This document shows, piece after piece, positions 1-64,000 of a stretch of 64,000 bases of DNA. Made by a program: the position numbers and the translations under genes. Location: contig CAJOCL010000003.1 in NCBI GenBank assembly GCA_905233565.1, positions 62,001 through 126,000 of the forward strand, read 5' to 3'. The stretch is from an uncultured Synergistales bacterium. Its GTDB lineage: Bacteria; Synergistota; Synergistia; Synergistales; Aminobacteriaceae. How positions within the stretch are numbered: the first letter of the stretch is position 1; the number at the start of each line of letters is the position of its first letter. The notes beneath the pieces are model-generated. The model saw nothing but the letters and a program-made list of their open reading frames with translations. It did not search any database and was not told the origin of the DNA.

Positions 1-39
1 TGCTGAATTATTTTCACGCATGAAAAAGGAAATATAAAC

Positions 40-68
40 GCCTCCCCTGATTTCTCACAAGAGGAGGC
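40..68 (-). terminator. candidate intrinsic terminator downstream of the 79-381 gene
   Basis: GCCTCC (40-45) pairs with GGAGGC (63-68); on the - strand it is followed by a T-rich run (gtttatattt). Confidence 0.5.
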
Positions 69-78
69 AGATTTATAT

Positions 79-381
79 TTATCGCCCTAACATTCTGATT
101 ATTGACGAACCTGTCATTACAAGCGCGAAAAGATAGCTGAAAAGCATAAAGAACTGAAGTACTCTGGGGCTTGGGTGAAGTACGATTGCACCGACGAGGA
201 ATATTGCGCCCAATATTAATGATATTAATACTACTGCAACGACATTGGCGATTGCATCGGCGAACATGATACCGTTGAACAGGTCTTCACGCTTCCATTT
301 CTTTTCGAGGCCGAGATACGTTCCGTAAATTCCTGCCGTATTTGCCGCATTAGTGCTAACATATGCTACGGTAATCGTCAA
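79..381 (-). CDS. small hypothetical membrane protein (100 aa)
   Basis: ORF with two or three hydrophobic segments; no family recognised. Confidence 0.55.
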   Translation of the reverse strand: MTITVAYVSTNAANTAGIYGTYLGLEKKWKREDLFNGIMFADAIANVVAVVLISLILGAIFLVGAIVLHPSPRVLQFFMLFSYLFALVMTGSSIIRMLGR

Positions 382-415
382 TTCTGGTGTAGAGGATATT
401 ATAGCGTTATTTTTT

Positions 416-2599
416 TTACCCTTCCAGTCTGTTTAACGCTTCAGTATCGGCAAGCCTGTAATTCAGTTTCGCATAATCAGCGGCCTTATGACCGAGCGAA
501 TTTGTTACGGCTTTATCGGCACCGGCATTAATGAGAACGTCAACGACATCATCAGTGTTAAACGATGCCGCATAAATCAGCGCGGTATTTCCCTTATTGT
601 CCTGAGCGTCAATACATGCCCCTGCATTGATGAGAATTTCGACAGCCCCTGCAGTATTGCTCTGTGCCGCGAACATCAGGGCAGTTGATGATGATTTGTT
701 AGTTACGTTTATGTTTACGCCTGCATTGACGGCCTCGCTGATTTCTTCCTCACTTCCTGAACGGCATATCTTGAGGAAATCCTTCTGTAAAGTTATTTTC
801 AGAACGTTTCTTGATTCCTCTTCCTGTTCCTGAGTTAAGGGGCGATCCTCTCCGCTGTCGTTGTTATGCCCCTCATGGTCGGGAAGTTCAATCTCATAAT
901 ATTGTGTTTCCGGCTCATCTTTAAGAAGCCGTACTATATCCGTACCGTTTAATTTTCTGTTCGTCATTGCGTAATCAGCTGCCTTCTTTCCTACACCGTT
1001 TACGGCCTCAATATCTGCCCCAGCGTCATAAATTGCCCGTACAGTTTCGGGATTGTTCCTCATTGCCGCATACATGAGGGCTGTATTGCCTTTGTGATTT
1101 TTCGCGTCAAGTTCAGCTCCGGCCTCGATAAGGGCTTTAACAACTTTTGAATTTCTGTTGAACTGTGCAGCCATCATGAGAGCCGTAGTACCCCTGTTAT
1201 TTTTTGCGTTCGGGTTTGCGCCGTCTTCGAGAGCCTGCAGAACTTCCCCGTAAGAACCTGTTTTACATAACAGCCTGAAATCCAAATCAGACATGGCCGT
1301 TTTAATTTTCTGTTCTTTATAATCTTTATGCTCTTTATGTTCTTTCTGTTCGTCTTCAACGTCTTTTACTGATAACAGCATTGGAGGGTATTCTTTCAGG
1401 CTGAACCATTTAACGCGTGCCGTAGTTTCATATTTCAGCAGTTTTTGATTTGTCTTGTCATCATAACGGTAAATCTTTTTCCCGAGTTCTGACGGGGGTA
1501 TTCGTGCCTCCAATCCATCTTTGAGTTCAACGATTGCGCCGGTTGAATTGCTCATGCTTTTTATTTTTACGTTGACATCCTGACCGGGCTTGTATTTTGC
1601 GTAAAGTTTTCCGACAGACAGATTATAATCATTATCAGCGTCATTAAGGCTGAGTTTTATAATATCCTGTTCGGTGTCAATAATCTTGAAAACGTATTTT
1701 CTTCCTTTAATTAAGCTCCTGCTTTCGGTAATTTCATTTGAAGGAACAAAAGCCCTGATAATTCCTATTGACGCTGAAAATCCCCCGTTTTCTTTTTCAC
1801 CCGTTATTCTTGCCTTTACTATATAGCCGTTTTTTATTATGAGCCTGAAAAGATATTCTGAAAGTTTTAACGCCTCATCAAGCAGCCTTGAAGCCTCTTT
1901 TTCTGAATTATATTCATCGTTGTATCTCTCGTGAAGTGCCTTGTTCCTTGCTATTCTTAACTCATGAAGGATACTGAGCATATTTTCATCAACTGAGCCT
2001 GACAATACGTCTATTCTCTCAACCTGATCTTTTTCGTGGGTTTCTATGCCTTTCTCGATCATTAAACAGTCAGCGGCAGCCTCTCCGAAATCTCCAAGAC
2101 ATATTAAACAGTAACGGGTATTTGAGTAAAGATTCTCTTCTGCTTCGCGCCCGAGTTCAGCGAGATTAATTAAAACCGGGACGGGCTTACCGGGCGGGAA
2201 AAGTTCGGCAAGAAAATTAAATTTCCCCTCAGAACGAGAAAACACGAACCATTCGCACAGCTCTTCAGCAGTAACAATCAGCCTTGAACATGCCATTTCT
2301 GAAGAATAATCAAAATCTGCGGCATCGTGCTTTATTTCTGAAAGAGTATTTATTTTTTGTGAAATGTCTTCCGTTATTATTCCCCTGTTTAATAATTGGC
2401 GGGTAATTTCTTGAGTACTTTCCTGAGTATCAATAATAATATTATTTTGACGGCATAAAATTTTTGTGATAAGTTCTGCAATTCTTCCTAGACTTAACAG
2501 ACATATATTAGGGTCAGAGTTAATACAATTTTCGGCCACAGTTCCATATTCAGCAAGTTTAGGGAAATTGTCTGCAAGAAATTCAAACCTTTTCGGCAT
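416..2599 (-). CDS. multidomain protein: two DUF4145/HsdR-N-like helical repeats, two S1-like segments, two ankyrin-repeat blocks
   Basis: 727 aa; ankyrin signatures (GTTALMMAAQFN, GNTALMYAAMRN, STALMFAAQSN, GNTALIYAASFN); S1-like beta-rich segments; two related N-terminal helical segments. Confidence 0.75.
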   Translation of the reverse strand: MPKRFEFLADNFPKLAEYGTVAENCINSDPNICLLSLGRIAELITKILCRQNNIIIDTQESTQEITRQLLNRGIITEDISQKINTLSEIKHDAADFDYSSEMACSRLIVTAEELCEWFVFSRSEGKFNFLAELFPPGKPVPVLINLAELGREAEENLYSNTRYCLICLGDFGEAAADCLMIEKGIETHEKDQVERIDVLSGSVDENMLSILHELRIARNKALHERYNDEYNSEKEASRLLDEALKLSEYLFRLIIKNGYIVKARITGEKENGGFSASIGIIRAFVPSNEITESRSLIKGRKYVFKIIDTEQDIIKLSLNDADNDYNLSVGKLYAKYKPGQDVNVKIKSMSNSTGAIVELKDGLEARIPPSELGKKIYRYDDKTNQKLLKYETTARVKWFSLKEYPPMLLSVKDVEDEQKEHKEHKDYKEQKIKTAMSDLDFRLLCKTGSYGEVLQALEDGANPNAKNNRGTTALMMAAQFNRNSKVVKALIEAGAELDAKNHKGNTALMYAAMRNNPETVRAIYDAGADIEAVNGVGKKAADYAMTNRKLNGTDIVRLLKDEPETQYYEIELPDHEGHNNDSGEDRPLTQEQEEESRNVLKITLQKDFLKICRSGSEEEISEAVNAGVNINVTNKSSSTALMFAAQSNTAGAVEILINAGACIDAQDNKGNTALIYAASFNTDDVVDVLINAGADKAVTNSLGHKAADYAKLNYRLADTEALNRLEG

Positions 2600-2675
2600 C
2601 TCGATTATTTTTCTGACAAATCAGTCAGATCCTTTCTTGATAGTATAGTTGGGGATTGTTTTATTTTAATTTTAA

Positions 2676-2751
2676 TGGCGACCCCGGGGTGATTCGAACA
2701 CCCGGCCTACGGCTTAGGAGGCAGTCGCTCTATCCACTGAGCTACGGGGCC
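2676..2751 (-). tRNA. tRNA-Arg (anticodon CCU), CCA encoded
   Basis: Reverse complement GGCCCCGTAGCTCAGTGGATAGAGCGACTGCCTCCTAAGCCGTAGGCCGGGTGTTCGAATCACCCCGGGGTCGCCA folds as a cloverleaf; anticodon loop CTCCTAA. Confidence 0.93.
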
Positions 2752-2794
2752 GTTAATTTCAACCGTCAAAATATAGCAATAATCATTGAATTTG

Positions 2795-4456
2795 TCAAAC
2801 TTCGGATAGCGGCGAAACCCTCAAAGTTCCGGGATTTGTGTACGTAACAAGCGCAACAGTGCCGGGAACGGATCTAACGTATTTTCTTTCAGTGTAATCA
2901 ATTTGAACAGAGCCTGAAGATTTCCCCGATGAATGAGCGGCGGCCAAACCTGCGGCGTATTCAAGTATATTGCGTTTTTCCCCTTCAAGTTCGCTGCGTT
3001 TCAATCCTCTGATAATGACATGGGCTCCGGGCATTTCGTGAACGTGCAGCCATATATCATCAGGGCGCGCAGTTTTCAGAGTAACATACCTGTTCCCCCT
3101 TGCCGAAAGTCCTACGAGAATATTAACGCCGTCATGATTTATATTGAGATGAGGGGGGATATTGTCCTGTTTCTTTTTGCTTTGTTTATATTTATTTTTA
3201 TGTGAAAATTTATCCTGTTCGGGTGAAAGCCATTCGGACAAATCTTTAACTGCCTCGTTGAATTTTTCAGGATCATCAATGGCATCAAGCAGTAAATGCT
3301 GTTCTTTAAGTTCAAGTATTGATGAATTTACCGCGTCAAGTTTTGATTTTATCTCGTCGGGATTGCCTTTAGCTTTCCTGTAACGCTTGAAATATCTCTC
3401 GGCGTTCCTTGAGGGTGTTAAATCAGGATCAAGAGTTACATCGAGTTTATTACCCTCCCAATCGGTAAGCGTTATATTCTCTGCCCTCTTTGGAATCTCG
3501 TATATATGCGCTAATATGGCCTCGCCTTTGAACCTGAAAATTTCGGCTTCTTGGCATTCTTTGAGCTGTTTTGTTAATCCGTCTCTGTGGCGTTCTTTTG
3601 ATTTTACTGAGCGTTTTATTTTTGCGTCAATTTCATGCAGTGTCTTCTCCCTTCCGCGCCTTAGCAGGGGGATTAACACTCCTTTTTTCGAGGCAGTGAG
3701 CAGATCCCCGTTAAGTTCGAGAGTTTCAGGAAAATCAAAATCTATTCTCGTTAAATAATTATTCCTGGTGATTATTCTGGGTTTTACGGCTGAATTTTCA
3801 TCGCTTAACTTCATTAACGCTGATTTCCAGGATAAAGCGTCCCTTTGTTCCCAATGGGACATTATGAGCCTTGCTAACGGCCTTCCTATGCCCTTCAGGT
3901 TCTGTATGTCCTCGAATTTCAAAGCCGTATCATTCCTGAGAGTTACGCCCTCAAATTCAGGGGGCGGCGTGTATACATGGCCGGGAAGAATCGTTCTGTA
4001 ATGATTAGTATCAGGGGTTGAGTGCCTTGCGGCCTCGTCAATCTTCCTGTTTTCGTCAAGCAGTATGAAATTTGATGTTGGCTCAGTAATTTCAATAACG
4101 AGATAATAATTAACGCTCACGCCCGCCGAAACCCTGCGCCTTGCCGAAAGTTCAAGTACTCTGTCATTGTTTATCTGTCTTATTGAATAAATCTCACCGC
4201 CGTGAGTTAACCTGCTCTTCATTGCCTCAGTTATAGAGGCCTTTGACGGCGATATGTCGCGGAGTGCGTTGATCTCGTTCTGTGAGGCCGTGCAAATTCC
4301 CGAAGCTCCAGATGTCCATGAAATCAACAGCCATGATTCGCCCGAAATTTTCAGGGCAGCCCAAGATTCACCGCCTTCAATCCTGTTAATTCTCAGCGGA
4401 AGTATTTTTTTTATTTCGCCTGAAAGTCCCGTAATATATTCAGGGCCGAATGCCAT
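2795..4456 (-). CDS. rqcH: NFACT family protein (RqcH/FbpA-like)
   Basis: C-terminal NFACT-R motif DDIWLHVHEMPGAHVIIRG and overall architecture. Confidence 0.88.
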   Translation of the reverse strand: MAFGPEYITGLSGEIKKILPLRINRIEGGESWAALKISGESWLLISWTSGASGICTASQNEINALRDISPSKASITEAMKSRLTHGGEIYSIRQINNDRVLELSARRRVSAGVSVNYYLVIEITEPTSNFILLDENRKIDEAARHSTPDTNHYRTILPGHVYTPPPEFEGVTLRNDTALKFEDIQNLKGIGRPLARLIMSHWEQRDALSWKSALMKLSDENSAVKPRIITRNNYLTRIDFDFPETLELNGDLLTASKKGVLIPLLRRGREKTLHEIDAKIKRSVKSKERHRDGLTKQLKECQEAEIFRFKGEAILAHIYEIPKRAENITLTDWEGNKLDVTLDPDLTPSRNAERYFKRYRKAKGNPDEIKSKLDAVNSSILELKEQHLLLDAIDDPEKFNEAVKDLSEWLSPEQDKFSHKNKYKQSKKKQDNIPPHLNINHDGVNILVGLSARGNRYVTLKTARPDDIWLHVHEMPGAHVIIRGLKRSELEGEKRNILEYAAGLAAAHSSGKSSGSVQIDYTERKYVRSVPGTVALVTYTNPGTLRVSPLSEV

Positions 4457-4462
4457 AATTCA

Positions 4463-7970
<3,508 letters not shown>

Positions 7971-8036
7971 TAAAATATTCTCCTTAATTATGAAAATCAA
8001 AATATCTGGTATATTTTACACGTTAATTTCAGCTTT

Positions 8037-9143
8037 CTATCGAATTATTATGAGGCTCTGATTATCACTCACAGTCAGACACTCGCAGCCGTCCTCAGTA
8101 ATCAGATAATCATCTTCAATTCTCAGGCCGCCCCAGCCCTCTATATATATTCCCGGCTCAACAGTAACTACATCACCGGCCTGCAATATATCTTTTGAAG
8201 TTTTCGACAGTCTTGGAGCTTCGTGGATTTCAAGCCCTAAGCCGTGTCCGAGACCGTGAAGGAAGTTATCCCCGTAACCCGCATCAGTGATGATTTTCCG
8301 CGCAACTCCGTCAGCTTCAGCGCCCGAAATTCCCGGCCTTAACGCCTTTGCTGCCTCATTATGAGCCTTCAGCAATACGGAATTAATTTCCTGAGCCTTA
8401 GAATCAGCACGGCCTATGACGAAATTACGCGTTATATCGCTCATGTAGCCTTCAAACATTGCCCCGTAATCAACCGTAACTATATCGCCCTCAGCAAAAG
8501 TTTTAGACGTTGCTGGAGCGTGGCACATTGCACTTCTTACGCCCGATGCGACAATAAAATCATCATGAGCCCAGCCCTTTTCGGCACCCAATAACTTTAT
8601 TTCCTGCAGGAGTTTTATTTCAAACTCAACTTCTGACATTCCGACACATGCAGACTTTAAGACATTCCCCAACGCTTCACGGCCTATTTTTGCGGCTCTG
8701 CGGATTAATCCGGCTTCATGAGAATCTTTAGTCCTCCGTAATTTTGGGATAAATTCCGACACGTCCAGCCATTCACATTTTACGGGTTCAAAATATTTCT
8801 TGAAATCATAATGTGAAATCTTTTCGGCCTCAAATCCTGCACGCGAATAACCGCCGTCATTAACTGCTTTAGCTATATATTCATATGTTGAAAGTTCTGA
8901 CTGTATGATGATTGTGAACGGGGACTGTATTTTTGCCTGTATTTTATATCTTCCGTCAGTGATTAATATTGCATCGTTGAGAGTTATTATTAATCCTGCC
9001 GAGCTTCCCCTGAAGCCTGAAATATAATGACAGCTTTCGGAATTTGCCCGTTCGTCAACAATCAAGACAAAAACGTCAAGCCCCTTATCGGCCATTAATG
9101 CGCGTAATTTTTCAACCCTTGAAGTGATTATGTTATTTTCCAT
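8037..9143 (-). CDS. M24 family Xaa-Pro peptidase
   Basis: Metal-binding motifs VTVDYGAMFEGYMSDITRNF, HGLGHGLGLEIHE, VTVEPGIY; start chosen at MENNII. Confidence 0.92.
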   Translation of the reverse strand: MENNIITSRVEKLRALMADKGLDVFVLIVDERANSESCHYISGFRGSSAGLIITLNDAILITDGRYKIQAKIQSPFTIIIQSELSTYEYIAKAVNDGGYSRAGFEAEKISHYDFKKYFEPVKCEWLDVSEFIPKLRRTKDSHEAGLIRRAAKIGREALGNVLKSACVGMSEVEFEIKLLQEIKLLGAEKGWAHDDFIVASGVRSAMCHAPATSKTFAEGDIVTVDYGAMFEGYMSDITRNFVIGRADSKAQEINSVLLKAHNEAAKALRPGISGAEADGVARKIITDAGYGDNFLHGLGHGLGLEIHEAPRLSKTSKDILQAGDVVTVEPGIYIEGWGGLRIEDDYLITEDGCECLTVSDNQSLIIIR

Positions 9144-10089
9144 TTTCTGCCTCTCTGATATATTTTCCGAAGACTTCACGTATTTTTAATATTGAAGTCA
9201 TGATCCATTCAAATTGATCCGGCCATGAAGATTTATCGTCAAGTTTTGCAGGTGATTTCTTTGTGCTTATTCTGCTGCCTTTTCTGCCTGTTAGTTCGAG
9301 CCATTCAAAATTAAATCCGCATTCAGCCTCAATATCATTTTTACGGCTCAAAAGATATTCAAAGGACTTTTTATCATCAGCAATATTCAAACCTGCTTCA
9401 ATGTCATCTTTAGTTTTCGCTATGATTATACTGAAGCCCGGTTTGCCTGTTCCGAAGACAACGCCGTAATTTGAAGATGTCTGCCAACGCCTGTAACTTG
9501 CGGCGAATTTAGGGTTATTTCCGCCGTCAAAAGCGTAAGCCTGAAAAGCGTTCCAGTATTCAAATCTTAATTTTTCAACGTTATCCGTTGCATCATATTT
9601 TTTAGTTTTTGAACGTGATATTACTTCAAATTTTACTGCAGGTTCAGAGTTTCCGATTCTGAAAAGTTTTATCTTGCACAGCAAAAACTCGGTGTTCCCA
9701 AATTTTCTTGAATTTAGCCATTCTATTGCTGCCCTGTGTTCGTCATCAGCTTGTCTGACTATCCATATTATTAAATCAGCATTGTTAATCGCTGCGGAAG
9801 TGATTAATTTTCCGAGACCTGAATCGTCCGTGCTGTCAAAGTCAGTCATAATAATAACTTTTCTGTCAGTTTCTGCCTCTGAGGCTGTAATAATGACGCT
9901 GAAATTTTCTGCTTTTGATTGAATTTTTTCTGCTGAAAAATTAAGGCCGGCTGCTTCAGATAACAGGTCAGTTAAAGTTCTGATATTCTCATCTTTTGCG
10001 AGCCATTCGGTGAAATCATTTGATTCCCCCTGCAATATCATGCTCAGATCCGTAATTTCCTCAAGCCTGCTTAAATGGGCTGCACTCAT
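9133..10089 (-). CDS. DUF4268 domain-containing protein with a PD-(D/E)XK-like N-terminal region
   Basis: LGKLITSAAINNADLIIWIV...EHRAAIEWLN matches my recollection of the N-terminal region that accompanies DUF4268; C-terminal DUF4268-like segment. Confidence 0.65.
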   Translation of the reverse strand: MSAAHLSRLEEITDLSMILQGESNDFTEWLAKDENIRTLTDLLSEAAGLNFSAEKIQSKAENFSVIITASEAETDRKVIIMTDFDSTDDSGLGKLITSAAINNADLIIWIVRQADDEHRAAIEWLNSRKFGNTEFLLCKIKLFRIGNSEPAVKFEVISRSKTKKYDATDNVEKLRFEYWNAFQAYAFDGGNNPKFAASYRRWQTSSNYGVVFGTGKPGFSIIIAKTKDDIEAGLNIADDKKSFEYLLSRKNDIEAECGFNFEWLELTGRKGSRISTKKSPAKLDDKSSWPDQFEWIMTSILKIREVFGKYIREAENGK

Positions 10090-10781
10090 TTTTTTGTTTC
10101 TCCCTTTGATTTTCTTGTACTGCCCTTGAAGCCGAATATTTCAGGAGTTGATTGGCCTTCAGCATTAATTTTTTGTAGGAGTTTGACAGAATGTGATTTT
10201 ATGTATTCAGCCTGTTCGTTATTCAGCTTCTTGACATAAGTTATTTTATATTCCCATTTATGCGGCAAAGGTTCTTTGATTGTTTCAGGCTTTTCGGGTA
10301 ATTCCGTTTTTTGCTCAATGTCCTTAACTTCACCATCTTTGCTTTCGTAACGCTTAAAAATTCCTTTCAGCGTGAAAGTCTTGAACTGTCCCTTGTTCTT
10401 GTCCTTGAGCGTGCATAGTACAAGATATTTCGGGCCTTTGTATCCTTCTTCTCTCTGTTCGTCAATGTCCGTGTGAGCTGCTTCCCATGTCAAATATCTG
10501 TTATGTTCTGTATCATCAGGATCATATTTGGGATTAGTTTTTCTTGGGAATAATTCAGCCACGATCCATTTGAATGCCCATCCGTCCTCGTCTTGCTTAT
10601 ACGCCTCAAATGAGATTATATCGCTCCATTTGCCCTTTGTCGGGACTTGTTCCGCAACATCACGGACAACGTAAACGGCCGCCGATTCTCCGCTATTAAC
10701 GTACCTGATGTAATCAGCGTCATACTTCCATGCTTTATTATCTTTCATGTTCTTATTTTTTGCTTCCGGTTTTACTTGCAT
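10086..10781 (-). CDS. hypothetical protein (231 aa) coupled to the DUF4268 gene
   Basis: RBS AAGGAGG; its TGA overlaps the downstream ATG (ATGA, 10086-10089). Confidence 0.75.
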   Translation of the reverse strand: MQVKPEAKNKNMKDNKAWKYDADYIRYVNSGESAAVYVVRDVAEQVPTKGKWSDIISFEAYKQDEDGWAFKWIVAELFPRKTNPKYDPDDTEHNRYLTWEAAHTDIDEQREEGYKGPKYLVLCTLKDKNKGQFKTFTLKGIFKRYESKDGEVKDIEQKTELPEKPETIKEPLPHKWEYKITYVKKLNNEQAEYIKSHSVKLLQKINAEGQSTPEIFGFKGSTRKSKGETKK

Positions 10782-10808
10782 GATATTTCCTCCTTAGATT
10801 TTTTCAGT

Positions 10809-12386
10809 TTATTGCTGCTGTATGCTCTTTTTCCGCCTGAAAGCCTGACCCAATAACTGCCATTCCTCAAACTTCATAATCTTTGTAACAACTGAATACA
10901 TCCCTGCACTGACGGCGATTACTCCCAATATCCATAACGAACGGATCCCGATACTGCCTGAAGTGTTATACGGCCATGCGAATTTATAAATCATGACAGC
11001 AACATCAATTGTCATTAAAGCAACGAGATAATTCCCGAAGACTTTACCGGTTATAATGTTCAACGGTTTACCGAGTTTGCGGCTTACGTAATACAGTCCA
11101 AGTATTCCCGACATTGTGAACGCAATTCCAGGAGCAAGCGCAAGGCCGTTATAGCCCATAGGCCATACAAGAATAAATGATAATACAGCAGTAGATAAAA
11201 CGCTGAACGCCGTAACTTTGAAGGCTTCACGAGGCATTGAAAGCGCGTAAAGTGCGCGCATTATGACGGTTGAACAGGCCATTCCCGGCAGCCCCAGCAT
11301 ACTGAATGCAAGTGTTGATGATGTTGCCGACCATGCCCAGCCCCCGAACTCTCCGCGAACAAATATCAAATGAACAAATTCATCCGAAATTAATATAACT
11401 CCCAATGATGCAGGAAGTACAACGAAAAGCGCGAATCTTACGGCCTGCCTTAACGTGTCAATAAATTCATCATCATCTTTTGCCATTGCTAACTGAGGCA
11501 GAACAGCCTGAGATATTGCGATTACGAAAAGCCCAAGCGGTAACTGTAAAATTCTGTTTGAATAATTGAGTACCGAGATGCTCCCTTCCTGCAAAAATGA
11601 GCCAAGCATACGGCTTATTACAGGGTTGATTTGATTTAACGATAATCCTGCGGCATAAGGCAGAAATAACTTCATTATCCGTTTCAGGTCAGGATCTTTC
11701 AGGTCAGGTCTTGTCGGGTAAATTACGGCGTTAAGCCTGAATGTATATACCCATTGTGAAAGAAAATGTGCAAGCCCTCCGCATAAGACTGATAACGCAA
11801 GGCCGTAAACTCCGAATCTTGCAGCAAAAAAAGGAGCAGTAACAATAAATACTAAATTGCTGAACGCCGGTGATAACGCAGGGACAAAAAACGAACCTAA
11901 ACTGTTTAACTCTCCCATAGTCAGCGCTTCAAGCGATATAAATATAAGAAATGGGAACATGTATCTTGTTAAACCGACGGCAAGAGAATGATTTTCAGGA
12001 TCGAAACCCGGTGCCATAATCTTAACTAAACCGGGCGCGAAAAATATTCCGATTATTACGACAAGGCATGTTGCAAAGAGCAGAACGGTCATTGTTCCGC
12101 GTGCAAGCGAAAGGGCTTTTTCCCTGCTTTTCGTGAGAGCCTGTGAGAATACAGGGACAAATGCCGCCGATAATGCACCTTCAGCGAGTAATTGACGCGC
12201 TAAATTTGAGAGCGTATATGCCACGTTGAATGCGTCCATTGCCTTAGTTGCCCCGAAAAATGCCGCAATAAGAACTTCACGGGCAAGGCCAAGTATACGG
12301 CTCAATAACGTACCGGCCATCATGAAAACTGCATGACGAACCATTGAAGGATTTTTTGCTTCTGACGAATTATTATTATTATCCAA
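10809..12386 (-). CDS. murJ: lipid II flippase MurJ/MviN
   Basis: MviN signature SRILGLAREVLIAAFFGATKAMDAFNVAYTLSNLARQLLAEGALSAAFVPVF. Confidence 0.96.
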   Translation of the reverse strand: MDNNNNSSEAKNPSMVRHAVFMMAGTLLSRILGLAREVLIAAFFGATKAMDAFNVAYTLSNLARQLLAEGALSAAFVPVFSQALTKSREKALSLARGTMTVLLFATCLVVIIGIFFAPGLVKIMAPGFDPENHSLAVGLTRYMFPFLIFISLEALTMGELNSLGSFFVPALSPAFSNLVFIVTAPFFAARFGVYGLALSVLCGGLAHFLSQWVYTFRLNAVIYPTRPDLKDPDLKRIMKLFLPYAAGLSLNQINPVISRMLGSFLQEGSISVLNYSNRILQLPLGLFVIAISQAVLPQLAMAKDDDEFIDTLRQAVRFALFVVLPASLGVILISDEFVHLIFVRGEFGGWAWSATSSTLAFSMLGLPGMACSTVIMRALYALSMPREAFKVTAFSVLSTAVLSFILVWPMGYNGLALAPGIAFTMSGILGLYYVSRKLGKPLNIITGKVFGNYLVALMTIDVAVMIYKFAWPYNTSGSIGIRSLWILGVIAVSAGMYSVVTKIMKFEEWQLLGQAFRRKKSIQQQ

Positions 12387-12416
12387 AGTTTAATCACCCG
12401 TCAGAATTATACACAT

Positions 12417-13151
12417 TCAGTTAATTTCTATACTGCTTGACGATAAAGTATAAGCACAGATTACAAACGCCCCCGCCCTCCTGCAGGCCTCAGAAAAGGC
12501 GGTCAGCGTATAACCCGTAGTACAGACATCATCAACAATTGCAACCCTTAATCCTTTAATATCATGCTTAAATCTGAAGTCATCAGGCGCAACGTTATTC
12601 TTTCTTTCTTTTGCCCCTAAACTCATTTGGTGAGGACGTTCGCGGGTTCTTTCGGCTGTGTCGAGAAGTTCAACGTTCCAATAATCGCACATTCCCCTTG
12701 CAAGCTCGTAAACCTGATTATATTTCCTTTCACTGTTCATTCTGAGCGGTGCAGGGATAATATAATCCGCTTCAGTTCCCCCGAAAGTTCTCGCCATGCA
12801 GACACCTAAAGGATGCCCCATTTCTTTTTTCCCGTCCTCTTTGAATCTGTGAATTACAGTTTTTACGTTTATATCATGATAATACAGTGCTGAATATACA
12901 ATGATATTTCCTAAATGACGGATTATAATTTCACCTTTGAAAAGTGTATAAAATCCCTTTGCATTAGCGGCTTCAATTTCTTTTTTACGCAGGATTTCAC
13001 GGCATTTATAACAGAGTTTTACGGCCGGCCTTCCGCATATTTCGCAGCTTATAGGCCACAGCAAATGCAGAAAATAACGCGTAAGAATATTAGCGTAACT
13101 TACTGCGCGCGATGTGAACAAGTTCATCACACCTGTTATTCCTGCGGTCAT
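12417..13151 (-). CDS. ComF family phosphoribosyltransferase-like protein
   Basis: Cys pairs CEICGRP/CYKC and PRPP loop VAIVDDVCTTGYTL; start uncertain, chosen at MTAGITG. Confidence 0.88.
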   Translation of the reverse strand: MTAGITGVMNLFTSRAVSYANILTRYFLHLLWPISCEICGRPAVKLCYKCREILRKKEIEAANAKGFYTLFKGEIIIRHLGNIIVYSALYYHDINVKTVIHRFKEDGKKEMGHPLGVCMARTFGGTEADYIIPAPLRMNSERKYNQVYELARGMCDYWNVELLDTAERTRERPHQMSLGAKERKNNVAPDDFRFKHDIKGLRVAIVDDVCTTGYTLTAFSEACRRAGAFVICAYTLSSSSIEIN

Positions 13152-13536
13152 CTGAATGTCCTTTGACCCAGTGCCATTTGACATTATGAATATGCGTAAG
13201 TTCGTCAAGCCGTTCCCATAAATCGCGGTTCAAAACGTCACCGCCCGATGAAGTTTTCCAGTTTTTGCGCTTCCAGTTATAAAGCCAGCGTTTTACAAAG
13301 GCATTCTGCAAATATGAACTGTCCGTGTAAATTTCAGCATCACATGAAGTTTTCAGCGCCTCAAGTGCTTTTATTGCCGCCGTCAGTTCCATTCTGTTAT
13401 TCGTTGTGTCATTCTCAGAGCCGTAAATTTCACGTTCCGCGCCGTGTTCAGGAGAATATAAAATTGCTGCCCAGCCCCCAAGACCCGGATTAGGCGACGC
13501 GCCCCCGTCAGTGTAAATTATTACGTGCGGTCTCAA
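13090..13536 (-). CDS. rnhA: ribonuclease HI
   Basis: YTDGGASPNPGLGGWA, NNRMELTAAIKAL, YTDSSYLQNA, WVKGHSDD. Confidence 0.95.
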   Translation of the reverse strand: MRPHVIIYTDGGASPNPGLGGWAAILYSPEHGAEREIYGSENDTTNNRMELTAAIKALEALKTSCDAEIYTDSSYLQNAFVKRWLYNWKRKNWKTSSGGDVLNRDLWERLDELTHIHNVKWHWVKGHSDDRRNNRCDELVHIARSKLR

Positions 13537-13542
13537 TCTCCG

Positions 13543-14661
13543 TCACTCCTCAAAGATTATATTAATCACTACAGGCCCCTCAGTGTATATGTCTCCTGAA
13601 GCTATCGCGCTTATGATTACGGGTTCGGTTATTTTTCCGAGCTGTTCAACGGCATTAAAGAACGCTTCGCCGTCAAGCGTTCCGACATTGTTTGTTACAG
13701 GTTCCGGCGAAATTCCGTCATTAATGGCCTTGTTCCTTAATTCCCTGAGAAATGTATGGAGTATCGTTTCGGGCGTTGATTTCGTATTCTCCCTGTCATT
13801 CATGAAAAATTTTCTGTAAACCGGCTTCCCGTCTTCATATATGAGAATGCTTTCACCCGTCTCAAGCCGTACCATTACGCGCATATTTTCGCCGGCGGTG
13901 TAATTTTCGTCCGACAATGCACGAACATACTGCCTTTCGTCAGAACTTACAAGTTCATTAATTAAAGCCTCTTCAATTTCTGAATCAAATTCAACAGAAA
14001 CATCACGAAGCCTCGTAAATGACTCATCAGATATTTTTGTCAAAATATTCAACCTTACCTGCTGCTTAAGGGCGTTAAGATCAGAAATAATATCTTCCCT
14101 CGAAGTTTCAGGCTCAAAAGCCGTCTGCCCCAGCAAAACATTTGCGCTAAGTGCAATAGCTTCACTTCTCAGTGATTTCAATTCCTGTTTTAACTGTGAT
14201 GATTCCTCGCGCATTATCCGTAAAGCCGCCTCAAGTTCGTTTTTTTCCTGTTCAAGCAAATATTTATCATTACGCATTGTGTCAAGTTCAAAGCCCGTTA
14301 TGTCAAGACTGGCTGCCGTTTCTGAAAGCGATAATCTCATCTGCTCTTTGTCGCGTTCGTTCTGTGAAAGCTGGAACTGAAGATCATACATCTGCTGCTT
14401 CAGCATCTTCATTCCGAACAGTGCCGTTCTTACGTCCTGAGACAGGGCGGCCATGACCGAGAGAATGCCGACCGCGATAACAGCTCCCGTCAGTGCCGTT
14501 ATTAGCCTGCTTGTGTATTTTGGACGAAGGCCGAAAAGTGATATTCTTTTTTTCCCGTATTTAGTGCCTATCGAGTCGCCTATAACTGAAAGTATTGCAC
14601 TGCCGATTATCAGCGATAATATTGAAAGCCAGTTTGTATCTTCAAGAAATCTAAGGAACAA
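13543..14661 (-). CDS. DUF3084 family coiled-coil membrane protein
   Basis: N-terminal TM segments with SVIGDSIGTKYGKKRISLFGLRPKYTS, then coiled coil. Confidence 0.8.
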   Translation of the reverse strand: MFLRFLEDTNWLSILSLIIGSAILSVIGDSIGTKYGKKRISLFGLRPKYTSRLITALTGAVIAVGILSVMAALSQDVRTALFGMKMLKQQMYDLQFQLSQNERDKEQMRLSLSETAASLDITGFELDTMRNDKYLLEQEKNELEAALRIMREESSQLKQELKSLRSEAIALSANVLLGQTAFEPETSREDIISDLNALKQQVRLNILTKISDESFTRLRDVSVEFDSEIEEALINELVSSDERQYVRALSDENYTAGENMRVMVRLETGESILIYEDGKPVYRKFFMNDRENTKSTPETILHTFLRELRNKAINDGISPEPVTNNVGTLDGEAFFNAVEQLGKITEPVIISAIASGDIYTEGPVVINIIFEE

Positions 14662-14670
14662 GAATAAAAC

Positions 14671-15534
14671 TCATCTCCTTTTTTTCCCTTGCCTTAAAAT
14701 TAACGAGAACTCAGAGGCCAGGACTGATATAAAAATCAGCGCACAGCCGATAAGCATTCTAAGCGTTAAGCTCTCGCCTAAAAATATTATGCTTCCTGCA
14801 AGACCGAATACTGATTCAAGGCTCATTATTATTGTAGCGTGTGAAGGATCGGCGTATTTCTGGGCGCATATCTGTACCATGTAGCAGCCGAATGTTGCAA
14901 AAATAATCGTGAACAGTAATTCAGGAAGTCCGTTAAAACTCAGATATTCCGGCGGTGTTTCAAAAATTAACGAGCTTATTAACGAAAGTAACGCAAAACT
15001 TACGAACTCAACGAAACTGAGCGCAACCGGGTCGCAGTCATGAGCGTAATGGCTTATCGCTATAACTTGAACGGCAAAAGTAAAAGCACAAATTACTGTC
15101 AGAAAATCACCGAAGTTGAACGAGCCCGAAATATCGCCAGTCAAAAGGTACATTCCCGAAACGCACAGGACGGCCGCAAAAAGAGTAACCCAGCCCGGAA
15201 ATATACGCCGTAATGCCCAGATTATCAGCGGAACCATTAAGACATAAGTTGCTGATATGAAAGCTGAACGCCCTCCGCCGATGTATTTTAATCCGATTGT
15301 CTGCGTTGTTATTGCAAGGAAAAGAAGAACGCCGATTATTACACCACCTTTTAATACTTTCCTAAAAGATTCGTTTATACGGCTGTGAAAGAATATGTAT
15401 ATCATCAACGAACCTGCTGTAAATCTCAGAAAAAGCAGCCAGCTCGCTGGATATATGCCGATCAATATTTTCATTGTCGGGAAACTTAATCCCCAGAAAA
15501 AAGCGCAGTAAAGAAGCCCTAAATCAGCAAGCAT
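14671..15534 (-). CDS. DMT/EamA family transporter
   Basis: Ten hydrophobic segments and EamA repeat pattern. Confidence 0.88.
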   Translation of the reverse strand: MLADLGLLYCAFFWGLSFPTMKILIGIYPASWLLFLRFTAGSLMIYIFFHSRINESFRKVLKGGVIIGVLLFLAITTQTIGLKYIGGGRSAFISATYVLMVPLIIWALRRIFPGWVTLFAAVLCVSGMYLLTGDISGSFNFGDFLTVICAFTFAVQVIAISHYAHDCDPVALSFVEFVSFALLSLISSLIFETPPEYLSFNGLPELLFTIIFATFGCYMVQICAQKYADPSHATIIMSLESVFGLAGSIIFLGESLTLRMLIGCALIFISVLASEFSLILRQGKKRR

Positions 15535-16724
15535 TATTTAATCTTCCTTGCCTCGATATAATACCTTTTTTCCTGAGCATGACCCATTGAGAAAGTCTTT
15601 CGCGGCAATACTCCCGATTCTGATATTATTTTGAAAAAATCACGTTTTGCGCTCTCGTCAAAAGGCGGCAGTTCAAAGCCTATACAGCCCTCACTGTCTG
15701 AAAGTCCGCGCAGCGCCTCAGTGTCATGAATATAATCAATGCTGCACTTTTTATCATCAAGGTATTTCTGCAGAACTATCAAAGCTGAAGCACCTTTTGA
15801 CCTGTCAATATATATTATTCCTTCTTTGCCCTGAGAATAATATTTTAACGGCCATGAATTTTTTGATGATTTAAGGCATATATTCTTTTTAAGTTCAGCC
15901 ATGAAATTTTCAGGTTCAACGTTCTTGACGATTCTGTGAATAGGCTCGAATTTCAAAGCGTCATCGTGAATATTCTCAAGTTCGACCATTGCATAACGTG
16001 AAGTGTAACCCTCTTCATAACATGCCTTAGCTGAAGCAAGAGAGTGATTCCCGTCACCAACTGCAAAGACGAGTGATAAATCCCTGCTTTTGCGCTTTAT
16101 GTAAGAAGCTATACGCATGTTCAAAGCTCTTGCGTTGTCTCCGCGAACGAGCCAGCCTTTAATATTTCCTCCGCCCAGCATTAAATCAAAATCATATAGT
16201 TTCTTTATGCTGTGTTTTGAAAGTGTCAGAGGCTCAATGATTTCATGTCTTTCATCATCACAAAGCAATATAACGTGTGAAAGTTCAAGGGCGGCATTTT
16301 CACGTATTGCCTTGCGTGGCGGTATTCGTTCCCTGACTGTCTGCTCAGTTGCGCGGATCATGGGCGAAGTTCCGGGCCTGTAATCGTATTCCTCAAGGTC
16401 AATAACCCCGACAATTCCGCGCCTTATTGAACCGTCAAGCATTTCACGCTCAACGTATATAAATGAATTTCTGTACTCAGTGAAGATATTATGTTCAAGA
16501 TATTCATTCATGGCCGAATTTATCTGTGATATTTTTGAAGTATTATCATCACTGAGCAATGCTTCAGGGAGAATTAAATTGTATGCTGATGGTGAATTTC
16601 CGGCATAATTCTTGGCCTTCTCCCAGTATTCGGGCTGTGAAGTAAACTGATCGCACGCAATGACTGCCCATTTCGAGAGGTCTTTAAGCTCAGGCAGTAA
16701 TAAATTTGCTGGTCTGAATATAAT
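15534..16724 (-). CDS. DUF1015 family protein, proposed ATT start
   Basis: 397 codons from ATT; in-frame IFRPANLLLPELKDLSKWAVIACDQFTSQPEYWEKAKNYAGNSPSAYNLILPEA precedes the ORF-track start (TTG at 16559). Confidence 0.75.
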   Translation of the reverse strand: MIFRPANLLLPELKDLSKWAVIACDQFTSQPEYWEKAKNYAGNSPSAYNLILPEALLSDDNTSKISQINSAMNEYLEHNIFTEYRNSFIYVEREMLDGSIRRGIVGVIDLEEYDYRPGTSPMIRATEQTVRERIPPRKAIRENAALELSHVILLCDDERHEIIEPLTLSKHSIKKLYDFDLMLGGGNIKGWLVRGDNARALNMRIASYIKRKSRDLSLVFAVGDGNHSLASAKACYEEGYTSRYAMVELENIHDDALKFEPIHRIVKNVEPENFMAELKKNICLKSSKNSWPLKYYSQGKEGIIYIDRSKGASALIVLQKYLDDKKCSIDYIHDTEALRGLSDSEGCIGFELPPFDESAKRDFFKIISESGVLPRKTFSMGHAQEKRYYIEARKIK

Positions 16725-16801
16725 TTGTCAATCCTTTCATTATTTACAATGTAACTAATTTTATTCGCCCCTTAAATATGCGTCAATTAGTCTAACTGCG
16801 T

Positions 16802-16807
16802 TATAAT
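16802..16807 (+). promoter_or_regulatory. candidate -10 box upstream of comEA
   Basis: Perfect TATAAT 40 nt before the start; no convincing -35. Confidence 0.4.
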
Positions 16808-16846
16808 TCGATAAATCAATCAATTAAACAGGAGAATATTTACTGA

Positions 16847-17809
16847 ATGGAAAAAATCTTTGCTGATTACAGAAAGGCAATAATAACCGGCGGAGGAGTA
16901 TTGATATTTCTTTTAACCGGATTAATAACGATGTTCGTTATGCCTTCAAAAAATGATGTCCCCAATCAACAGACAGTAACTGCGGCAACTTCAACAACTG
17001 CAATTTCAGAACCTCAAAATCAGCCTGAACCGCCTAAAATTTGGTATGTCTATGTAACGGGAGAGGTTAAAAATCCCGGAGTTTATAAACTTTCAGAAGA
17101 TTCAAGGGTATTTCAGGTCATTGAAGCTGCGGGAGGATTTTCAAGAAAAGCTGATAAGACATCAATTAACCTTGCTGAAATGCTTTCTGACGGTTCACAC
17201 GTTCATATAGGTGCGTTAATTCCTCAGCGTCAGGCAGCACCGGCACGAATACCCGGACTCCCTGCGGAACATGCAGCGCCCGTAACAAATATAGCTGCCC
17301 AGACAAATATACAGCAGCCGCGACAGAATACGGGGGGTCTTGTTGACATTAACAGAGCTAATGAAAACGAACTCGAACAATTGCCGGGAATCGGCCCTGC
17401 AACAGCCAAGAGAATAATAGAATACAGGCAGTCAAACGGAGCCTTCAGAAAACCTGAAGACCTTACAAAAGTAAGGGGCATAGGAAACGCGAAATTATCA
17501 AAAATTCGGCCATTAATTACGGTTACGGCCATGAACACGCAAAGCACAATGAGAAGCGGAATACAGACATCATTAAATTCAAATACAATTACAAATACAA
17601 ATTCAAATTCAGGAGGACTTGTCGACATTAACCGCGCAAGTGTAAAGGAACTTGAACAGCTAACGGGAGTCGGACCGGCAATAGCAAAGAGAATAGCGGA
17701 TTACAGACAGAAAAACGGGAGATTTTCAAGCCCTGAAGATCTTTTGAAAGTTCGGGGAATAGGCCGCTCAAAACTTGACAAAATGAGAGGCCAAATATTA
17801 ATTCGCTGA
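16847..17809 (+). CDS. comEA: ComEA-like protein, SLBB plus two HhH domains
   Basis: GGLVDINRA...LEQL.G.GPA.AKRI..YR repeated twice. Confidence 0.88.
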   Translation: MEKIFADYRKAIITGGGVLIFLLTGLITMFVMPSKNDVPNQQTVTAATSTTAISEPQNQPEPPKIWYVYVTGEVKNPGVYKLSEDSRVFQVIEAAGGFSRKADKTSINLAEMLSDGSHVHIGALIPQRQAAPARIPGLPAEHAAPVTNIAAQTNIQQPRQNTGGLVDINRANENELEQLPGIGPATAKRIIEYRQSNGAFRKPEDLTKVRGIGNAKLSKIRPLITVTAMNTQSTMRSGIQTSLNSNTITNTNSNSGGLVDINRASVKELEQLTGVGPAIAKRIADYRQKNGRFSSPEDLLKVRGIGRSKLDKMRGQILIR

Positions 17810-17830
17810 TATAAATAAATATAAATGTAA

Positions 17831-19228
17831 ATGGAAATTCTCAGACGTTCCCCGATGCTTGGAGTATTAGCGGCGTTAGTGTCAGGTTATGCACTTTATG
17901 ACCGCTTGGGAGTTTTTGCTTTCATTTTTGCCGTTCCTGTTATATTTTCAGGAATTATGTTCTGTTCGTTTGAGTATGAACTTCCTGAACAATGGAATAT
18001 ATTTATATTCACGTTAATTTTTACTCTTATATGCTCGTTTCGTATATATGCCGTAATCTCACCGCCTTATCCTGAAAATGCCGTGTTCATTGCTGAAACG
18101 GGAACAGTAACAGACGTTCGGCAATGGGGGAAAATATATGCAGCAGTTATAGACACTGAAAGCAGGGGGAAATTTGTAACGTTTACACACTTTGCGGAAT
18201 TAACGGAAGGTGAAAGGATAATTTTTGACGGCAGTACAAGAAATTTCAGGGAAGCGCGAAATTCAGGAGATTTTGACGAAGGAAGATTTTGGCTCGGAAG
18301 GGGAGTTAAAGGGCGAATGACAATATATAACGTCCAAGTACTGCCCTCAAAATTCAGCTTTGCTTTAATGCGTCATAAACTTTCAAGAAAACTCAGCATA
18401 TACATGCCTGAATTAACGGGGGAATATCTGAAAGCTGCGTGGCTCGGCGAACGTGATAACGATCTTAACAGGAGACACAGGGAATGGGGTACAAGCCATC
18501 TGCTTGCTGTATCAGGTTTTCATGTCGGTATAGCGATACTTTGTGCAGGGATAATTTTCGGGAAAAATGCCGTTATACTCTCGATAATTTTATGGGCTTA
18601 TGTAATTATTACCGGAGCTTCAGCGGGGGCGGTACGTTCGGCCTTAATGTTTCAGGCAGGATTATCAGCAAAAATTATGAAGCGTCCTGTTGATGCCGTG
18701 AACAGCGTTTGTCTTGCAGGTGTAATGATACTTTTATGGAGGCCGTTTTTATTCTGGGATATAGGCTGGAGGCTGTCGATAATTTCTGTTCTGACAATAA
18801 CGGCAATGTTTCAGGCCGGTTATTCGTGGCTGATGATTAGTCCGGCTGTCTGGCTCGTAACATTTCCGCAGGTTTCCTATACTTTCGGTGGTGTCCCTGC
18901 TGTAGGCTTAATTCTGAATATCTTTGCGGCGATATATTTTTCTTTTGCCTTCACGATTGCGAGTGCGGGGGCGTTTTTGAGGCTGATTAATTTTCCGCTG
19001 TCTCAATATTTCATGCTTGCTGTAGAGGGAATATTTTTATTATGGGAAAAAATTGCAGGTTTCATGGCCGGTTTAATCCCGTATTTTGTGGGTTGGAATT
19101 ATTTTGTTGCATGGCTTGGGTGCGGTACTATGGTGTTCTTTGTATGCAGGTATCTTGATCTTGCGCCTCTGAGAATTGCTGCGGTTACGGCCGTGATTGG
19201 TTTTGCGGCGTTCATTATGTTCATGTAG
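17831..19228 (+). CDS. ComEC/Rec2 family competence membrane protein (short form)
   Basis: HLLAVSGFHVGIA and AGASAGAVRSALMF-like motifs; no MBL domain. Confidence 0.85.
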   Translation: MEILRRSPMLGVLAALVSGYALYDRLGVFAFIFAVPVIFSGIMFCSFEYELPEQWNIFIFTLIFTLICSFRIYAVISPPYPENAVFIAETGTVTDVRQWGKIYAAVIDTESRGKFVTFTHFAELTEGERIIFDGSTRNFREARNSGDFDEGRFWLGRGVKGRMTIYNVQVLPSKFSFALMRHKLSRKLSIYMPELTGEYLKAAWLGERDNDLNRRHREWGTSHLLAVSGFHVGIAILCAGIIFGKNAVILSIILWAYVIITGASAGAVRSALMFQAGLSAKIMKRPVDAVNSVCLAGVMILLWRPFLFWDIGWRLSIISVLTITAMFQAGYSWLMISPAVWLVTFPQVSYTFGGVPAVGLILNIFAAIYFSFAFTIASAGAFLRLINFPLSQYFMLAVEGIFLLWEKIAGFMAGLIPYFVGWNYFVAWLGCGTMVFFVCRYLDLAPLRIAAVTAVIGFAAFIMFM

Positions 19229-19255
19229 AATATTATTTCAAGAGGTGGTTTAATT

Positions 19256-19390
19256 ATGAGCAGTGCAGTATTGGAAGAAGAAATCAGACCTGCTTTGACG
19301 GATACAGATAACGAAGATTTTTACGATGAATATAAAGATGAGTTAATTTTGCTTTTGTCCCGTACAGGAACTCACAGCGATTTGTTCTGA
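19256..19390 (+). CDS. small acidic hypothetical protein (44 aa)
   Basis: MSSAVLEEEIRPALTDTDNEDFYDEYKDELILLLSRTGTHSDLF*, preceded by RBS AGAGGTGG; below the ORF-track size cut-off. Confidence 0.5.
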   Translation: MSSAVLEEEIRPALTDTDNEDFYDEYKDELILLLSRTGTHSDLF

Positions 19391-19402
19391 GCTAAAATTA
19401 AT

Positions 19403-19432
19403 CCCCCTGCCTGATGTTTCAGAAACAGGGGG
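19403..19432. terminator. candidate bidirectional hairpin between the 44-aa ORF and guaB
   Basis: CCCCCTG...CAGGGGG with inner CTGA/TCAG pairing between convergent genes; no strong T tract. Confidence 0.5.
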
Positions 19433-19453
19433 AAATTCTGTTAATTTTCACAT

Positions 19454-20965
19454 TCACTTTGAACGTCTCACGGCTTCCTTCATCATGACATCATGAGCTC
19501 CGCCCTCAAGAAGTGTTACGGGAGATACGAGAGTGAGTTTAGCTTTTTCCCTCATTTCAGGAAGGCTCAAAGCACCGCAGTTGCAGAACGTTGAACGTAT
19601 TTTGCTCAGCGTCTCGGTAACATTATCCCTCAGACTTCCTGCATAAGGTACGTAGCTGTCGACCCCTTCTTCAAATGAAAGTTTAGCCTGTGATAAGTCG
19701 CCTGAGTCGTAACGCTGCCAGTTCCTAGCACGTGATGAGCCTTCGCCCCAGTATTCTTTTACGTAATTTCCGTTTACCATTACCCTGTTTGTCGGGCTCT
19801 CGTCAAATCTTGCGAAATATCTGCCAAGCATACAGAAATCTGCTCCCATAGCAAGTGCAAGTGTTATGTGATAATCCATTACAATACCGCCGTCAGAGCA
19901 TATTGGGATATATATTCCAGTCTCGGAAAAATATTCATCTCTTGCCTTTGCAACTTCTATTACTGATGTTGCCTGACCGCGCCCGATCCCTTTTGCCTCG
20001 CGTGTAATGCAGATTGAACCGCCACCGATCCCGATTTTAACGAAATCAGCTCCGGCCTCCGCTAAAAATCTGAAGCCGTCAGCATCTACTACGTTACCGC
20101 CCCCGACTTTTACATCATCGCCGTATTTGTCCCGTATCCATTTCAGCGTTCTCCTCTGCCATTCAGTGAAGCCCTCTGAACTGTCTATACACAGAACATC
20201 AGCTCCGGCATCGACAAGCGCGGGTACTCTCTCTTCATAATCACGGGTGTTTATTCCTGCTCCCGTCATGTAACGTTTTTGCGAATCAAGAAGTTCTAAC
20301 GGGTTTTCCTTGTGCATGTCGTAATCTTTCCTGAAAACAAAAGCAACCATGTTTCCGTCATTATCAACAACGGGAAGTGCGTTTAACTTATGCTCCCATA
20401 AAAGATCGTTCGCTTCCGTAAGGCTTAAACCGTCATGAGCCGATATTACTTTGTCAATCGGTGTCATGAAATCCCTTACTTTCGTATCATGCGATGTCCT
20501 CGTTATCCTGTAATCGCGGCTCGTTACTATTCCGAGTAATTTCCCCGTCAAACTTCCGTCATGGGTTACTGCTACGGTCGTGTGTCCCGTCTGTTCTTTC
20601 AGTGCTAGAATGTCTTCAAGTGTCTGGTCAGGGCCTATCGCTGAATCATTAGCGACAAATCCGGCCTTGTAACGTTTAACTTTTGCGACCATTTCCGCCT
20701 GTTTTTCTATGGGCTGTGAACAGTATATAAACGATATTCCGCCTTCACGCGCTAAGGCTATGGCCATCTTGTCATCTGAAACTGACTGCATACACGCAGA
20801 GATCAGAGGAATGTTGATCGACAGCGGCGGTTCTTCGCCCTTTCTGAATTTGCAAAGCGGTGTCCTCAGCGAAACATTTGACGGCACGCAATTTTCTGAT
20901 GAGTACGTCGGTATTAAAAGGTACTCGGAGAATGTGTGAGAAGGTTCAGTGTAATAATACGCCAT
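19454..20965 (-). CDS. guaB: IMP dehydrogenase
   Basis: CBS pair and [20 protein letters not shown] catalytic loop; start chosen at [12 protein letters not shown]. Confidence 0.95.
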
Positions 20966-21105
20966 GAAGTTATTTTCTCCCTTCAAAAAATTTTGCGCTT
21001 TATGATAGCACAAAATCAAGAGAGCTATCGCACGGCGTGTATAATAACTTTCAAATTTGAACAATCCCTTAAAAATGGAGATGGCAGGGAAGGAGCATAA
21101 ATTTA

Positions 21106-21573
21106 ATGACAGACGACAATTACTACATGAAAGCAGCACTTAACGAAGCAAAGAAAGCTTTTGAGCGCGGCGATGTCCCTGTAGGGGCGTTGATTGTGCG
21201 TGATAATAATATTCTTTCTTACGGCAGCGACATGAAATCTTCAGACCCTACCGAACACGCTGAAATCATCGCCATACGTTCATGTGCCTCAAAATCAGGG
21301 TACTGGAACTTAACAGGCTGTACCCTTTATGTTACGCTGGAACCCTGCCCGATGTGTGCCGGTGCCTGCGTAAATTCAAGAGTTTCAAGAGTAGTTTACG
21401 GCGCAAAAAATTACAGGTCAGGCGCGGGCGGTACGCTGTATAACATTTTAAGCGACTCAAGATTGAATCATGTCTGCAAAGTCAAATCAGGCATAATGGA
21501 AAATGAATGTCTGGAAATTTTGCAGGAATACTTTTTGCAGAGGAGAAAAAAACTATGCTCCCGACGTGTTTAA
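21106..21573 (+). CDS. tadA: tRNA-specific adenosine deaminase
   Basis: HAEII...[11 protein letters not shown] deaminase motif. Confidence 0.95.
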
Positions 21574-23243
21574 TCTCAGACCTGAAAATTTATCATCCAG
21601 GAGATTACACAAAACATCTGGCATCAAAATTGTCATGCCCTCAGCTTGCCGCCGGCGTTCTCGAAATGCTGAAGGGAAATGAGGACATTGAAACCCTCAG
21701 GGAATGGATACACCCCGATTTTACGAAACAAATGGAAAGTTTGGACTTGGGCGAAGGAAGCAAGGCCGCCAAAGATTTATGGAACTCTAAAAGTTCGCTC
21801 GGTAACGTCTTAGTTTACGGAGATTACGACACTGACGGCATAAGCTCAACAGTTTTAGCTATGGAAATTTTCAGGAACAAGGCAGCTCAGGTCAGATATT
21901 TCATTCCAAGAAGGGACGTTCACGGTTACGGCCTTAATGCTGAAGTCCTCGAAAAAATCGCCGTCTCAGGCTGCAATACTTTTGTCGTTACCGACTGCGG
22001 AACTAATGACTCTGAAATGCTCGAAAAACTGCGCTCCAAAGGCATTAATATTTTTGTCTTCGATCATCATTCAGTATCATCGCCGATAACAATCCCGACA
22101 ATCGTTAATCCCTGTATAAACATGGAAGCCGGAGACCATCAGAAAATATGCGCTACGGCCGTTTTATGGTGCTGGGCATGGAAAGAAAACATAGTGTCCC
22201 GGAAATTCCTTCAGTATGAAATTGATTTAGTTACTCTTGCCACTATTGCCGACTGTATGCCCCTTCATAATCTCAACAGGCTTTTAGTCCGTTACGGAAT
22301 GAATTTAATGAGAAATAATCCCAGACGCGGTTTAAGCGCACTTTTCGACTGTTTGGGAATAAACAAAACACAGCTATCCGAAGAGCATTTGTCAATGAGG
22401 GTTATACCCTGCCTCAACGCTCCGGGAAGAATTGCAACGGCCGATACGGGTGTCAGGGCGCTTCTTGGAATAGGCAGCAATGACGCAATTTACGCATGTG
22501 TTAGTGAACTTATGAGGATTAACAGGAAGCGTCAGACTTTAACAGAAAATATTGCGCGTGAAATTGATGACGGAATAACAAGCGGCAGTATAAAAAGCAA
22601 AGTCCTTTACAGCGACCAGTGGCCGATAGGCGTTTTGAGCGGAGTTGCAAGCAGGATATGCGCTCAGTACAACAGGCCGATAGTTCTTGCTGCTCCTGTC
22701 GAGACGAGATTAGTAAGGGGTACTCTGAGAGTTCCTGAGGGCGGCGATGCCGTGGGAGTTCTGAGGGAAATTTCAGAAAAACTTGACGCTTGGGGAGGCC
22801 ATAAGTACGCTGCCGGATTTTCCGTTCTTTATGAAAACTGGGAGGAAGTCAAAACGGATCTTGAACGTATGCTGACTGATATTATCATCAAGCCTGAGGG
22901 AGCTACGCCGGTTATTAATATATCGCCGTCAGATATTACGATTTCGGATTGGCGTGCAGTTTCTGAGCTTGGGCCGTTCGGGAATAATAACCCGTCACCG
23001 AAATTTTTCACGCCCGGAAGCATTAATAATTCAGAAATTAACCCTTTAGGCAGAGAAGGAAAGCACAGTTATATACGTCTTAACAGTGCAAAATTATTGG
23101 CTTTTAACACTCCTGCGCGTGATGTTGCTGAAATTATGGGCAGGGTTAAAGGCTGGATTTATCATCCGCGTTTGGATTATTGGCGTAATGAGGAGAAATT
23201 ACAGTTTATACTTGACTGTGCAGTAACGGAAGGAGGGATTTAA
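21555..23243 (+). CDS. recJ: single-stranded-DNA exonuclease RecJ
   Basis: DHH motifs: YGDYDTDGISST, DCGTND, FDHHSV, GGHKYAAGFSV. Confidence 0.93.
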   Translation: MLPTCLISDLKIYHPGDYTKHLASKLSCPQLAAGVLEMLKGNEDIETLREWIHPDFTKQMESLDLGEGSKAAKDLWNSKSSLGNVLVYGDYDTDGISSTVLAMEIFRNKAAQVRYFIPRRDVHGYGLNAEVLEKIAVSGCNTFVVTDCGTNDSEMLEKLRSKGINIFVFDHHSVSSPITIPTIVNPCINMEAGDHQKICATAVLWCWAWKENIVSRKFLQYEIDLVTLATIADCMPLHNLNRLLVRYGMNLMRNNPRRGLSALFDCLGINKTQLSEEHLSMRVIPCLNAPGRIATADTGVRALLGIGSNDAIYACVSELMRINRKRQTLTENIAREIDDGITSGSIKSKVLYSDQWPIGVLSGVASRICAQYNRPIVLAAPVETRLVRGTLRVPEGGDAVGVLREISEKLDAWGGHKYAAGFSVLYENWEEVKTDLERMLTDIIIKPEGATPVINISPSDITISDWRAVSELGPFGNNNPSPKFFTPGSINNSEINPLGREGKHSYIRLNSAKLLAFNTPARDVAEIMGRVKGWIYHPRLDYWRNEEKLQFILDCAVTEGGI

Positions 23244-23245
23244 TC

Positions 23246-25573
23246 ATGGCCGAACCCCTTGAAACTTTAGAGACCGGCCGGGACACGTTCTCGTCAATCA
23301 TTAATTCTATACCGCTGATTGACAGCTCATCTAATTATCTGCATGATATGTATTCGATAAGAGATGAATATTTCGCAAAAATTCCTGAGGAGTCGAAAAT
23401 TGAAATTGTCCGCTCGGCATGGCAGGAGTTATGGGGTAAAGCCATGCTGTCATTAACCCCCGAACAATTGCACAGGCTCGGAGAAGCATTTGTCTTTGCT
23501 GCGGTTGCACACAAGGATCAGCGCAGGAAATCAGGTGAGCCGTATATAACTCATACTTTAAGCGCGGCTTTGATTCTTGCTGGAATGCGTCTCGATACGG
23601 CCACGCTTGAAGCTGCTTTGCTGCATGATGTTCTTGAGGACACGCCCGTTACGCCTGAGGAAATGCGCGAAAAATTCGGCTCTGATGTTGAAATGCTGGT
23701 TGACGGAGTTACGAAACTTGCGCGTGATGATGTCAAAGAATTTATGTCCCGTGAAGATCTTACGGCTGAAAACCTGCGGCACATGTTCATAGTTATGGCA
23801 AAAGATATAAGGGTCGTTCTCATAAAACTTGCTGACAGGCTGCACAACATGCGAACATTGAACGTCATGAAGCCCGAAAAACAGCAGAGAATAGCCCGCG
23901 AAACTATGGAAATTTACGCGCCCTTAGCACACAGGCTTGGAATTTATCAGATTAAGCGCGAACTTGAAGATTTATCGTTCATGTATCTTCACCCTGATAT
24001 TTACAAGGAAGTTGAACGCCGTGTAAAGCAGAGAATGCCTCAAATGGAGTCAGTAATCGAAAAGGCAAAAAAGATACTTGAAGAGAGATTACAGAAAGAA
24101 AATATACCGTGTAGGATTAAGGGACGTTCAAAGCATTATTACAGCATTTACGAAAAAATGCAGAGGAAGCAGATTTCTTTTGACGAACTTTATGACATTC
24201 TTGCAGTCCGCGTTCTTGTCTCTGACGTTTCGACATGTTACGCCGTTTTAGGTGTCGTCCATGCTTTGTGGCTGCCCGTTCCCGGACAGTTTGATGATTA
24301 TATTGCAAACCCTAAAAGCAATATGTATCAGTCATTGCACACAACCGTGATGATTTCGGGCGTTCCCCTTGAAGTTCAGATAAGGACGTACGAAATGAAT
24401 CACTTTGCAGAATACGGAATCGCTGCTCACTGGGTTTACAAAGAGGGCGGAAATAAAAAGCTCCTTAAGGGTCTGAATGAAAAATTAATGCTTGTCCGTC
24501 AGGTCATGGAGGCAGGACAGGAAGGTGAGGACACTCAGGAATTTGTCGACATTCTGAAAACTGATATATTGTTGACGAGTGAACTTTATGTTTTCACGCC
24601 TGACGGTAAGCCGATGATTTTGCCGAACGGTTCAACAGTTCTTGATTTTGCCTACGCCGTACACACTGAAATCGGCAATCACTGCGCCGGCGCGATGATT
24701 AACGGCAGAATAGTACCGCTTAATACACAGCTTCACAGCGGAGACAGGGTTAAAATTCTCACAGCACCTCAGACCTCACCTTCAAGGGACTGGCTCAAAA
24801 TCGTAAGCAGCGCAAAGACACGCAGCAAAATACGCAGTTATTTCAAGCAGGCAGAAAGAGCCGACAGGGACGAAAAAATCGAACGCGGCTGGAAATTAAT
24901 AGAACGTGAACTTAAACGCAGAGGCCTTGAGGACGTAAAGCGCGAGGATTTCAACAATATTGATGAGCAGTTAATATCAGTAGGTTCCGGAACGATCGGG
25001 GCAAGCGAGGCCGCCCAGAAATTATCGCTTGCATGGCTTCAGCATCATTCACCCGCAGCACCGTCTAACCCTGTCGATTTTATCAGTGAACCTCAAGTAA
25101 AAAAGAAGGATAATAAATCAGATGTCCTTGTTGAAGGTGAAGGCGGCGTAAGCGTAACATTTGCAAGCTGCTGCGATCCCGTTCCCGGTGATGACATAAT
25201 CGGTTATGCCTCGACACGAAGGGGGATAACGGTACACAGGACTGAATGCCGGAACATAGCCGGAAAAGATAACGGCCGTAAAATAAAAGTCTCTTGGGCA
25301 ATTCAGGATTTGTCACCGACGGGCGGAAAGCGTCCGAACATGTACACCGCAAGGCTCAGGGTTGAGGCTGAAGACAGGGAAGATCTTCTTGCTGACACTA
25401 CAAAGCTGCTCGGCCTTGAGGGTACAAGCATATCCGGCTTAAAGTCAACAACGGCAGGGGGCGGGCTGGTAAGAATGAAAATTGAAATACGTGTACGAAA
25501 TCTTGAACATTTATATTCAGTAATGTCAAGAATTAACGAAGTTCGCGGAGTTATGAGCGTAGAAAGGGAGTAA
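23246..25573 (+). CDS. RelA/SpoT bifunctional (p)ppGpp synthetase/hydrolase
   Basis: HD domain (HDVLEDT), synthetase domain, TGS and ACT domains. Confidence 0.96.
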   Translation: MAEPLETLETGRDTFSSIINSIPLIDSSSNYLHDMYSIRDEYFAKIPEESKIEIVRSAWQELWGKAMLSLTPEQLHRLGEAFVFAAVAHKDQRRKSGEPYITHTLSAALILAGMRLDTATLEAALLHDVLEDTPVTPEEMREKFGSDVEMLVDGVTKLARDDVKEFMSREDLTAENLRHMFIVMAKDIRVVLIKLADRLHNMRTLNVMKPEKQQRIARETMEIYAPLAHRLGIYQIKRELEDLSFMYLHPDIYKEVERRVKQRMPQMESVIEKAKKILEERLQKENIPCRIKGRSKHYYSIYEKMQRKQISFDELYDILAVRVLVSDVSTCYAVLGVVHALWLPVPGQFDDYIANPKSNMYQSLHTTVMISGVPLEVQIRTYEMNHFAEYGIAAHWVYKEGGNKKLLKGLNEKLMLVRQVMEAGQEGEDTQEFVDILKTDILLTSELYVFTPDGKPMILPNGSTVLDFAYAVHTEIGNHCAGAMINGRIVPLNTQLHSGDRVKILTAPQTSPSRDWLKIVSSAKTRSKIRSYFKQAERADRDEKIERGWKLIERELKRRGLEDVKREDFNNIDEQLISVGSGTIGASEAAQKLSLAWLQHHSPAAPSNPVDFISEPQVKKKDNKSDVLVEGEGGVSVTFASCCDPVPGDDIIGYASTRRGITVHRTECRNIAGKDNGRKIKVSWAIQDLSPTGGKRPNMYTARLRVEAEDREDLLADTTKLLGLEGTSISGLKSTTAGGGLVRMKIEIRVRNLEHLYSVMSRINEVRGVMSVERE

Positions 25574-25579
25574 TATATT

Positions 25580-26029
25580 TTGAGACTGTTAATTCAGCGC
25601 GTCAAACGTGCTTCAGTTACGATTAACGGAAATGAAAACGACAAACGCAGCATAAATCAGGGAATGTGCGTTTTTATCGGGGTAACTCACGGCGATGACG
25701 AGTCAAAAGCTGACTGGCTCGCGGAAAAAATGTCGGGTCTTAGAATATTTGAGGATTCTGACGGTAAAATTAACCTGTCACTGAAGGACATTGAAGGCGA
25801 AGTTTTATTGGTGTCCCAGTTTTCGCTTTATGCCTCGTGTTCAAAGGGCAGAAGGCCGGGTTTCACTGATGCCGCAAAACCTGATGAGGCTGAAAGGCTG
25901 TATGATTATTTCGTGTCGAAAGTAAAAGCTCTCGGCCTCAGAAAAGTATCATGCGGAGAGTTTGGGGCTGACATGGAAGTTGAAATAATTAACGACGGGC
26001 CTTTGACGTTCATTGTTGACAGCATTTAA
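25580..26029 (+). CDS. dtd: D-aminoacyl-tRNA deacylase (TTG start)
   Basis: RLLIQRVKRASVTI, LLVSQFSLYAS, NDGPLTFIVDS. Confidence 0.96.
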   Translation: MRLLIQRVKRASVTINGNENDKRSINQGMCVFIGVTHGDDESKADWLAEKMSGLRIFEDSDGKINLSLKDIEGEVLLVSQFSLYASCSKGRRPGFTDAAKPDEAERLYDYFVSKVKALGLRKVSCGEFGADMEVEIINDGPLTFIVDSI

Positions 26030-26057
26030 TAGTATTGTGAAAGGGGAAATATTAAAG

Positions 26058-26693
26058 TTGAATTATAAACGGTTCCCGTTAGGTGCATTATGGACAAACG
26101 GTTATTTATTCTGGGACGACGTTACTAAAGAAGCATTCTTTATAGATCCGGGCGGAAACACTGAGGACGTTCAGGCTTTCATGGCCGCAAATAATATTGT
26201 CCTTAGAATGGTATTGCTTACTCACGGACATATTGATCACATCGCCGGCATTCATGAATTTATCCCGATGGCGGGCAAAAATATTTACATTCACGCTGAT
26301 GATGCCCACATGCTCAGGAACCCTTCAAGGCAGCTTCAGGCATTATTAGGCGTTCACTGCGAGGGGGTAAATGATTTCATTGAAGTACAGGACGGAAGGA
26401 TTATTGATTTTCCCGGATACAGTATAAAAGTCATTCACACGCCCGGACATACGGAAGGGAGTTCATGTTTCTTAATCACTGACAAAGAAGGACATCACGT
26501 CCTCGTTTCAGGCGATACGCTTTTTGCACAGAGTGTCGGACGCACTGACCTTGAAGGCGGCGACAGCGTTAAACTTGATGAATCTCTCCGAAAACTTGCA
26601 GAGCTTGATGACGGTCTGCACGTTCTGCCCGGACACGGCCCTGATACAAATATAGGCTCAGAACGCGAATTAAACCCGTACTGGCCGAGATAA
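26058..26693 (+). CDS. MBL-fold hydrolase, glyoxalase II-like (TTG start proposed)
   Basis: THGHIDHIAG, HTPGHTEGS, SGDTLF, LPGHGPDT; RBS AAGGGG. Confidence 0.92.
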   Translation: MNYKRFPLGALWTNGYLFWDDVTKEAFFIDPGGNTEDVQAFMAANNIVLRMVLLTHGHIDHIAGIHEFIPMAGKNIYIHADDAHMLRNPSRQLQALLGVHCEGVNDFIEVQDGRIIDFPGYSIKVIHTPGHTEGSSCFLITDKEGHHVLVSGDTLFAQSVGRTDLEGGDSVKLDESLRKLAELDDGLHVLPGHGPDTNIGSERELNPYWPR

Positions 26694-26709
26694 AGGAGAG
26701 TTTTTCAGC

Positions 26710-27765
26710 ATGTTTAATCTTTTTTCCGGAATGCTCGGGCTTGATGTCGGTATAGATTTAGGATCGTCAAATATAGTCATATACGTAAAAGACAAGGGAA
26801 TAATTCTCAGCGAACCTTCAGCAGTAGCCGTCAAAAAATTGCCGAGAAAAGAAGGGCGCGAAGTTATAGCCGTTGGGACAGCAGCAAAAGAAATGTCAGG
26901 CAAAGAACCTCACGGAATCGAAACTATATGGCCTCTTGAAGGAGGAGTTATAGCAAATTTCGACATGACGCAGGAACTAATAAAATACTGTCTCAGGCGC
27001 ATAAACGCAGGTAATACGTTCATGGTTCACCCAAAAGTCGTAATCTCAATCCCTGCTGAAGTTACGGGCGTTGAACGTAAGGCCGTAATTGATGCAACAC
27101 TCGGGGCGGGCGCAAGTGAAGCATACGTTGTTGAAGAACCAATAAGCGCGGCTCTCGGTGTCGGACTTCCCATAGACAGGCCGTCAGGGTGCATGATTAT
27201 TGACATCGGCGGAGGAACAAGCGAAGTCAGCGTTATATCACTCGGCGGAATTGTCGTAACAAGTTCCCTCCGTACAGCCGGCAAAATGATGGACAACGCA
27301 ATAATTACTATGGTCAGACAGCGTTATGCGCTTCTTATCGGCGAGACGACAGCGGAAGAAGTCAAAAACACTATCGGTTCCGCACTGCCTCTAAGCCCTG
27401 AACTTGAAATGCACGTAAAGGGGCGCGATTTATCCGACGGACTGCCGAAAAGCGATATAGTTTCGTCCGTTGAAGTCCGCGAGGCAATGGAGCCTACATT
27501 CAAGGGCATTGAAGACATGGTGAAAGTTGCGCTTGAAAAGATGCCCCCTGAACTTGCAAAAGACGTTGTTGACAGGGGAATTATTTTGACTGGCGGCGTT
27601 GCGCTTATGCGGGGATTCGGCGAGAGGTTATCACGCGCCGTAAATACTCCCGTAATCGTTGCCGAACAGCCTTTGAACTCCGTAGCTCTCGGGGTCGGCA
27701 AAATTCTCGATAACTTGGGGGCAATGAGAAGGGTATTAATGTCCGTTGAACGCGGTTCACGCTGA
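26710..27765 (+). CDS. mreB: rod shape-determining protein MreB
   Basis: DVGIDLGSSNIVIYVKDKGI, MIIDIGGGTSEVSVISLGGIV. Confidence 0.97.
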   Translation: MFNLFSGMLGLDVGIDLGSSNIVIYVKDKGIILSEPSAVAVKKLPRKEGREVIAVGTAAKEMSGKEPHGIETIWPLEGGVIANFDMTQELIKYCLRRINAGNTFMVHPKVVISIPAEVTGVERKAVIDATLGAGASEAYVVEEPISAALGVGLPIDRPSGCMIIDIGGGTSEVSVISLGGIVVTSSLRTAGKMMDNAIITMVRQRYALLIGETTAEEVKNTIGSALPLSPELEMHVKGRDLSDGLPKSDIVSSVEVREAMEPTFKGIEDMVKVALEKMPPELAKDVVDRGIILTGGVALMRGFGERLSRAVNTPVIVAEQPLNSVALGVGKILDNLGAMRRVLMSVERGSR

Positions 27766-28535
27766 TGGAAAACAGGCACAGCACAACACGTGAGCTTGTT
27801 CACGGCCTTACGGCGTTAATACTCAGCCTTTTTCTTCTGGGCGTAAGCTCTGGTCTCGGCGTGATAAAAAATATCGTTGACATTTGGGGGGCTGTTCTTT
27901 TCATTCCCGAATATCCGGCTGTCGTAATGCGTGAAATGTTCCTGAAGTGGCGTTCATGGTCAAATGATACAAATTTCCTGAACAGCGAAGTAACCCGTCT
28001 TTCAAATGAAAACGCTGAATTACGCCTCGAACTTGCCGAACTTGCCGGTGGAAAAATATATTCTTACGACAAAAAGCAGGAAACCAGAACAGCACGGGTT
28101 ACGTTGCGCGCTCCGATGTCGTGGTGGAGTGAGATCCGCATAGACAGGGGAGGAAATGACAATATAACTCAGGGTCTGCCGATTTTCAGCAGCGGTTATT
28201 TAATAGGCCGTGTAAGCACCGTTTCCGTCATGTCATCATGGGCAGAGCTGATAACTTCGTCATCTTTCATGATTCCTGCCGTAATTGAAGAGACTAGGGA
28301 ACTGGGGGTTATAGCCGGAGACGGGAACGGTTCAGTACTTCTGCATTATATACCGTCAGGGCGCGGGATACGTTCAGGAATGAAAGTCAGTACGGCCATG
28401 ATAGGCGAGCAGCTGCCTCCGGGACTTCCGATCGGGAAAATATCAGGAGAGTTTACGGCAGGGAATGACGGCTATACGACTTACAGAATTGAACCGGGCG
28501 CGAATCTTTCGAGATTTTATACTGTAACTTATTGA
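27765..28535 (+). CDS. mreC: MreC
   Basis: Position and MreC core with N-terminal TM and coiled coil. Confidence 0.93.
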   Translation: MENRHSTTRELVHGLTALILSLFLLGVSSGLGVIKNIVDIWGAVLFIPEYPAVVMREMFLKWRSWSNDTNFLNSEVTRLSNENAELRLELAELAGGKIYSYDKKQETRTARVTLRAPMSWWSEIRIDRGGNDNITQGLPIFSSGYLIGRVSTVSVMSSWAELITSSSFMIPAVIEETRELGVIAGDGNGSVLLHYIPSGRGIRSGMKVSTAMIGEQLPPGLPIGKISGEFTAGNDGYTTYRIEPGANLSRFYTVTY

Positions 28536-28538
28536 ATT

Positions 28539-29000
28539 ATGACACTGATTATTTTATGGCTTTTGCAGGATCTTTTAACTGTTTTCACGGGCGGAGGTAT
28601 GCAGATTCCCGGCCTCTTCATGCTTGGACTGGTCTACAGGCTTTTGGTTGATGACGGAAGTTCGGACGTGAGTTTGTGGGCTATATGGCTTTCATTTGCG
28701 GGCGGTATATTATGGGATTTGCGTTGGATAGGCATTCCGGGATTTTTCACGCTTGGATATGTCGTTGTAATTCTGATAGTAATTCAGGTCTGGGGAATAA
28801 TTCCGCCTCAGGGCAGAGTGTCGGGAACAGGCACGATTATATTTGCACTTCTTGAGGCTTCCCAGTTAATACCGCCGCTGCTTCCGGTTTTAATTCTCGG
28901 CGGGAATACGGGCTGGAGTTATTTTCTTAGGCAGCAGGTTTATTCACTTCCTGCAATACTGCTGACAATGTATATTTATCTCAGAAAGACGAGATCTTAA
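28539..29000 (+). CDS. mreD: MreD-like membrane protein
   Basis: Hydrophobic 153-aa protein between mreC and mrdA. Confidence 0.85.
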   Translation: MTLIILWLLQDLLTVFTGGGMQIPGLFMLGLVYRLLVDDGSSDVSLWAIWLSFAGGILWDLRWIGIPGFFTLGYVVVILIVIQVWGIIPPQGRVSGTGTIIFALLEASQLIPPLLPVLILGGNTGWSYFLRQQVYSLPAILLTMYIYLRKTRS

Positions 29001-29003
29001 ACA

Positions 29004-30716
29004 ATGGAATTATTAGACAGCAGGCTGAAATTATTTTTATGGAGCATATCACTTTCAGTTTTTATATTGACTGGGGGATTATATTTCTGCCAGATATATC
29101 AGGGCGATAAATATATACGTCTTGCACACAGCAACAGGCTTAGGCTCGTGCGCTTTCCTGCACCGAGAGGCGAAATTTTCGACCGCAACGGAGTTCCTTT
29201 AGCCGTCAATGATACTACGTTCAGCATAATGGGCTACCCTTTGGATTTGAACACGCCCGAAAAACTTCAGCATTTAAGCAAAGTTTTAATGCGTCATGGA
29301 ATCCCGATGACCGTTTCAGACCTGGAGAAGACAATAAAACAGCAGAGGCTTGCACCCTACAGGGTAATGAAGATCGTACCCAATCTGACAATGACGCAAA
29401 TGGCCGAATTAGTCGCTGATTATGAATTTCCGCACGAATTATTCCCTTTGAGCGTCTGGCGAAGGACATATCCAGCAGGAACTACGGCAGCAAATATAAT
29501 AGGCTATGTCGGTGAAATTTCGGAAAACGAGCTTAAATTACGTGCTGAAGACGGTTACACCGGCGGAGATTTAATCGGTAAATCAGGAATTGAACGCTCA
29601 TACGAATCTGTTTTAAGGGGTTCGCCGGGTCAGGAAGCTCTCGAAGTTGACGCAAGGGGACGAAAAATCAGGGTTCTTGACGCTGAAGCAGCAGTTAAGG
29701 GTGAAGACCTTCATTTAACGCTTGACATGGGGGCTCAGAAATTGGCCGTTGAACTTCTGAAAAACTGGAAGGGCGCAATTGTTGCAATGAACGTCCATAC
29801 GGGCGCGGTTTTAGCACTTGCATCAAGTCCCGTTTACGATAATAACCCGTTAGCTTGGGGAGTTTCTGCCCGTGAATGGAATGCGATAATGAACGACCCT
29901 GAAAGACCCATGCTTGACAGGGCAATCGCAGGAGTTTACCCCCCCGCAAGCACTTTCAAGGCTTTCATGTCAATAGCCTCACTCGAAGAGAACGCAATAA
30001 CACAAAGCACAATGATTTCATGCAGAGGAGGCTTGAGATTCGGTTCACACCTTTTCAAATGCTGGAAACACTCAGGGCACGGATCATTAAACGTTATCGG
30101 CGGTCTTCAGCATTCATGCGACGTATTTTTTTATCAGGCAGGATTGAGAACGGGCATAGAAAGTCTCATAAAGTGGGGCAGAAAATTTCATCTCGGCGAA
30201 CCTACGGGGATAGATCTTCCCGGTGAAAGCGGAGGAAATATTGCAGGCCCCGAATGGAAATTGAGGCGTTTCAAAACAGCATGGTCGGGCGGTGATACAG
30301 TTAATTATTCGATAGGTCAGGGCTATATGCTAATGACACCGATACAGATTGCGCGTGTCTATGCAGCTATTGCAAACGGCGGAAAAATGGTAACCCCTCA
30401 CCTTAATGTCAAAGGCTATAAAAATCCCGAAGATATAGGCATAAATCCCGCAAAACTCGAAATCGTCAAACGCGGACTCGAAGCCGTAGTTTCAAGGGGA
30501 ACAGGCTCAAGGGCAGGACGTTTCGGAGTTCATGTTGCGGGGAAGACGGGAACGGCTCAGAACTCTCACGGCGATGACCACGCACTTTTTGCAGGTTACG
30601 CGCCGGCAGATAATCCGCAGTATGTTGCTGTTGCAGTCATTGAAGGCGGAAAACACGGGAGCAGCGTTGCAGGCCCCCTAGTCGGACAAATGCTCGCTCA
30701 TTTATTGTCACACTAA
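29004..30716 (+). CDS. mrdA: penicillin-binding protein 2
   Basis: RGEIFDRNGVPLA, YPPASTFKAF (SxxK), SIGQGY, KTGTAQ. Confidence 0.96.
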   Translation: MELLDSRLKLFLWSISLSVFILTGGLYFCQIYQGDKYIRLAHSNRLRLVRFPAPRGEIFDRNGVPLAVNDTTFSIMGYPLDLNTPEKLQHLSKVLMRHGIPMTVSDLEKTIKQQRLAPYRVMKIVPNLTMTQMAELVADYEFPHELFPLSVWRRTYPAGTTAANIIGYVGEISENELKLRAEDGYTGGDLIGKSGIERSYESVLRGSPGQEALEVDARGRKIRVLDAEAAVKGEDLHLTLDMGAQKLAVELLKNWKGAIVAMNVHTGAVLALASSPVYDNNPLAWGVSAREWNAIMNDPERPMLDRAIAGVYPPASTFKAFMSIASLEENAITQSTMISCRGGLRFGSHLFKCWKHSGHGSLNVIGGLQHSCDVFFYQAGLRTGIESLIKWGRKFHLGEPTGIDLPGESGGNIAGPEWKLRRFKTAWSGGDTVNYSIGQGYMLMTPIQIARVYAAIANGGKMVTPHLNVKGYKNPEDIGINPAKLEIVKRGLEAVVSRGTGSRAGRFGVHVAGKTGTAQNSHGDDHALFAGYAPADNPQYVAVAVIEGGKHGSSVAGPLVGQMLAHLLSH

Positions 30717-30727
30717 ATTTTACGGGT

Positions 30728-30756
30728 TTGACATATAATAATAACAAAGCTATGTC
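30728..30756 (+). promoter_or_regulatory. candidate internal promoter for minCDE
   Basis: TTGACA (30728-30733), 17-nt spacer, TATGTC (30751-30756). Confidence 0.4.
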
Positions 30757-30795
30757 TTTTTGATGTAAAGTTTTAATAATAATGTTGATTAAGGA

Positions 30796-31539
30796 ATGAA
30801 TATAACAAATTTTAGTTTGCTCAAGAAAATACGCAAGCCCGATGCTCATATAAAAATGGAACGTACACACTACGGCATAAAGTTTTTTCTGCCTGAAACG
30901 CTGAGGGAAAAAGAACTTTTGAACCTTCTGGCCGTTATTCCTGCGAGCGCGTACAAACTTCCTGAAAATCAGGGAGTAAGTCTTGATTTTGCCGGCCGTA
31001 AATGTTCCAAGATGCTTATACTTCATATGTTGAACAGCGTAGTATGGGAAAAAAATATAAGGGTTGTTGCGTGGCTTTCAGGAAATGAAGAGACCGTAAA
31101 GCTCTTCAAAGATGCCGGGCTTTCTGTTGTTGAACCTGCCCTCAATATCGTAGAAAAGCCGGTTAAAAATGAAAATCCTCATCTTTCTGGGCTGAAGATA
31201 TATTACGGCTCAATGAGATCGGGGCACAAAGTCGAAACTGAAGGCGATGTTTTAGTCTGGGGTCATCTTAATCCCGGAGCTGAAATTGTCGCAGGAGGAA
31301 GCGTAATCGTTGCGGGGAAACTGCTCGGAATTGTTCACGCAGGAGGTTACGGGCGCGATGATGTTTTTGTTTGGGCAGGTTGTTTCGAGACACCTCAGGT
31401 CAGAATAGCGAAAAAATTATGCTTTGCTGATCCGAAATCTACAAGCTGCTGGCGTAAACCTGTTCTCATTACTCTTGAGGACGGTACGCCGGTAATAAGG
31501 GAAAATAAGTTTTTCAGACAGGAGGATATTAAACATTAA
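30796..31539 (+). CDS. minC: septum site-determining protein MinC
   Basis: C-terminal GDVLVWGHLNPGAEIVAGGSVIVAGKLLGIVHAG; followed by minD. Confidence 0.93.
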   Translation: MNITNFSLLKKIRKPDAHIKMERTHYGIKFFLPETLREKELLNLLAVIPASAYKLPENQGVSLDFAGRKCSKMLILHMLNSVVWEKNIRVVAWLSGNEETVKLFKDAGLSVVEPALNIVEKPVKNENPHLSGLKIYYGSMRSGHKVETEGDVLVWGHLNPGAEIVAGGSVIVAGKLLGIVHAGGYGRDDVFVWAGCFETPQVRIAKKLCFADPKSTSCWRKPVLITLEDGTPVIRENKFFRQEDIKH

Positions 31540-32352
31540 ATGTCAGCACGTGTAATAGTAACGACTTCGGGAAAAGGCGGAGTCGGGAAAACAACTTCAA
31601 CAGCTAATATTGCCGCAGCTCTGGCAAAATTCGGCAAAAAAGTCGTAGCGGTCGATGCAGATGTAGGGCTGCGGAATCTCGATGTCATCATGGGGCTTGA
31701 GAACAGAGTAGTCTATAACTTCATTGACGTAATCGAGAAGACCTGCAAGCTCTCTGCGGCTCTGGTGAAAGATAAAAGAGTTCCGGGATTATATTTACTT
31801 CCTGCAGCCCAGACGAGGACTAAAGATGCCGTAAACCCTGAGCAGATGGTCGCACTTTGCGAGGAATTGAAGCCTGAATTTGATTTTGTTCTGCTTGACT
31901 GCCCGGCAGGAATTGAGGGAGGCTTCAAGAACGCCGCAGCCGGTGCAGATGAAGCACTCGTCGTAACAACGCCCGAAATCCCGGCAGTAAGGGACGCGGA
32001 CAGAATAATCGGAATGCTTGAAAGTATGGGAAAATCGCCCATAAGATTAATAATCAACAGGCTGCGTCCGAACATGGTACAGGACGGCGATATGCTTGCA
32101 AAAGACGATATTCTTGACGTACTTTCGATTGATTTGATAGGCGTTGTCCCCGAAGATGAGAGTGTAATACGCGCCACGAACAACGGCGAGCCGATGACAA
32201 TGACGCTTGATTCTCCTGCAGCACACGCATATTTGAACATAGCCGAGAGAATTTTGGGACGCGATGTCCCGTTAATGGATCTTGAAAGTTACGCAACAAG
32301 AGGATTTATAAGCAAGATAAAGCGTTTCTTCTCAGGAAAGCGCAAGAGGTGA
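31540..32352 (+). CDS. minD: septum site-determining ATPase MinD
   Basis: Deviant Walker A SGKGGVGKTTSTANIAAAL; amphipathic C-terminus. Confidence 0.97.
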   Translation: MSARVIVTTSGKGGVGKTTSTANIAAALAKFGKKVVAVDADVGLRNLDVIMGLENRVVYNFIDVIEKTCKLSAALVKDKRVPGLYLLPAAQTRTKDAVNPEQMVALCEELKPEFDFVLLDCPAGIEGGFKNAAAGADEALVVTTPEIPAVRDADRIIGMLESMGKSPIRLIINRLRPNMVQDGDMLAKDDILDVLSIDLIGVVPEDESVIRATNNGEPMTMTLDSPAAHAYLNIAERILGRDVPLMDLESYATRGFISKIKRFFSGKRKR

Positions 32353-32359
32353 TAAAGAT

Positions 32360-32638
32360 ATGGGATTCCTTAGCAAATTTTTCGGAGGAGGCAATGAAGG
32401 TTCAAGCCAGAAGGCTAAAGACCGTCTAAAAATAGTGCTTATACACGACAGGACAGACATATCACCTCAGCTTCTTGATAACTTACGCGATGAAATGGTC
32501 AACGTACTTGCAAAATATATGGACATTGACACGAACAAGATCGAAATTGATCTGGATCACGACGAAAACGCCGTAGCACTCGTGGCGAATATCCCGATAC
32601 TGAGAATAAAACGCGGAAAAGTTGCAGAAATAAGTTAG
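32360..32638 (+). CDS. minE: MinE
   Basis: AKDRLKIVLIHDRTDISPQLLDNLRDEMVNVLAKYMDID. Confidence 0.95.
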   Translation: MGFLSKFFGGGNEGSSQKAKDRLKIVLIHDRTDISPQLLDNLRDEMVNVLAKYMDIDTNKIEIDLDHDENAVALVANIPILRIKRGKVAEIS

Positions 32639-32677
32639 GGCATTAAATAAAGCCCTGAAAAATAAAAATATGAAAAT

Positions 32678-33793
32678 ATGAACTCTCTCTGGTCATCATT
32701 GAAAGAAGATTTATCACTCACTGACTGGGTTATGATTTCATGCGCCCTTATAATGTCATTATGGGGCGTTTTCTGTATTTACAGCGCGGCGGCAGGTTCG
32801 GCGGGTATGGGCTTTGATTATGCTTTCAGGCAGACGGCATGGCTTATATTCAGCATAATAGTAATGCTGATGATAATGTTTGTCGGGCATAATAAACTCT
32901 TGGAAGGTGCTTATCCTTTATACGGTTTAATGCTGATGCTTTTATTGCTGACGCTTTTAGCACCTAAAGTAAAGGGGGCGCAGTCATGGCTTGGATTCGG
33001 CGGAGTGAGATTTCAGCCTTCAGAATTTGCAAAAATATCGCTCATCCTGACAATGTCAAAATTTCTGAGCCGTTATCCTCCGCTTGATTTCAAAACTTTC
33101 ATGGCCGGTCTTGGGGTTATCATGCTGCCTGTTTCATTGGTTCTCATTCAGCCTGACGCGGGAAGCGCGATTGTTTATCTCGTAATATCGTTCGGAATGC
33201 TTTTAGCTGCGGGAACGCCGTTAAAGTACTTGGGAAGCCTTATAGGCTTGGGATTAGGGACGGTGCCGATATTATTCTTTTTTTTCCTGAAAGATTACCA
33301 GAAGAACAGAATATTAGTATTCATTGACCCTATGAGGGATCCTTTGGGAGCAGGATATAACGTTATACAGTCAAGGATTGCCGTAGGTTCTGGCGGATTT
33401 TCGGGAAAAGGATTCATGATGGGAACTCAGAGCAAGCTGAAATTTCTTCCTGAGCCTCATACGGATTTTATATTCAGCGTATTTTCAGAGGAATTTGGAT
33501 TTATAGGCGGAATGATATTAATTTTTCTTTTCACTCTGCTGCTTTTCAGGATAATTTTAACGGGAATAAGAAGCAAAGAAAGACGCTGCAAAATATTGGT
33601 CTCAGGCGTTGCATCGTGGCTATGGTTTCAGATGTTTGAAAGCATAGGGATGAGCATAGGTTTAACGCCTGTAACGGGGCTGCCGCTGCCGTTCCTGAGT
33701 TACGGGGGAAGTTCGCTTCTTGCAACGTTTATAGCATTGGGGCTTGTTGCGAGCGTATATATTGAAGGGGGAAATTCAAAAAATGGATTTTGA
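32678..33793 (+). CDS. rodA: SEDS protein RodA
   Basis: GFQPSEFAK-type motif and PFLSYGGSSLL. Confidence 0.95.
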   Translation: MNSLWSSLKEDLSLTDWVMISCALIMSLWGVFCIYSAAAGSAGMGFDYAFRQTAWLIFSIIVMLMIMFVGHNKLLEGAYPLYGLMLMLLLLTLLAPKVKGAQSWLGFGGVRFQPSEFAKISLILTMSKFLSRYPPLDFKTFMAGLGVIMLPVSLVLIQPDAGSAIVYLVISFGMLLAAGTPLKYLGSLIGLGLGTVPILFFFFLKDYQKNRILVFIDPMRDPLGAGYNVIQSRIAVGSGGFSGKGFMMGTQSKLKFLPEPHTDFIFSVFSEEFGFIGGMILIFLFTLLLFRIILTGIRSKERRCKILVSGVASWLWFQMFESIGMSIGLTPVTGLPLPFLSYGGSSLLATFIALGLVASVYIEGGNSKNGF

Positions 33794-35546
33794 GGAGTTC
33801 AATAATCCCGAATGGCGTTTGATGTCCCAAGTTTCGAGGCCGTCAAGATACTGCGGGAGTGAATGGAGGCCGCACAAATTAATTTCATGGGACGATGCGA
33901 ATCTCAGAATATGCCTTGCGTTCCCTGATGTTTATGAAACGGGGATGAGCTACTACGGATTTCAGATTATAGAATCATTCATAAACTCAATGGGTAAAAA
34001 TTATATTGCCGACAGGACTTATTGTGTTTGGCCTGACATGGAAAAATTAATGACTGAGCAGAAAATCCCGTTATTATCGACAGAATATAAAAAGCCCGTT
34101 AAAGATTTTGATGTTTTAGCTTTTACACTTCCTCACGAGACCAGTTACACGAATATATTATCAATAATGCAGATTTCGGGCGTTCACCTTTTCACATATG
34201 ACCGCAATGATGATGATCCGGTTGTAATCGCAGGGGGTTACGGGGCTTATAATCCTTCTGTTCTTGAAAAATTCATCGATGTTTTTTGTGTCGGCGAGGC
34301 TGAAGCGTTACTGCCTGAATTGTTACCTGTTATTGAAGGAACTAAAGGAAGGCCGAGAGATGAAAGGCTCAAGGCAATTTCTGAACTTAAAGGATTTTAT
34401 GTACCTGAATGCTTTCATGAAGGTAACATAATAGAACGTCAGTATGCTAAAAAATTTTTCACGTTAAATTCAATGATAGTGCCTAGCGTCAATATAGTAC
34501 ATGACCGTGCCGCCGTTGAACTTTTCAGGGGCTGCGGGAGGGGCTGCCGTTTCTGCCAGGCTGGAATGGTAAACAGGCCGGTACGTGAAAGACCTGAAAG
34601 TGAAGCCGCGAAATCAATACTTGACATAATAAATTCAACGGGCTGGGAAGAAGCCGGATTGCTTTCGCTTGCTTCATGCGATTATTCGGGAATTGAGAAG
34701 CTCATAGATGACTTGTCGCCGGTGCTTAATGAGAGACGTTCAAAATTGAGCCTCCCGAGTCTGAGAATGGACGGATTTTCCGTAGGATTGGCGGAAAAAC
34801 TTGAGGGTCTGCGCTCAAAACACGGCGGAATAACTTTCGCACCCGAAGCGGGCACACAGAGATTGAGGGACGTAATAAACAAAGGCATAACCGAAGAGAT
34901 GATAATAACATGCCTCAAAGAAATATATTCGAGGGGCTGGGAACGGGTTAAATTATATTTCATGATGGGGCTGCCTACAGAACAGGATGAAGATCTTGAT
35001 TCAATCGCGGAGATTTCACACATGGCCTTGAAGCTCGGGCGTTCAATGGGACGGAAAAGGGCAAGTGTAAGCGTTTCAGTGTCGGGATTTGTCCCGAAAG
35101 CCCATACGCCTTTTCAGTGGGAACGTCAGAACAGTATAGACGAATTAAAAGAGAAGGGACGGAGAATAAAATCTCTTGTTCATGACCGCGCTTTGTCAAT
35201 ATCGTATCATGAGCCGGAACAGACATTTCTTGAGGGTGTTTTGTCGCGCGGAGATAAGAGGACATGCGATGTTATTTTCAAGGCTTGGGAAACGGGAGCA
35301 GGTTTTGACAACTGGACTGAGAATTTTAATCTTCAAAGATGGCTTGATGCTTTTGAAGGCTGCGGAATTGATCCCGATGATTATACGCGTGAAAGGAATG
35401 AAGACGAGGCTTTGTCTTGGGATTTCATAAGTACGGGCGTAAGCAGGGAGTTTTTGCTGCGTGAAAGGCACAGGGCATATAACGGGAAATTAACGCCTGA
35501 TTGTAATAGTGCTTGTTCGGCCTGCGGTATAGGGTGCGTTAAGTGA
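33783..35546 (+). CDS. B12-binding-type radical SAM protein (TIGR03960-like)
   Basis: FRGCGRGCRFCQAG radical SAM Cys motif; ends in a Cys-rich tail CNSACSACGIGC. Confidence 0.9.
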   Translation: MDFEEFNNPEWRLMSQVSRPSRYCGSEWRPHKLISWDDANLRICLAFPDVYETGMSYYGFQIIESFINSMGKNYIADRTYCVWPDMEKLMTEQKIPLLSTEYKKPVKDFDVLAFTLPHETSYTNILSIMQISGVHLFTYDRNDDDPVVIAGGYGAYNPSVLEKFIDVFCVGEAEALLPELLPVIEGTKGRPRDERLKAISELKGFYVPECFHEGNIIERQYAKKFFTLNSMIVPSVNIVHDRAAVELFRGCGRGCRFCQAGMVNRPVRERPESEAAKSILDIINSTGWEEAGLLSLASCDYSGIEKLIDDLSPVLNERRSKLSLPSLRMDGFSVGLAEKLEGLRSKHGGITFAPEAGTQRLRDVINKGITEEMIITCLKEIYSRGWERVKLYFMMGLPTEQDEDLDSIAEISHMALKLGRSMGRKRASVSVSVSGFVPKAHTPFQWERQNSIDELKEKGRRIKSLVHDRALSISYHEPEQTFLEGVLSRGDKRTCDVIFKAWETGAGFDNWTENFNLQRWLDAFEGCGIDPDDYTRERNEDEALSWDFISTGVSREFLLRERHRAYNGKLTPDCNSACSACGIGCVK

Positions 35547-35580
35547 GATAATAAATAATAAAGAAGGGGGAAAAGTAACG

Positions 35581-35802
35581 ATGATTGATTTCGCAGGTGC
35601 AGTTTACAGAGGAGCAATCATAGAGGGAATTGATCAGGGACGCAAAGAAGGAATTTTGCAGGGACGCAAAGAAGGTATTAATCAGGGGCGAGCTTTGGAG
35701 CGTGAAAATTCATTGAATGCCTTAAAAGAATTAGGAGCATCACAGGAATTTATCGAAAAATATATTAGCCTATGCAATGCCAAAGACGATAAGAACTCAT
35801 GA
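35581..35802 (+). CDS. 73-aa protein resembling the C-terminal tail of Rpn/PD-(D/E)XK transposase-type proteins
   Basis: GIDQGRKEGILQGRKEGINQGRALE repeats, then a short helical tail. Confidence 0.55.
   Translation: MIDFAGAVYRGAIIEGIDQGRKEGILQGRKEGINQGRALERENSLNALKELGASQEFIEKYISLCNAKDDKNS
35635..35680 (+). repeat. 24-bp tandem repeat encoding QGRKEGI
   Basis: cagggacgcaaagaagg occurs twice with a 24-nt period, followed by a degenerate third copy. Confidence 0.8.
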
Positions 35803-36389
35803 CAACACGTACACGCTTTATATATTCCAAGAGGGGCGGGGCATGTTTTGTCCCTCATATAGCACTGGCGCAAATGTTCTCGCGTTCAGCATCACGCGCA
35901 GGGCTGACCTTGACAATGACACAGGGATTTTCGCCGCGTGCAAAAATTTCGTTCGGCCCTGAACTTCCTGCCGGTGTAATCGCACTCAATGAGCCTGTCG
36001 ACATGTTTTTTGAGAACGTCCCGAAAAATATTCAGGCTCTGATGAATGATGCACTGCCCGAAGGATTTAATATTTCAAAAGTTATATTCCCTTCTGAAAG
36101 TTCACCATCGCTCGGAAAACTCTGCAAGTCCGCCGAATATCTCATACGTCATACAGACCGCATGGATCTTAGTGAACATGTCATGAAATTTTTTGCTGAT
36201 TCCGTAATGTTCTCAGAAAGTGTTGAAGACTGGCTCAGGATAATTATTTCTGATCCTGCTCAAAATCCTATAGGCGGATTGATAAGGCACATGACCGCTG
36301 AAAATATTATTTCAGGCTGGCACGAAATTAACACCGTGCGCGTATCAATAGGGCTTTATGATTCTGAAAAAAGGAGCGTATATTTATAA
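35799..36389 (+). CDS. DUF2344/TIGR03936-like radical-SAM-linked protein
   Basis: FIYSKRGGACFVPHIALAQMFSRSASRAGLTLTMTQGFSPRAKISFGPELPAGV. Confidence 0.88.
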   Translation: MTTRTRFIYSKRGGACFVPHIALAQMFSRSASRAGLTLTMTQGFSPRAKISFGPELPAGVIALNEPVDMFFENVPKNIQALMNDALPEGFNISKVIFPSESSPSLGKLCKSAEYLIRHTDRMDLSEHVMKFFADSVMFSESVEDWLRIIISDPAQNPIGGLIRHMTAENIISGWHEINTVRVSIGLYDSEKRSVYL

Positions 36390-37957
36390 TGCCTGATGTT
36401 AAGATTATTGCTGACTTGAGAGAGTGTGAACAGTCCCGCGTGGCTGTCTTGGAAGATGGAAAACTCGCGGAAATTTTCATCGAATACAATTACGGCGACA
36501 ATCAAAATTTACTCTCGCAAAACATTAACTCTTCAAAGCTCATAACTCAGGGTGATATATTCAAGGCACGTGTTGAAGCTCTTGTTCCGGCCATAAGTGC
36601 CGCATTCCTGAAATTATCGCCGAAATCACAGGCAGGTCAGAAAATACCTTCAGGTTCGGGAAATTCATTCATGTATATAAACGAGGCAAAAGACCCCTCA
36701 GCAATTAAGCCCGGACATGAGTTAATAGTTCAGGTAATCCGCAATGCCCGCAAAAACAAAGCTCCCAGAGTAAGCCCGAAAATCTCAATTCCCGGACGAT
36801 GGCTCGTTCTCGTTCCTGAAAGCAATGACACGGGCGTTTCAAAACGCATATCAGACATGGCCGAACGTAAACGCTTAAAGAATATTGCTGACGAAATAAA
36901 AGCAGATTTCCCGGATTTCGGGATAATAGTACGAACGGCAGCTGAGGGCATAAACAGGGAACATTTGCGCTCTGACGTTAATACTTTGATTGAATTATGG
37001 CGCGATATTCAGGAAAAAGCCGAATCACTTTCTGCGCCCTGTCTTCTTTACCGTGATACGGGAACTTTAGGCCGTGTACTGCGCGATGAAGTTTCAGGGA
37101 AAATTGACGAGATTATTGTCGATGAGCCTCTCGAATATGAACGCGCCAAAGAATTTACCGAACGTTTCTACCCTGAAAAGCCGAGCATAAAATTATATGA
37201 CGGAATTACGCCCGTATTTGAATATTTCGGAATCGAGGACGAAATCAGAAAAGCCCTTGAACGTAAAGTCTGGCTTAAAAGCGGTGCTTATCTCGTCATA
37301 GATCAGACTGAGGCATTAACCGTTATTGACGTTAATACGGGAAAATTCACAAACTCGCCCGATATGAGGCATACTACACTGTCAACAAATCTTGAAGCTG
37401 CTGACGAAATAGCAAGGCAGTTAAGGCTCCGTTCAATCGGCGGTATTGTTGTCGTTGATTTTATTGATATGAATTTTGAAAATGACAAACATACTTTGCT
37501 TAATCATTTTGAAAGCGTCCTGTCTCATGACAGATTGAAAGCTAAAGTTTTCAGCATTACGCAGCTCGGACTTGTCGAACTTACAAGAAAGCGCGAACGC
37601 CCAGACCTGAAGAGCATATTAACCCGTAACTGTCCTGTCTGTATTGACAACGGCTTCGTTGAACGCGAGGAAAATATAGCTATGTCAATAAAGAGATTCA
37701 TACGCAAGATTACAAGTTCAAACAACGCTCAGGCTTTTTTAATTCAGACTTCGCCTTATGCAGCGTCATATATTTATAATTATCTTGATGACTGGGAAAA
37801 CGAGTTCGGACGAAAATTTTTAATTGCCTCTATGAATGATTTTCATTGGAGCAAGTACAGGCTTGAATATCAGGGTGATATTGAAAGCACTGAAAAACGC
37901 GCTAAAGAATTAAAGCTCGAAAATAAAGGACAGGTTATTATTTATGGTACATTATAA
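36389..37957 (+). CDS. rng: Rne/Rng family ribonuclease
   Basis: VIDVNTGKFT, GGIVVVDFIDM, VELTRKRERPDL, Cys motif CPVC. Confidence 0.95.
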   Translation: MPDVKIIADLRECEQSRVAVLEDGKLAEIFIEYNYGDNQNLLSQNINSSKLITQGDIFKARVEALVPAISAAFLKLSPKSQAGQKIPSGSGNSFMYINEAKDPSAIKPGHELIVQVIRNARKNKAPRVSPKISIPGRWLVLVPESNDTGVSKRISDMAERKRLKNIADEIKADFPDFGIIVRTAAEGINREHLRSDVNTLIELWRDIQEKAESLSAPCLLYRDTGTLGRVLRDEVSGKIDEIIVDEPLEYERAKEFTERFYPEKPSIKLYDGITPVFEYFGIEDEIRKALERKVWLKSGAYLVIDQTEALTVIDVNTGKFTNSPDMRHTTLSTNLEAADEIARQLRLRSIGGIVVVDFIDMNFENDKHTLLNHFESVLSHDRLKAKVFSITQLGLVELTRKRERPDLKSILTRNCPVCIDNGFVEREENIAMSIKRFIRKITSSNNAQAFLIQTSPYAASYIYNYLDDWENEFGRKFLIASMNDFHWSKYRLEYQGDIESTEKRAKELKLENKGQVIIYGTL

Positions 37958-38685
37958 TTAACTTTCCAGAACCATAGACCGCAGGCCGGTGCAGTCATTG
38001 CCGATTCACTCCGCTCATTCCCGGATAATAAGCCCTCAAGCCAGTTTATATTTTTTCTGCCGGTTGAAACGGCGTTTATATTCCCTACTATTATCCTGAC
38101 CATATTTGTTAAAAATGAAGGAGCTTTGACGCTTATTATTGAGAGGCTGCCCCTGTTTTTTATTCTCAGACTGTCTATAGTTCTGCAGGGATCTTCAGGG
38201 CATTCAACAGCCCTGCAAAACGCCCTGAAGTTATGCCGCCCCTCAATAATCCTGCAGGCTTCACGGGCTTTATTCATGTCCCATTCTTTGCCCTTCCGCC
38301 ACCATACATAATTATTAAGCATGGGAGGACATACCCAGCCGTGCCAGATAAAATATTTATATTCGCGCGATAATGCGCTGTACCTTGCGTTAAAATCTTC
38401 AGGGACACATGAAATTTTCATTACGCGTATATCTTCGGGCAGGTAAAAATTCATTGCAAGCCTCAATTTTTCAGGCTCAATATTCTTATTCATCGTGAAT
38501 GACGCTACCTGCCCCCAAGCGTTTACGCCCTTATCCGTTCTTCCTGCTCCCGTTATTCTGACTTTAACGCCCTCGATTTCAGCCAAAGCATTTTCGATTA
38601 TTTCCTGAATGCTCACCGCGTCAGGCTGTATCTGCCAGCCGGAATAATTTTTCCCTACATAGCTTATTTTTGCCGCGTATTTCAT
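37942..38685 (-). CDS. truA: tRNA pseudouridine synthase A
   Basis: GAGRTDKGVNAWGQVASF catalytic motif; start at MKYAAKISYVGKN. Confidence 0.95.
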   Translation of the reverse strand: MKYAAKISYVGKNYSGWQIQPDAVSIQEIIENALAEIEGVKVRITGAGRTDKGVNAWGQVASFTMNKNIEPEKLRLAMNFYLPEDIRVMKISCVPEDFNARYSALSREYKYFIWHGWVCPPMLNNYVWWRKGKEWDMNKAREACRIIEGRHNFRAFCRAVECPEDPCRTIDSLRIKNRGSLSIISVKAPSFLTNMVRIIVGNINAVSTGRKNINWLEGLLSGNERSESAMTAPACGLWFWKVNYNVP

Positions 38686-39458
38686 AGTCCAAGCATAAAA
38701 AATGTCATTACCGTTAAAAATGAAAATACAAGAACTAATGTATCTCTTTTCTTCCATAGAAGAGGCCTGCGCCTTGTCCGTCCTTTGCTGCCGTCATATC
38801 CTCTGGCTTCCATAGCAACTGCGACTTCCTCAGCACGTCTGAATATCATAACAAGCAGCGGAATAAGAACCGGGAAAAAAGCCTTTATTCTCTGGAATAT
38901 ATTTCCCTGATCAAGCCTTGCACCTCTTGATAATTGAGCCCGCATTATTTTATCTGTTTCGTGCATTAAAAGCGGTATAAATCTCAACGCCATACCTATC
39001 ATCATTGCGCATTCATGTGAAGGGAATCTAAATCTTTCAAGAGGCCGTAATAAGGCATCAAGGCCGTCAGCAAGTTCAAGCGGAGCCGTCGTCAAAGGAA
39101 GCATTACCGCAAACATCATTAATATAAGCAACCTTGAAGACATGAATAAAGCCCCGTAAACTGCATTTCTTAAATCAGGACTCTTGAATAATGAGGCGGC
39201 AATGTTGAATATAAAAGTGAATATTACAAGAAAATATACAGGCTTCGACGAGATTAATACGATTTTCCATGAAATTTTTGAAACGTATATAATCAGGCAT
39301 AATATTAACGTCCATAGAAAAACTGAAAGTACTGTCTTTGACGGAAATATCGACGATATTATAAAAAGCAGCGAGAATAATTTTGCTCTCGGGTCAAGCC
39401 TGTGTATAAATGAATCTGACGGGATATACTGTCCAAGATTTATATCTGTGATATACAT
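38682..39458 (-). CDS. ecfT: energy-coupling factor transporter transmembrane protein
   Basis: HRLDPRAKL, RRAEEVAVAMEARGYDGSKGRTR. Confidence 0.94.
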   Translation of the reverse strand: MYITDINLGQYIPSDSFIHRLDPRAKLFSLLFIISSIFPSKTVLSVFLWTLILCLIIYVSKISWKIVLISSKPVYFLVIFTFIFNIAASLFKSPDLRNAVYGALFMSSRLLILMMFAVMLPLTTAPLELADGLDALLRPLERFRFPSHECAMMIGMALRFIPLLMHETDKIMRAQLSRGARLDQGNIFQRIKAFFPVLIPLLVMIFRRAEEVAVAMEARGYDGSKGRTRRRPLLWKKRDTLVLVFSFLTVMTFFMLGL

Positions 39459-41131
39459 TTCAAAAATTCCTCATAATCATAAATAAATGGAAAGTCAGGA
39501 TTTATCTTTTTTATTTCAGATGAAATTCTCAGAACTTCCGGCCATGCTTCGGGTTCAATTGATTTCATTAATTCCCCGATTACCTCGTCAGGCGTTCCCT
39601 CCTGAATTTTTCTGCCGTTCCTTAAAATTAAAATCCTGTCGCTGTATTTCAACGCCGTTTTAAGGTCATGAGTTACGGTTATTACGGTTTTCCCTTCATC
39701 CCTGAGCCGTCCGAGCATTGAAAGTATAATATGCTGATATGACGCGTCAAGACCTGCTAAAGGCTCATCAAGCACTATACATTCAGGCTTTGCGGATAAT
39801 ACGGAGGCTATTGCGACAAGCCTTCTTTCACCGCCCGACAATGATAACGGATTGCGTTTCAGAAATTCGCTGCCCAGTCCTGAACATTCAAGACCGTACA
39901 TAACCGCCTCTTCAAGTTCAGCGCCGTCAAAACCCGCGTTCTTCGGTGCGAATGACAGCTCATCTTTAACTGTCGGCGAAAATAACTGATCTTCAGGGTG
40001 CTGGAAAACCAATCCCGTTTTCTGCCTGAGAGTGTGTACTTCTTCGCCCTTCTGAGGCAGTTCGGAACCGTCAAAATATATTTTCCCCTGCTGAATTTTA
40101 TAAAGCGCGTTCAAATGCTGAATTAACGTTGTCTTTCCTGAACCTGTACGGCCTATGACTGAAAGCCATTCGCCCGAATATATTTCAGCGTCAATTCCCT
40201 GTAAAACTTTATTTTTTGAATCGTGGCTGAAATAAAGACCTTCTATGTTATATTTCAGGCTTCCTGATTTTCGTGGGGTCTTGAATACCCGTTCAGGAAT
40301 ATTTATATTTGCAAAATCATCAGGGAATTTCAGCCCTTTAAGATTAAAATAACGCTTCAGCCTCATTTCGTCAGGCATTTCAAAGCCCAGACTTTCGGAT
40401 ATGTCCCAGAAGTCTTCGGTAAGTCCCTGCCATTTAACTTCGCCTTTTGATAATACGATTATTTTATCTATATCGCTGAAACTTTCAGTTTCTATCTGGT
40501 GAGTTACCTGTATTATCGTCATTCCTTCTGAGTGAAGATAGCGCAAAACTTTTTCAGTCTTTAACCTACCTTCGGGGTCAAGCATTGCTGTCGGCTCATC
40601 AAGTATGAGGCATTCAACGTCAGCCGCTAAAACTCCCGCCAATGCAAGACGCTGCTTTTCGCCCCCTGAGAGTGCCGATACTGACGCGCCCTTTTTGTGA
40701 AGCATATCCGTTTCGGCCAAAGCAATGTCAACGCGTATTTGTATCTGGTCGGGGGGCAGCCCCTGATTTTCGGGAGCAAAGGCTACATCATCCTCGACCA
40801 TAGCTGCAACTATTTGATTTTCGGGGTCTTGGAAGACAAGGCCGATTGTTCTGCGAAGTTCCCTGAAACTGAGATTATTTATATCCTGCCCGTTAATTTC
40901 GCAGACACCTTCAGACGGTTCACAGATACCGCCCATTATTTTTACAAGCGTTGATTTACCGCTTCCGTTATGTCCTAATATTGCGACCCGTTCGCCTCTG
41001 TTTATAAAAAACGAGACGCGGTTTAATGCACGTCCCGTATTCTTTGCGCCGTATGAGAACGAAACCGAGCGCACCCCGATTAACGGGATACTGTTATTTG
41101 TTTTCGTCGTCTTTGCGTTCAACAAGTTCAA
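39440..41131 (-). CDS. ECF transporter ATPase, two ABC domains fused in one protein
   Basis: Two Walker A motifs (GHNGSGKST, GRTGSGKTT) and two ABC signatures (LSGGEKQRL, LSGGERRLV). Start may be internal. Confidence 0.93.
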   Translation of the reverse strand: MNLLNAKTTKTNNSIPLIGVRSVSFSYGAKNTGRALNRVSFFINRGERVAILGHNGSGKSTLVKIMGGICEPSEGVCEINGQDINNLSFRELRRTIGLVFQDPENQIVAAMVEDDVAFAPENQGLPPDQIQIRVDIALAETDMLHKKGASVSALSGGEKQRLALAGVLAADVECLILDEPTAMLDPEGRLKTEKVLRYLHSEGMTIIQVTHQIETESFSDIDKIIVLSKGEVKWQGLTEDFWDISESLGFEMPDEMRLKRYFNLKGLKFPDDFANINIPERVFKTPRKSGSLKYNIEGLYFSHDSKNKVLQGIDAEIYSGEWLSVIGRTGSGKTTLIQHLNALYKIQQGKIYFDGSELPQKGEEVHTLRQKTGLVFQHPEDQLFSPTVKDELSFAPKNAGFDGAELEEAVMYGLECSGLGSEFLKRNPLSLSGGERRLVAIASVLSAKPECIVLDEPLAGLDASYQHIILSMLGRLRDEGKTVITVTHDLKTALKYSDRILILRNGRKIQEGTPDEVIGELMKSIEPEAWPEVLRISSEIKKINPDFPFIYDYEEFLKCISQI

Positions 41132-41471
41132 TCACTGCCATCGGTGAGCCGTCGCCCTTTCTTGCGCCGAGCTTCACTATTCTTGTGTATCCGCCCTTGT
41201 CAAAATTCATGAACTTGGGCGCGATCTCCTGAAATAATTTCTTTGCTGCCTCTTTGTGCGGCATCTTTGAGAATACTACGCGAATATCGTGGACACTTCC
41301 GCCCCTTGCACGTGTTATAAGTTTTTCGGCAACGCGGCGCAGTTCCTTTGCACGTGTTACGGTAGTTTTTATACTGCCGTTAAGAAATAAGCTCGCGGCC
41401 ATGTTCCCAAGCATTAAACGTCTGTGGCTTCCGTAACGTCCGAGTGTCCTGTGGTCTACATGATGTCTCAA
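41094..41471 (-). CDS. rplQ: ribosomal protein L17
   Basis: MRHHVDHRTLGRYGSHRRLMLGNMAASL. Confidence 0.96.
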   Translation of the reverse strand: MRHHVDHRTLGRYGSHRRLMLGNMAASLFLNGSIKTTVTRAKELRRVAEKLITRARGGSVHDIRVVFSKMPHKEAAKKLFQEIAPKFMNFDKGGYTRIVKLGARKGDGSPMAVIELVERKDDENK

Positions 41472-41472
41472 T

Positions 41473-42891
41473 TTACTCTTTCACCTCCTGATTTTCCTGT
41501 TCCGTTTTTTCGGGCTTTTCTTTTTTCTTGGTCTTCGCGGTCTTTGCGGCCTTTGCAGGCTTTGCAGGCTTTTCGGGCTTTTCCGGCTCACTTGATTCTT
41601 TGACTTCTTTGGCTTCTTTTGCCTTTTTGCCTTTTTTGCCGCCTTTAGCCTCTTTCGCTTCTTTGACCTCTTTTACTTCTTCGGCTTCTTCGACTTCTTC
41701 AGCCTCTTTGTCTTCTTTTACGGCTTCGTCTGCTTTGTCTGAATCGCTTTCCCCAGTTTCGGTTGCGCTTACGTCATCGCTTTCGTTTTCGATTTCGATT
41801 TCACCTTCAGAATCGGTGTCAGCTGAATCAGAATCAGATTCACTATCGGTTGAAGGGACTTCGCTTGACGGGCTGAGCTCATAGCCAAGAAAATCAAGTC
41901 TCTTTTCAATTTCAGTGAGTGATATTTTGCCAAGATTGCGGATTTTTAACAGGTCGTCCCTAGATTTTCTGAGAAGGTCGCCCACTGTGTGAATGCCGCC
42001 CCTGAGAAGGCAGTTTTCGCTCCTGATAGAAAGTTCAAGCTCATGTATAGGGTGGTCATAATGCTCGTTTTCGTCAGCTTTTTCTTCTTCTTCAACAACA
42101 GGCTCTTCAACTATTTCCGGCTCAATCTCTCTCTGTACGTGAGGTGCAGTCCCGACCGTTGCGGCTATGCTGCCGAAATAGCTCTCAGCTATCCTTGAGG
42201 CTTCGGAAACTGCATCTTCGGGAGTTATTGCCCCGTTGGTCCAGACTTCGAGGACGAGACGGTCATAATCAATGCTCTGTTCAACCCTTGCCGGTTCAAC
42301 CTGATAATTTACGCGCCTGACCGGTGAAAATATTGCGTCCGTCAAAATCGCGTCTACAGGCAGTGCAGGCTGTGAAGGTCTTTCACGTTCGGCAGAAAGA
42401 TAACCTACTCCCTGCTCGACGTAAATTTCCATGAGAAGATGAGCATTTTCTTCAAGCGAACACAAAACGCCGTCACCGCAAAATTCGTAATCACTGTCCC
42501 AAGGCATATCTTTAGCCGTTATAACACCTGGATTTTCTGAACGTGTAAAGAAATCTTTGGGAAGTTCTGACGTGTCGAGAGTGATAATCTTGAATCCCTC
42601 ATCGTTGACTTCAATTTCAGATTTTGCCGCCTTTGCACGTACCGGAATATGCTTCAGGTTCATTAATATTTCAATTACGTCCTCGCGTATTCCGGGTATC
42701 GTGCTGAACTCGTGGAGTATTCCGTCAATTTTAACGGCAGTAACGGCAGCTCCCCTTATTGATGACAGCAGCAGCCTTCTCAAAGCATTTCCGAGTGTGT
42801 CGCCGTAACCGCGTTCAAGAGGCTCAATATAAAGTCTCCCGTAATTCTGGCTGTTCTCCTCAATATAGACTTTGAAACTGTTATTCTCCAA
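41473..42891 (-). CDS. rpoA: RNA polymerase alpha subunit with long charged C-terminal tail
   Basis: alpha-NTD (YGDTLGNALRRLLLSSI) and alpha-CTD (LSIRSENCLLRGGIHTVGDLL...GKISLTEIEKRL) followed by a 128-aa low-complexity extension. Confidence 0.97.
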   Translation of the reverse strand: MENNSFKVYIEENSQNYGRLYIEPLERGYGDTLGNALRRLLLSSIRGAAVTAVKIDGILHEFSTIPGIREDVIEILMNLKHIPVRAKAAKSEIEVNDEGFKIITLDTSELPKDFFTRSENPGVITAKDMPWDSDYEFCGDGVLCSLEENAHLLMEIYVEQGVGYLSAERERPSQPALPVDAILTDAIFSPVRRVNYQVEPARVEQSIDYDRLVLEVWTNGAITPEDAVSEASRIAESYFGSIAATVGTAPHVQREIEPEIVEEPVVEEEEKADENEHYDHPIHELELSIRSENCLLRGGIHTVGDLLRKSRDDLLKIRNLGKISLTEIEKRLDFLGYELSPSSEVPSTDSESDSDSADTDSEGEIEIENESDDVSATETGESDSDKADEAVKEDKEAEEVEEAEEVKEVKEAKEAKGGKKGKKAKEAKEVKESSEPEKPEKPAKPAKAAKTAKTKKKEKPEKTEQENQEVKE

Positions 42892-42912
42892 AACTTAAAG
42901 CTCTCCTTAAAA

Positions 42913-43311
42913 TTAAACTCGTCTTCTCTTCGGCGGTCTGCAGCCGTTATGAGGGATGGGCGTAGCGTCCTTGATTAAGTTGACCTGAAGCCCTGCGCTC
43001 TGTAACGCTCTGATTGCGCTCTCACGGCCGGGTCCGGGTCCTTTGACAATTACGTCAATTTCCTGAACTCCCTGATCCTGCGCGCCCTTTGCTACCTGAC
43101 CTGCTGCCATCTGAGCTGCGAACGGCGTTGACTTTCTGGCACCCTTGAAGCCGACATTTCCGCCTGATGCCCAAGTGATGATATTTCCTGCGCGGTCACT
43201 TATGCACATAATCGTATTATTGAAAGTTGAATAAATATGTGCGACGCCGTAATTAATATTTTTCTTTTCGCGTCTCTTGCCTTTTCTGGCCTGAGCTGTT
43301 CTTTTCGCCAC
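42913..43311 (-). CDS. rpsK: ribosomal protein S11
   Basis: [10 protein letters not shown]...[18 protein letters not shown]. Confidence 0.97.
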
Positions 43312-43338
43312 TTTGTTTTTACCTCCTGTTTATGGCTC

Positions 43339-43716
43339 TTACTTCGTGGCCATCTTCTTGTTAGCAACTGTCCTTCTCGGACCTTTGCGCGTTCTTGCGT
43401 TGGTCTTTGTGCGCTGGCCTCTGACGGGAAGACCGACACGGTGCCTGATTCCCCTGTAGCAGCCGATGTCGATTAAACGCTTGATATTCATTGAGACTTC
43501 ACGCCTTAAATCGCCTTCGACCTTGTAATTATCTTCGATTTCGCGGCGGAGTTTCTGAGTATCTTCCTCGCTGAGATCTTTAACCCTGATGTCAGGATTT
43601 ACGCCCGTAGCCGCAAGAATTTTCTGTGATGTCTTGAGGCCGATTCCGAAAATGTACGTCAATCCGATTTCTACCCTTTTGTCTCTGGGCAGGTCTACTC
43701 CTGCTATACGTGCCAT
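43339..43716 (-). CDS. rpsM: ribosomal protein S13
   Basis: [26 protein letters not shown]...[28 protein letters not shown]. Confidence 0.97.
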
Positions 43717-43725
43717 TTTACTATA

Positions 43726-43851
43726 TTACCTCCTGACACCCTGACGCTGCTTATGTCTTGGGTTGCGGCTGCAAATAACGCGCACAACGCCGTGACGGCG
43801 GATTACTCTGCAAAATTCACAAATAGGCTTTACTGAAGGCCCTACTTTCAT
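43726..43851 (-). CDS. rpmJ: ribosomal protein L36
   Basis: Translated by hand: [41 protein letters not shown]; below the ORF-track cut-off. Confidence 0.95.
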
Positions 43852-43866
43852 TTTATATCACCTGTA

Positions 43867-44097
43867 TTATTTGTATCTGTAAATTATCCTGCCCCTCGTC
43901 AAGTCATAAGGGGAGATTTCTACAAGCACTTTGTCACCCGGTAAAATCCTGATGAAGTGCATTCTCATTTTTCCGCTGACATGAGCCAGAACGCGATGGC
44001 CGTTTTCAAGTTCAACCCTGAACATTGCATTCGGCAGCGGTTCGGAAATTACGCCCTTTACTTCGATTACGTCCTCTTTGCCGGAATTATTAGCCAT
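43867..44097 (-). CDS. infA: translation initiation factor IF-1
   Basis: [35 protein letters not shown]. Confidence 0.97.
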
Positions 44098-44353
44098 TAA
44101 CTCCTACGCTCCTGTGAAAATATCCCGCGTCAATGTTTTTACCTGCCTTTATATATTCTGCTAAATTTTCTGCGCGCCTTGATGTTTTTTGCAGGTGCTT
44201 AATATTTTTTTTCTTCGGATTTGAGACGTTGAATCTTTCAGGACGGATTAATTTTATTTTTCCGTCAGCCTCAAACCCTGAGACTACATATTCAAGACCT
44301 GTATCTTTTCCCTGCCTTGAGATTACTATCTGGCCTATAGAAAGCTCTGCCAC
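44090..44353 (-). CDS. KOW-domain L14e-like RNA-binding protein
   Basis: [22 protein letters not shown] and location between infA and map. Confidence 0.75.
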
Positions 44354-45114
44354 TTTGTCAAAATCTCCGGCCCGTCATCAAGAATAACTATCGAGCGTTC
44401 AAAATGTGCCGCGTCGGAACCGTCAGCCGTTGAAACCGTCCAGCCGTTGGCTCCAGTTTTCACTTTTTCGCGCCCGGACATAATCATAGGCTCAATTGCT
44501 ATAGTCATGCCAGCTTTAAGCGTCATACCCTGACCGGCCTTCCCGTAATTCGGAATCTGGGGGGCTTCGTGCATTTTTCTACCGATGCCGTGTCCCGTGT
44601 AATCCCTGACTACTCCGAAACCGTAGGATTTAACGTAACTTTCAACCGCGTGTCCGATGTCTCCGAGCGTATTGCCCTTGAGGGCTGAAGATATTGCCCT
44701 GTTCAGAGACTCTTCGGTAACTTCAAGAAGTTTTCTGCGTTTATCGCTTATTTCGCCCACAGGGTAAGTGCAGGCGGCATCACCGCAGTAACCGTTGACA
44801 TAAGCCCCTACATCAATGCTGATTATATCGCCTTCCTGAAGTATCCTGTTAAAGTCGGGTATACCGTGAACGACTTCTTCATTGATTGAGGCGCATATAG
44901 TACCCGGAAACGGTGTCATGTTGAACGCGGGCTTATAGTTCTTGAACGCGGGTATACCGTTGTTTTTCCGTATGTGTTCTTCGGCGAGCCTGTCAAGTTC
45001 ACCTGTTGAAATACCGGGACGGACGGCCTCACGCATTATGTCGAGAACTTCAGCCGTTACGCGTCCGGCATTCCTCATTAACTGGATTTCTTCAGGCGTT
45101 TTAATCTTTATCAT
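44335..45114 (-). CDS. map: type I methionine aminopeptidase
   Basis: ISIDVGAYVNGYCGDAACTYPVG, DYTGHGIGRKMHE, MTIAIEPM. Confidence 0.96.
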   Translation of the reverse strand: MIKIKTPEEIQLMRNAGRVTAEVLDIMREAVRPGISTGELDRLAEEHIRKNNGIPAFKNYKPAFNMTPFPGTICASINEEVVHGIPDFNRILQEGDIISIDVGAYVNGYCGDAACTYPVGEISDKRRKLLEVTEESLNRAISSALKGNTLGDIGHAVESYVKSYGFGVVRDYTGHGIGRKMHEAPQIPNYGKAGQGMTLKAGMTIAIEPMIMSGREKVKTGANGWTVSTADGSDAAHFERSIVILDDGPEILTKWQSFL

Positions 45115-45116
45115 GA

Positions 45117-45734
45117 TTACAACAGTCTCAATTCATCGGAAACACGTTCAAAAACTTCTTCGGGCATTCCCGTTGCGTCAATTTCAAGCAATAAGCCCCT
45201 TGACCTGTAAAAATCTTCAAGTGCTTCTGTCTGTTCGTGAAAAACCCTGAGGCGTTCCCTGATCGTCTCTTCGTTGTCATCATCGCGCCTGTAAAGTTCT
45301 CCTCCGCATAACGGGCATTTGCTGTGTTCATGAATGTTCGTAACGTTTCCGCATTCTTTGCATACTGCCCTGCTGGTCAGCCTCTTGACGATTGCTTCAT
45401 CAGGTACTTTGAATAATATAACGCCGTCAAGTTTCGTTATGCTTTCGAGAAATTCCGCCTGCTTAACCGTACGGGGGAACCCGTCAAGCATGAAACCTTC
45501 TTCGGGCTTTAATTCAGCCAGCTTAGTGCCTACCATTTTCATGACTATATCATCAGGAACTAACTGGCCTGAGTCCATATATTTTTTAGCTTCAAGACCC
45601 AAAGGAGTATTCTCTTTAAGATTATGCCTGAAAATATCTCCTGTTGAAATATGAACCAGATTGTGCCTTTCTTTAAGGAAGACGGCCTGAGTGCCTTTAC
45701 CGGCCCCAGGCGCACCTAATAATACCAGCCTCAT
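45117..45734 (-). CDS. adk: adenylate kinase with Zn LID domain
   Basis: GAPGAGKGTQA; CKEC...CPLC LID. Confidence 0.96.
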   Translation of the reverse strand: MRLVLLGAPGAGKGTQAVFLKERHNLVHISTGDIFRHNLKENTPLGLEAKKYMDSGQLVPDDIVMKMVGTKLAELKPEEGFMLDGFPRTVKQAEFLESITKLDGVILFKVPDEAIVKRLTSRAVCKECGNVTNIHEHSKCPLCGGELYRRDDDNEETIRERLRVFHEQTEALEDFYRSRGLLLEIDATGMPEEVFERVSDELRLL

Positions 45735-45736
45735 AA

Positions 45737-47041
45737 TTAACCTCTGAGAAGCCCTCTGCGTCCGCCGCCGGATTTCTTTAATATTCCGTCATAGTGGCGC
45801 ATGAGTAACTGTGCCTCGATCTGGTTTATCGTATCCATTGCAACGCCGACAACGATTAATACTGCAGTTCCGCCGAAATAGAAGCTGTTAATTCTCAGAA
45901 CTGACGACATAAGATTCGGAATTAAAGCGATTACCGCAAGGAATACAGCTCCGCCGAGCGTTATTCTTTCCATTACACGGGTAATGTAATCTGACGTCGG
46001 CTGACCGGGTCTTATGCCTAAAATAAATCCGCCGTATTTCTTCATGTTGTTTGCTATGTCCGTAGGATTAAAGACAACGGCCGTATAGAAATACGAGAAG
46101 AATATAATCAAGGCAACGTAACAGAGAATATAAAAGAAACTGTTCGGCGCAAACAAAGCACTGATAAATCTTCCTGCTGCACTCTCGCTGAAGTAATTAG
46201 CGATTGTATACGGAAAAATCAGAAGCGAGCTTGCGAAAATTATTGGAATAACTCCTGACTGATTCACTTTTAACGGGATAAAAGTACTCTGACCGCCGTA
46301 AATTTTATTTCCTACAACTCTCTTTGCATACTGTACGGGTAATCTCCTCTGCCCTTCCTGAAGGAGAATACAGCCGGCAACAACCACGACCATGAGAACG
46401 ATACCGACAAGAAGGCCGATGACGCTCATTGAGCCTAAACGAACCATGTTCCAGGTCTGTAATATAGCCTCCGGGATCCTCGCAACGATACCGGCAAAAA
46501 TCAACAGTGATATGCCGTTCCCGACACCGTGATCGCTTAACTCTTCGCCCAGCCACATTACTGCAACAGAACCTGTAACAAGCGTAATCACTACGAGCAT
46601 CCAGTCAAGAAAACCGCCCTGCATTATGCCCAAGCTGCCGAGCCATGCAGTCATGCCGATCGCCTGAACTACGGCAAAGACTACGGCACCGTACCGCGTC
46701 CACTGCGTAATTTTTTTGGGGCCGTCCGTACCGTCCTTCTGTAATTTTTCCAGATACGGGAAAATTACGACCAAGAGCTGCATAACGATGCTTGAATTAA
46801 TGTACGGTGCAACGCCCAGCGAGAATATTCCGAAACGGCTCAAGGCACCGCCCGAAAACAGGTTCAGGAAATCCATAACGCCGCCTTCGCTCGTGCTGAA
46901 AAGAGCTGCCATAGCCGCACGGTTTACGCCCGGACTTGGGATATATGCGCCGAGCCTGAATATAAACAGAATGAAGAGCGTGAAAAATATTCTGCGCTTC
47001 AGATCCGGCAGCCTGAAAATATCACCCAGAGACCCGAACAT
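45737..47041 (-). CDS. secY: SecY
   Basis: Ten-TM SecY with GVAPYINSSIVMQLL and QEGQRRLPVQYAKRVVG. Confidence 0.97.
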   Translation of the reverse strand: MFGSLGDIFRLPDLKRRIFFTLFILFIFRLGAYIPSPGVNRAAMAALFSTSEGGVMDFLNLFSGGALSRFGIFSLGVAPYINSSIVMQLLVVIFPYLEKLQKDGTDGPKKITQWTRYGAVVFAVVQAIGMTAWLGSLGIMQGGFLDWMLVVITLVTGSVAVMWLGEELSDHGVGNGISLLIFAGIVARIPEAILQTWNMVRLGSMSVIGLLVGIVLMVVVVAGCILLQEGQRRLPVQYAKRVVGNKIYGGQSTFIPLKVNQSGVIPIIFASSLLIFPYTIANYFSESAAGRFISALFAPNSFFYILCYVALIIFFSYFYTAVVFNPTDIANNMKKYGGFILGIRPGQPTSDYITRVMERITLGGAVFLAVIALIPNLMSSVLRINSFYFGGTAVLIVVGVAMDTINQIEAQLLMRHYDGILKKSGGGRRGLLRG

Positions 47042-47490
47042 CAGACTACCTCGTGAGTTCCGCCGGAAGCCTCGATCTTTTTCACAGCTTCCGCGCTGAA
47101 TGCTCCGGCCTTGATTTTAAGGGCTTTGCTGAGTTCTCCGTCAGCAAGAATCTTAACGGGAATATTTTTCTTTCTTATGATTCTTGCGTTGAACATGGCT
47201 TCAGCGTCAACCTCTGAGCCGGCCTCGAATTTCTTTTCGAGAGTTTTCAGATTTACGGGCTGGAAGAACTTCGCAAATCTGGCATTGTTAAAGCCGCGTT
47301 TCGGTGTCCTTCTGGTCAGGGGCATCTGGCCGCCTTCAAATCCCGGACGAACGCCGCCGCCGGTTCTTGACTTGTCGCCCTTGTGTCCTTTTCCGGAAGT
47401 CTTGCCCGTTCCGCTTCCGATACCCTGTCCCAGACGCTTTGCCTTATGCGTTGAGCCTTTAACAGGGTGCAAATCCTGTAACGTTATCAT
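47041..47490 (-). CDS. rplO: ribosomal protein L15
   Basis: KRLGQGIGSGTGKTSGKGHKGDKSRTGGGVRPGFEGGQMPL. Confidence 0.96.
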   Translation of the reverse strand: MITLQDLHPVKGSTHKAKRLGQGIGSGTGKTSGKGHKGDKSRTGGGVRPGFEGGQMPLTRRTPKRGFNNARFAKFFQPVNLKTLEKKFEAGSEVDAEAMFNARIIRKKNIPVKILADGELSKALKIKAGAFSAEAVKKIEASGGTHEVV

Positions 47491-47669
47491 TCGACAACCT
47501 CCCATTTAACCAGATGGCGCACGTGTTCAATCATTCCGCGTACCTGCGGTGTGTCATCGTGTTCAACTTCAGAATTTAATTTTCTGAAACCGAGTGCCTT
47601 TATTGTGCGCTTCTGTCTCTCAGGGAATCCAATTGCGCTTTTGATCCACTTTGCCTTAATCTTTGCCAT
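47487..47669 (-). CDS. rpmD: ribosomal protein L30
   Basis: KSAIGFPERQKRTIKALGFRKLNSEV. Confidence 0.95.
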   Translation of the reverse strand: MAKIKAKWIKSAIGFPERQKRTIKALGFRKLNSEVEHDDTPQVRGMIEHVRHLVKWEVVE

Positions 47670-47674
47670 GTGAA

Positions 47675-48223
47675 TCACTCCCCGATTGCCTGCACTGCTT
47701 CTTCAGCCGGTGCTTCTTCAACTGTTTCTTCAACACCTGAAAGTCCCCTGAGTTTCATAATTTCGTCCTCAGTTCTGGTTATCCTGATCGCCTCAAGTGT
47801 TGCGTGTGCAATGTTTATAGCGTTTGAAGTTCTGCCCGTAACTTTCGTAACTACGTCTTTGACTCCGCCAAGCTCCATAATTGCGCGGACAACTCCGCCC
47901 GCAATGACTCCAGTACCTTCGGGGCAGGGCTTGAGCAAAACCCTTGCAGCTCCGAACTCTCCGACAACAGGGTGAGGAATTGTATTCCCTGCGTGGCGTA
48001 CTGAAACCATGTTCTTTTTGGCTTTTTCGATTCCCTTGCGGACTGCTTCAGCGATTTCCTTTGCCTTGCCGATTCCGGTTCCGACCTGTGATGCTCCGTC
48101 ACCTACGACAACAAGGACTGCAAAACGGAATCTCTTTCCGCCTTTAACAACCTTGCTGACACGGTTAATGGCTACAACGCGCTCCTGAAGTTCAGCGGCT
48201 TCTGTTTCATTTCTTCTGGGCAT
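47675..48223 (-). CDS. rpsE: ribosomal protein S5
   Basis: LQERVVAINRVSKVVKGGKRFRFAVLVVVGD. Confidence 0.97.
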   Translation of the reverse strand: MPRRNETEAAELQERVVAINRVSKVVKGGKRFRFAVLVVVGDGASQVGTGIGKAKEIAEAVRKGIEKAKKNMVSVRHAGNTIPHPVVGEFGAARVLLKPCPEGTGVIAGGVVRAIMELGGVKDVVTKVTGRTSNAINIAHATLEAIRITRTEDEIMKLRGLSGVEETVEEAPAEEAVQAIGE

Positions 48224-48588
48224 CAGAATACAAGCCCTCCTTCTCTGGCGGCATCAGCTACCGCCATAACTTTTCCGATATAGGCATGACCGCCCCTGTC
48301 AAAGACAACTGAGCTGATCCCCTTAGCTTTTGCACGTTCTGCGATTGCCTTTCCGATTACTTTGGCTGCCTCAACGTTGCAGTGTCCTTTAAGTTCGGGC
48401 TGCAATGACTTGTCAAGGGTTGACGCTGAAACGAGAGTGTGTCCCTTTTCGTCGTCAATGACCTGAACATAAATATTCTTGAGGCTTCTGAAAACGCACA
48501 TACGGGGCTTCTCGGCTGTACCTGAAAGCGTCCTGCGCAGTCTCTCATGCCTTATTACGCGCATATCATTTCTGCTTTTCTTTTTCAT
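48223..48588 (-). CDS. rplR: ribosomal protein L18
   Basis: L18 fold motifs; [28 protein letters not shown]. Confidence 0.96.
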
Positions 48589-48594
48589 GATGTT

Positions 48595-49134
48595 TTACTT
48601 CGCCCCAGTCTTGCCGGCCTTGCGGATTATGTATTCATTCTCGAATTTAATACCTTTTCCATGATAAGGCTCAGGCGGTCTGAATTTCTTTATCAGGGCG
48701 CATGTCTGACCCACTAACTCTTTATCAATTCCCCTGACATGGAACTTTATGGGATTTTCCACGACTATTTCGATACCTTCGGGAGGCGTGAACTCGATGG
48801 GATGTGAATAACCCAAGTTCATGACGAGCTTTTTACCCTGAAGGGCTGCACGCCAGCCTACTCCGACGATTTCCATTGTCTTTGAGAATCCTGCCGTAAC
48901 GCCCGTAACCATGTTGGCTATCAACGCTCTTGTCATTCCGTGCCAGGCTCTTGTCTGTTTGTCCTCGCTTGTGCGTGAAACTTTGACCTGTCCGCCGTCA
49001 ACGTCAACAACTATTCCGGGCATTAACTGAGCATGAAGCTCACCTTTCGGGCCTTTGACTTTTATATCAGTACCCTTGACTTCAACGCTTGCGCCTTTTG
49101 CGATTTCTACTGCTTTGCGTCCGATACGAGACAT
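48595..49134 (-). CDS. rplF: ribosomal protein L6
   Basis: MSRIGRKAVEI... and PPEPYHGKGIKFENE. Confidence 0.97.
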   Translation of the reverse strand: MSRIGRKAVEIAKGASVEVKGTDIKVKGPKGELHAQLMPGIVVDVDGGQVKVSRTSEDKQTRAWHGMTRALIANMVTGVTAGFSKTMEIVGVGWRAALQGKKLVMNLGYSHPIEFTPPEGIEIVVENPIKFHVRGIDKELVGQTCALIKKFRPPEPYHGKGIKFENEYIIRKAGKTGAK

Positions 49135-49149
49135 TTTATATAACCCCTC

Positions 49150-49554
49150 CTACCAGACATAGCAGAGAACTTCTCCGCCCAAGCCTAATTTATGGGCTTC
49201 AGTTCCTGTCTTCAGGCCCTTTGACGTTGAGAGAATCGCAAGACCCAGACCGCCCATGACAACGGGTAATTTGTCGTGGCCTACATAAATTCTCCTGCCG
49301 GGCTTGCTGATTCTGCGGAGACCCTGAATTACGCGCTCTTTGCTGTTTCCGTATGATAAATATATCCTGATTTCCGCATACGGCTTTTCAGGATCAGTAA
49401 TCATTCTGAAATTCCTGATGTAGCCTTCTTCTTTGAGAATGCGGGCTAATGCTAACTTCATTTTGCTCGATGGAATGTCAACGCTCTCTGCATATGTCAT
49501 GTTAGCGTTGCGAATCCTCGTGAGCATGTCTGCAACCGGATCATTAACGTACAA
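49150..49554 (-). CDS. rpsH: ribosomal protein S8 (TTG start proposed)
   Basis: [16 protein letters not shown]...[36 protein letters not shown] before TTG at 49554. Confidence 0.93.
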
Positions 49555-49568
49555 CTTGACACGCCCCC

Positions 49569-49754
49569 TTACCAGCTCGACTTGACAACGCCGGGGAATA
49601 ATCCCTCGCGTGCCATTTTCCTGAAGCAGCAGCGGCACATATCAAACATACGGATATAGCCGTGAATCCTTCCGCATAACGGGCAGCGGTTGTGCTTTCT
49701 CGTGCTGAATTTAGGGGGGAGCTGTGCTTTCAACTTTAATGCTTTTCTTGCCAT
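49569..49754 (-). CDS. rpsN: ribosomal protein S14 (type Z, zinc)
   Basis: [22 protein letters not shown]. Confidence 0.96.
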
Positions 49755-49762
49755 TTTGTGTT

Positions 49763-50320
49763 TTATACCCCCTGATTTCCTGTCCTGAACGGCATTCCAA
49801 GTCCCTTTAACAGCGCAAAAGCCTCTTCATCAGTCTTTGCACTCGTTACTATTGAAACGTTCATGCCGCGTGAACGTATAACTTTGTCATAGCTTATTTC
49901 AGGGAAGATTAACTGCTCGCGTAATCCTAAATTGAAATTGCCGCGGCCGTCAAAGCCTTTTCTTGAAATTCCCTGAAAGTCCTTTATTGAAGGCAGTGCC
50001 AGAGATATGAGCCTGTCAAGAAATTCCCACATTTTCGCGCCCCTTAACGTTACCGCACAGGCAACGGGCATATTCTGACGGACTTTGAAACCTGCTATGG
50101 ATTTCTTTGCACGCTTCAATAACGGCTGCTGTCCCGTGATTGCGCGAAGTTCGGCTATTGCTGCGTCCATGAACTTAATATCGAGTTTTGCATCGCCGAC
50201 TCCGATATTTACGACGACTTTTTCGATTTTAGGCATCTGCATGACGTTTTTATAACCGAACTCACGGAGCATTGCGGGAGCCACTTCATTTTTGTACTTC
50301 TCAAGCATTCTCGGTGTCAT
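49763..50320 (-). CDS. rplE: ribosomal protein L5
   Basis: [14 protein letters not shown]...[15 protein letters not shown]. Confidence 0.97.
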
Positions 50321-50323
50321 GGC

Positions 50324-50659
50324 TTAAAGTCCTCCGCGATCTATGATTTCTCCGCATTTCTTGCAGACGCGGACTTTTTTCCCGTTCTCAAGGAATGAGG
50401 CTCCGACCCTCGTAGCCTTTCCGCACTGGGGACAGACAAGCATAACTTTGCTGGCATAAATCGGAGCTTCCTGCTTGATGATTCCGGACTGCGGGTTATT
50501 CTGGCTGGGCCTTACGTGGCGCGAGACCATATTTACGCCCTCGACGACGACTAAATCCCTCTCAGGGATACGGCGTATAATCTTGCCTTCTTTTCCCTTG
50601 TCCTTGCCGGTGATTACTTTCACGCGGTCATTTTTCTTTAATCTTACTGTCATTGTCAA
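50324..50659 (-). CDS. rplX: ribosomal protein L24
   Basis: [20 protein letters not shown]; Cys pairs CPQC/CKKC. Confidence 0.96.
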
Positions 50660-50665
50660 AATCTC

Positions 50666-51034
50666 CTATACGACTTCAGGAGCAAGCGACAAAATGCGCA
50701 TGTATTTTTTTGCTCTCAGTTCACGCCCGACAGGCCCGAAAATTCTCGTACCTCTTGGCTCTCCGTTTGCATCGATCAATACTGCAGCATTATCGTCAAA
50801 TCTCACGTATGTTCCGTCTCTGCGCCTGACTTCTTTTTTAGTCCTGACTATGACGGCCTTAACTACGCTGCCCTTTGCAATATTGCTGTTCGGAATTGCC
50901 TCACGGACTGAGGCGACTATTACATCGCCTATAGTACCGTAACGCCTTTTGCTTCCGCCCATAACCTGAATGCAGAAGAGTTTTCTTGCTCCCGAATTAT
51001 CAGCGACGTTCAGAACACTTGTAAGCTGTATCAT
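50666..51034 (-). CDS. rplN: ribosomal protein L14
   Basis: [27 protein letters not shown]. Confidence 0.97.
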
Positions 51035-51331
51035 TTATTCCTGAACCTCCTCTGATGATTCACCTAATTCGCCCTCACTGCCGAACACAGGGGCTTTACG
51101 CATAATTTCAAGCAGCTCCCAGCGTTTGGTCTTGCTGAGGGGTCTTGTCTCTCTGATGCGTACCTCGTCTCCCATTCCGCACTGATTCTCTGCATCATGG
51201 GCAACGTATTTCTTTGCGCGCTTAATTCTCTTACCATAAAGCGGGTGTTCGGCCATTCTCTCAACGCGGACAATTATCGTCTTGTCCATTTTGTTGCTTA
51301 CGACTATACCCGTTCTAACTTTACTCGGCAT
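51035..51331 (-). CDS. rpsQ: ribosomal protein S17
   Basis: [39 protein letters not shown]. Confidence 0.96.
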
Positions 51332-51554
51332 TGTCTGCTTCCTTTTCTGGCTTAAAAGCGGCCTTTTCAGCTGCTATCGTCATGAGCCTTGCGATGGTCT
51401 TTCTGACATCGCGTATACGGCTGGTATTTTTCAAGTGCCCGACAGCATTCTGAAAACGCAGGTTGAATAATTCTGTCTTGTACTCCTTAATTTTCCCGGC
51501 AATTTCCTCGCTCGTTAATTCTCTGAGCTTTTCCGGCTTTACGCTCGCGTCCAT
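51321..51554 (-). CDS. rpmC: ribosomal protein L29
   Basis: [52 protein letters not shown]; start at MDASVKPE. Confidence 0.94.
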
Positions 51555-51558
51555 CAGG

Positions 51559-51955
51559 CTAATCACTCCCTCCGCTGCGTACAAAGCGAACCTTCAGGGG
51601 CAGTTTGTGGCTGTGCGATTTCCTCGCTTATTCCCGAGAACTCGAACAGTACGCGGCCTCTTTTTACGGCGGCTACCCAAAATTCAGGCGCACCTTTTCC
51701 CTTACCCATACGAGTTTCAAGCGGCTTCTTTGTGTATGGCCTGTCAGGGAAAACGCGTATCCAGATTTTTCCGCCCTTTTTCATCTTACGGGATATTGCT
51801 ACACGGGCTGCCTCTATCTGCCTGGCCGAGAGCCATACATTTTCGAGTGCCTGTATACCGTAATCACCGAATGAAATTGTCGTGCCTCCCTTTGAAATTC
51901 CCCTTAACGGAGATCTGTGGGACTTGCGGTATTTTACGCGGCTTGGCATTAACAT
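51559..51955 (-). CDS. rplP: ribosomal protein L16, apparently frameshifted near the 3' end (as-read ORF ends at 51563)
   Basis: Normal L16 through [13 protein letters not shown]; the conserved [12 protein letters not shown]-terminus is in another frame, ending at TAG 51559-51561. Confidence 0.9.
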
Positions 51956-51961
51956 GGTGAT

Positions 51962-52645
51962 TTACGCCCCCTTATTCGCCGGCCTGTTTCGCGCCGGACG
52001 TGCCGGAGCCTGAGCCTTTTCGTTTTTTCTGTCGCGGTAAATCCAGACTTTGCAGCCTATTACACCGTACATAGTTACAGCCTCTGCAAAACCGTAATCA
52101 ATATCAGCCCTTATCGTTGAAAGAGGCAGCTGACCTTCGTTGTACCATTCAGTCCTTGCAATTTCAGCACCGCCCAAGCGTCCTGCGACCTGAGCCTTTA
52201 TGCCTTTAACGCCTGCTTTTGTTGCGCGGAAGATTGCCTGTTTCATTGCACGCCTGAATGATACTCTGCGTTCGAGCGAGCTTGCGATACCTTCGGCGAC
52301 TAACTGAGCCTCAACATCAGGATTCTTTATCTCATGAACGTTTACCATTACTTTACCGCCGGTGATGGCCTGAAGTTCATTCTTGATATTCTGAATCTCA
52401 TTTCCGCCCTTGCCGATGACTACGCCCGGCCTTGCCGTGTGAATCGTGAAACGCACAACAGGCCCAACGCGCTCTATCTCGATACGTGAGATCCCTGCGC
52501 CTTCCCACTTTTTCATTATGTACTTACGCAGCTTTATATCTTCATGTAATTTCTTTGCGTAATTTTTTTTGTCGGCGTACCATCTTGACTGGCATTCGCT
52601 TGATACTCCGAGACGGTAGCCGATTGGGTGAACCTTCTGTCCCAT
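51962..52645 (-). CDS. rpsC: ribosomal protein S3
   Basis: MGQKVHPIGYRLGV...PGVVIGKGGNEI. Confidence 0.97.
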   Translation of the reverse strand: MGQKVHPIGYRLGVSSECQSRWYADKKNYAKKLHEDIKLRKYIMKKWEGAGISRIEIERVGPVVRFTIHTARPGVVIGKGGNEIQNIKNELQAITGGKVMVNVHEIKNPDVEAQLVAEGIASSLERRVSFRRAMKQAIFRATKAGVKGIKAQVAGRLGGAEIARTEWYNEGQLPLSTIRADIDYGFAEAVTMYGVIGCKVWIYRDRKNEKAQAPARPARNRPANKGA

Positions 52646-52647
52646 TC

Positions 52648-53007
52648 TTATTTTGCCTCCTGCTGACGTTCGCCGAGCTTAACGGTGATATGCGTGAGCT
52701 TATGTACATAAGGGTGGGCGCGTCCCATTGATACCGGCCTGAATCTCTTCATTACCGGCCCCTGATCCGCGAAAGCCTCATGGACATAGAGTTTGTCCAA
52801 GTCCATGCCGTAATTATGCTCTGCGTTCGCCATTGCGCTGTTTAAGACCTTGAGGATTAACCCTGCGGCCTTCTTGTCGCTGAACTTCAAAATTACCTGT
52901 GCGCGTTCTGCACTTTTTCCGCGTATAAGTTCAAGCACCTGACGGACTTTATACGGTGAAATTCTGGCGTTTTTCGTCTTTGCTGCTGCTAATTTAATCT
53001 CTGCCAT
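52648..53007 (-). CDS. rplV: ribosomal protein L22
   Basis: ARISPYKVRQVLELIRGKS...KRFRPVSMGRAHPYVHKLTHITV. Confidence 0.96.
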   Translation of the reverse strand: MAEIKLAAAKTKNARISPYKVRQVLELIRGKSAERAQVILKFSDKKAAGLILKVLNSAMANAEHNYGMDLDKLYVHEAFADQGPVMKRFRPVSMGRAHPYVHKLTHITVKLGERQQEAK

Positions 53008-53010
53008 AAT

Positions 53011-53283
53011 TTATTTACCTTTCTTGTCCTGTCCTGCGTGATGCCCGAATTTTCTCGTCGGAGCAAACTCGCCCAGCTTATGGCCGACCATGTTCTCGCT
53101 GATATAGACGGGAAGGTGCATACGGCCGTTATGTACCGCGATAGTGTGCCCGATCATCTGGGGTACTATCATTGAACGTCTTGACCAGGTTTTAACGACT
53201 TTTTTGCTTCCTGAAACGTTCATTGCTTCTATTCTGTCAAGGAGCCTCTGTTCAACAAAAGGCCCTTTCTTTGATGAGCGCAT
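53011..53283 (-). CDS. rpsS: ribosomal protein S19
   Basis: [15 protein letters not shown]...[24 protein letters not shown]. Confidence 0.97.
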
Positions 53284-53302
53284 TTTATGTCTTCAGCTCC
53301 TT

Positions 53303-54130
53303 TTACTTGTCATAACGCCTGCGGATTATCAGCTTGTCTGACGGTTTGCGCCTGCGTGTCCTGTAACCCTTCGCAGGAGTTCCCCAAGGCGATACGGGGT
53401 GCTTGTTGGATTTTGATTTTCCTTCACCGCCGCCCATCGGGTGATCTACAGGGTTCATTACCATTCCGCGAACTACCGGCCTTCTGCCCTTCCAGCGTGT
53501 CTTTCCGGCCTTGCCCCACGAAATATTGTCGTAGTCCTCATTGCCGACCTGTCCTACGGTGGCCATGCACTCAAGCAGTATCAGCCTTAATTCACCGCTG
53601 GGCATTCTGATATAAGCGTATTTGCCTTCTTTTGACATTAACTGTGCTGATGTTCCGGCAGCCCTGACGAGTTTTGCGCCGTTTCCAGGCTGGAGTTCAA
53701 GATTATGAATGAACGTACCGACCGGAATATCTTTCAATTTCAGAGCATTGCCCGGCGTAATGTCGCTTTCAGGCCCTGAGTAAATAACATCGCCGACATT
53801 GAGATCCTTCGGCATGATGATATAACGCTTCTCGCCGTCAGCGTAATTAATCAGGCCGATTCGGGCGTTGCGGTTGGGATCATATTCGACCGTTGCGACT
53901 TTTCCCGGAATGCCTAACTTGTCGCGCTTGAAATCTATTATGCGGTAGGCTCTCCTGTGTCCTCCTCCGATATGGCGCATGGTTATACGGCCTGTATTAT
54001 TTCTGCCTCCATGCTTACGGAGATGTACTACAAGTGAACGCTCCGGCTTGTCTGCCGTAATATCTTCGCGCCCCTGAATGCTCATATGGCGGCGGGCAGC
54101 TGTATACGGCTTAAACTGTTTAATTGACAT
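53303..54130 (-). CDS. rplB: ribosomal protein L2
   Basis: [21 protein letters not shown]. Confidence 0.98.
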
Positions 54131-54148
54131 CTTCCTGTTTCTCCTACT

Positions 54149-54445
54149 TTATATCGATGCGCCCTCGAAAAATTCTATGTGCTGATCAGGCTTGAGGGCT
54201 ACGATTGCTTTTTTCCAAGAGCGTGTATAACCCTTTGATGCTCCGCGCCTGCGAAGTTTGCCCTTAACGTTTATCGTGTTCACTCCGTCTACTTTTACGT
54301 TGAAAACTTCCTCGACGGCCTTGCGAATCTGAATTTTATTCGCGCTCTTGTGAACTTCAAACGTATATTTATTCATAGCCATCAATGAGCTTGATTTCTC
54401 CGTTATTACAGGGCGTATGATTATGTCATGAGCAGTTAAATTCAT
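54149..54445 (-). CDS. rplW: ribosomal protein L23
   Basis: [31 protein letters not shown]. Confidence 0.96.
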
Positions 54446-55068
54446 TTTGAATATACCTCCTCAATCTTTGCGACAACTTCGGGCGTTACAATGAGATTCT
54501 TTGCGTTGAGAATGTCATAGACGTTTATGCTTGCCACGTTGATGCACTTTGCGCCGGGTAAATTTCTGACTGAGCGCGTTACGTTAAGGCCGTTATTGTG
54601 ATAAATGACTAACGTCTTTCCGAATCCGAGAGTGTCAAAAAGATTCTTTACGGCCTTAGTTGACGGCTTCTCGATAGCGTCAAAGCCCTTAACGACCGCC
54701 ATTAACTCTTCGCGTACCTTGTCTGACAATACGCTTCTGAGAGCAAGGCGCATGACCTTTTTATTGACCTTCTGGTGATAATCCCTTGGATGCGGGCCGT
54801 GAGCAACTCCGCCGTGTACCCATATCGGGGAACGCGTACTTCCCTGACGTGCGCGGCCTGTGTGCTTCTGCCTCCAAGGCTTCTTTCCTCCGCCTGAAAC
54901 ATCACCGCGTGTCTTTGTGCTGTGAGTACCCTGACGGCAGTTAGCAAGATGCGCAACGACAACCTGATGAATTGCCGGCATATGCACGGGAACATCAAAG
55001 ACTGCTGATGACAATTCCATTTCTCCGGCTCTGTCTCCGTTGAACTCGTATACTTTTACGAATGGCAT
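54442..55068 (-). CDS. rplD: ribosomal protein L4
   Basis: [48 protein letters not shown]. Confidence 0.97.
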
Positions 55069-55083
55069 TATTCTTTACCCTCC

Positions 55084-55710
55084 TTATGCCTTCTTGCAGA
55101 GGGCAAGCAGACTGTTCTTTGAACCGGGAACTGCGCCTTTTACCAGAAGTAAATTATTCTCAACGTCTACGGCCATTACAGTAAGATTCTTGACCGTTAC
55201 TTTATCGCTGCCCATATGTCCGGGCATTCTCTTGCCGGGAAATACGCGGCCGGGATACGATATAGCACCGCTTGAACCTCCGTGCCTGTGTTCGACCGAA
55301 GTACCGTGACTGAACTGCTGGCCTCCAAAGTGATGACGCTTGATTACTCCTGCAAATCCCTTTCCTTTGGAGATACCCTTAACGTTAATTTTCTCTCCAG
55401 CCTCGAAAATGTCAGCCTTTAACTCCTGTCCAACTTCGTAGCCCTTTACATCGTCAAGCCTAAATTCCCGAAGTGTCTTTCTGGGTTCAAGTTTCAGTTT
55501 CTCGAACATGACCCTCTGTGCTTTGGACAGCTTATGAGCCTTGACAGCCCCGAAGCCGAGAAGAACGGCGGAATATCCGTTCTGTTCAGGGGTTCTCAGA
55601 GCAACGACAGAACACGGCCCTGCAAGGACGACCGTAACAGCTACGGCCTGTCCTTCCGAGTCATAAATCTGTGTCATTCCGAGTTTTTTCCCCAGAATCC
55701 CTATTGACAT
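55084..55710 (-). CDS. rplC: ribosomal protein L3
   Basis: MSIGILGKKLGMTQIYDSEG...GKGFAGVIKRHHFGGQQFSHGTSVEHRHGGSSG. Confidence 0.97.
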   Translation of the reverse strand: MSIGILGKKLGMTQIYDSEGQAVAVTVVLAGPCSVVALRTPEQNGYSAVLLGFGAVKAHKLSKAQRVMFEKLKLEPRKTLREFRLDDVKGYEVGQELKADIFEAGEKINVKGISKGKGFAGVIKRHHFGGQQFSHGTSVEHRHGGSSGAISYPGRVFPGKRMPGHMGSDKVTVKNLTVMAVDVENNLLLVKGAVPGSKNSLLALCKKA

Positions 55711-55735
55711 AATTGTTAATTCTCCTAACTAATAA

Positions 55736-56041
55736 CTAAAATTTAATCTGTATGTCCACGCCTGACGCTAAATTAAGCTGCATCAGTGCGTCCATAGTCC
55801 TCTGTGTCGGATCTATAATGTCTATAAGCCTCTTGTGAGTACGCATCTCGAACTGCTCGCGGGCATCTTTGTCTTTATGGGGCGATTTCAGTATCGTTAT
55901 CCTTCCCACTTCAGTAGGCAGGGGAATCGGACCCGAAACCCTCGCACCTGTTGACTGTGCCGTCTCTGCAATTTGTGCCGCTGAGATGTCAAGAACTCTG
56001 TGATCAAATGACTTAAGACGTATGCGGATTTTGCGTGCCAT
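55736..56041 (-). CDS. rpsJ: ribosomal protein S10
   Basis: [14 protein letters not shown]...[23 protein letters not shown]. Confidence 0.98.
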
Positions 56042-56055
56042 GATTTTTACTCAGC

Positions 56056-57258
56056 TTACTCGATTATCTGGGTTACGACTCCCGCACCGACCGTGTGTCC
56101 GCCTTCACGTACTGCGAAGCGGAGGCCTTCCTCCATTGCTATAGGCACAATAAGCTCAACCTCAAACGTTGCATTGTCGCCAGGCATTACCATTTCGACA
56201 CCCTCAGGAAGTTTGATGTTGCCGGTAACGTCTGTCGTTCTGAAGTAGAACTGAGGCTTGTAGCCTGCAAAGAACGGTGTATGTCTTCCGCCCTCTTCCT
56301 TCTTGAGTACGTAAACTTCACCTTTGAACTTCGTGTGAGGCGTAACGGTGCCGGGCTTTGCGAGAACCTGTCCGCGCTGTACTTCGTCCTTGTCAATGCC
56401 GCGAAGAAGTACGCCTACGTTGTCGCCTGCCTCTGCGCTGTCAAGAATCTTCCTGAACATTTCAAGCGATGTTGCAACCGTCTTGCGCGTATCCCTTGTC
56501 ATTCCGACGATTTCAACTTCCTCGCCTGCCTTGACTACGCCGCGCTCAACTCTTCCCGTAACAACTGTTCCGCGTCCCGTAATCGTGAATACGTCTTCAA
56601 TGGGCATAAGGAACGGTTTATCAATTTCACGTACAGGATCGGGAATGTACTCGTCGCAGGCATCCATAAGATCCCAGATAGGCTTGCAGATAGGATCTTC
56701 ACGTGTTCCGTTGCCTTTTTCGAGAACTTCAAGGGCTGAACCGCGAATAATAGGAATGTCATCGCCGGGAAATTCGTACTTGTTGAGAAGTTCGCGGACT
56801 TCCATTTCAACGAGGTCGAGAAGTTCAGGATCGTCAACCTGATCCGTCTTGTTCATGAACACAACAAGCGCGGGAACGTTGACCTGACGTGCAAGAAGAA
56901 CGTGCTCACGTGTCTGAGGCATAGGGCCGTCCGCTGCTGAAACAACAAGGATTGCGCCGTCCATCTGTGCAGCACCGGTAATCATGTTCTTGATATAGTC
57001 CGCGTGGCCGGGACAGTCGATGTGTGCATAGTGCCTCTTAGGTGTCTGATACTCAACGTGCGCAATGTTAATCGTGATTCCGCGCTCCCTCTCTTCAGGG
57101 GCTTTATCGATCATGTCATATGCTGTGAACTCTGCGAAACTCTGAGTAGCAAGGCACTTTGTGATAGCTGCCGTAAGTGTCGTCTTGCCGTGGTCAATAT
57201 GCCCGATAGTTCCAATATTCAAATGGGGCTTGTTGCGCTCAAACTTTTCTTTTGCCAT
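56056..57258 (-). CDS. tuf: elongation factor Tu
   Basis: [18 protein letters not shown]...[28 protein letters not shown]. Confidence 0.98.
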
Positions 57259-57299
57259 AATTCATTCTCCTTACTTTCTTTTCTTTTGATGATTAAAGA

Positions 57300-59363
57300 T
57301 TAAATTCTCCCCTGCAAAATCTTTTCACTGACTTCCGCAGGTGTCTGCTCGTAATGGTCAAACTGCATTGAATAATTCGCACGTCCTGAAGTCTTGCTTC
57401 TCAGGTCAGTTGCGTAACCGAACATTCCGACCAGAGGAACGAATGCACGTACTATTCTAGCATTTGCCTTCATATCCATACCGTCAATGCGTCCGCGCCT
57501 CGATGATATATCGCCGATTACGTCCCCTAAATATTCTTCAGGTGTTACGACTTCAACTGACATAACTGGCTCCATGAGTACGGGATCGGCTTTTTTCATG
57601 GCCTCTTTGAATCCCATTGACGCTGCGATCTTGAACGCCATTTCTGAACTGTCAACTTCGTGATATGAGCCGTCAACCAGAGCAACTTTCACGCCGATAA
57701 CGGGATAGCCTCCGAGAACGCCCGATTGTATGGACTCTTCAAGACCTTTTTCGACAGCCGCGATAAATTCTTTGGGAATTACGCCGCCAACGATTTTATC
57801 CTCAAACTCGAATTTTCCGCCTTCAATAGGCTCAATCTCAAACACGACATGTCCGTACTGACCGCGTCCGCCTGACTGACGGATGTATTTTCCTTCTGCG
57901 CGTGACGGCTTTCTGATTGCCTCGCGGTAAGATACCTGCGGATTCCCGACTTTTACGTCAACGCCGAACTCGCGCTTTAACCTGTCGACAATAATTTCAA
58001 GATGTAATTCTCCCATTCCTGATATTACTGTCTGCCCGCTCTCATCGTCATTATGTACCCTGAAAGTCGGGTCTTCGTCTGCTAGGGCGTTAAGGCCTTT
58101 TGCGAGTTTAACTTTATCCTGCTGGGTTGCCGGTTCAACAGCGAGCGAGATTACGGGTTCCGGGAACTCCATATTCTCAAGCACTATCGGATTAGCCTCA
58201 TCGCAGAGGGTGTCGCCTGTCCTTGAACTTTTCAGGGACGGAACGGCTACTATCATTCCGGCTTCCATTGAGTCGATATCCTCGCGCTTGTTCGAGTGCA
58301 TTCTCATTATACGGCCTATGCGCTCTTTCTGCCTTGACGTTGGATTATAAAGCACTCCGCCTTTGTCCATTTTCCCCGAATAAACACGGAGGAAAAACAA
58401 TCTTCCCAAATACGGATCGACCGCAATTTTGAATACCAGTGCCGAAAACGGTTCGGCCAGGCTGCTGTGCCTCTCTACAATCTTCTCAGGGTCTGAAGGA
58501 ACAAATCCTTTTATTGCCGGAAGATCTATCGGGCTCGGCAGATATTCGACAACCGCATCGAGTAAAGGCTCAACACATTTATTCTTGAATGCCGATCCGC
58601 ATAAAACGGGCACGGCTTCGAGCTTTATTACGGCCTCGCGCATTGTCTTGCGTATAAGTTCAGAGCTTACGGGCTTGCCCTCAAGATAAAGCGTCATAAT
58701 GTCGTCGCTGAAATCTGAAAGTGCCTCGATTATTTCATCTCTGCCCTGTTTTGCCGACATTGCCAGCTCAGGCGGTATTGTTCCCTCTTTCGGGGGCTGT
58801 CCGAGAACTCCAGGGAAATAATATGCTTTCTGCTCTATTAAATCCACAACACCCTCGAAATCGTCCTCTGCACCTATCGGGAGCTGTACGGGTATAGCGT
58901 TCGCACCGAGCCTCTCGCGCATGGCCTTGACGACTGCGGGGAAATCCGCGCCGATTCTGTCCATTTTGTTTACGAAAGCTACACGCGGAACGTCATATTT
59001 ATCCGCCTGTCTCCATACTGTTTCAGACTGAGGCTCAACCCCTCCGACCGCACAGAATACGGCGACAACTCCATCGAGAACGCGCAGTGAACGCTCAACT
59101 TCTGCCGTAAAATCCACGTGGCCTGGCGTATCAATTAAATTGATAGTATAACCCTTCCACGCGCATGTTGTGGCTGCTGAGGTTATTGTTATTCCTCTTT
59201 CGCGCTCCTGTTCCATCCAGTCCATTGTCGCGGTGCCTTCATGAACTTCTCCGACTTTGTAATTGCTTCCCGTGTAATAGAGAATGCGTTCACTTGTCGT
59301 AGTTTTTCCGGCATCTATATGGGCTGCTATTCCTATGTTTCTTACTTTGCTAATATCCTGCAA
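57300..59363 (-). CDS. fusA: elongation factor G
   Basis: [24 protein letters not shown]...[17 protein letters not shown]. Confidence 0.98.
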
Positions 59364-59399
59364 AAATACACACCTGCAAAATTAAATTTTTTTTTCGGC

Positions 59400-59870
59400 T
59401 TACCAGCGGTAATGAGCAAATGCCCTGTTAGCTTCAGCCATTCTGTGAGTGTCATCACGGCGCTTTATTGATGCTCCTTCATTCTTGTAAGCATCCATTA
59501 ATTCACGCATGAGCCTTTCACCCATAGGCATACCCTTTTTTGCCCTTGCATATGAAACTATCCAGCGTATTGAGAGCTGAACGCCTCTTTCCGGCGTAAC
59601 TTCAACGGGTACCTGATAAGTTGCACCGCCGACTCTTCTCGGCCTTACTTCTATATTAGGTGTAACGTTGGCCATAGCTTTTTCAAAAACTTCAAAGGGT
59701 TCAACGCCTAACTTTTCCGCAGCTCCTTCTAATGCTCCGTAGAATATTTTTTCGGCTACGCTGCGTTTTCCTCCCATCATCAGCGCACTGATGAACCTTC
59801 CTGCTGCCGGGTTATTAAATCTTACGTCCGGCTGGGGTTCACGTTTCTTGATGTGTCCTTTTCTCGGCAT
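59400..59870 (-). CDS. rpsG: ribosomal protein S7
   Basis: MPRKGHIKKREPQPDVRFN...ANRAFAHYRW; start at MPRKG. Confidence 0.97.
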   Translation of the reverse strand: MPRKGHIKKREPQPDVRFNNPAAGRFISALMMGGKRSVAEKIFYGALEGAAEKLGVEPFEVFEKAMANVTPNIEVRPRRVGGATYQVPVEVTPERGVQLSIRWIVSYARAKKGMPMGERLMRELMDAYKNEGASIKRRDDTHRMAEANRAFAHYRW

Positions 59871-59887
59871 AATAAGCAATCCTCCCG

Positions 59888-60265
59888 TTAATTGGCTTTC
59901 GGTCTGCGTGCGCCGTACTTTGAGCGGCTCCTCTTGCGGTTTTCAACTCCGCCGCAGTCGAGAGTTCCCCTTATGATGTGATAACGGACACCGGGCAAGT
60001 CCTTAACCCTTCCGCCTCTTACAAGAACGACTGAGTGTTCCTGCAAATTATGGCCGATTCCCGGGATATATGACGTTACTTCGATGCCGTTTGTCAGCCT
60101 GACACGCGCAACTTTTCTTAATGCTGAGTTCGGCTTCTTGGGCGTAATCGTATAAACACGCGTGCAAACGCCCCTTCTGGCCGGATTCCCCTGCAATGCC
60201 GGAGAATTACTCTTGCTTTTCTTTTCCTCGCGTCCTAAACGCACTAACTGATTAATTGTCGGCAC
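59888..60265 (-). CDS. rpsL: ribosomal protein S12 (GTG start)
   Basis: [11 protein letters not shown]...[20 protein letters not shown]. Confidence 0.98.
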
Positions 60266-60373
60266 AAGTCTCTGCTGTCAAAATTAATTGCGATTACTCT
60301 TCGGGTCTGTAATTCTGCCCTATTAACAGCAGATTTCCCCTCCTTTCTTATATTACTGTTAAACAGCCTGATA

Positions 60374-60403
60374 ATCTTAGCAAATATAGGCCGTTAATGT
60401 CAA
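60374..60403 (-). promoter_or_regulatory. sigma70-type promoter for the rpsL operon
   Basis: - strand TTGACA (60403-60398), 18-nt spacer, TAAGAT (60379-60374). Confidence 0.75.
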
Positions 60404-60407
60404 TAAC

Positions 60408-60605
60408 TTATTTGAACCTGAAATCTAATCCTGCCTGTTTCATAATATCATTAGCTGTGTAGCGTGATTTTATTTTTCCGTCTACAACAATTTCACGGTT
60501 TGATACAGGGCTGAACCAAATATCGTGATCGCCTTTGCCGTGCCTTTTGAAAAAGCAGCCGTGTTGCATCAGAATTTTTCTAACGCGCTTTTCATACTCA
60601 GCCAC
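60408..60605 (-). CDS. HicA-like toxin
   Basis: 65 aa; KILMQHGCFFKRHGKGDHDIWFSP resembles the HicA dsRBD-like fold with its conserved His. Confidence 0.75.
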   Translation of the reverse strand: MAEYEKRVRKILMQHGCFFKRHGKGDHDIWFSPVSNREIVVDGKIKSRYTANDIMKQAGLDFRFK

Positions 60606-60837
60606 TTATAAGCACCCTGTCCAACCTGTCAGACACAAAATTTATATCACAATAATCAGCCTTTATCCCCTCAAATTCCATAAGTTCAGGGACTGTATAT
60701 TTTACCCGTTCGATTAAGGCATCGCATGAGCCTGATTCAAGTACGAGAGCCGGTAAATCATCGCTTGTTGCAACCCAAACGGCTGCTTCATTATCCCAGA
60801 ATAATTTTACCTTGCAGTGCATAACATTCTCACTCAT
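60598..60837 (-). CDS. DUF1902 (HicB-like) antitoxin candidate
   Basis: LFWDNEAAVWVATSDDLPALVLESGS...VPELMEFEG. Confidence 0.75.
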   Translation of the reverse strand: MSENVMHCKVKLFWDNEAAVWVATSDDLPALVLESGSCDALIERVKYTVPELMEFEGIKADYCDINFVSDRLDRVLISG

Positions 60838-60843
60838 TAAGTA

Positions 60844-61215
60844 TTAATTTAGATAGCCCGGCTCATTGTAAATCAATGCCATAAACTCAAGGTTTTCACC
60901 CGAATTATTTTCCATTGAGTGCCACTGACCTACATTGATTATGCAGACCTGCCCGGCGTGTACGTGGGTTTTTCTGCGTTCACCGTTTTCTGAATCGCCC
61001 TCGAAAAAATCCCCTTCACCCTTCAATATGTAATAAGGCTCAGTGTCGTGAATATGCTGATGCCACCCGAGTTTTGTACCCGGCAAAAGTACCATACGCG
61101 CATAAAGTCTCCCATGTCCGTTAAGTTCTTCTTTCGGGACAATCTCATACCTGTAGGCTTTTCCTTCTCCTCCGGCCGGCCCGTCAACTTCAACGGGGAT
61201 TACATCACGAACCAT
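60844..61215 (-). CDS. cupin-domain protein
   Basis: PGTKLGWHQHIHDTEPYYILKGEGDF...GQWHSMEN. Confidence 0.9.
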   Translation of the reverse strand: MVRDVIPVEVDGPAGGEGKAYRYEIVPKEELNGHGRLYARMVLLPGTKLGWHQHIHDTEPYYILKGEGDFFEGDSENGERRKTHVHAGQVCIINVGQWHSMENNSGENLEFMALIYNEPGYLN

Positions 61216-61232
61216 TTATATTAACGCCTCCT
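61201..61232. repeat. 32-bp direct repeat, copy 1 (cupin RBS and start)
   Basis: tacatcacgaaccatttatattaacgcctcct, identical to 61691-61722. Confidence 0.97.
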
Positions 61233-61275
61233 TGAAATTAAAATTTGAATGTCTTTATTATAAGGCATGATAAAT

Positions 61276-61479
61276 TTATTTTAACAAGGCTATTGCTATC
61301 TGTATTGCTCCGATTATTATTGCTACGGCAATTCCCCAATAAGTTATCCTGCTGCTGCGTTCGTGCGCCTGATCATCTATCCGCCTGTTCAAACTGTCAT
61401 ACATCAGCACTAAATCATCTTCAAGCGCATCAATTTTTGCTTCAAGTTCCGCAATACGGGCGTTTATATCCTTGTCCAT
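61276..61479 (-). CDS. small coiled-coil plus C-terminal TM protein (67 aa)
   Basis: MDKDINARIAELEAKIDALEDDLVLMYDSLNRRIDDQ...YWGIAVAIIIGAIQIAIALLK. Confidence 0.7.
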   Translation of the reverse strand: MDKDINARIAELEAKIDALEDDLVLMYDSLNRRIDDQAHERSSRITYWGIAVAIIIGAIQIAIALLK

Positions 61480-61481
61480 GT

Positions 61482-61646
61482 TCAGCCTCTCGCAATAATC
61501 CAGCCTATTATTGCTCCGATTATCTGTCCTGCAACAATTATTATTCCTGCACGTATTAACGCTTTATTAAGGCCGTTTATATCATCTTCCCTCTGCTTTT
61601 CGGCCTGTTCGGGCGTTATTGCTTTCAGTTTCTCACGTATGCTCAA
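61482..61646 (-). CDS. small membrane protein (54 aa, TTG start proposed)
   Basis: MSIREKLKAITPEQAEKQREDDINGLNKALIRAGIIIVAGQIIGAIIGWIIARG*; stop lies 2 nt upstream of the next start. Confidence 0.6.
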   Translation of the reverse strand: MSIREKLKAITPEQAEKQREDDINGLNKALIRAGIIIVAGQIIGAIIGWIIARG

Positions 61647-61705
61647 GACATCACGCCCCTGCGTACATAAAGTTGCCCGTGTCCATCGGCTACATCACGA
61701 ACCAT
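61643..61705 (-). pseudogene. decayed, truncated duplicate of the cupin gene 5' end
   Basis: Hand translation MVRDVADGHGQLYVRRGVMS* aligns with cupin MVRDV...NGHGRLYARMVLL. Confidence 0.7.
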
Positions 61706-61722
61706 TTATATTAACGCCTCCT
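61691..61722. repeat. 32-bp direct repeat, copy 2
   Basis: Identical to 61201-61232. Confidence 0.97.
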
Positions 61723-61732
61723 AAAATTAAAT

Positions 61733-62545
61733 TTAATTGAACGGCCATGAAGTTATGAAGATTTCTGAGTATGACAAATTTTTATCAAGATACGAAAAAA
61801 TTTCAGAGCCGTATATCATCGTCAAAAAGCAGCCTATAGCAAGAAACGGAACTAACGGAACAGCTTCGCCCTTCCCCCAGTGAAGACGGCCTATAAGCAA
61901 AAGAACAATAACCCATATTCCGCCCGTCATTATTCCTGCGTAAAATGCAAAAAGCGTGAACTTTAAGCCCAGTATTCCGCCCATTCCCCCCATGAAAACG
62001 GCATCTCCCCAGCCCATTCCGCCGCGTGAAAGAAATATTATCAGCGCGAAAATTCCCCAGCCTGCCAACGCACCTTCCAGACCGTCAAGAACTGCCGGAA
62101 ATCCTCCCGCAATTCTGATAATCAGGCCTATAACTCCGGGCGTTGCGGCAAAAAGGTCAAAAACATCCCCCGTCTCATAATCAGTCAGAGAGTTCAAAAC
62201 AAGTCCGCACGAACCCACAGAACAAATCAGGAACGCCCAAGAAATTTTGTATTTCAGAATTATCATCACGGCTAGAAAAGCGCAGATTATTTCTACAAGA
62301 ATGTAACGTGCTGAAATTTTAGCTCCGCAGTTACGGCATTTTCCGCGCTGAATAAGCCACGATATTATCGGGATAAGTTCCGATGCACTCAAGACATGGC
62401 CGCATGATTCGCAGACTGAACGCTCATTTTTCCCCCACCATGAACGCCCCTGAACGCTCCTGTGTGCAACTACGTTCAGAAATGAACCGAGTGAAGCTCC
62501 GAATATTCCTGCTATTAATGCCTGTTGTATCATTATTATTGTCAT
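61733..62545 (-). CDS. A24 family prepilin peptidase
   Basis: GASLGSFLNVVAHRS, CESCGH/CRNCGAKIS, GGMGWGDAVFMGGMGGILG. Confidence 0.94.
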   Translation of the reverse strand: MTIIMIQQALIAGIFGASLGSFLNVVAHRSVQGRSWWGKNERSVCESCGHVLSASELIPIISWLIQRGKCRNCGAKISARYILVEIICAFLAVMIILKYKISWAFLICSVGSCGLVLNSLTDYETGDVFDLFAATPGVIGLIIRIAGGFPAVLDGLEGALAGWGIFALIIFLSRGGMGWGDAVFMGGMGGILGLKFTLFAFYAGIMTGGIWVIVLLLIGRLHWGKGEAVPLVPFLAIGCFLTMIYGSEIFSYLDKNLSYSEIFITSWPFN

Positions 62546-62556
62546 TTTACTTTTTG

Positions 62557-62967
62557 TTACTTTTTGCGCTGAATGTCAAAAACGTACTGCCTGCCATCGT
62601 CCTTCTTGTCCCTGCTTTCGCGTGAATACAAGACACCGCCGTATGTCGTTATATTGCGCTTTAACTTTTCAACTTCGGCGTTTATTGCTTCCGCTAATTT
62701 TTGACGCGTACCCTTCTTATCGCGGCTGTAAGTCTGCAAGTCCCTTTCAATATAGCCTAAATCAACAAGTGCCTGAATCTCAAGAGGGCTTATGTTCATT
62801 TCATCGGCGAGCGTATCAAGGTCAAAATCCCTGTTCTGGTTATCGCGCATGTATTCATGAACATGGCCGTAAATATCTTCAAGCCTTCTTACACAGTTTC
62901 CGCATATCCTCTGGCCTTCAAATCCGTTATAAAGTTTCTTGCATAACCTGCATTCAGTAAGTGCCAT
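62557..62967 (-). CDS. zinc-ribbon/HTH-like protein, paralog 1 (136 aa)
   Basis: MALTECRLCKKLYNGFEGQRICGNCVRRLEDIYGHVHEYMRD; resembles YvyF/TIGR03826-type proteins. Confidence 0.7.
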   Translation of the reverse strand: MALTECRLCKKLYNGFEGQRICGNCVRRLEDIYGHVHEYMRDNQNRDFDLDTLADEMNISPLEIQALVDLGYIERDLQTYSRDKKGTRQKLAEAINAEVEKLKRNITTYGGVLYSRESRDKKDDGRQYVFDIQRKK

Positions 62968-63005
62968 TTTTTATACCTCCATGTTAATGTTAATTATTTA
63001 TGATT

Positions 63006-63416
63006 CTAATATCTTCGTCTTCTGCGGCTGTAATATCTTCCGCTGTAAGTATAATGAGCCTTCTTTCGTTCTATCATTTTCCCTAATTCATCAGAAAATT
63101 CGCCTGCCAATATCTGACGTGCCGAGAGTGCCAGACCGTAAGTCTGAATGTCGCGCTCAAACCAGCCCAGTTCAAAAAGCAATTGCAGTTCTTCAATATC
63201 CGTATCAGTATCCGCTGCCAATCTATGAGCAAGTTTCTTTATATCAGTAATATCTGTCGTAATTTGGTCTTCGTGATCTCTAATGTAATTATGTATTCTA
63301 TTATATGTCCCTTCAAGTTTCATGCGGCAGTTAGGGCAGACTGCATTTTTTTCTGAACGTATTTTACTCTTGTCATCGTAGAGTGAATTGCAGACTTTGC
63401 ATTCTCTAAGTGCCAT
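63006..63416 (-). CDS. zinc-ribbon/HTH-like protein, paralog 2 (136 aa)
   Basis: MALRECKVCNSLYDDKSKIRSEKNAVCPNCRMKLEGTYNRIHNYIRD; start at M31 of the ORF. Confidence 0.7.
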   Translation of the reverse strand: MALRECKVCNSLYDDKSKIRSEKNAVCPNCRMKLEGTYNRIHNYIRDHEDQITTDITDIKKLAHRLAADTDTDIEELQLLFELGWFERDIQTYGLALSARQILAGEFSDELGKMIERKKAHYTYSGRYYSRRRRRY

Positions 63417-63552
63417 AAAATCCCTTCCCGCTAAAATAAAATATATTGTGATAATTCTACATGTATTTACGACATTAATTATATGAAAATTTATATCTGT
63501 CTGCACAGTTTTTTTTCTGCTAAAATATCCAGAAAACTTTTCATTTTCATAA

Positions 63553-64000
<448 letters not shown>

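Follow-up and report, generated by a model that had tools for sequence, protein, structure and literature searches.

Ribosomal protein L16 (uL16, family PF00252), the product of rplP, is found on the A-site side of the peptidyl-transferase centre and makes contact with the A-site region. It is a late-assembling component of the large subunit and is needed for 50S maturation (PMC4199504). In Bacillus subtilis L16 was reported to be essential, as a deletion mutant was unobtainable (PMC4199504), in line with the premise of the original prediction that the protein is normally indispensable. Assembly errors account for many of the supposed pseudogenes in public bacterial genomes (PMC11017572). In the window (the whole 64,000-nt stretch analysed, from the genome designated G000), rplP occupies its usual place between rpsC and rpmC within an otherwise intact ribosomal-protein operon in the ORF list, but is interrupted near its 3′-end (Table 1). 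The ORF list has rpmC beginning further upstream, at a TTG (51584), than its presumed ATG start near 51553. The fusA ORF (57300-59363) opens with TTG, with an in-frame stop just upstream in a congener-based alignment, and this TTG may be the true fusA start.

Table 1. Features at and around the interrupted rplP gene, in window coordinates.
Feature	Position	Strand	Basis
rpmC (L29), intact downstream neighbour of rplP	51321..51553	-	sequence, ORF list
100-nt block identical to G010, G095 and G089 (rplP 3′-end and rpmC 5′-end)	51513..51612	-	exact-match scan
Disconnected native L16 C-terminus (17 residues) and stop TAG (51559-51561)	51559..51612	-	translation, comparison with six congener sequences
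rplP (uL16) as read	51563..51955	-	ORF list; PF00252 match, 155.2 bits
Deletion junction (20 nt missing, compared with all congeners)	51612..51613	-	31-sequence MAFFT alignment
rpsC, intact upstream neighbour of rplP	51962..52645	-	ORF list; no flag against relatives

The rplP ORF predicts a product of 130 aa, in which the first 114 residues are native and the last 16, before a TGA stop (51563-51565), are frame-shifted. Its profile score exceeds the curated PF00252 cut-off (27.9 bits), as expected of a functional uL16 member, and the match is confined to positions 1-115 of the 132-position profile. Over residues 1-115, identity to congener L16 is about 88-97%. The relatives that are named in GTDB are metagenome-assembled genomes of Synergistaceae or Fretibacterium, several of them of ruminant origin, and the window probably derives from an assembly of this kind. 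When the window and 30 congeners were aligned with MAFFT (31 sequences), exactly 20 nt were missing from the window gene after codon 114; the gap is found in the window only, and all 30 congeners keep the 20 nt. This alignment, together with translation of 51559-51612, confirms that rplP carries a 20-nt deletion and frameshift that disconnects the C-terminus, as the original prediction had proposed. Judged from the sequence, the lesion is far beyond chance, as the C-terminal sequence resumes in full where it would be expected, but in a different frame.

Two details of the prediction are revised. The loss of seven residues between the flanking L16 segments holds for length; the genus alignment identifies them as QEAFRTA or a close variant, not the REALRLA-like sequence suggested. 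The site of the break, placed where a single nucleotide (51613) was thought to replace the missing stretch, is also correct, but AG is present at both ends of that stretch and the breakpoint is therefore ambiguous by 2 nt. The open frame of the window gene lacks the C-terminal helix and final strand, which every aligned congener possesses, and in the relatives whose loci were translated L16 has the usual helix and strand at its end.

One reading of this arrangement is that a real deletion has become fixed and is tolerated, either because a 114-residue L16 core works or because a frameshift at the junction skips the seven helix residues and keeps the final strand. Two points favour tolerance: the native C-terminal frame has no interruption before its usual stop codon, and the shifted frame terminates just 4 nt before that codon, which would leave coupling to rpmC little altered. 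However, the deletion is absent from all congeners aligned, and the helix and strand that it removes are present in the translated loci of relatives. In AlphaFold runs that used the same partner sequences, which are predictions and not stability tests, the L16 of an intact congener reached a mean pLDDT of 75.4 with residues 111-124 forming a helix and 129-133 a strand, whereas the truncated window L16 reached 43.4 and had no confident fold. These models agree with the lost C-terminal part being integral to the L16 fold. No frameshift signal was recognised at the rplP junction when it was checked by eye, and none of the aligned relatives has a split frame at the site, as a gene subject to programmed ribosomal frameshifting would. 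With 20 nt missing, a single shift would still omit about seven residues and would not restore the complete protein, and the earlier statement that frameshifting alone could not recover the missing helix residues holds. A tolerated deletion is accordingly considered very improbable, though a real truncation would challenge the view of the L16 C-terminus as indispensable.

The two sides of the break were compared with those of the closest congeners. Over the 114 codons before it, 41-44 codons differ synonymously and only 5 non-synonymously from G010, G095 and G089 (41 and 5, respectively, against G010). The 18 codons after the break include no nucleotide differences from the same three genomes, and one from L033. 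From these counts, rplP is under purifying selection and its disconnected tail is free of decay, so that the lesion must either have arisen very recently or be absent from the organism itself. That the tail diverges so little is in part due to its location at the rplP-rpmC junction, where the alignment is at its most conserved.

A recent origin could be explained by a real deletion that arose through short microhomology in some cells, dead or dying or belonging to a minority strain captured in the consensus, and that has not been fixed. The AG at both ends provides 2 nt of microhomology, and an undecayed tail fits an event too young to have left traces. Cells with a lesion in a protein reported as essential in B. 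subtilis (PMC4199504) should, however, not come to dominate the assembled population, and no other copy of rplP is present that could relieve them. We regard a recent deletion of this kind as unlikely.

Other copies of rplP were sought throughout the host genome, which comprises 2.02 Mb in 34 contigs and is estimated to be 96.5% complete. L16 is single-copy, with one profile match, and searches by profile, DNA and protein found no second rplP in the host genome, a check that the original prediction had suggested. Searches for a plasmid copy and for a viral-contig copy also returned zero matches. As some sequence is missing from the assembly, an intact rplP might lie in the unassembled part and the window copy might be a decaying duplicate. 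The window copy, however, occupies the position usual for rplP within an operon that is otherwise intact, it has been under purifying selection up to the break, and among the congeners searched two complete rplP loci were found in G021 only. An unseen second gene is therefore scarcely credible.

An rplP match was found in every genome of the genus that is at least 90% complete. The two complete loci of G021 are on two contigs, C41 and C43, which carry two different copies of the rplP ribosomal-protein region, and this assembly is probably a mixture of two species.

In a survey of the phylum, 170 of 188 genomes had an rplP match, and the best match was abnormally weak in three of these, G000, G092 and G179. 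The rplP gene of G092, which is in the same genus (L170, contig C92), has a 5-nt insertion near codon 50. In G179, from the same order (L171, contig C136), about 100 nt are deleted after codon 37 and the frame changes, so that residue 37 is joined to residue 73 across the shift. The three lesions are all different and each is private to its genome. Differing private indels would be the pattern left by sporadic draft-assembly errors, though each could also be a private mutation. L14, used as a control gene in the same 188 genomes, gave one split-looking match, in G162, probably at a contig edge. About 2% (3/170) of the phylum assemblies with an rplP match thus show a universal marker gene broken by an indel, a warning against taking a disrupted essential gene in a single draft assembly as biology.

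The original prediction had left the choice between an assembly or consensus error and a real lesion, and the evidence now shifts the weight strongly to the former. The lesion is private to one assembly and selection is not relaxed downstream of the break, both as would be expected of an artefact. Because the lesion is unshared, no second copy exists, the tail is undecayed and other assemblies carry different private rplP indels, an error is favoured. The 20-nt deletion is very probably a sporadic sequence-level error in an organism that has a normal, full-length rplP, and assembly or consensus building would be the step at which it arose.

Some observations are less easily accommodated. The sequence around rplP is clean, identity does not shift in the flanks and the 2-nt microhomology is compatible with a real deletion. 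A scan for frame breaks, with targets that included two 20-kb stretches beyond the window, mostly not comparable with the relatives fetched, found 167 matches of congener ORFs to G000 in which the frame is unbroken and which cover 23.5 kb. Among the items flagged as broken relative to their relatives, rplP was the one recognisable gene and most of the others were antisense or spurious ORFs; there was no sign of a generally error-rich consensus around rplP, nor of the flanks switching from one species to another. A gross chimera at the junction was considered and rejected, since ten congener stretches compared in 500-nt bins over window positions 45001-60000 show no identity step at the break. 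A hairpin favouring deletion was likewise rejected. The corresponding congener stretch can pair GGCTT with AAGCC around a 10-nt loop, but its folding energy does not stand out from that of shuffled sequences (z of 0.1 and -1.3 on the two strands).

The break adjoins the 100-nt block listed in Table 1, which is the longest exact match to each of G010, G095 and G089 within window positions 38001-64000. The position of the break beside this block hints at a cause, which is suggestive only, as one edge of the match is set by the deletion itself. When G010 and L033, neither of which has the lesion, are compared with each other, their longest exact match also falls at the rplP-rpmC junction. In the error favoured here, a draft assembly that is probably metagenome-derived would have picked up a sporadic 20-nt error in rplP. 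A 100-nt stretch identical between congeneric species may have confused the read graph or recruited reads from another species, and such a shared block could mislead an assembler where several congeners live together.

The block, which includes the rpmC ribosome-binding site and first codons, shows unusual DNA-level conservation across the genus. Mean pairwise identity in this region is up to 98% in a 30-column window, the mean for the alignment being 82%. On sequence grounds, conservation of the junction may exceed what start signals alone might explain.

The window L16 resembles other members of the uL16 family (PF00252) in residues 1-115 and in the place of its gene between rpsC and rpmC, but as assembled it is without most of the C-terminal helix and without the last strand. 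Like the rplP genes of G092 and G179, that of the window is interrupted by an indel and the lesion is found in one assembly; the lesions themselves are unlike, with a 5-nt insertion and an approximately 100-nt deletion with a frame change in the other two. A further parallel is with the spurious pseudogenes that arise from assembly errors (Cooley and Wright 2024, PMC11017572), with which the window gene shares a single-copy conserved gene, a private frameshifting indel and no surrounding decay. It differs from a typical homopolymer error in that the deletion is longer, at 20 nt.
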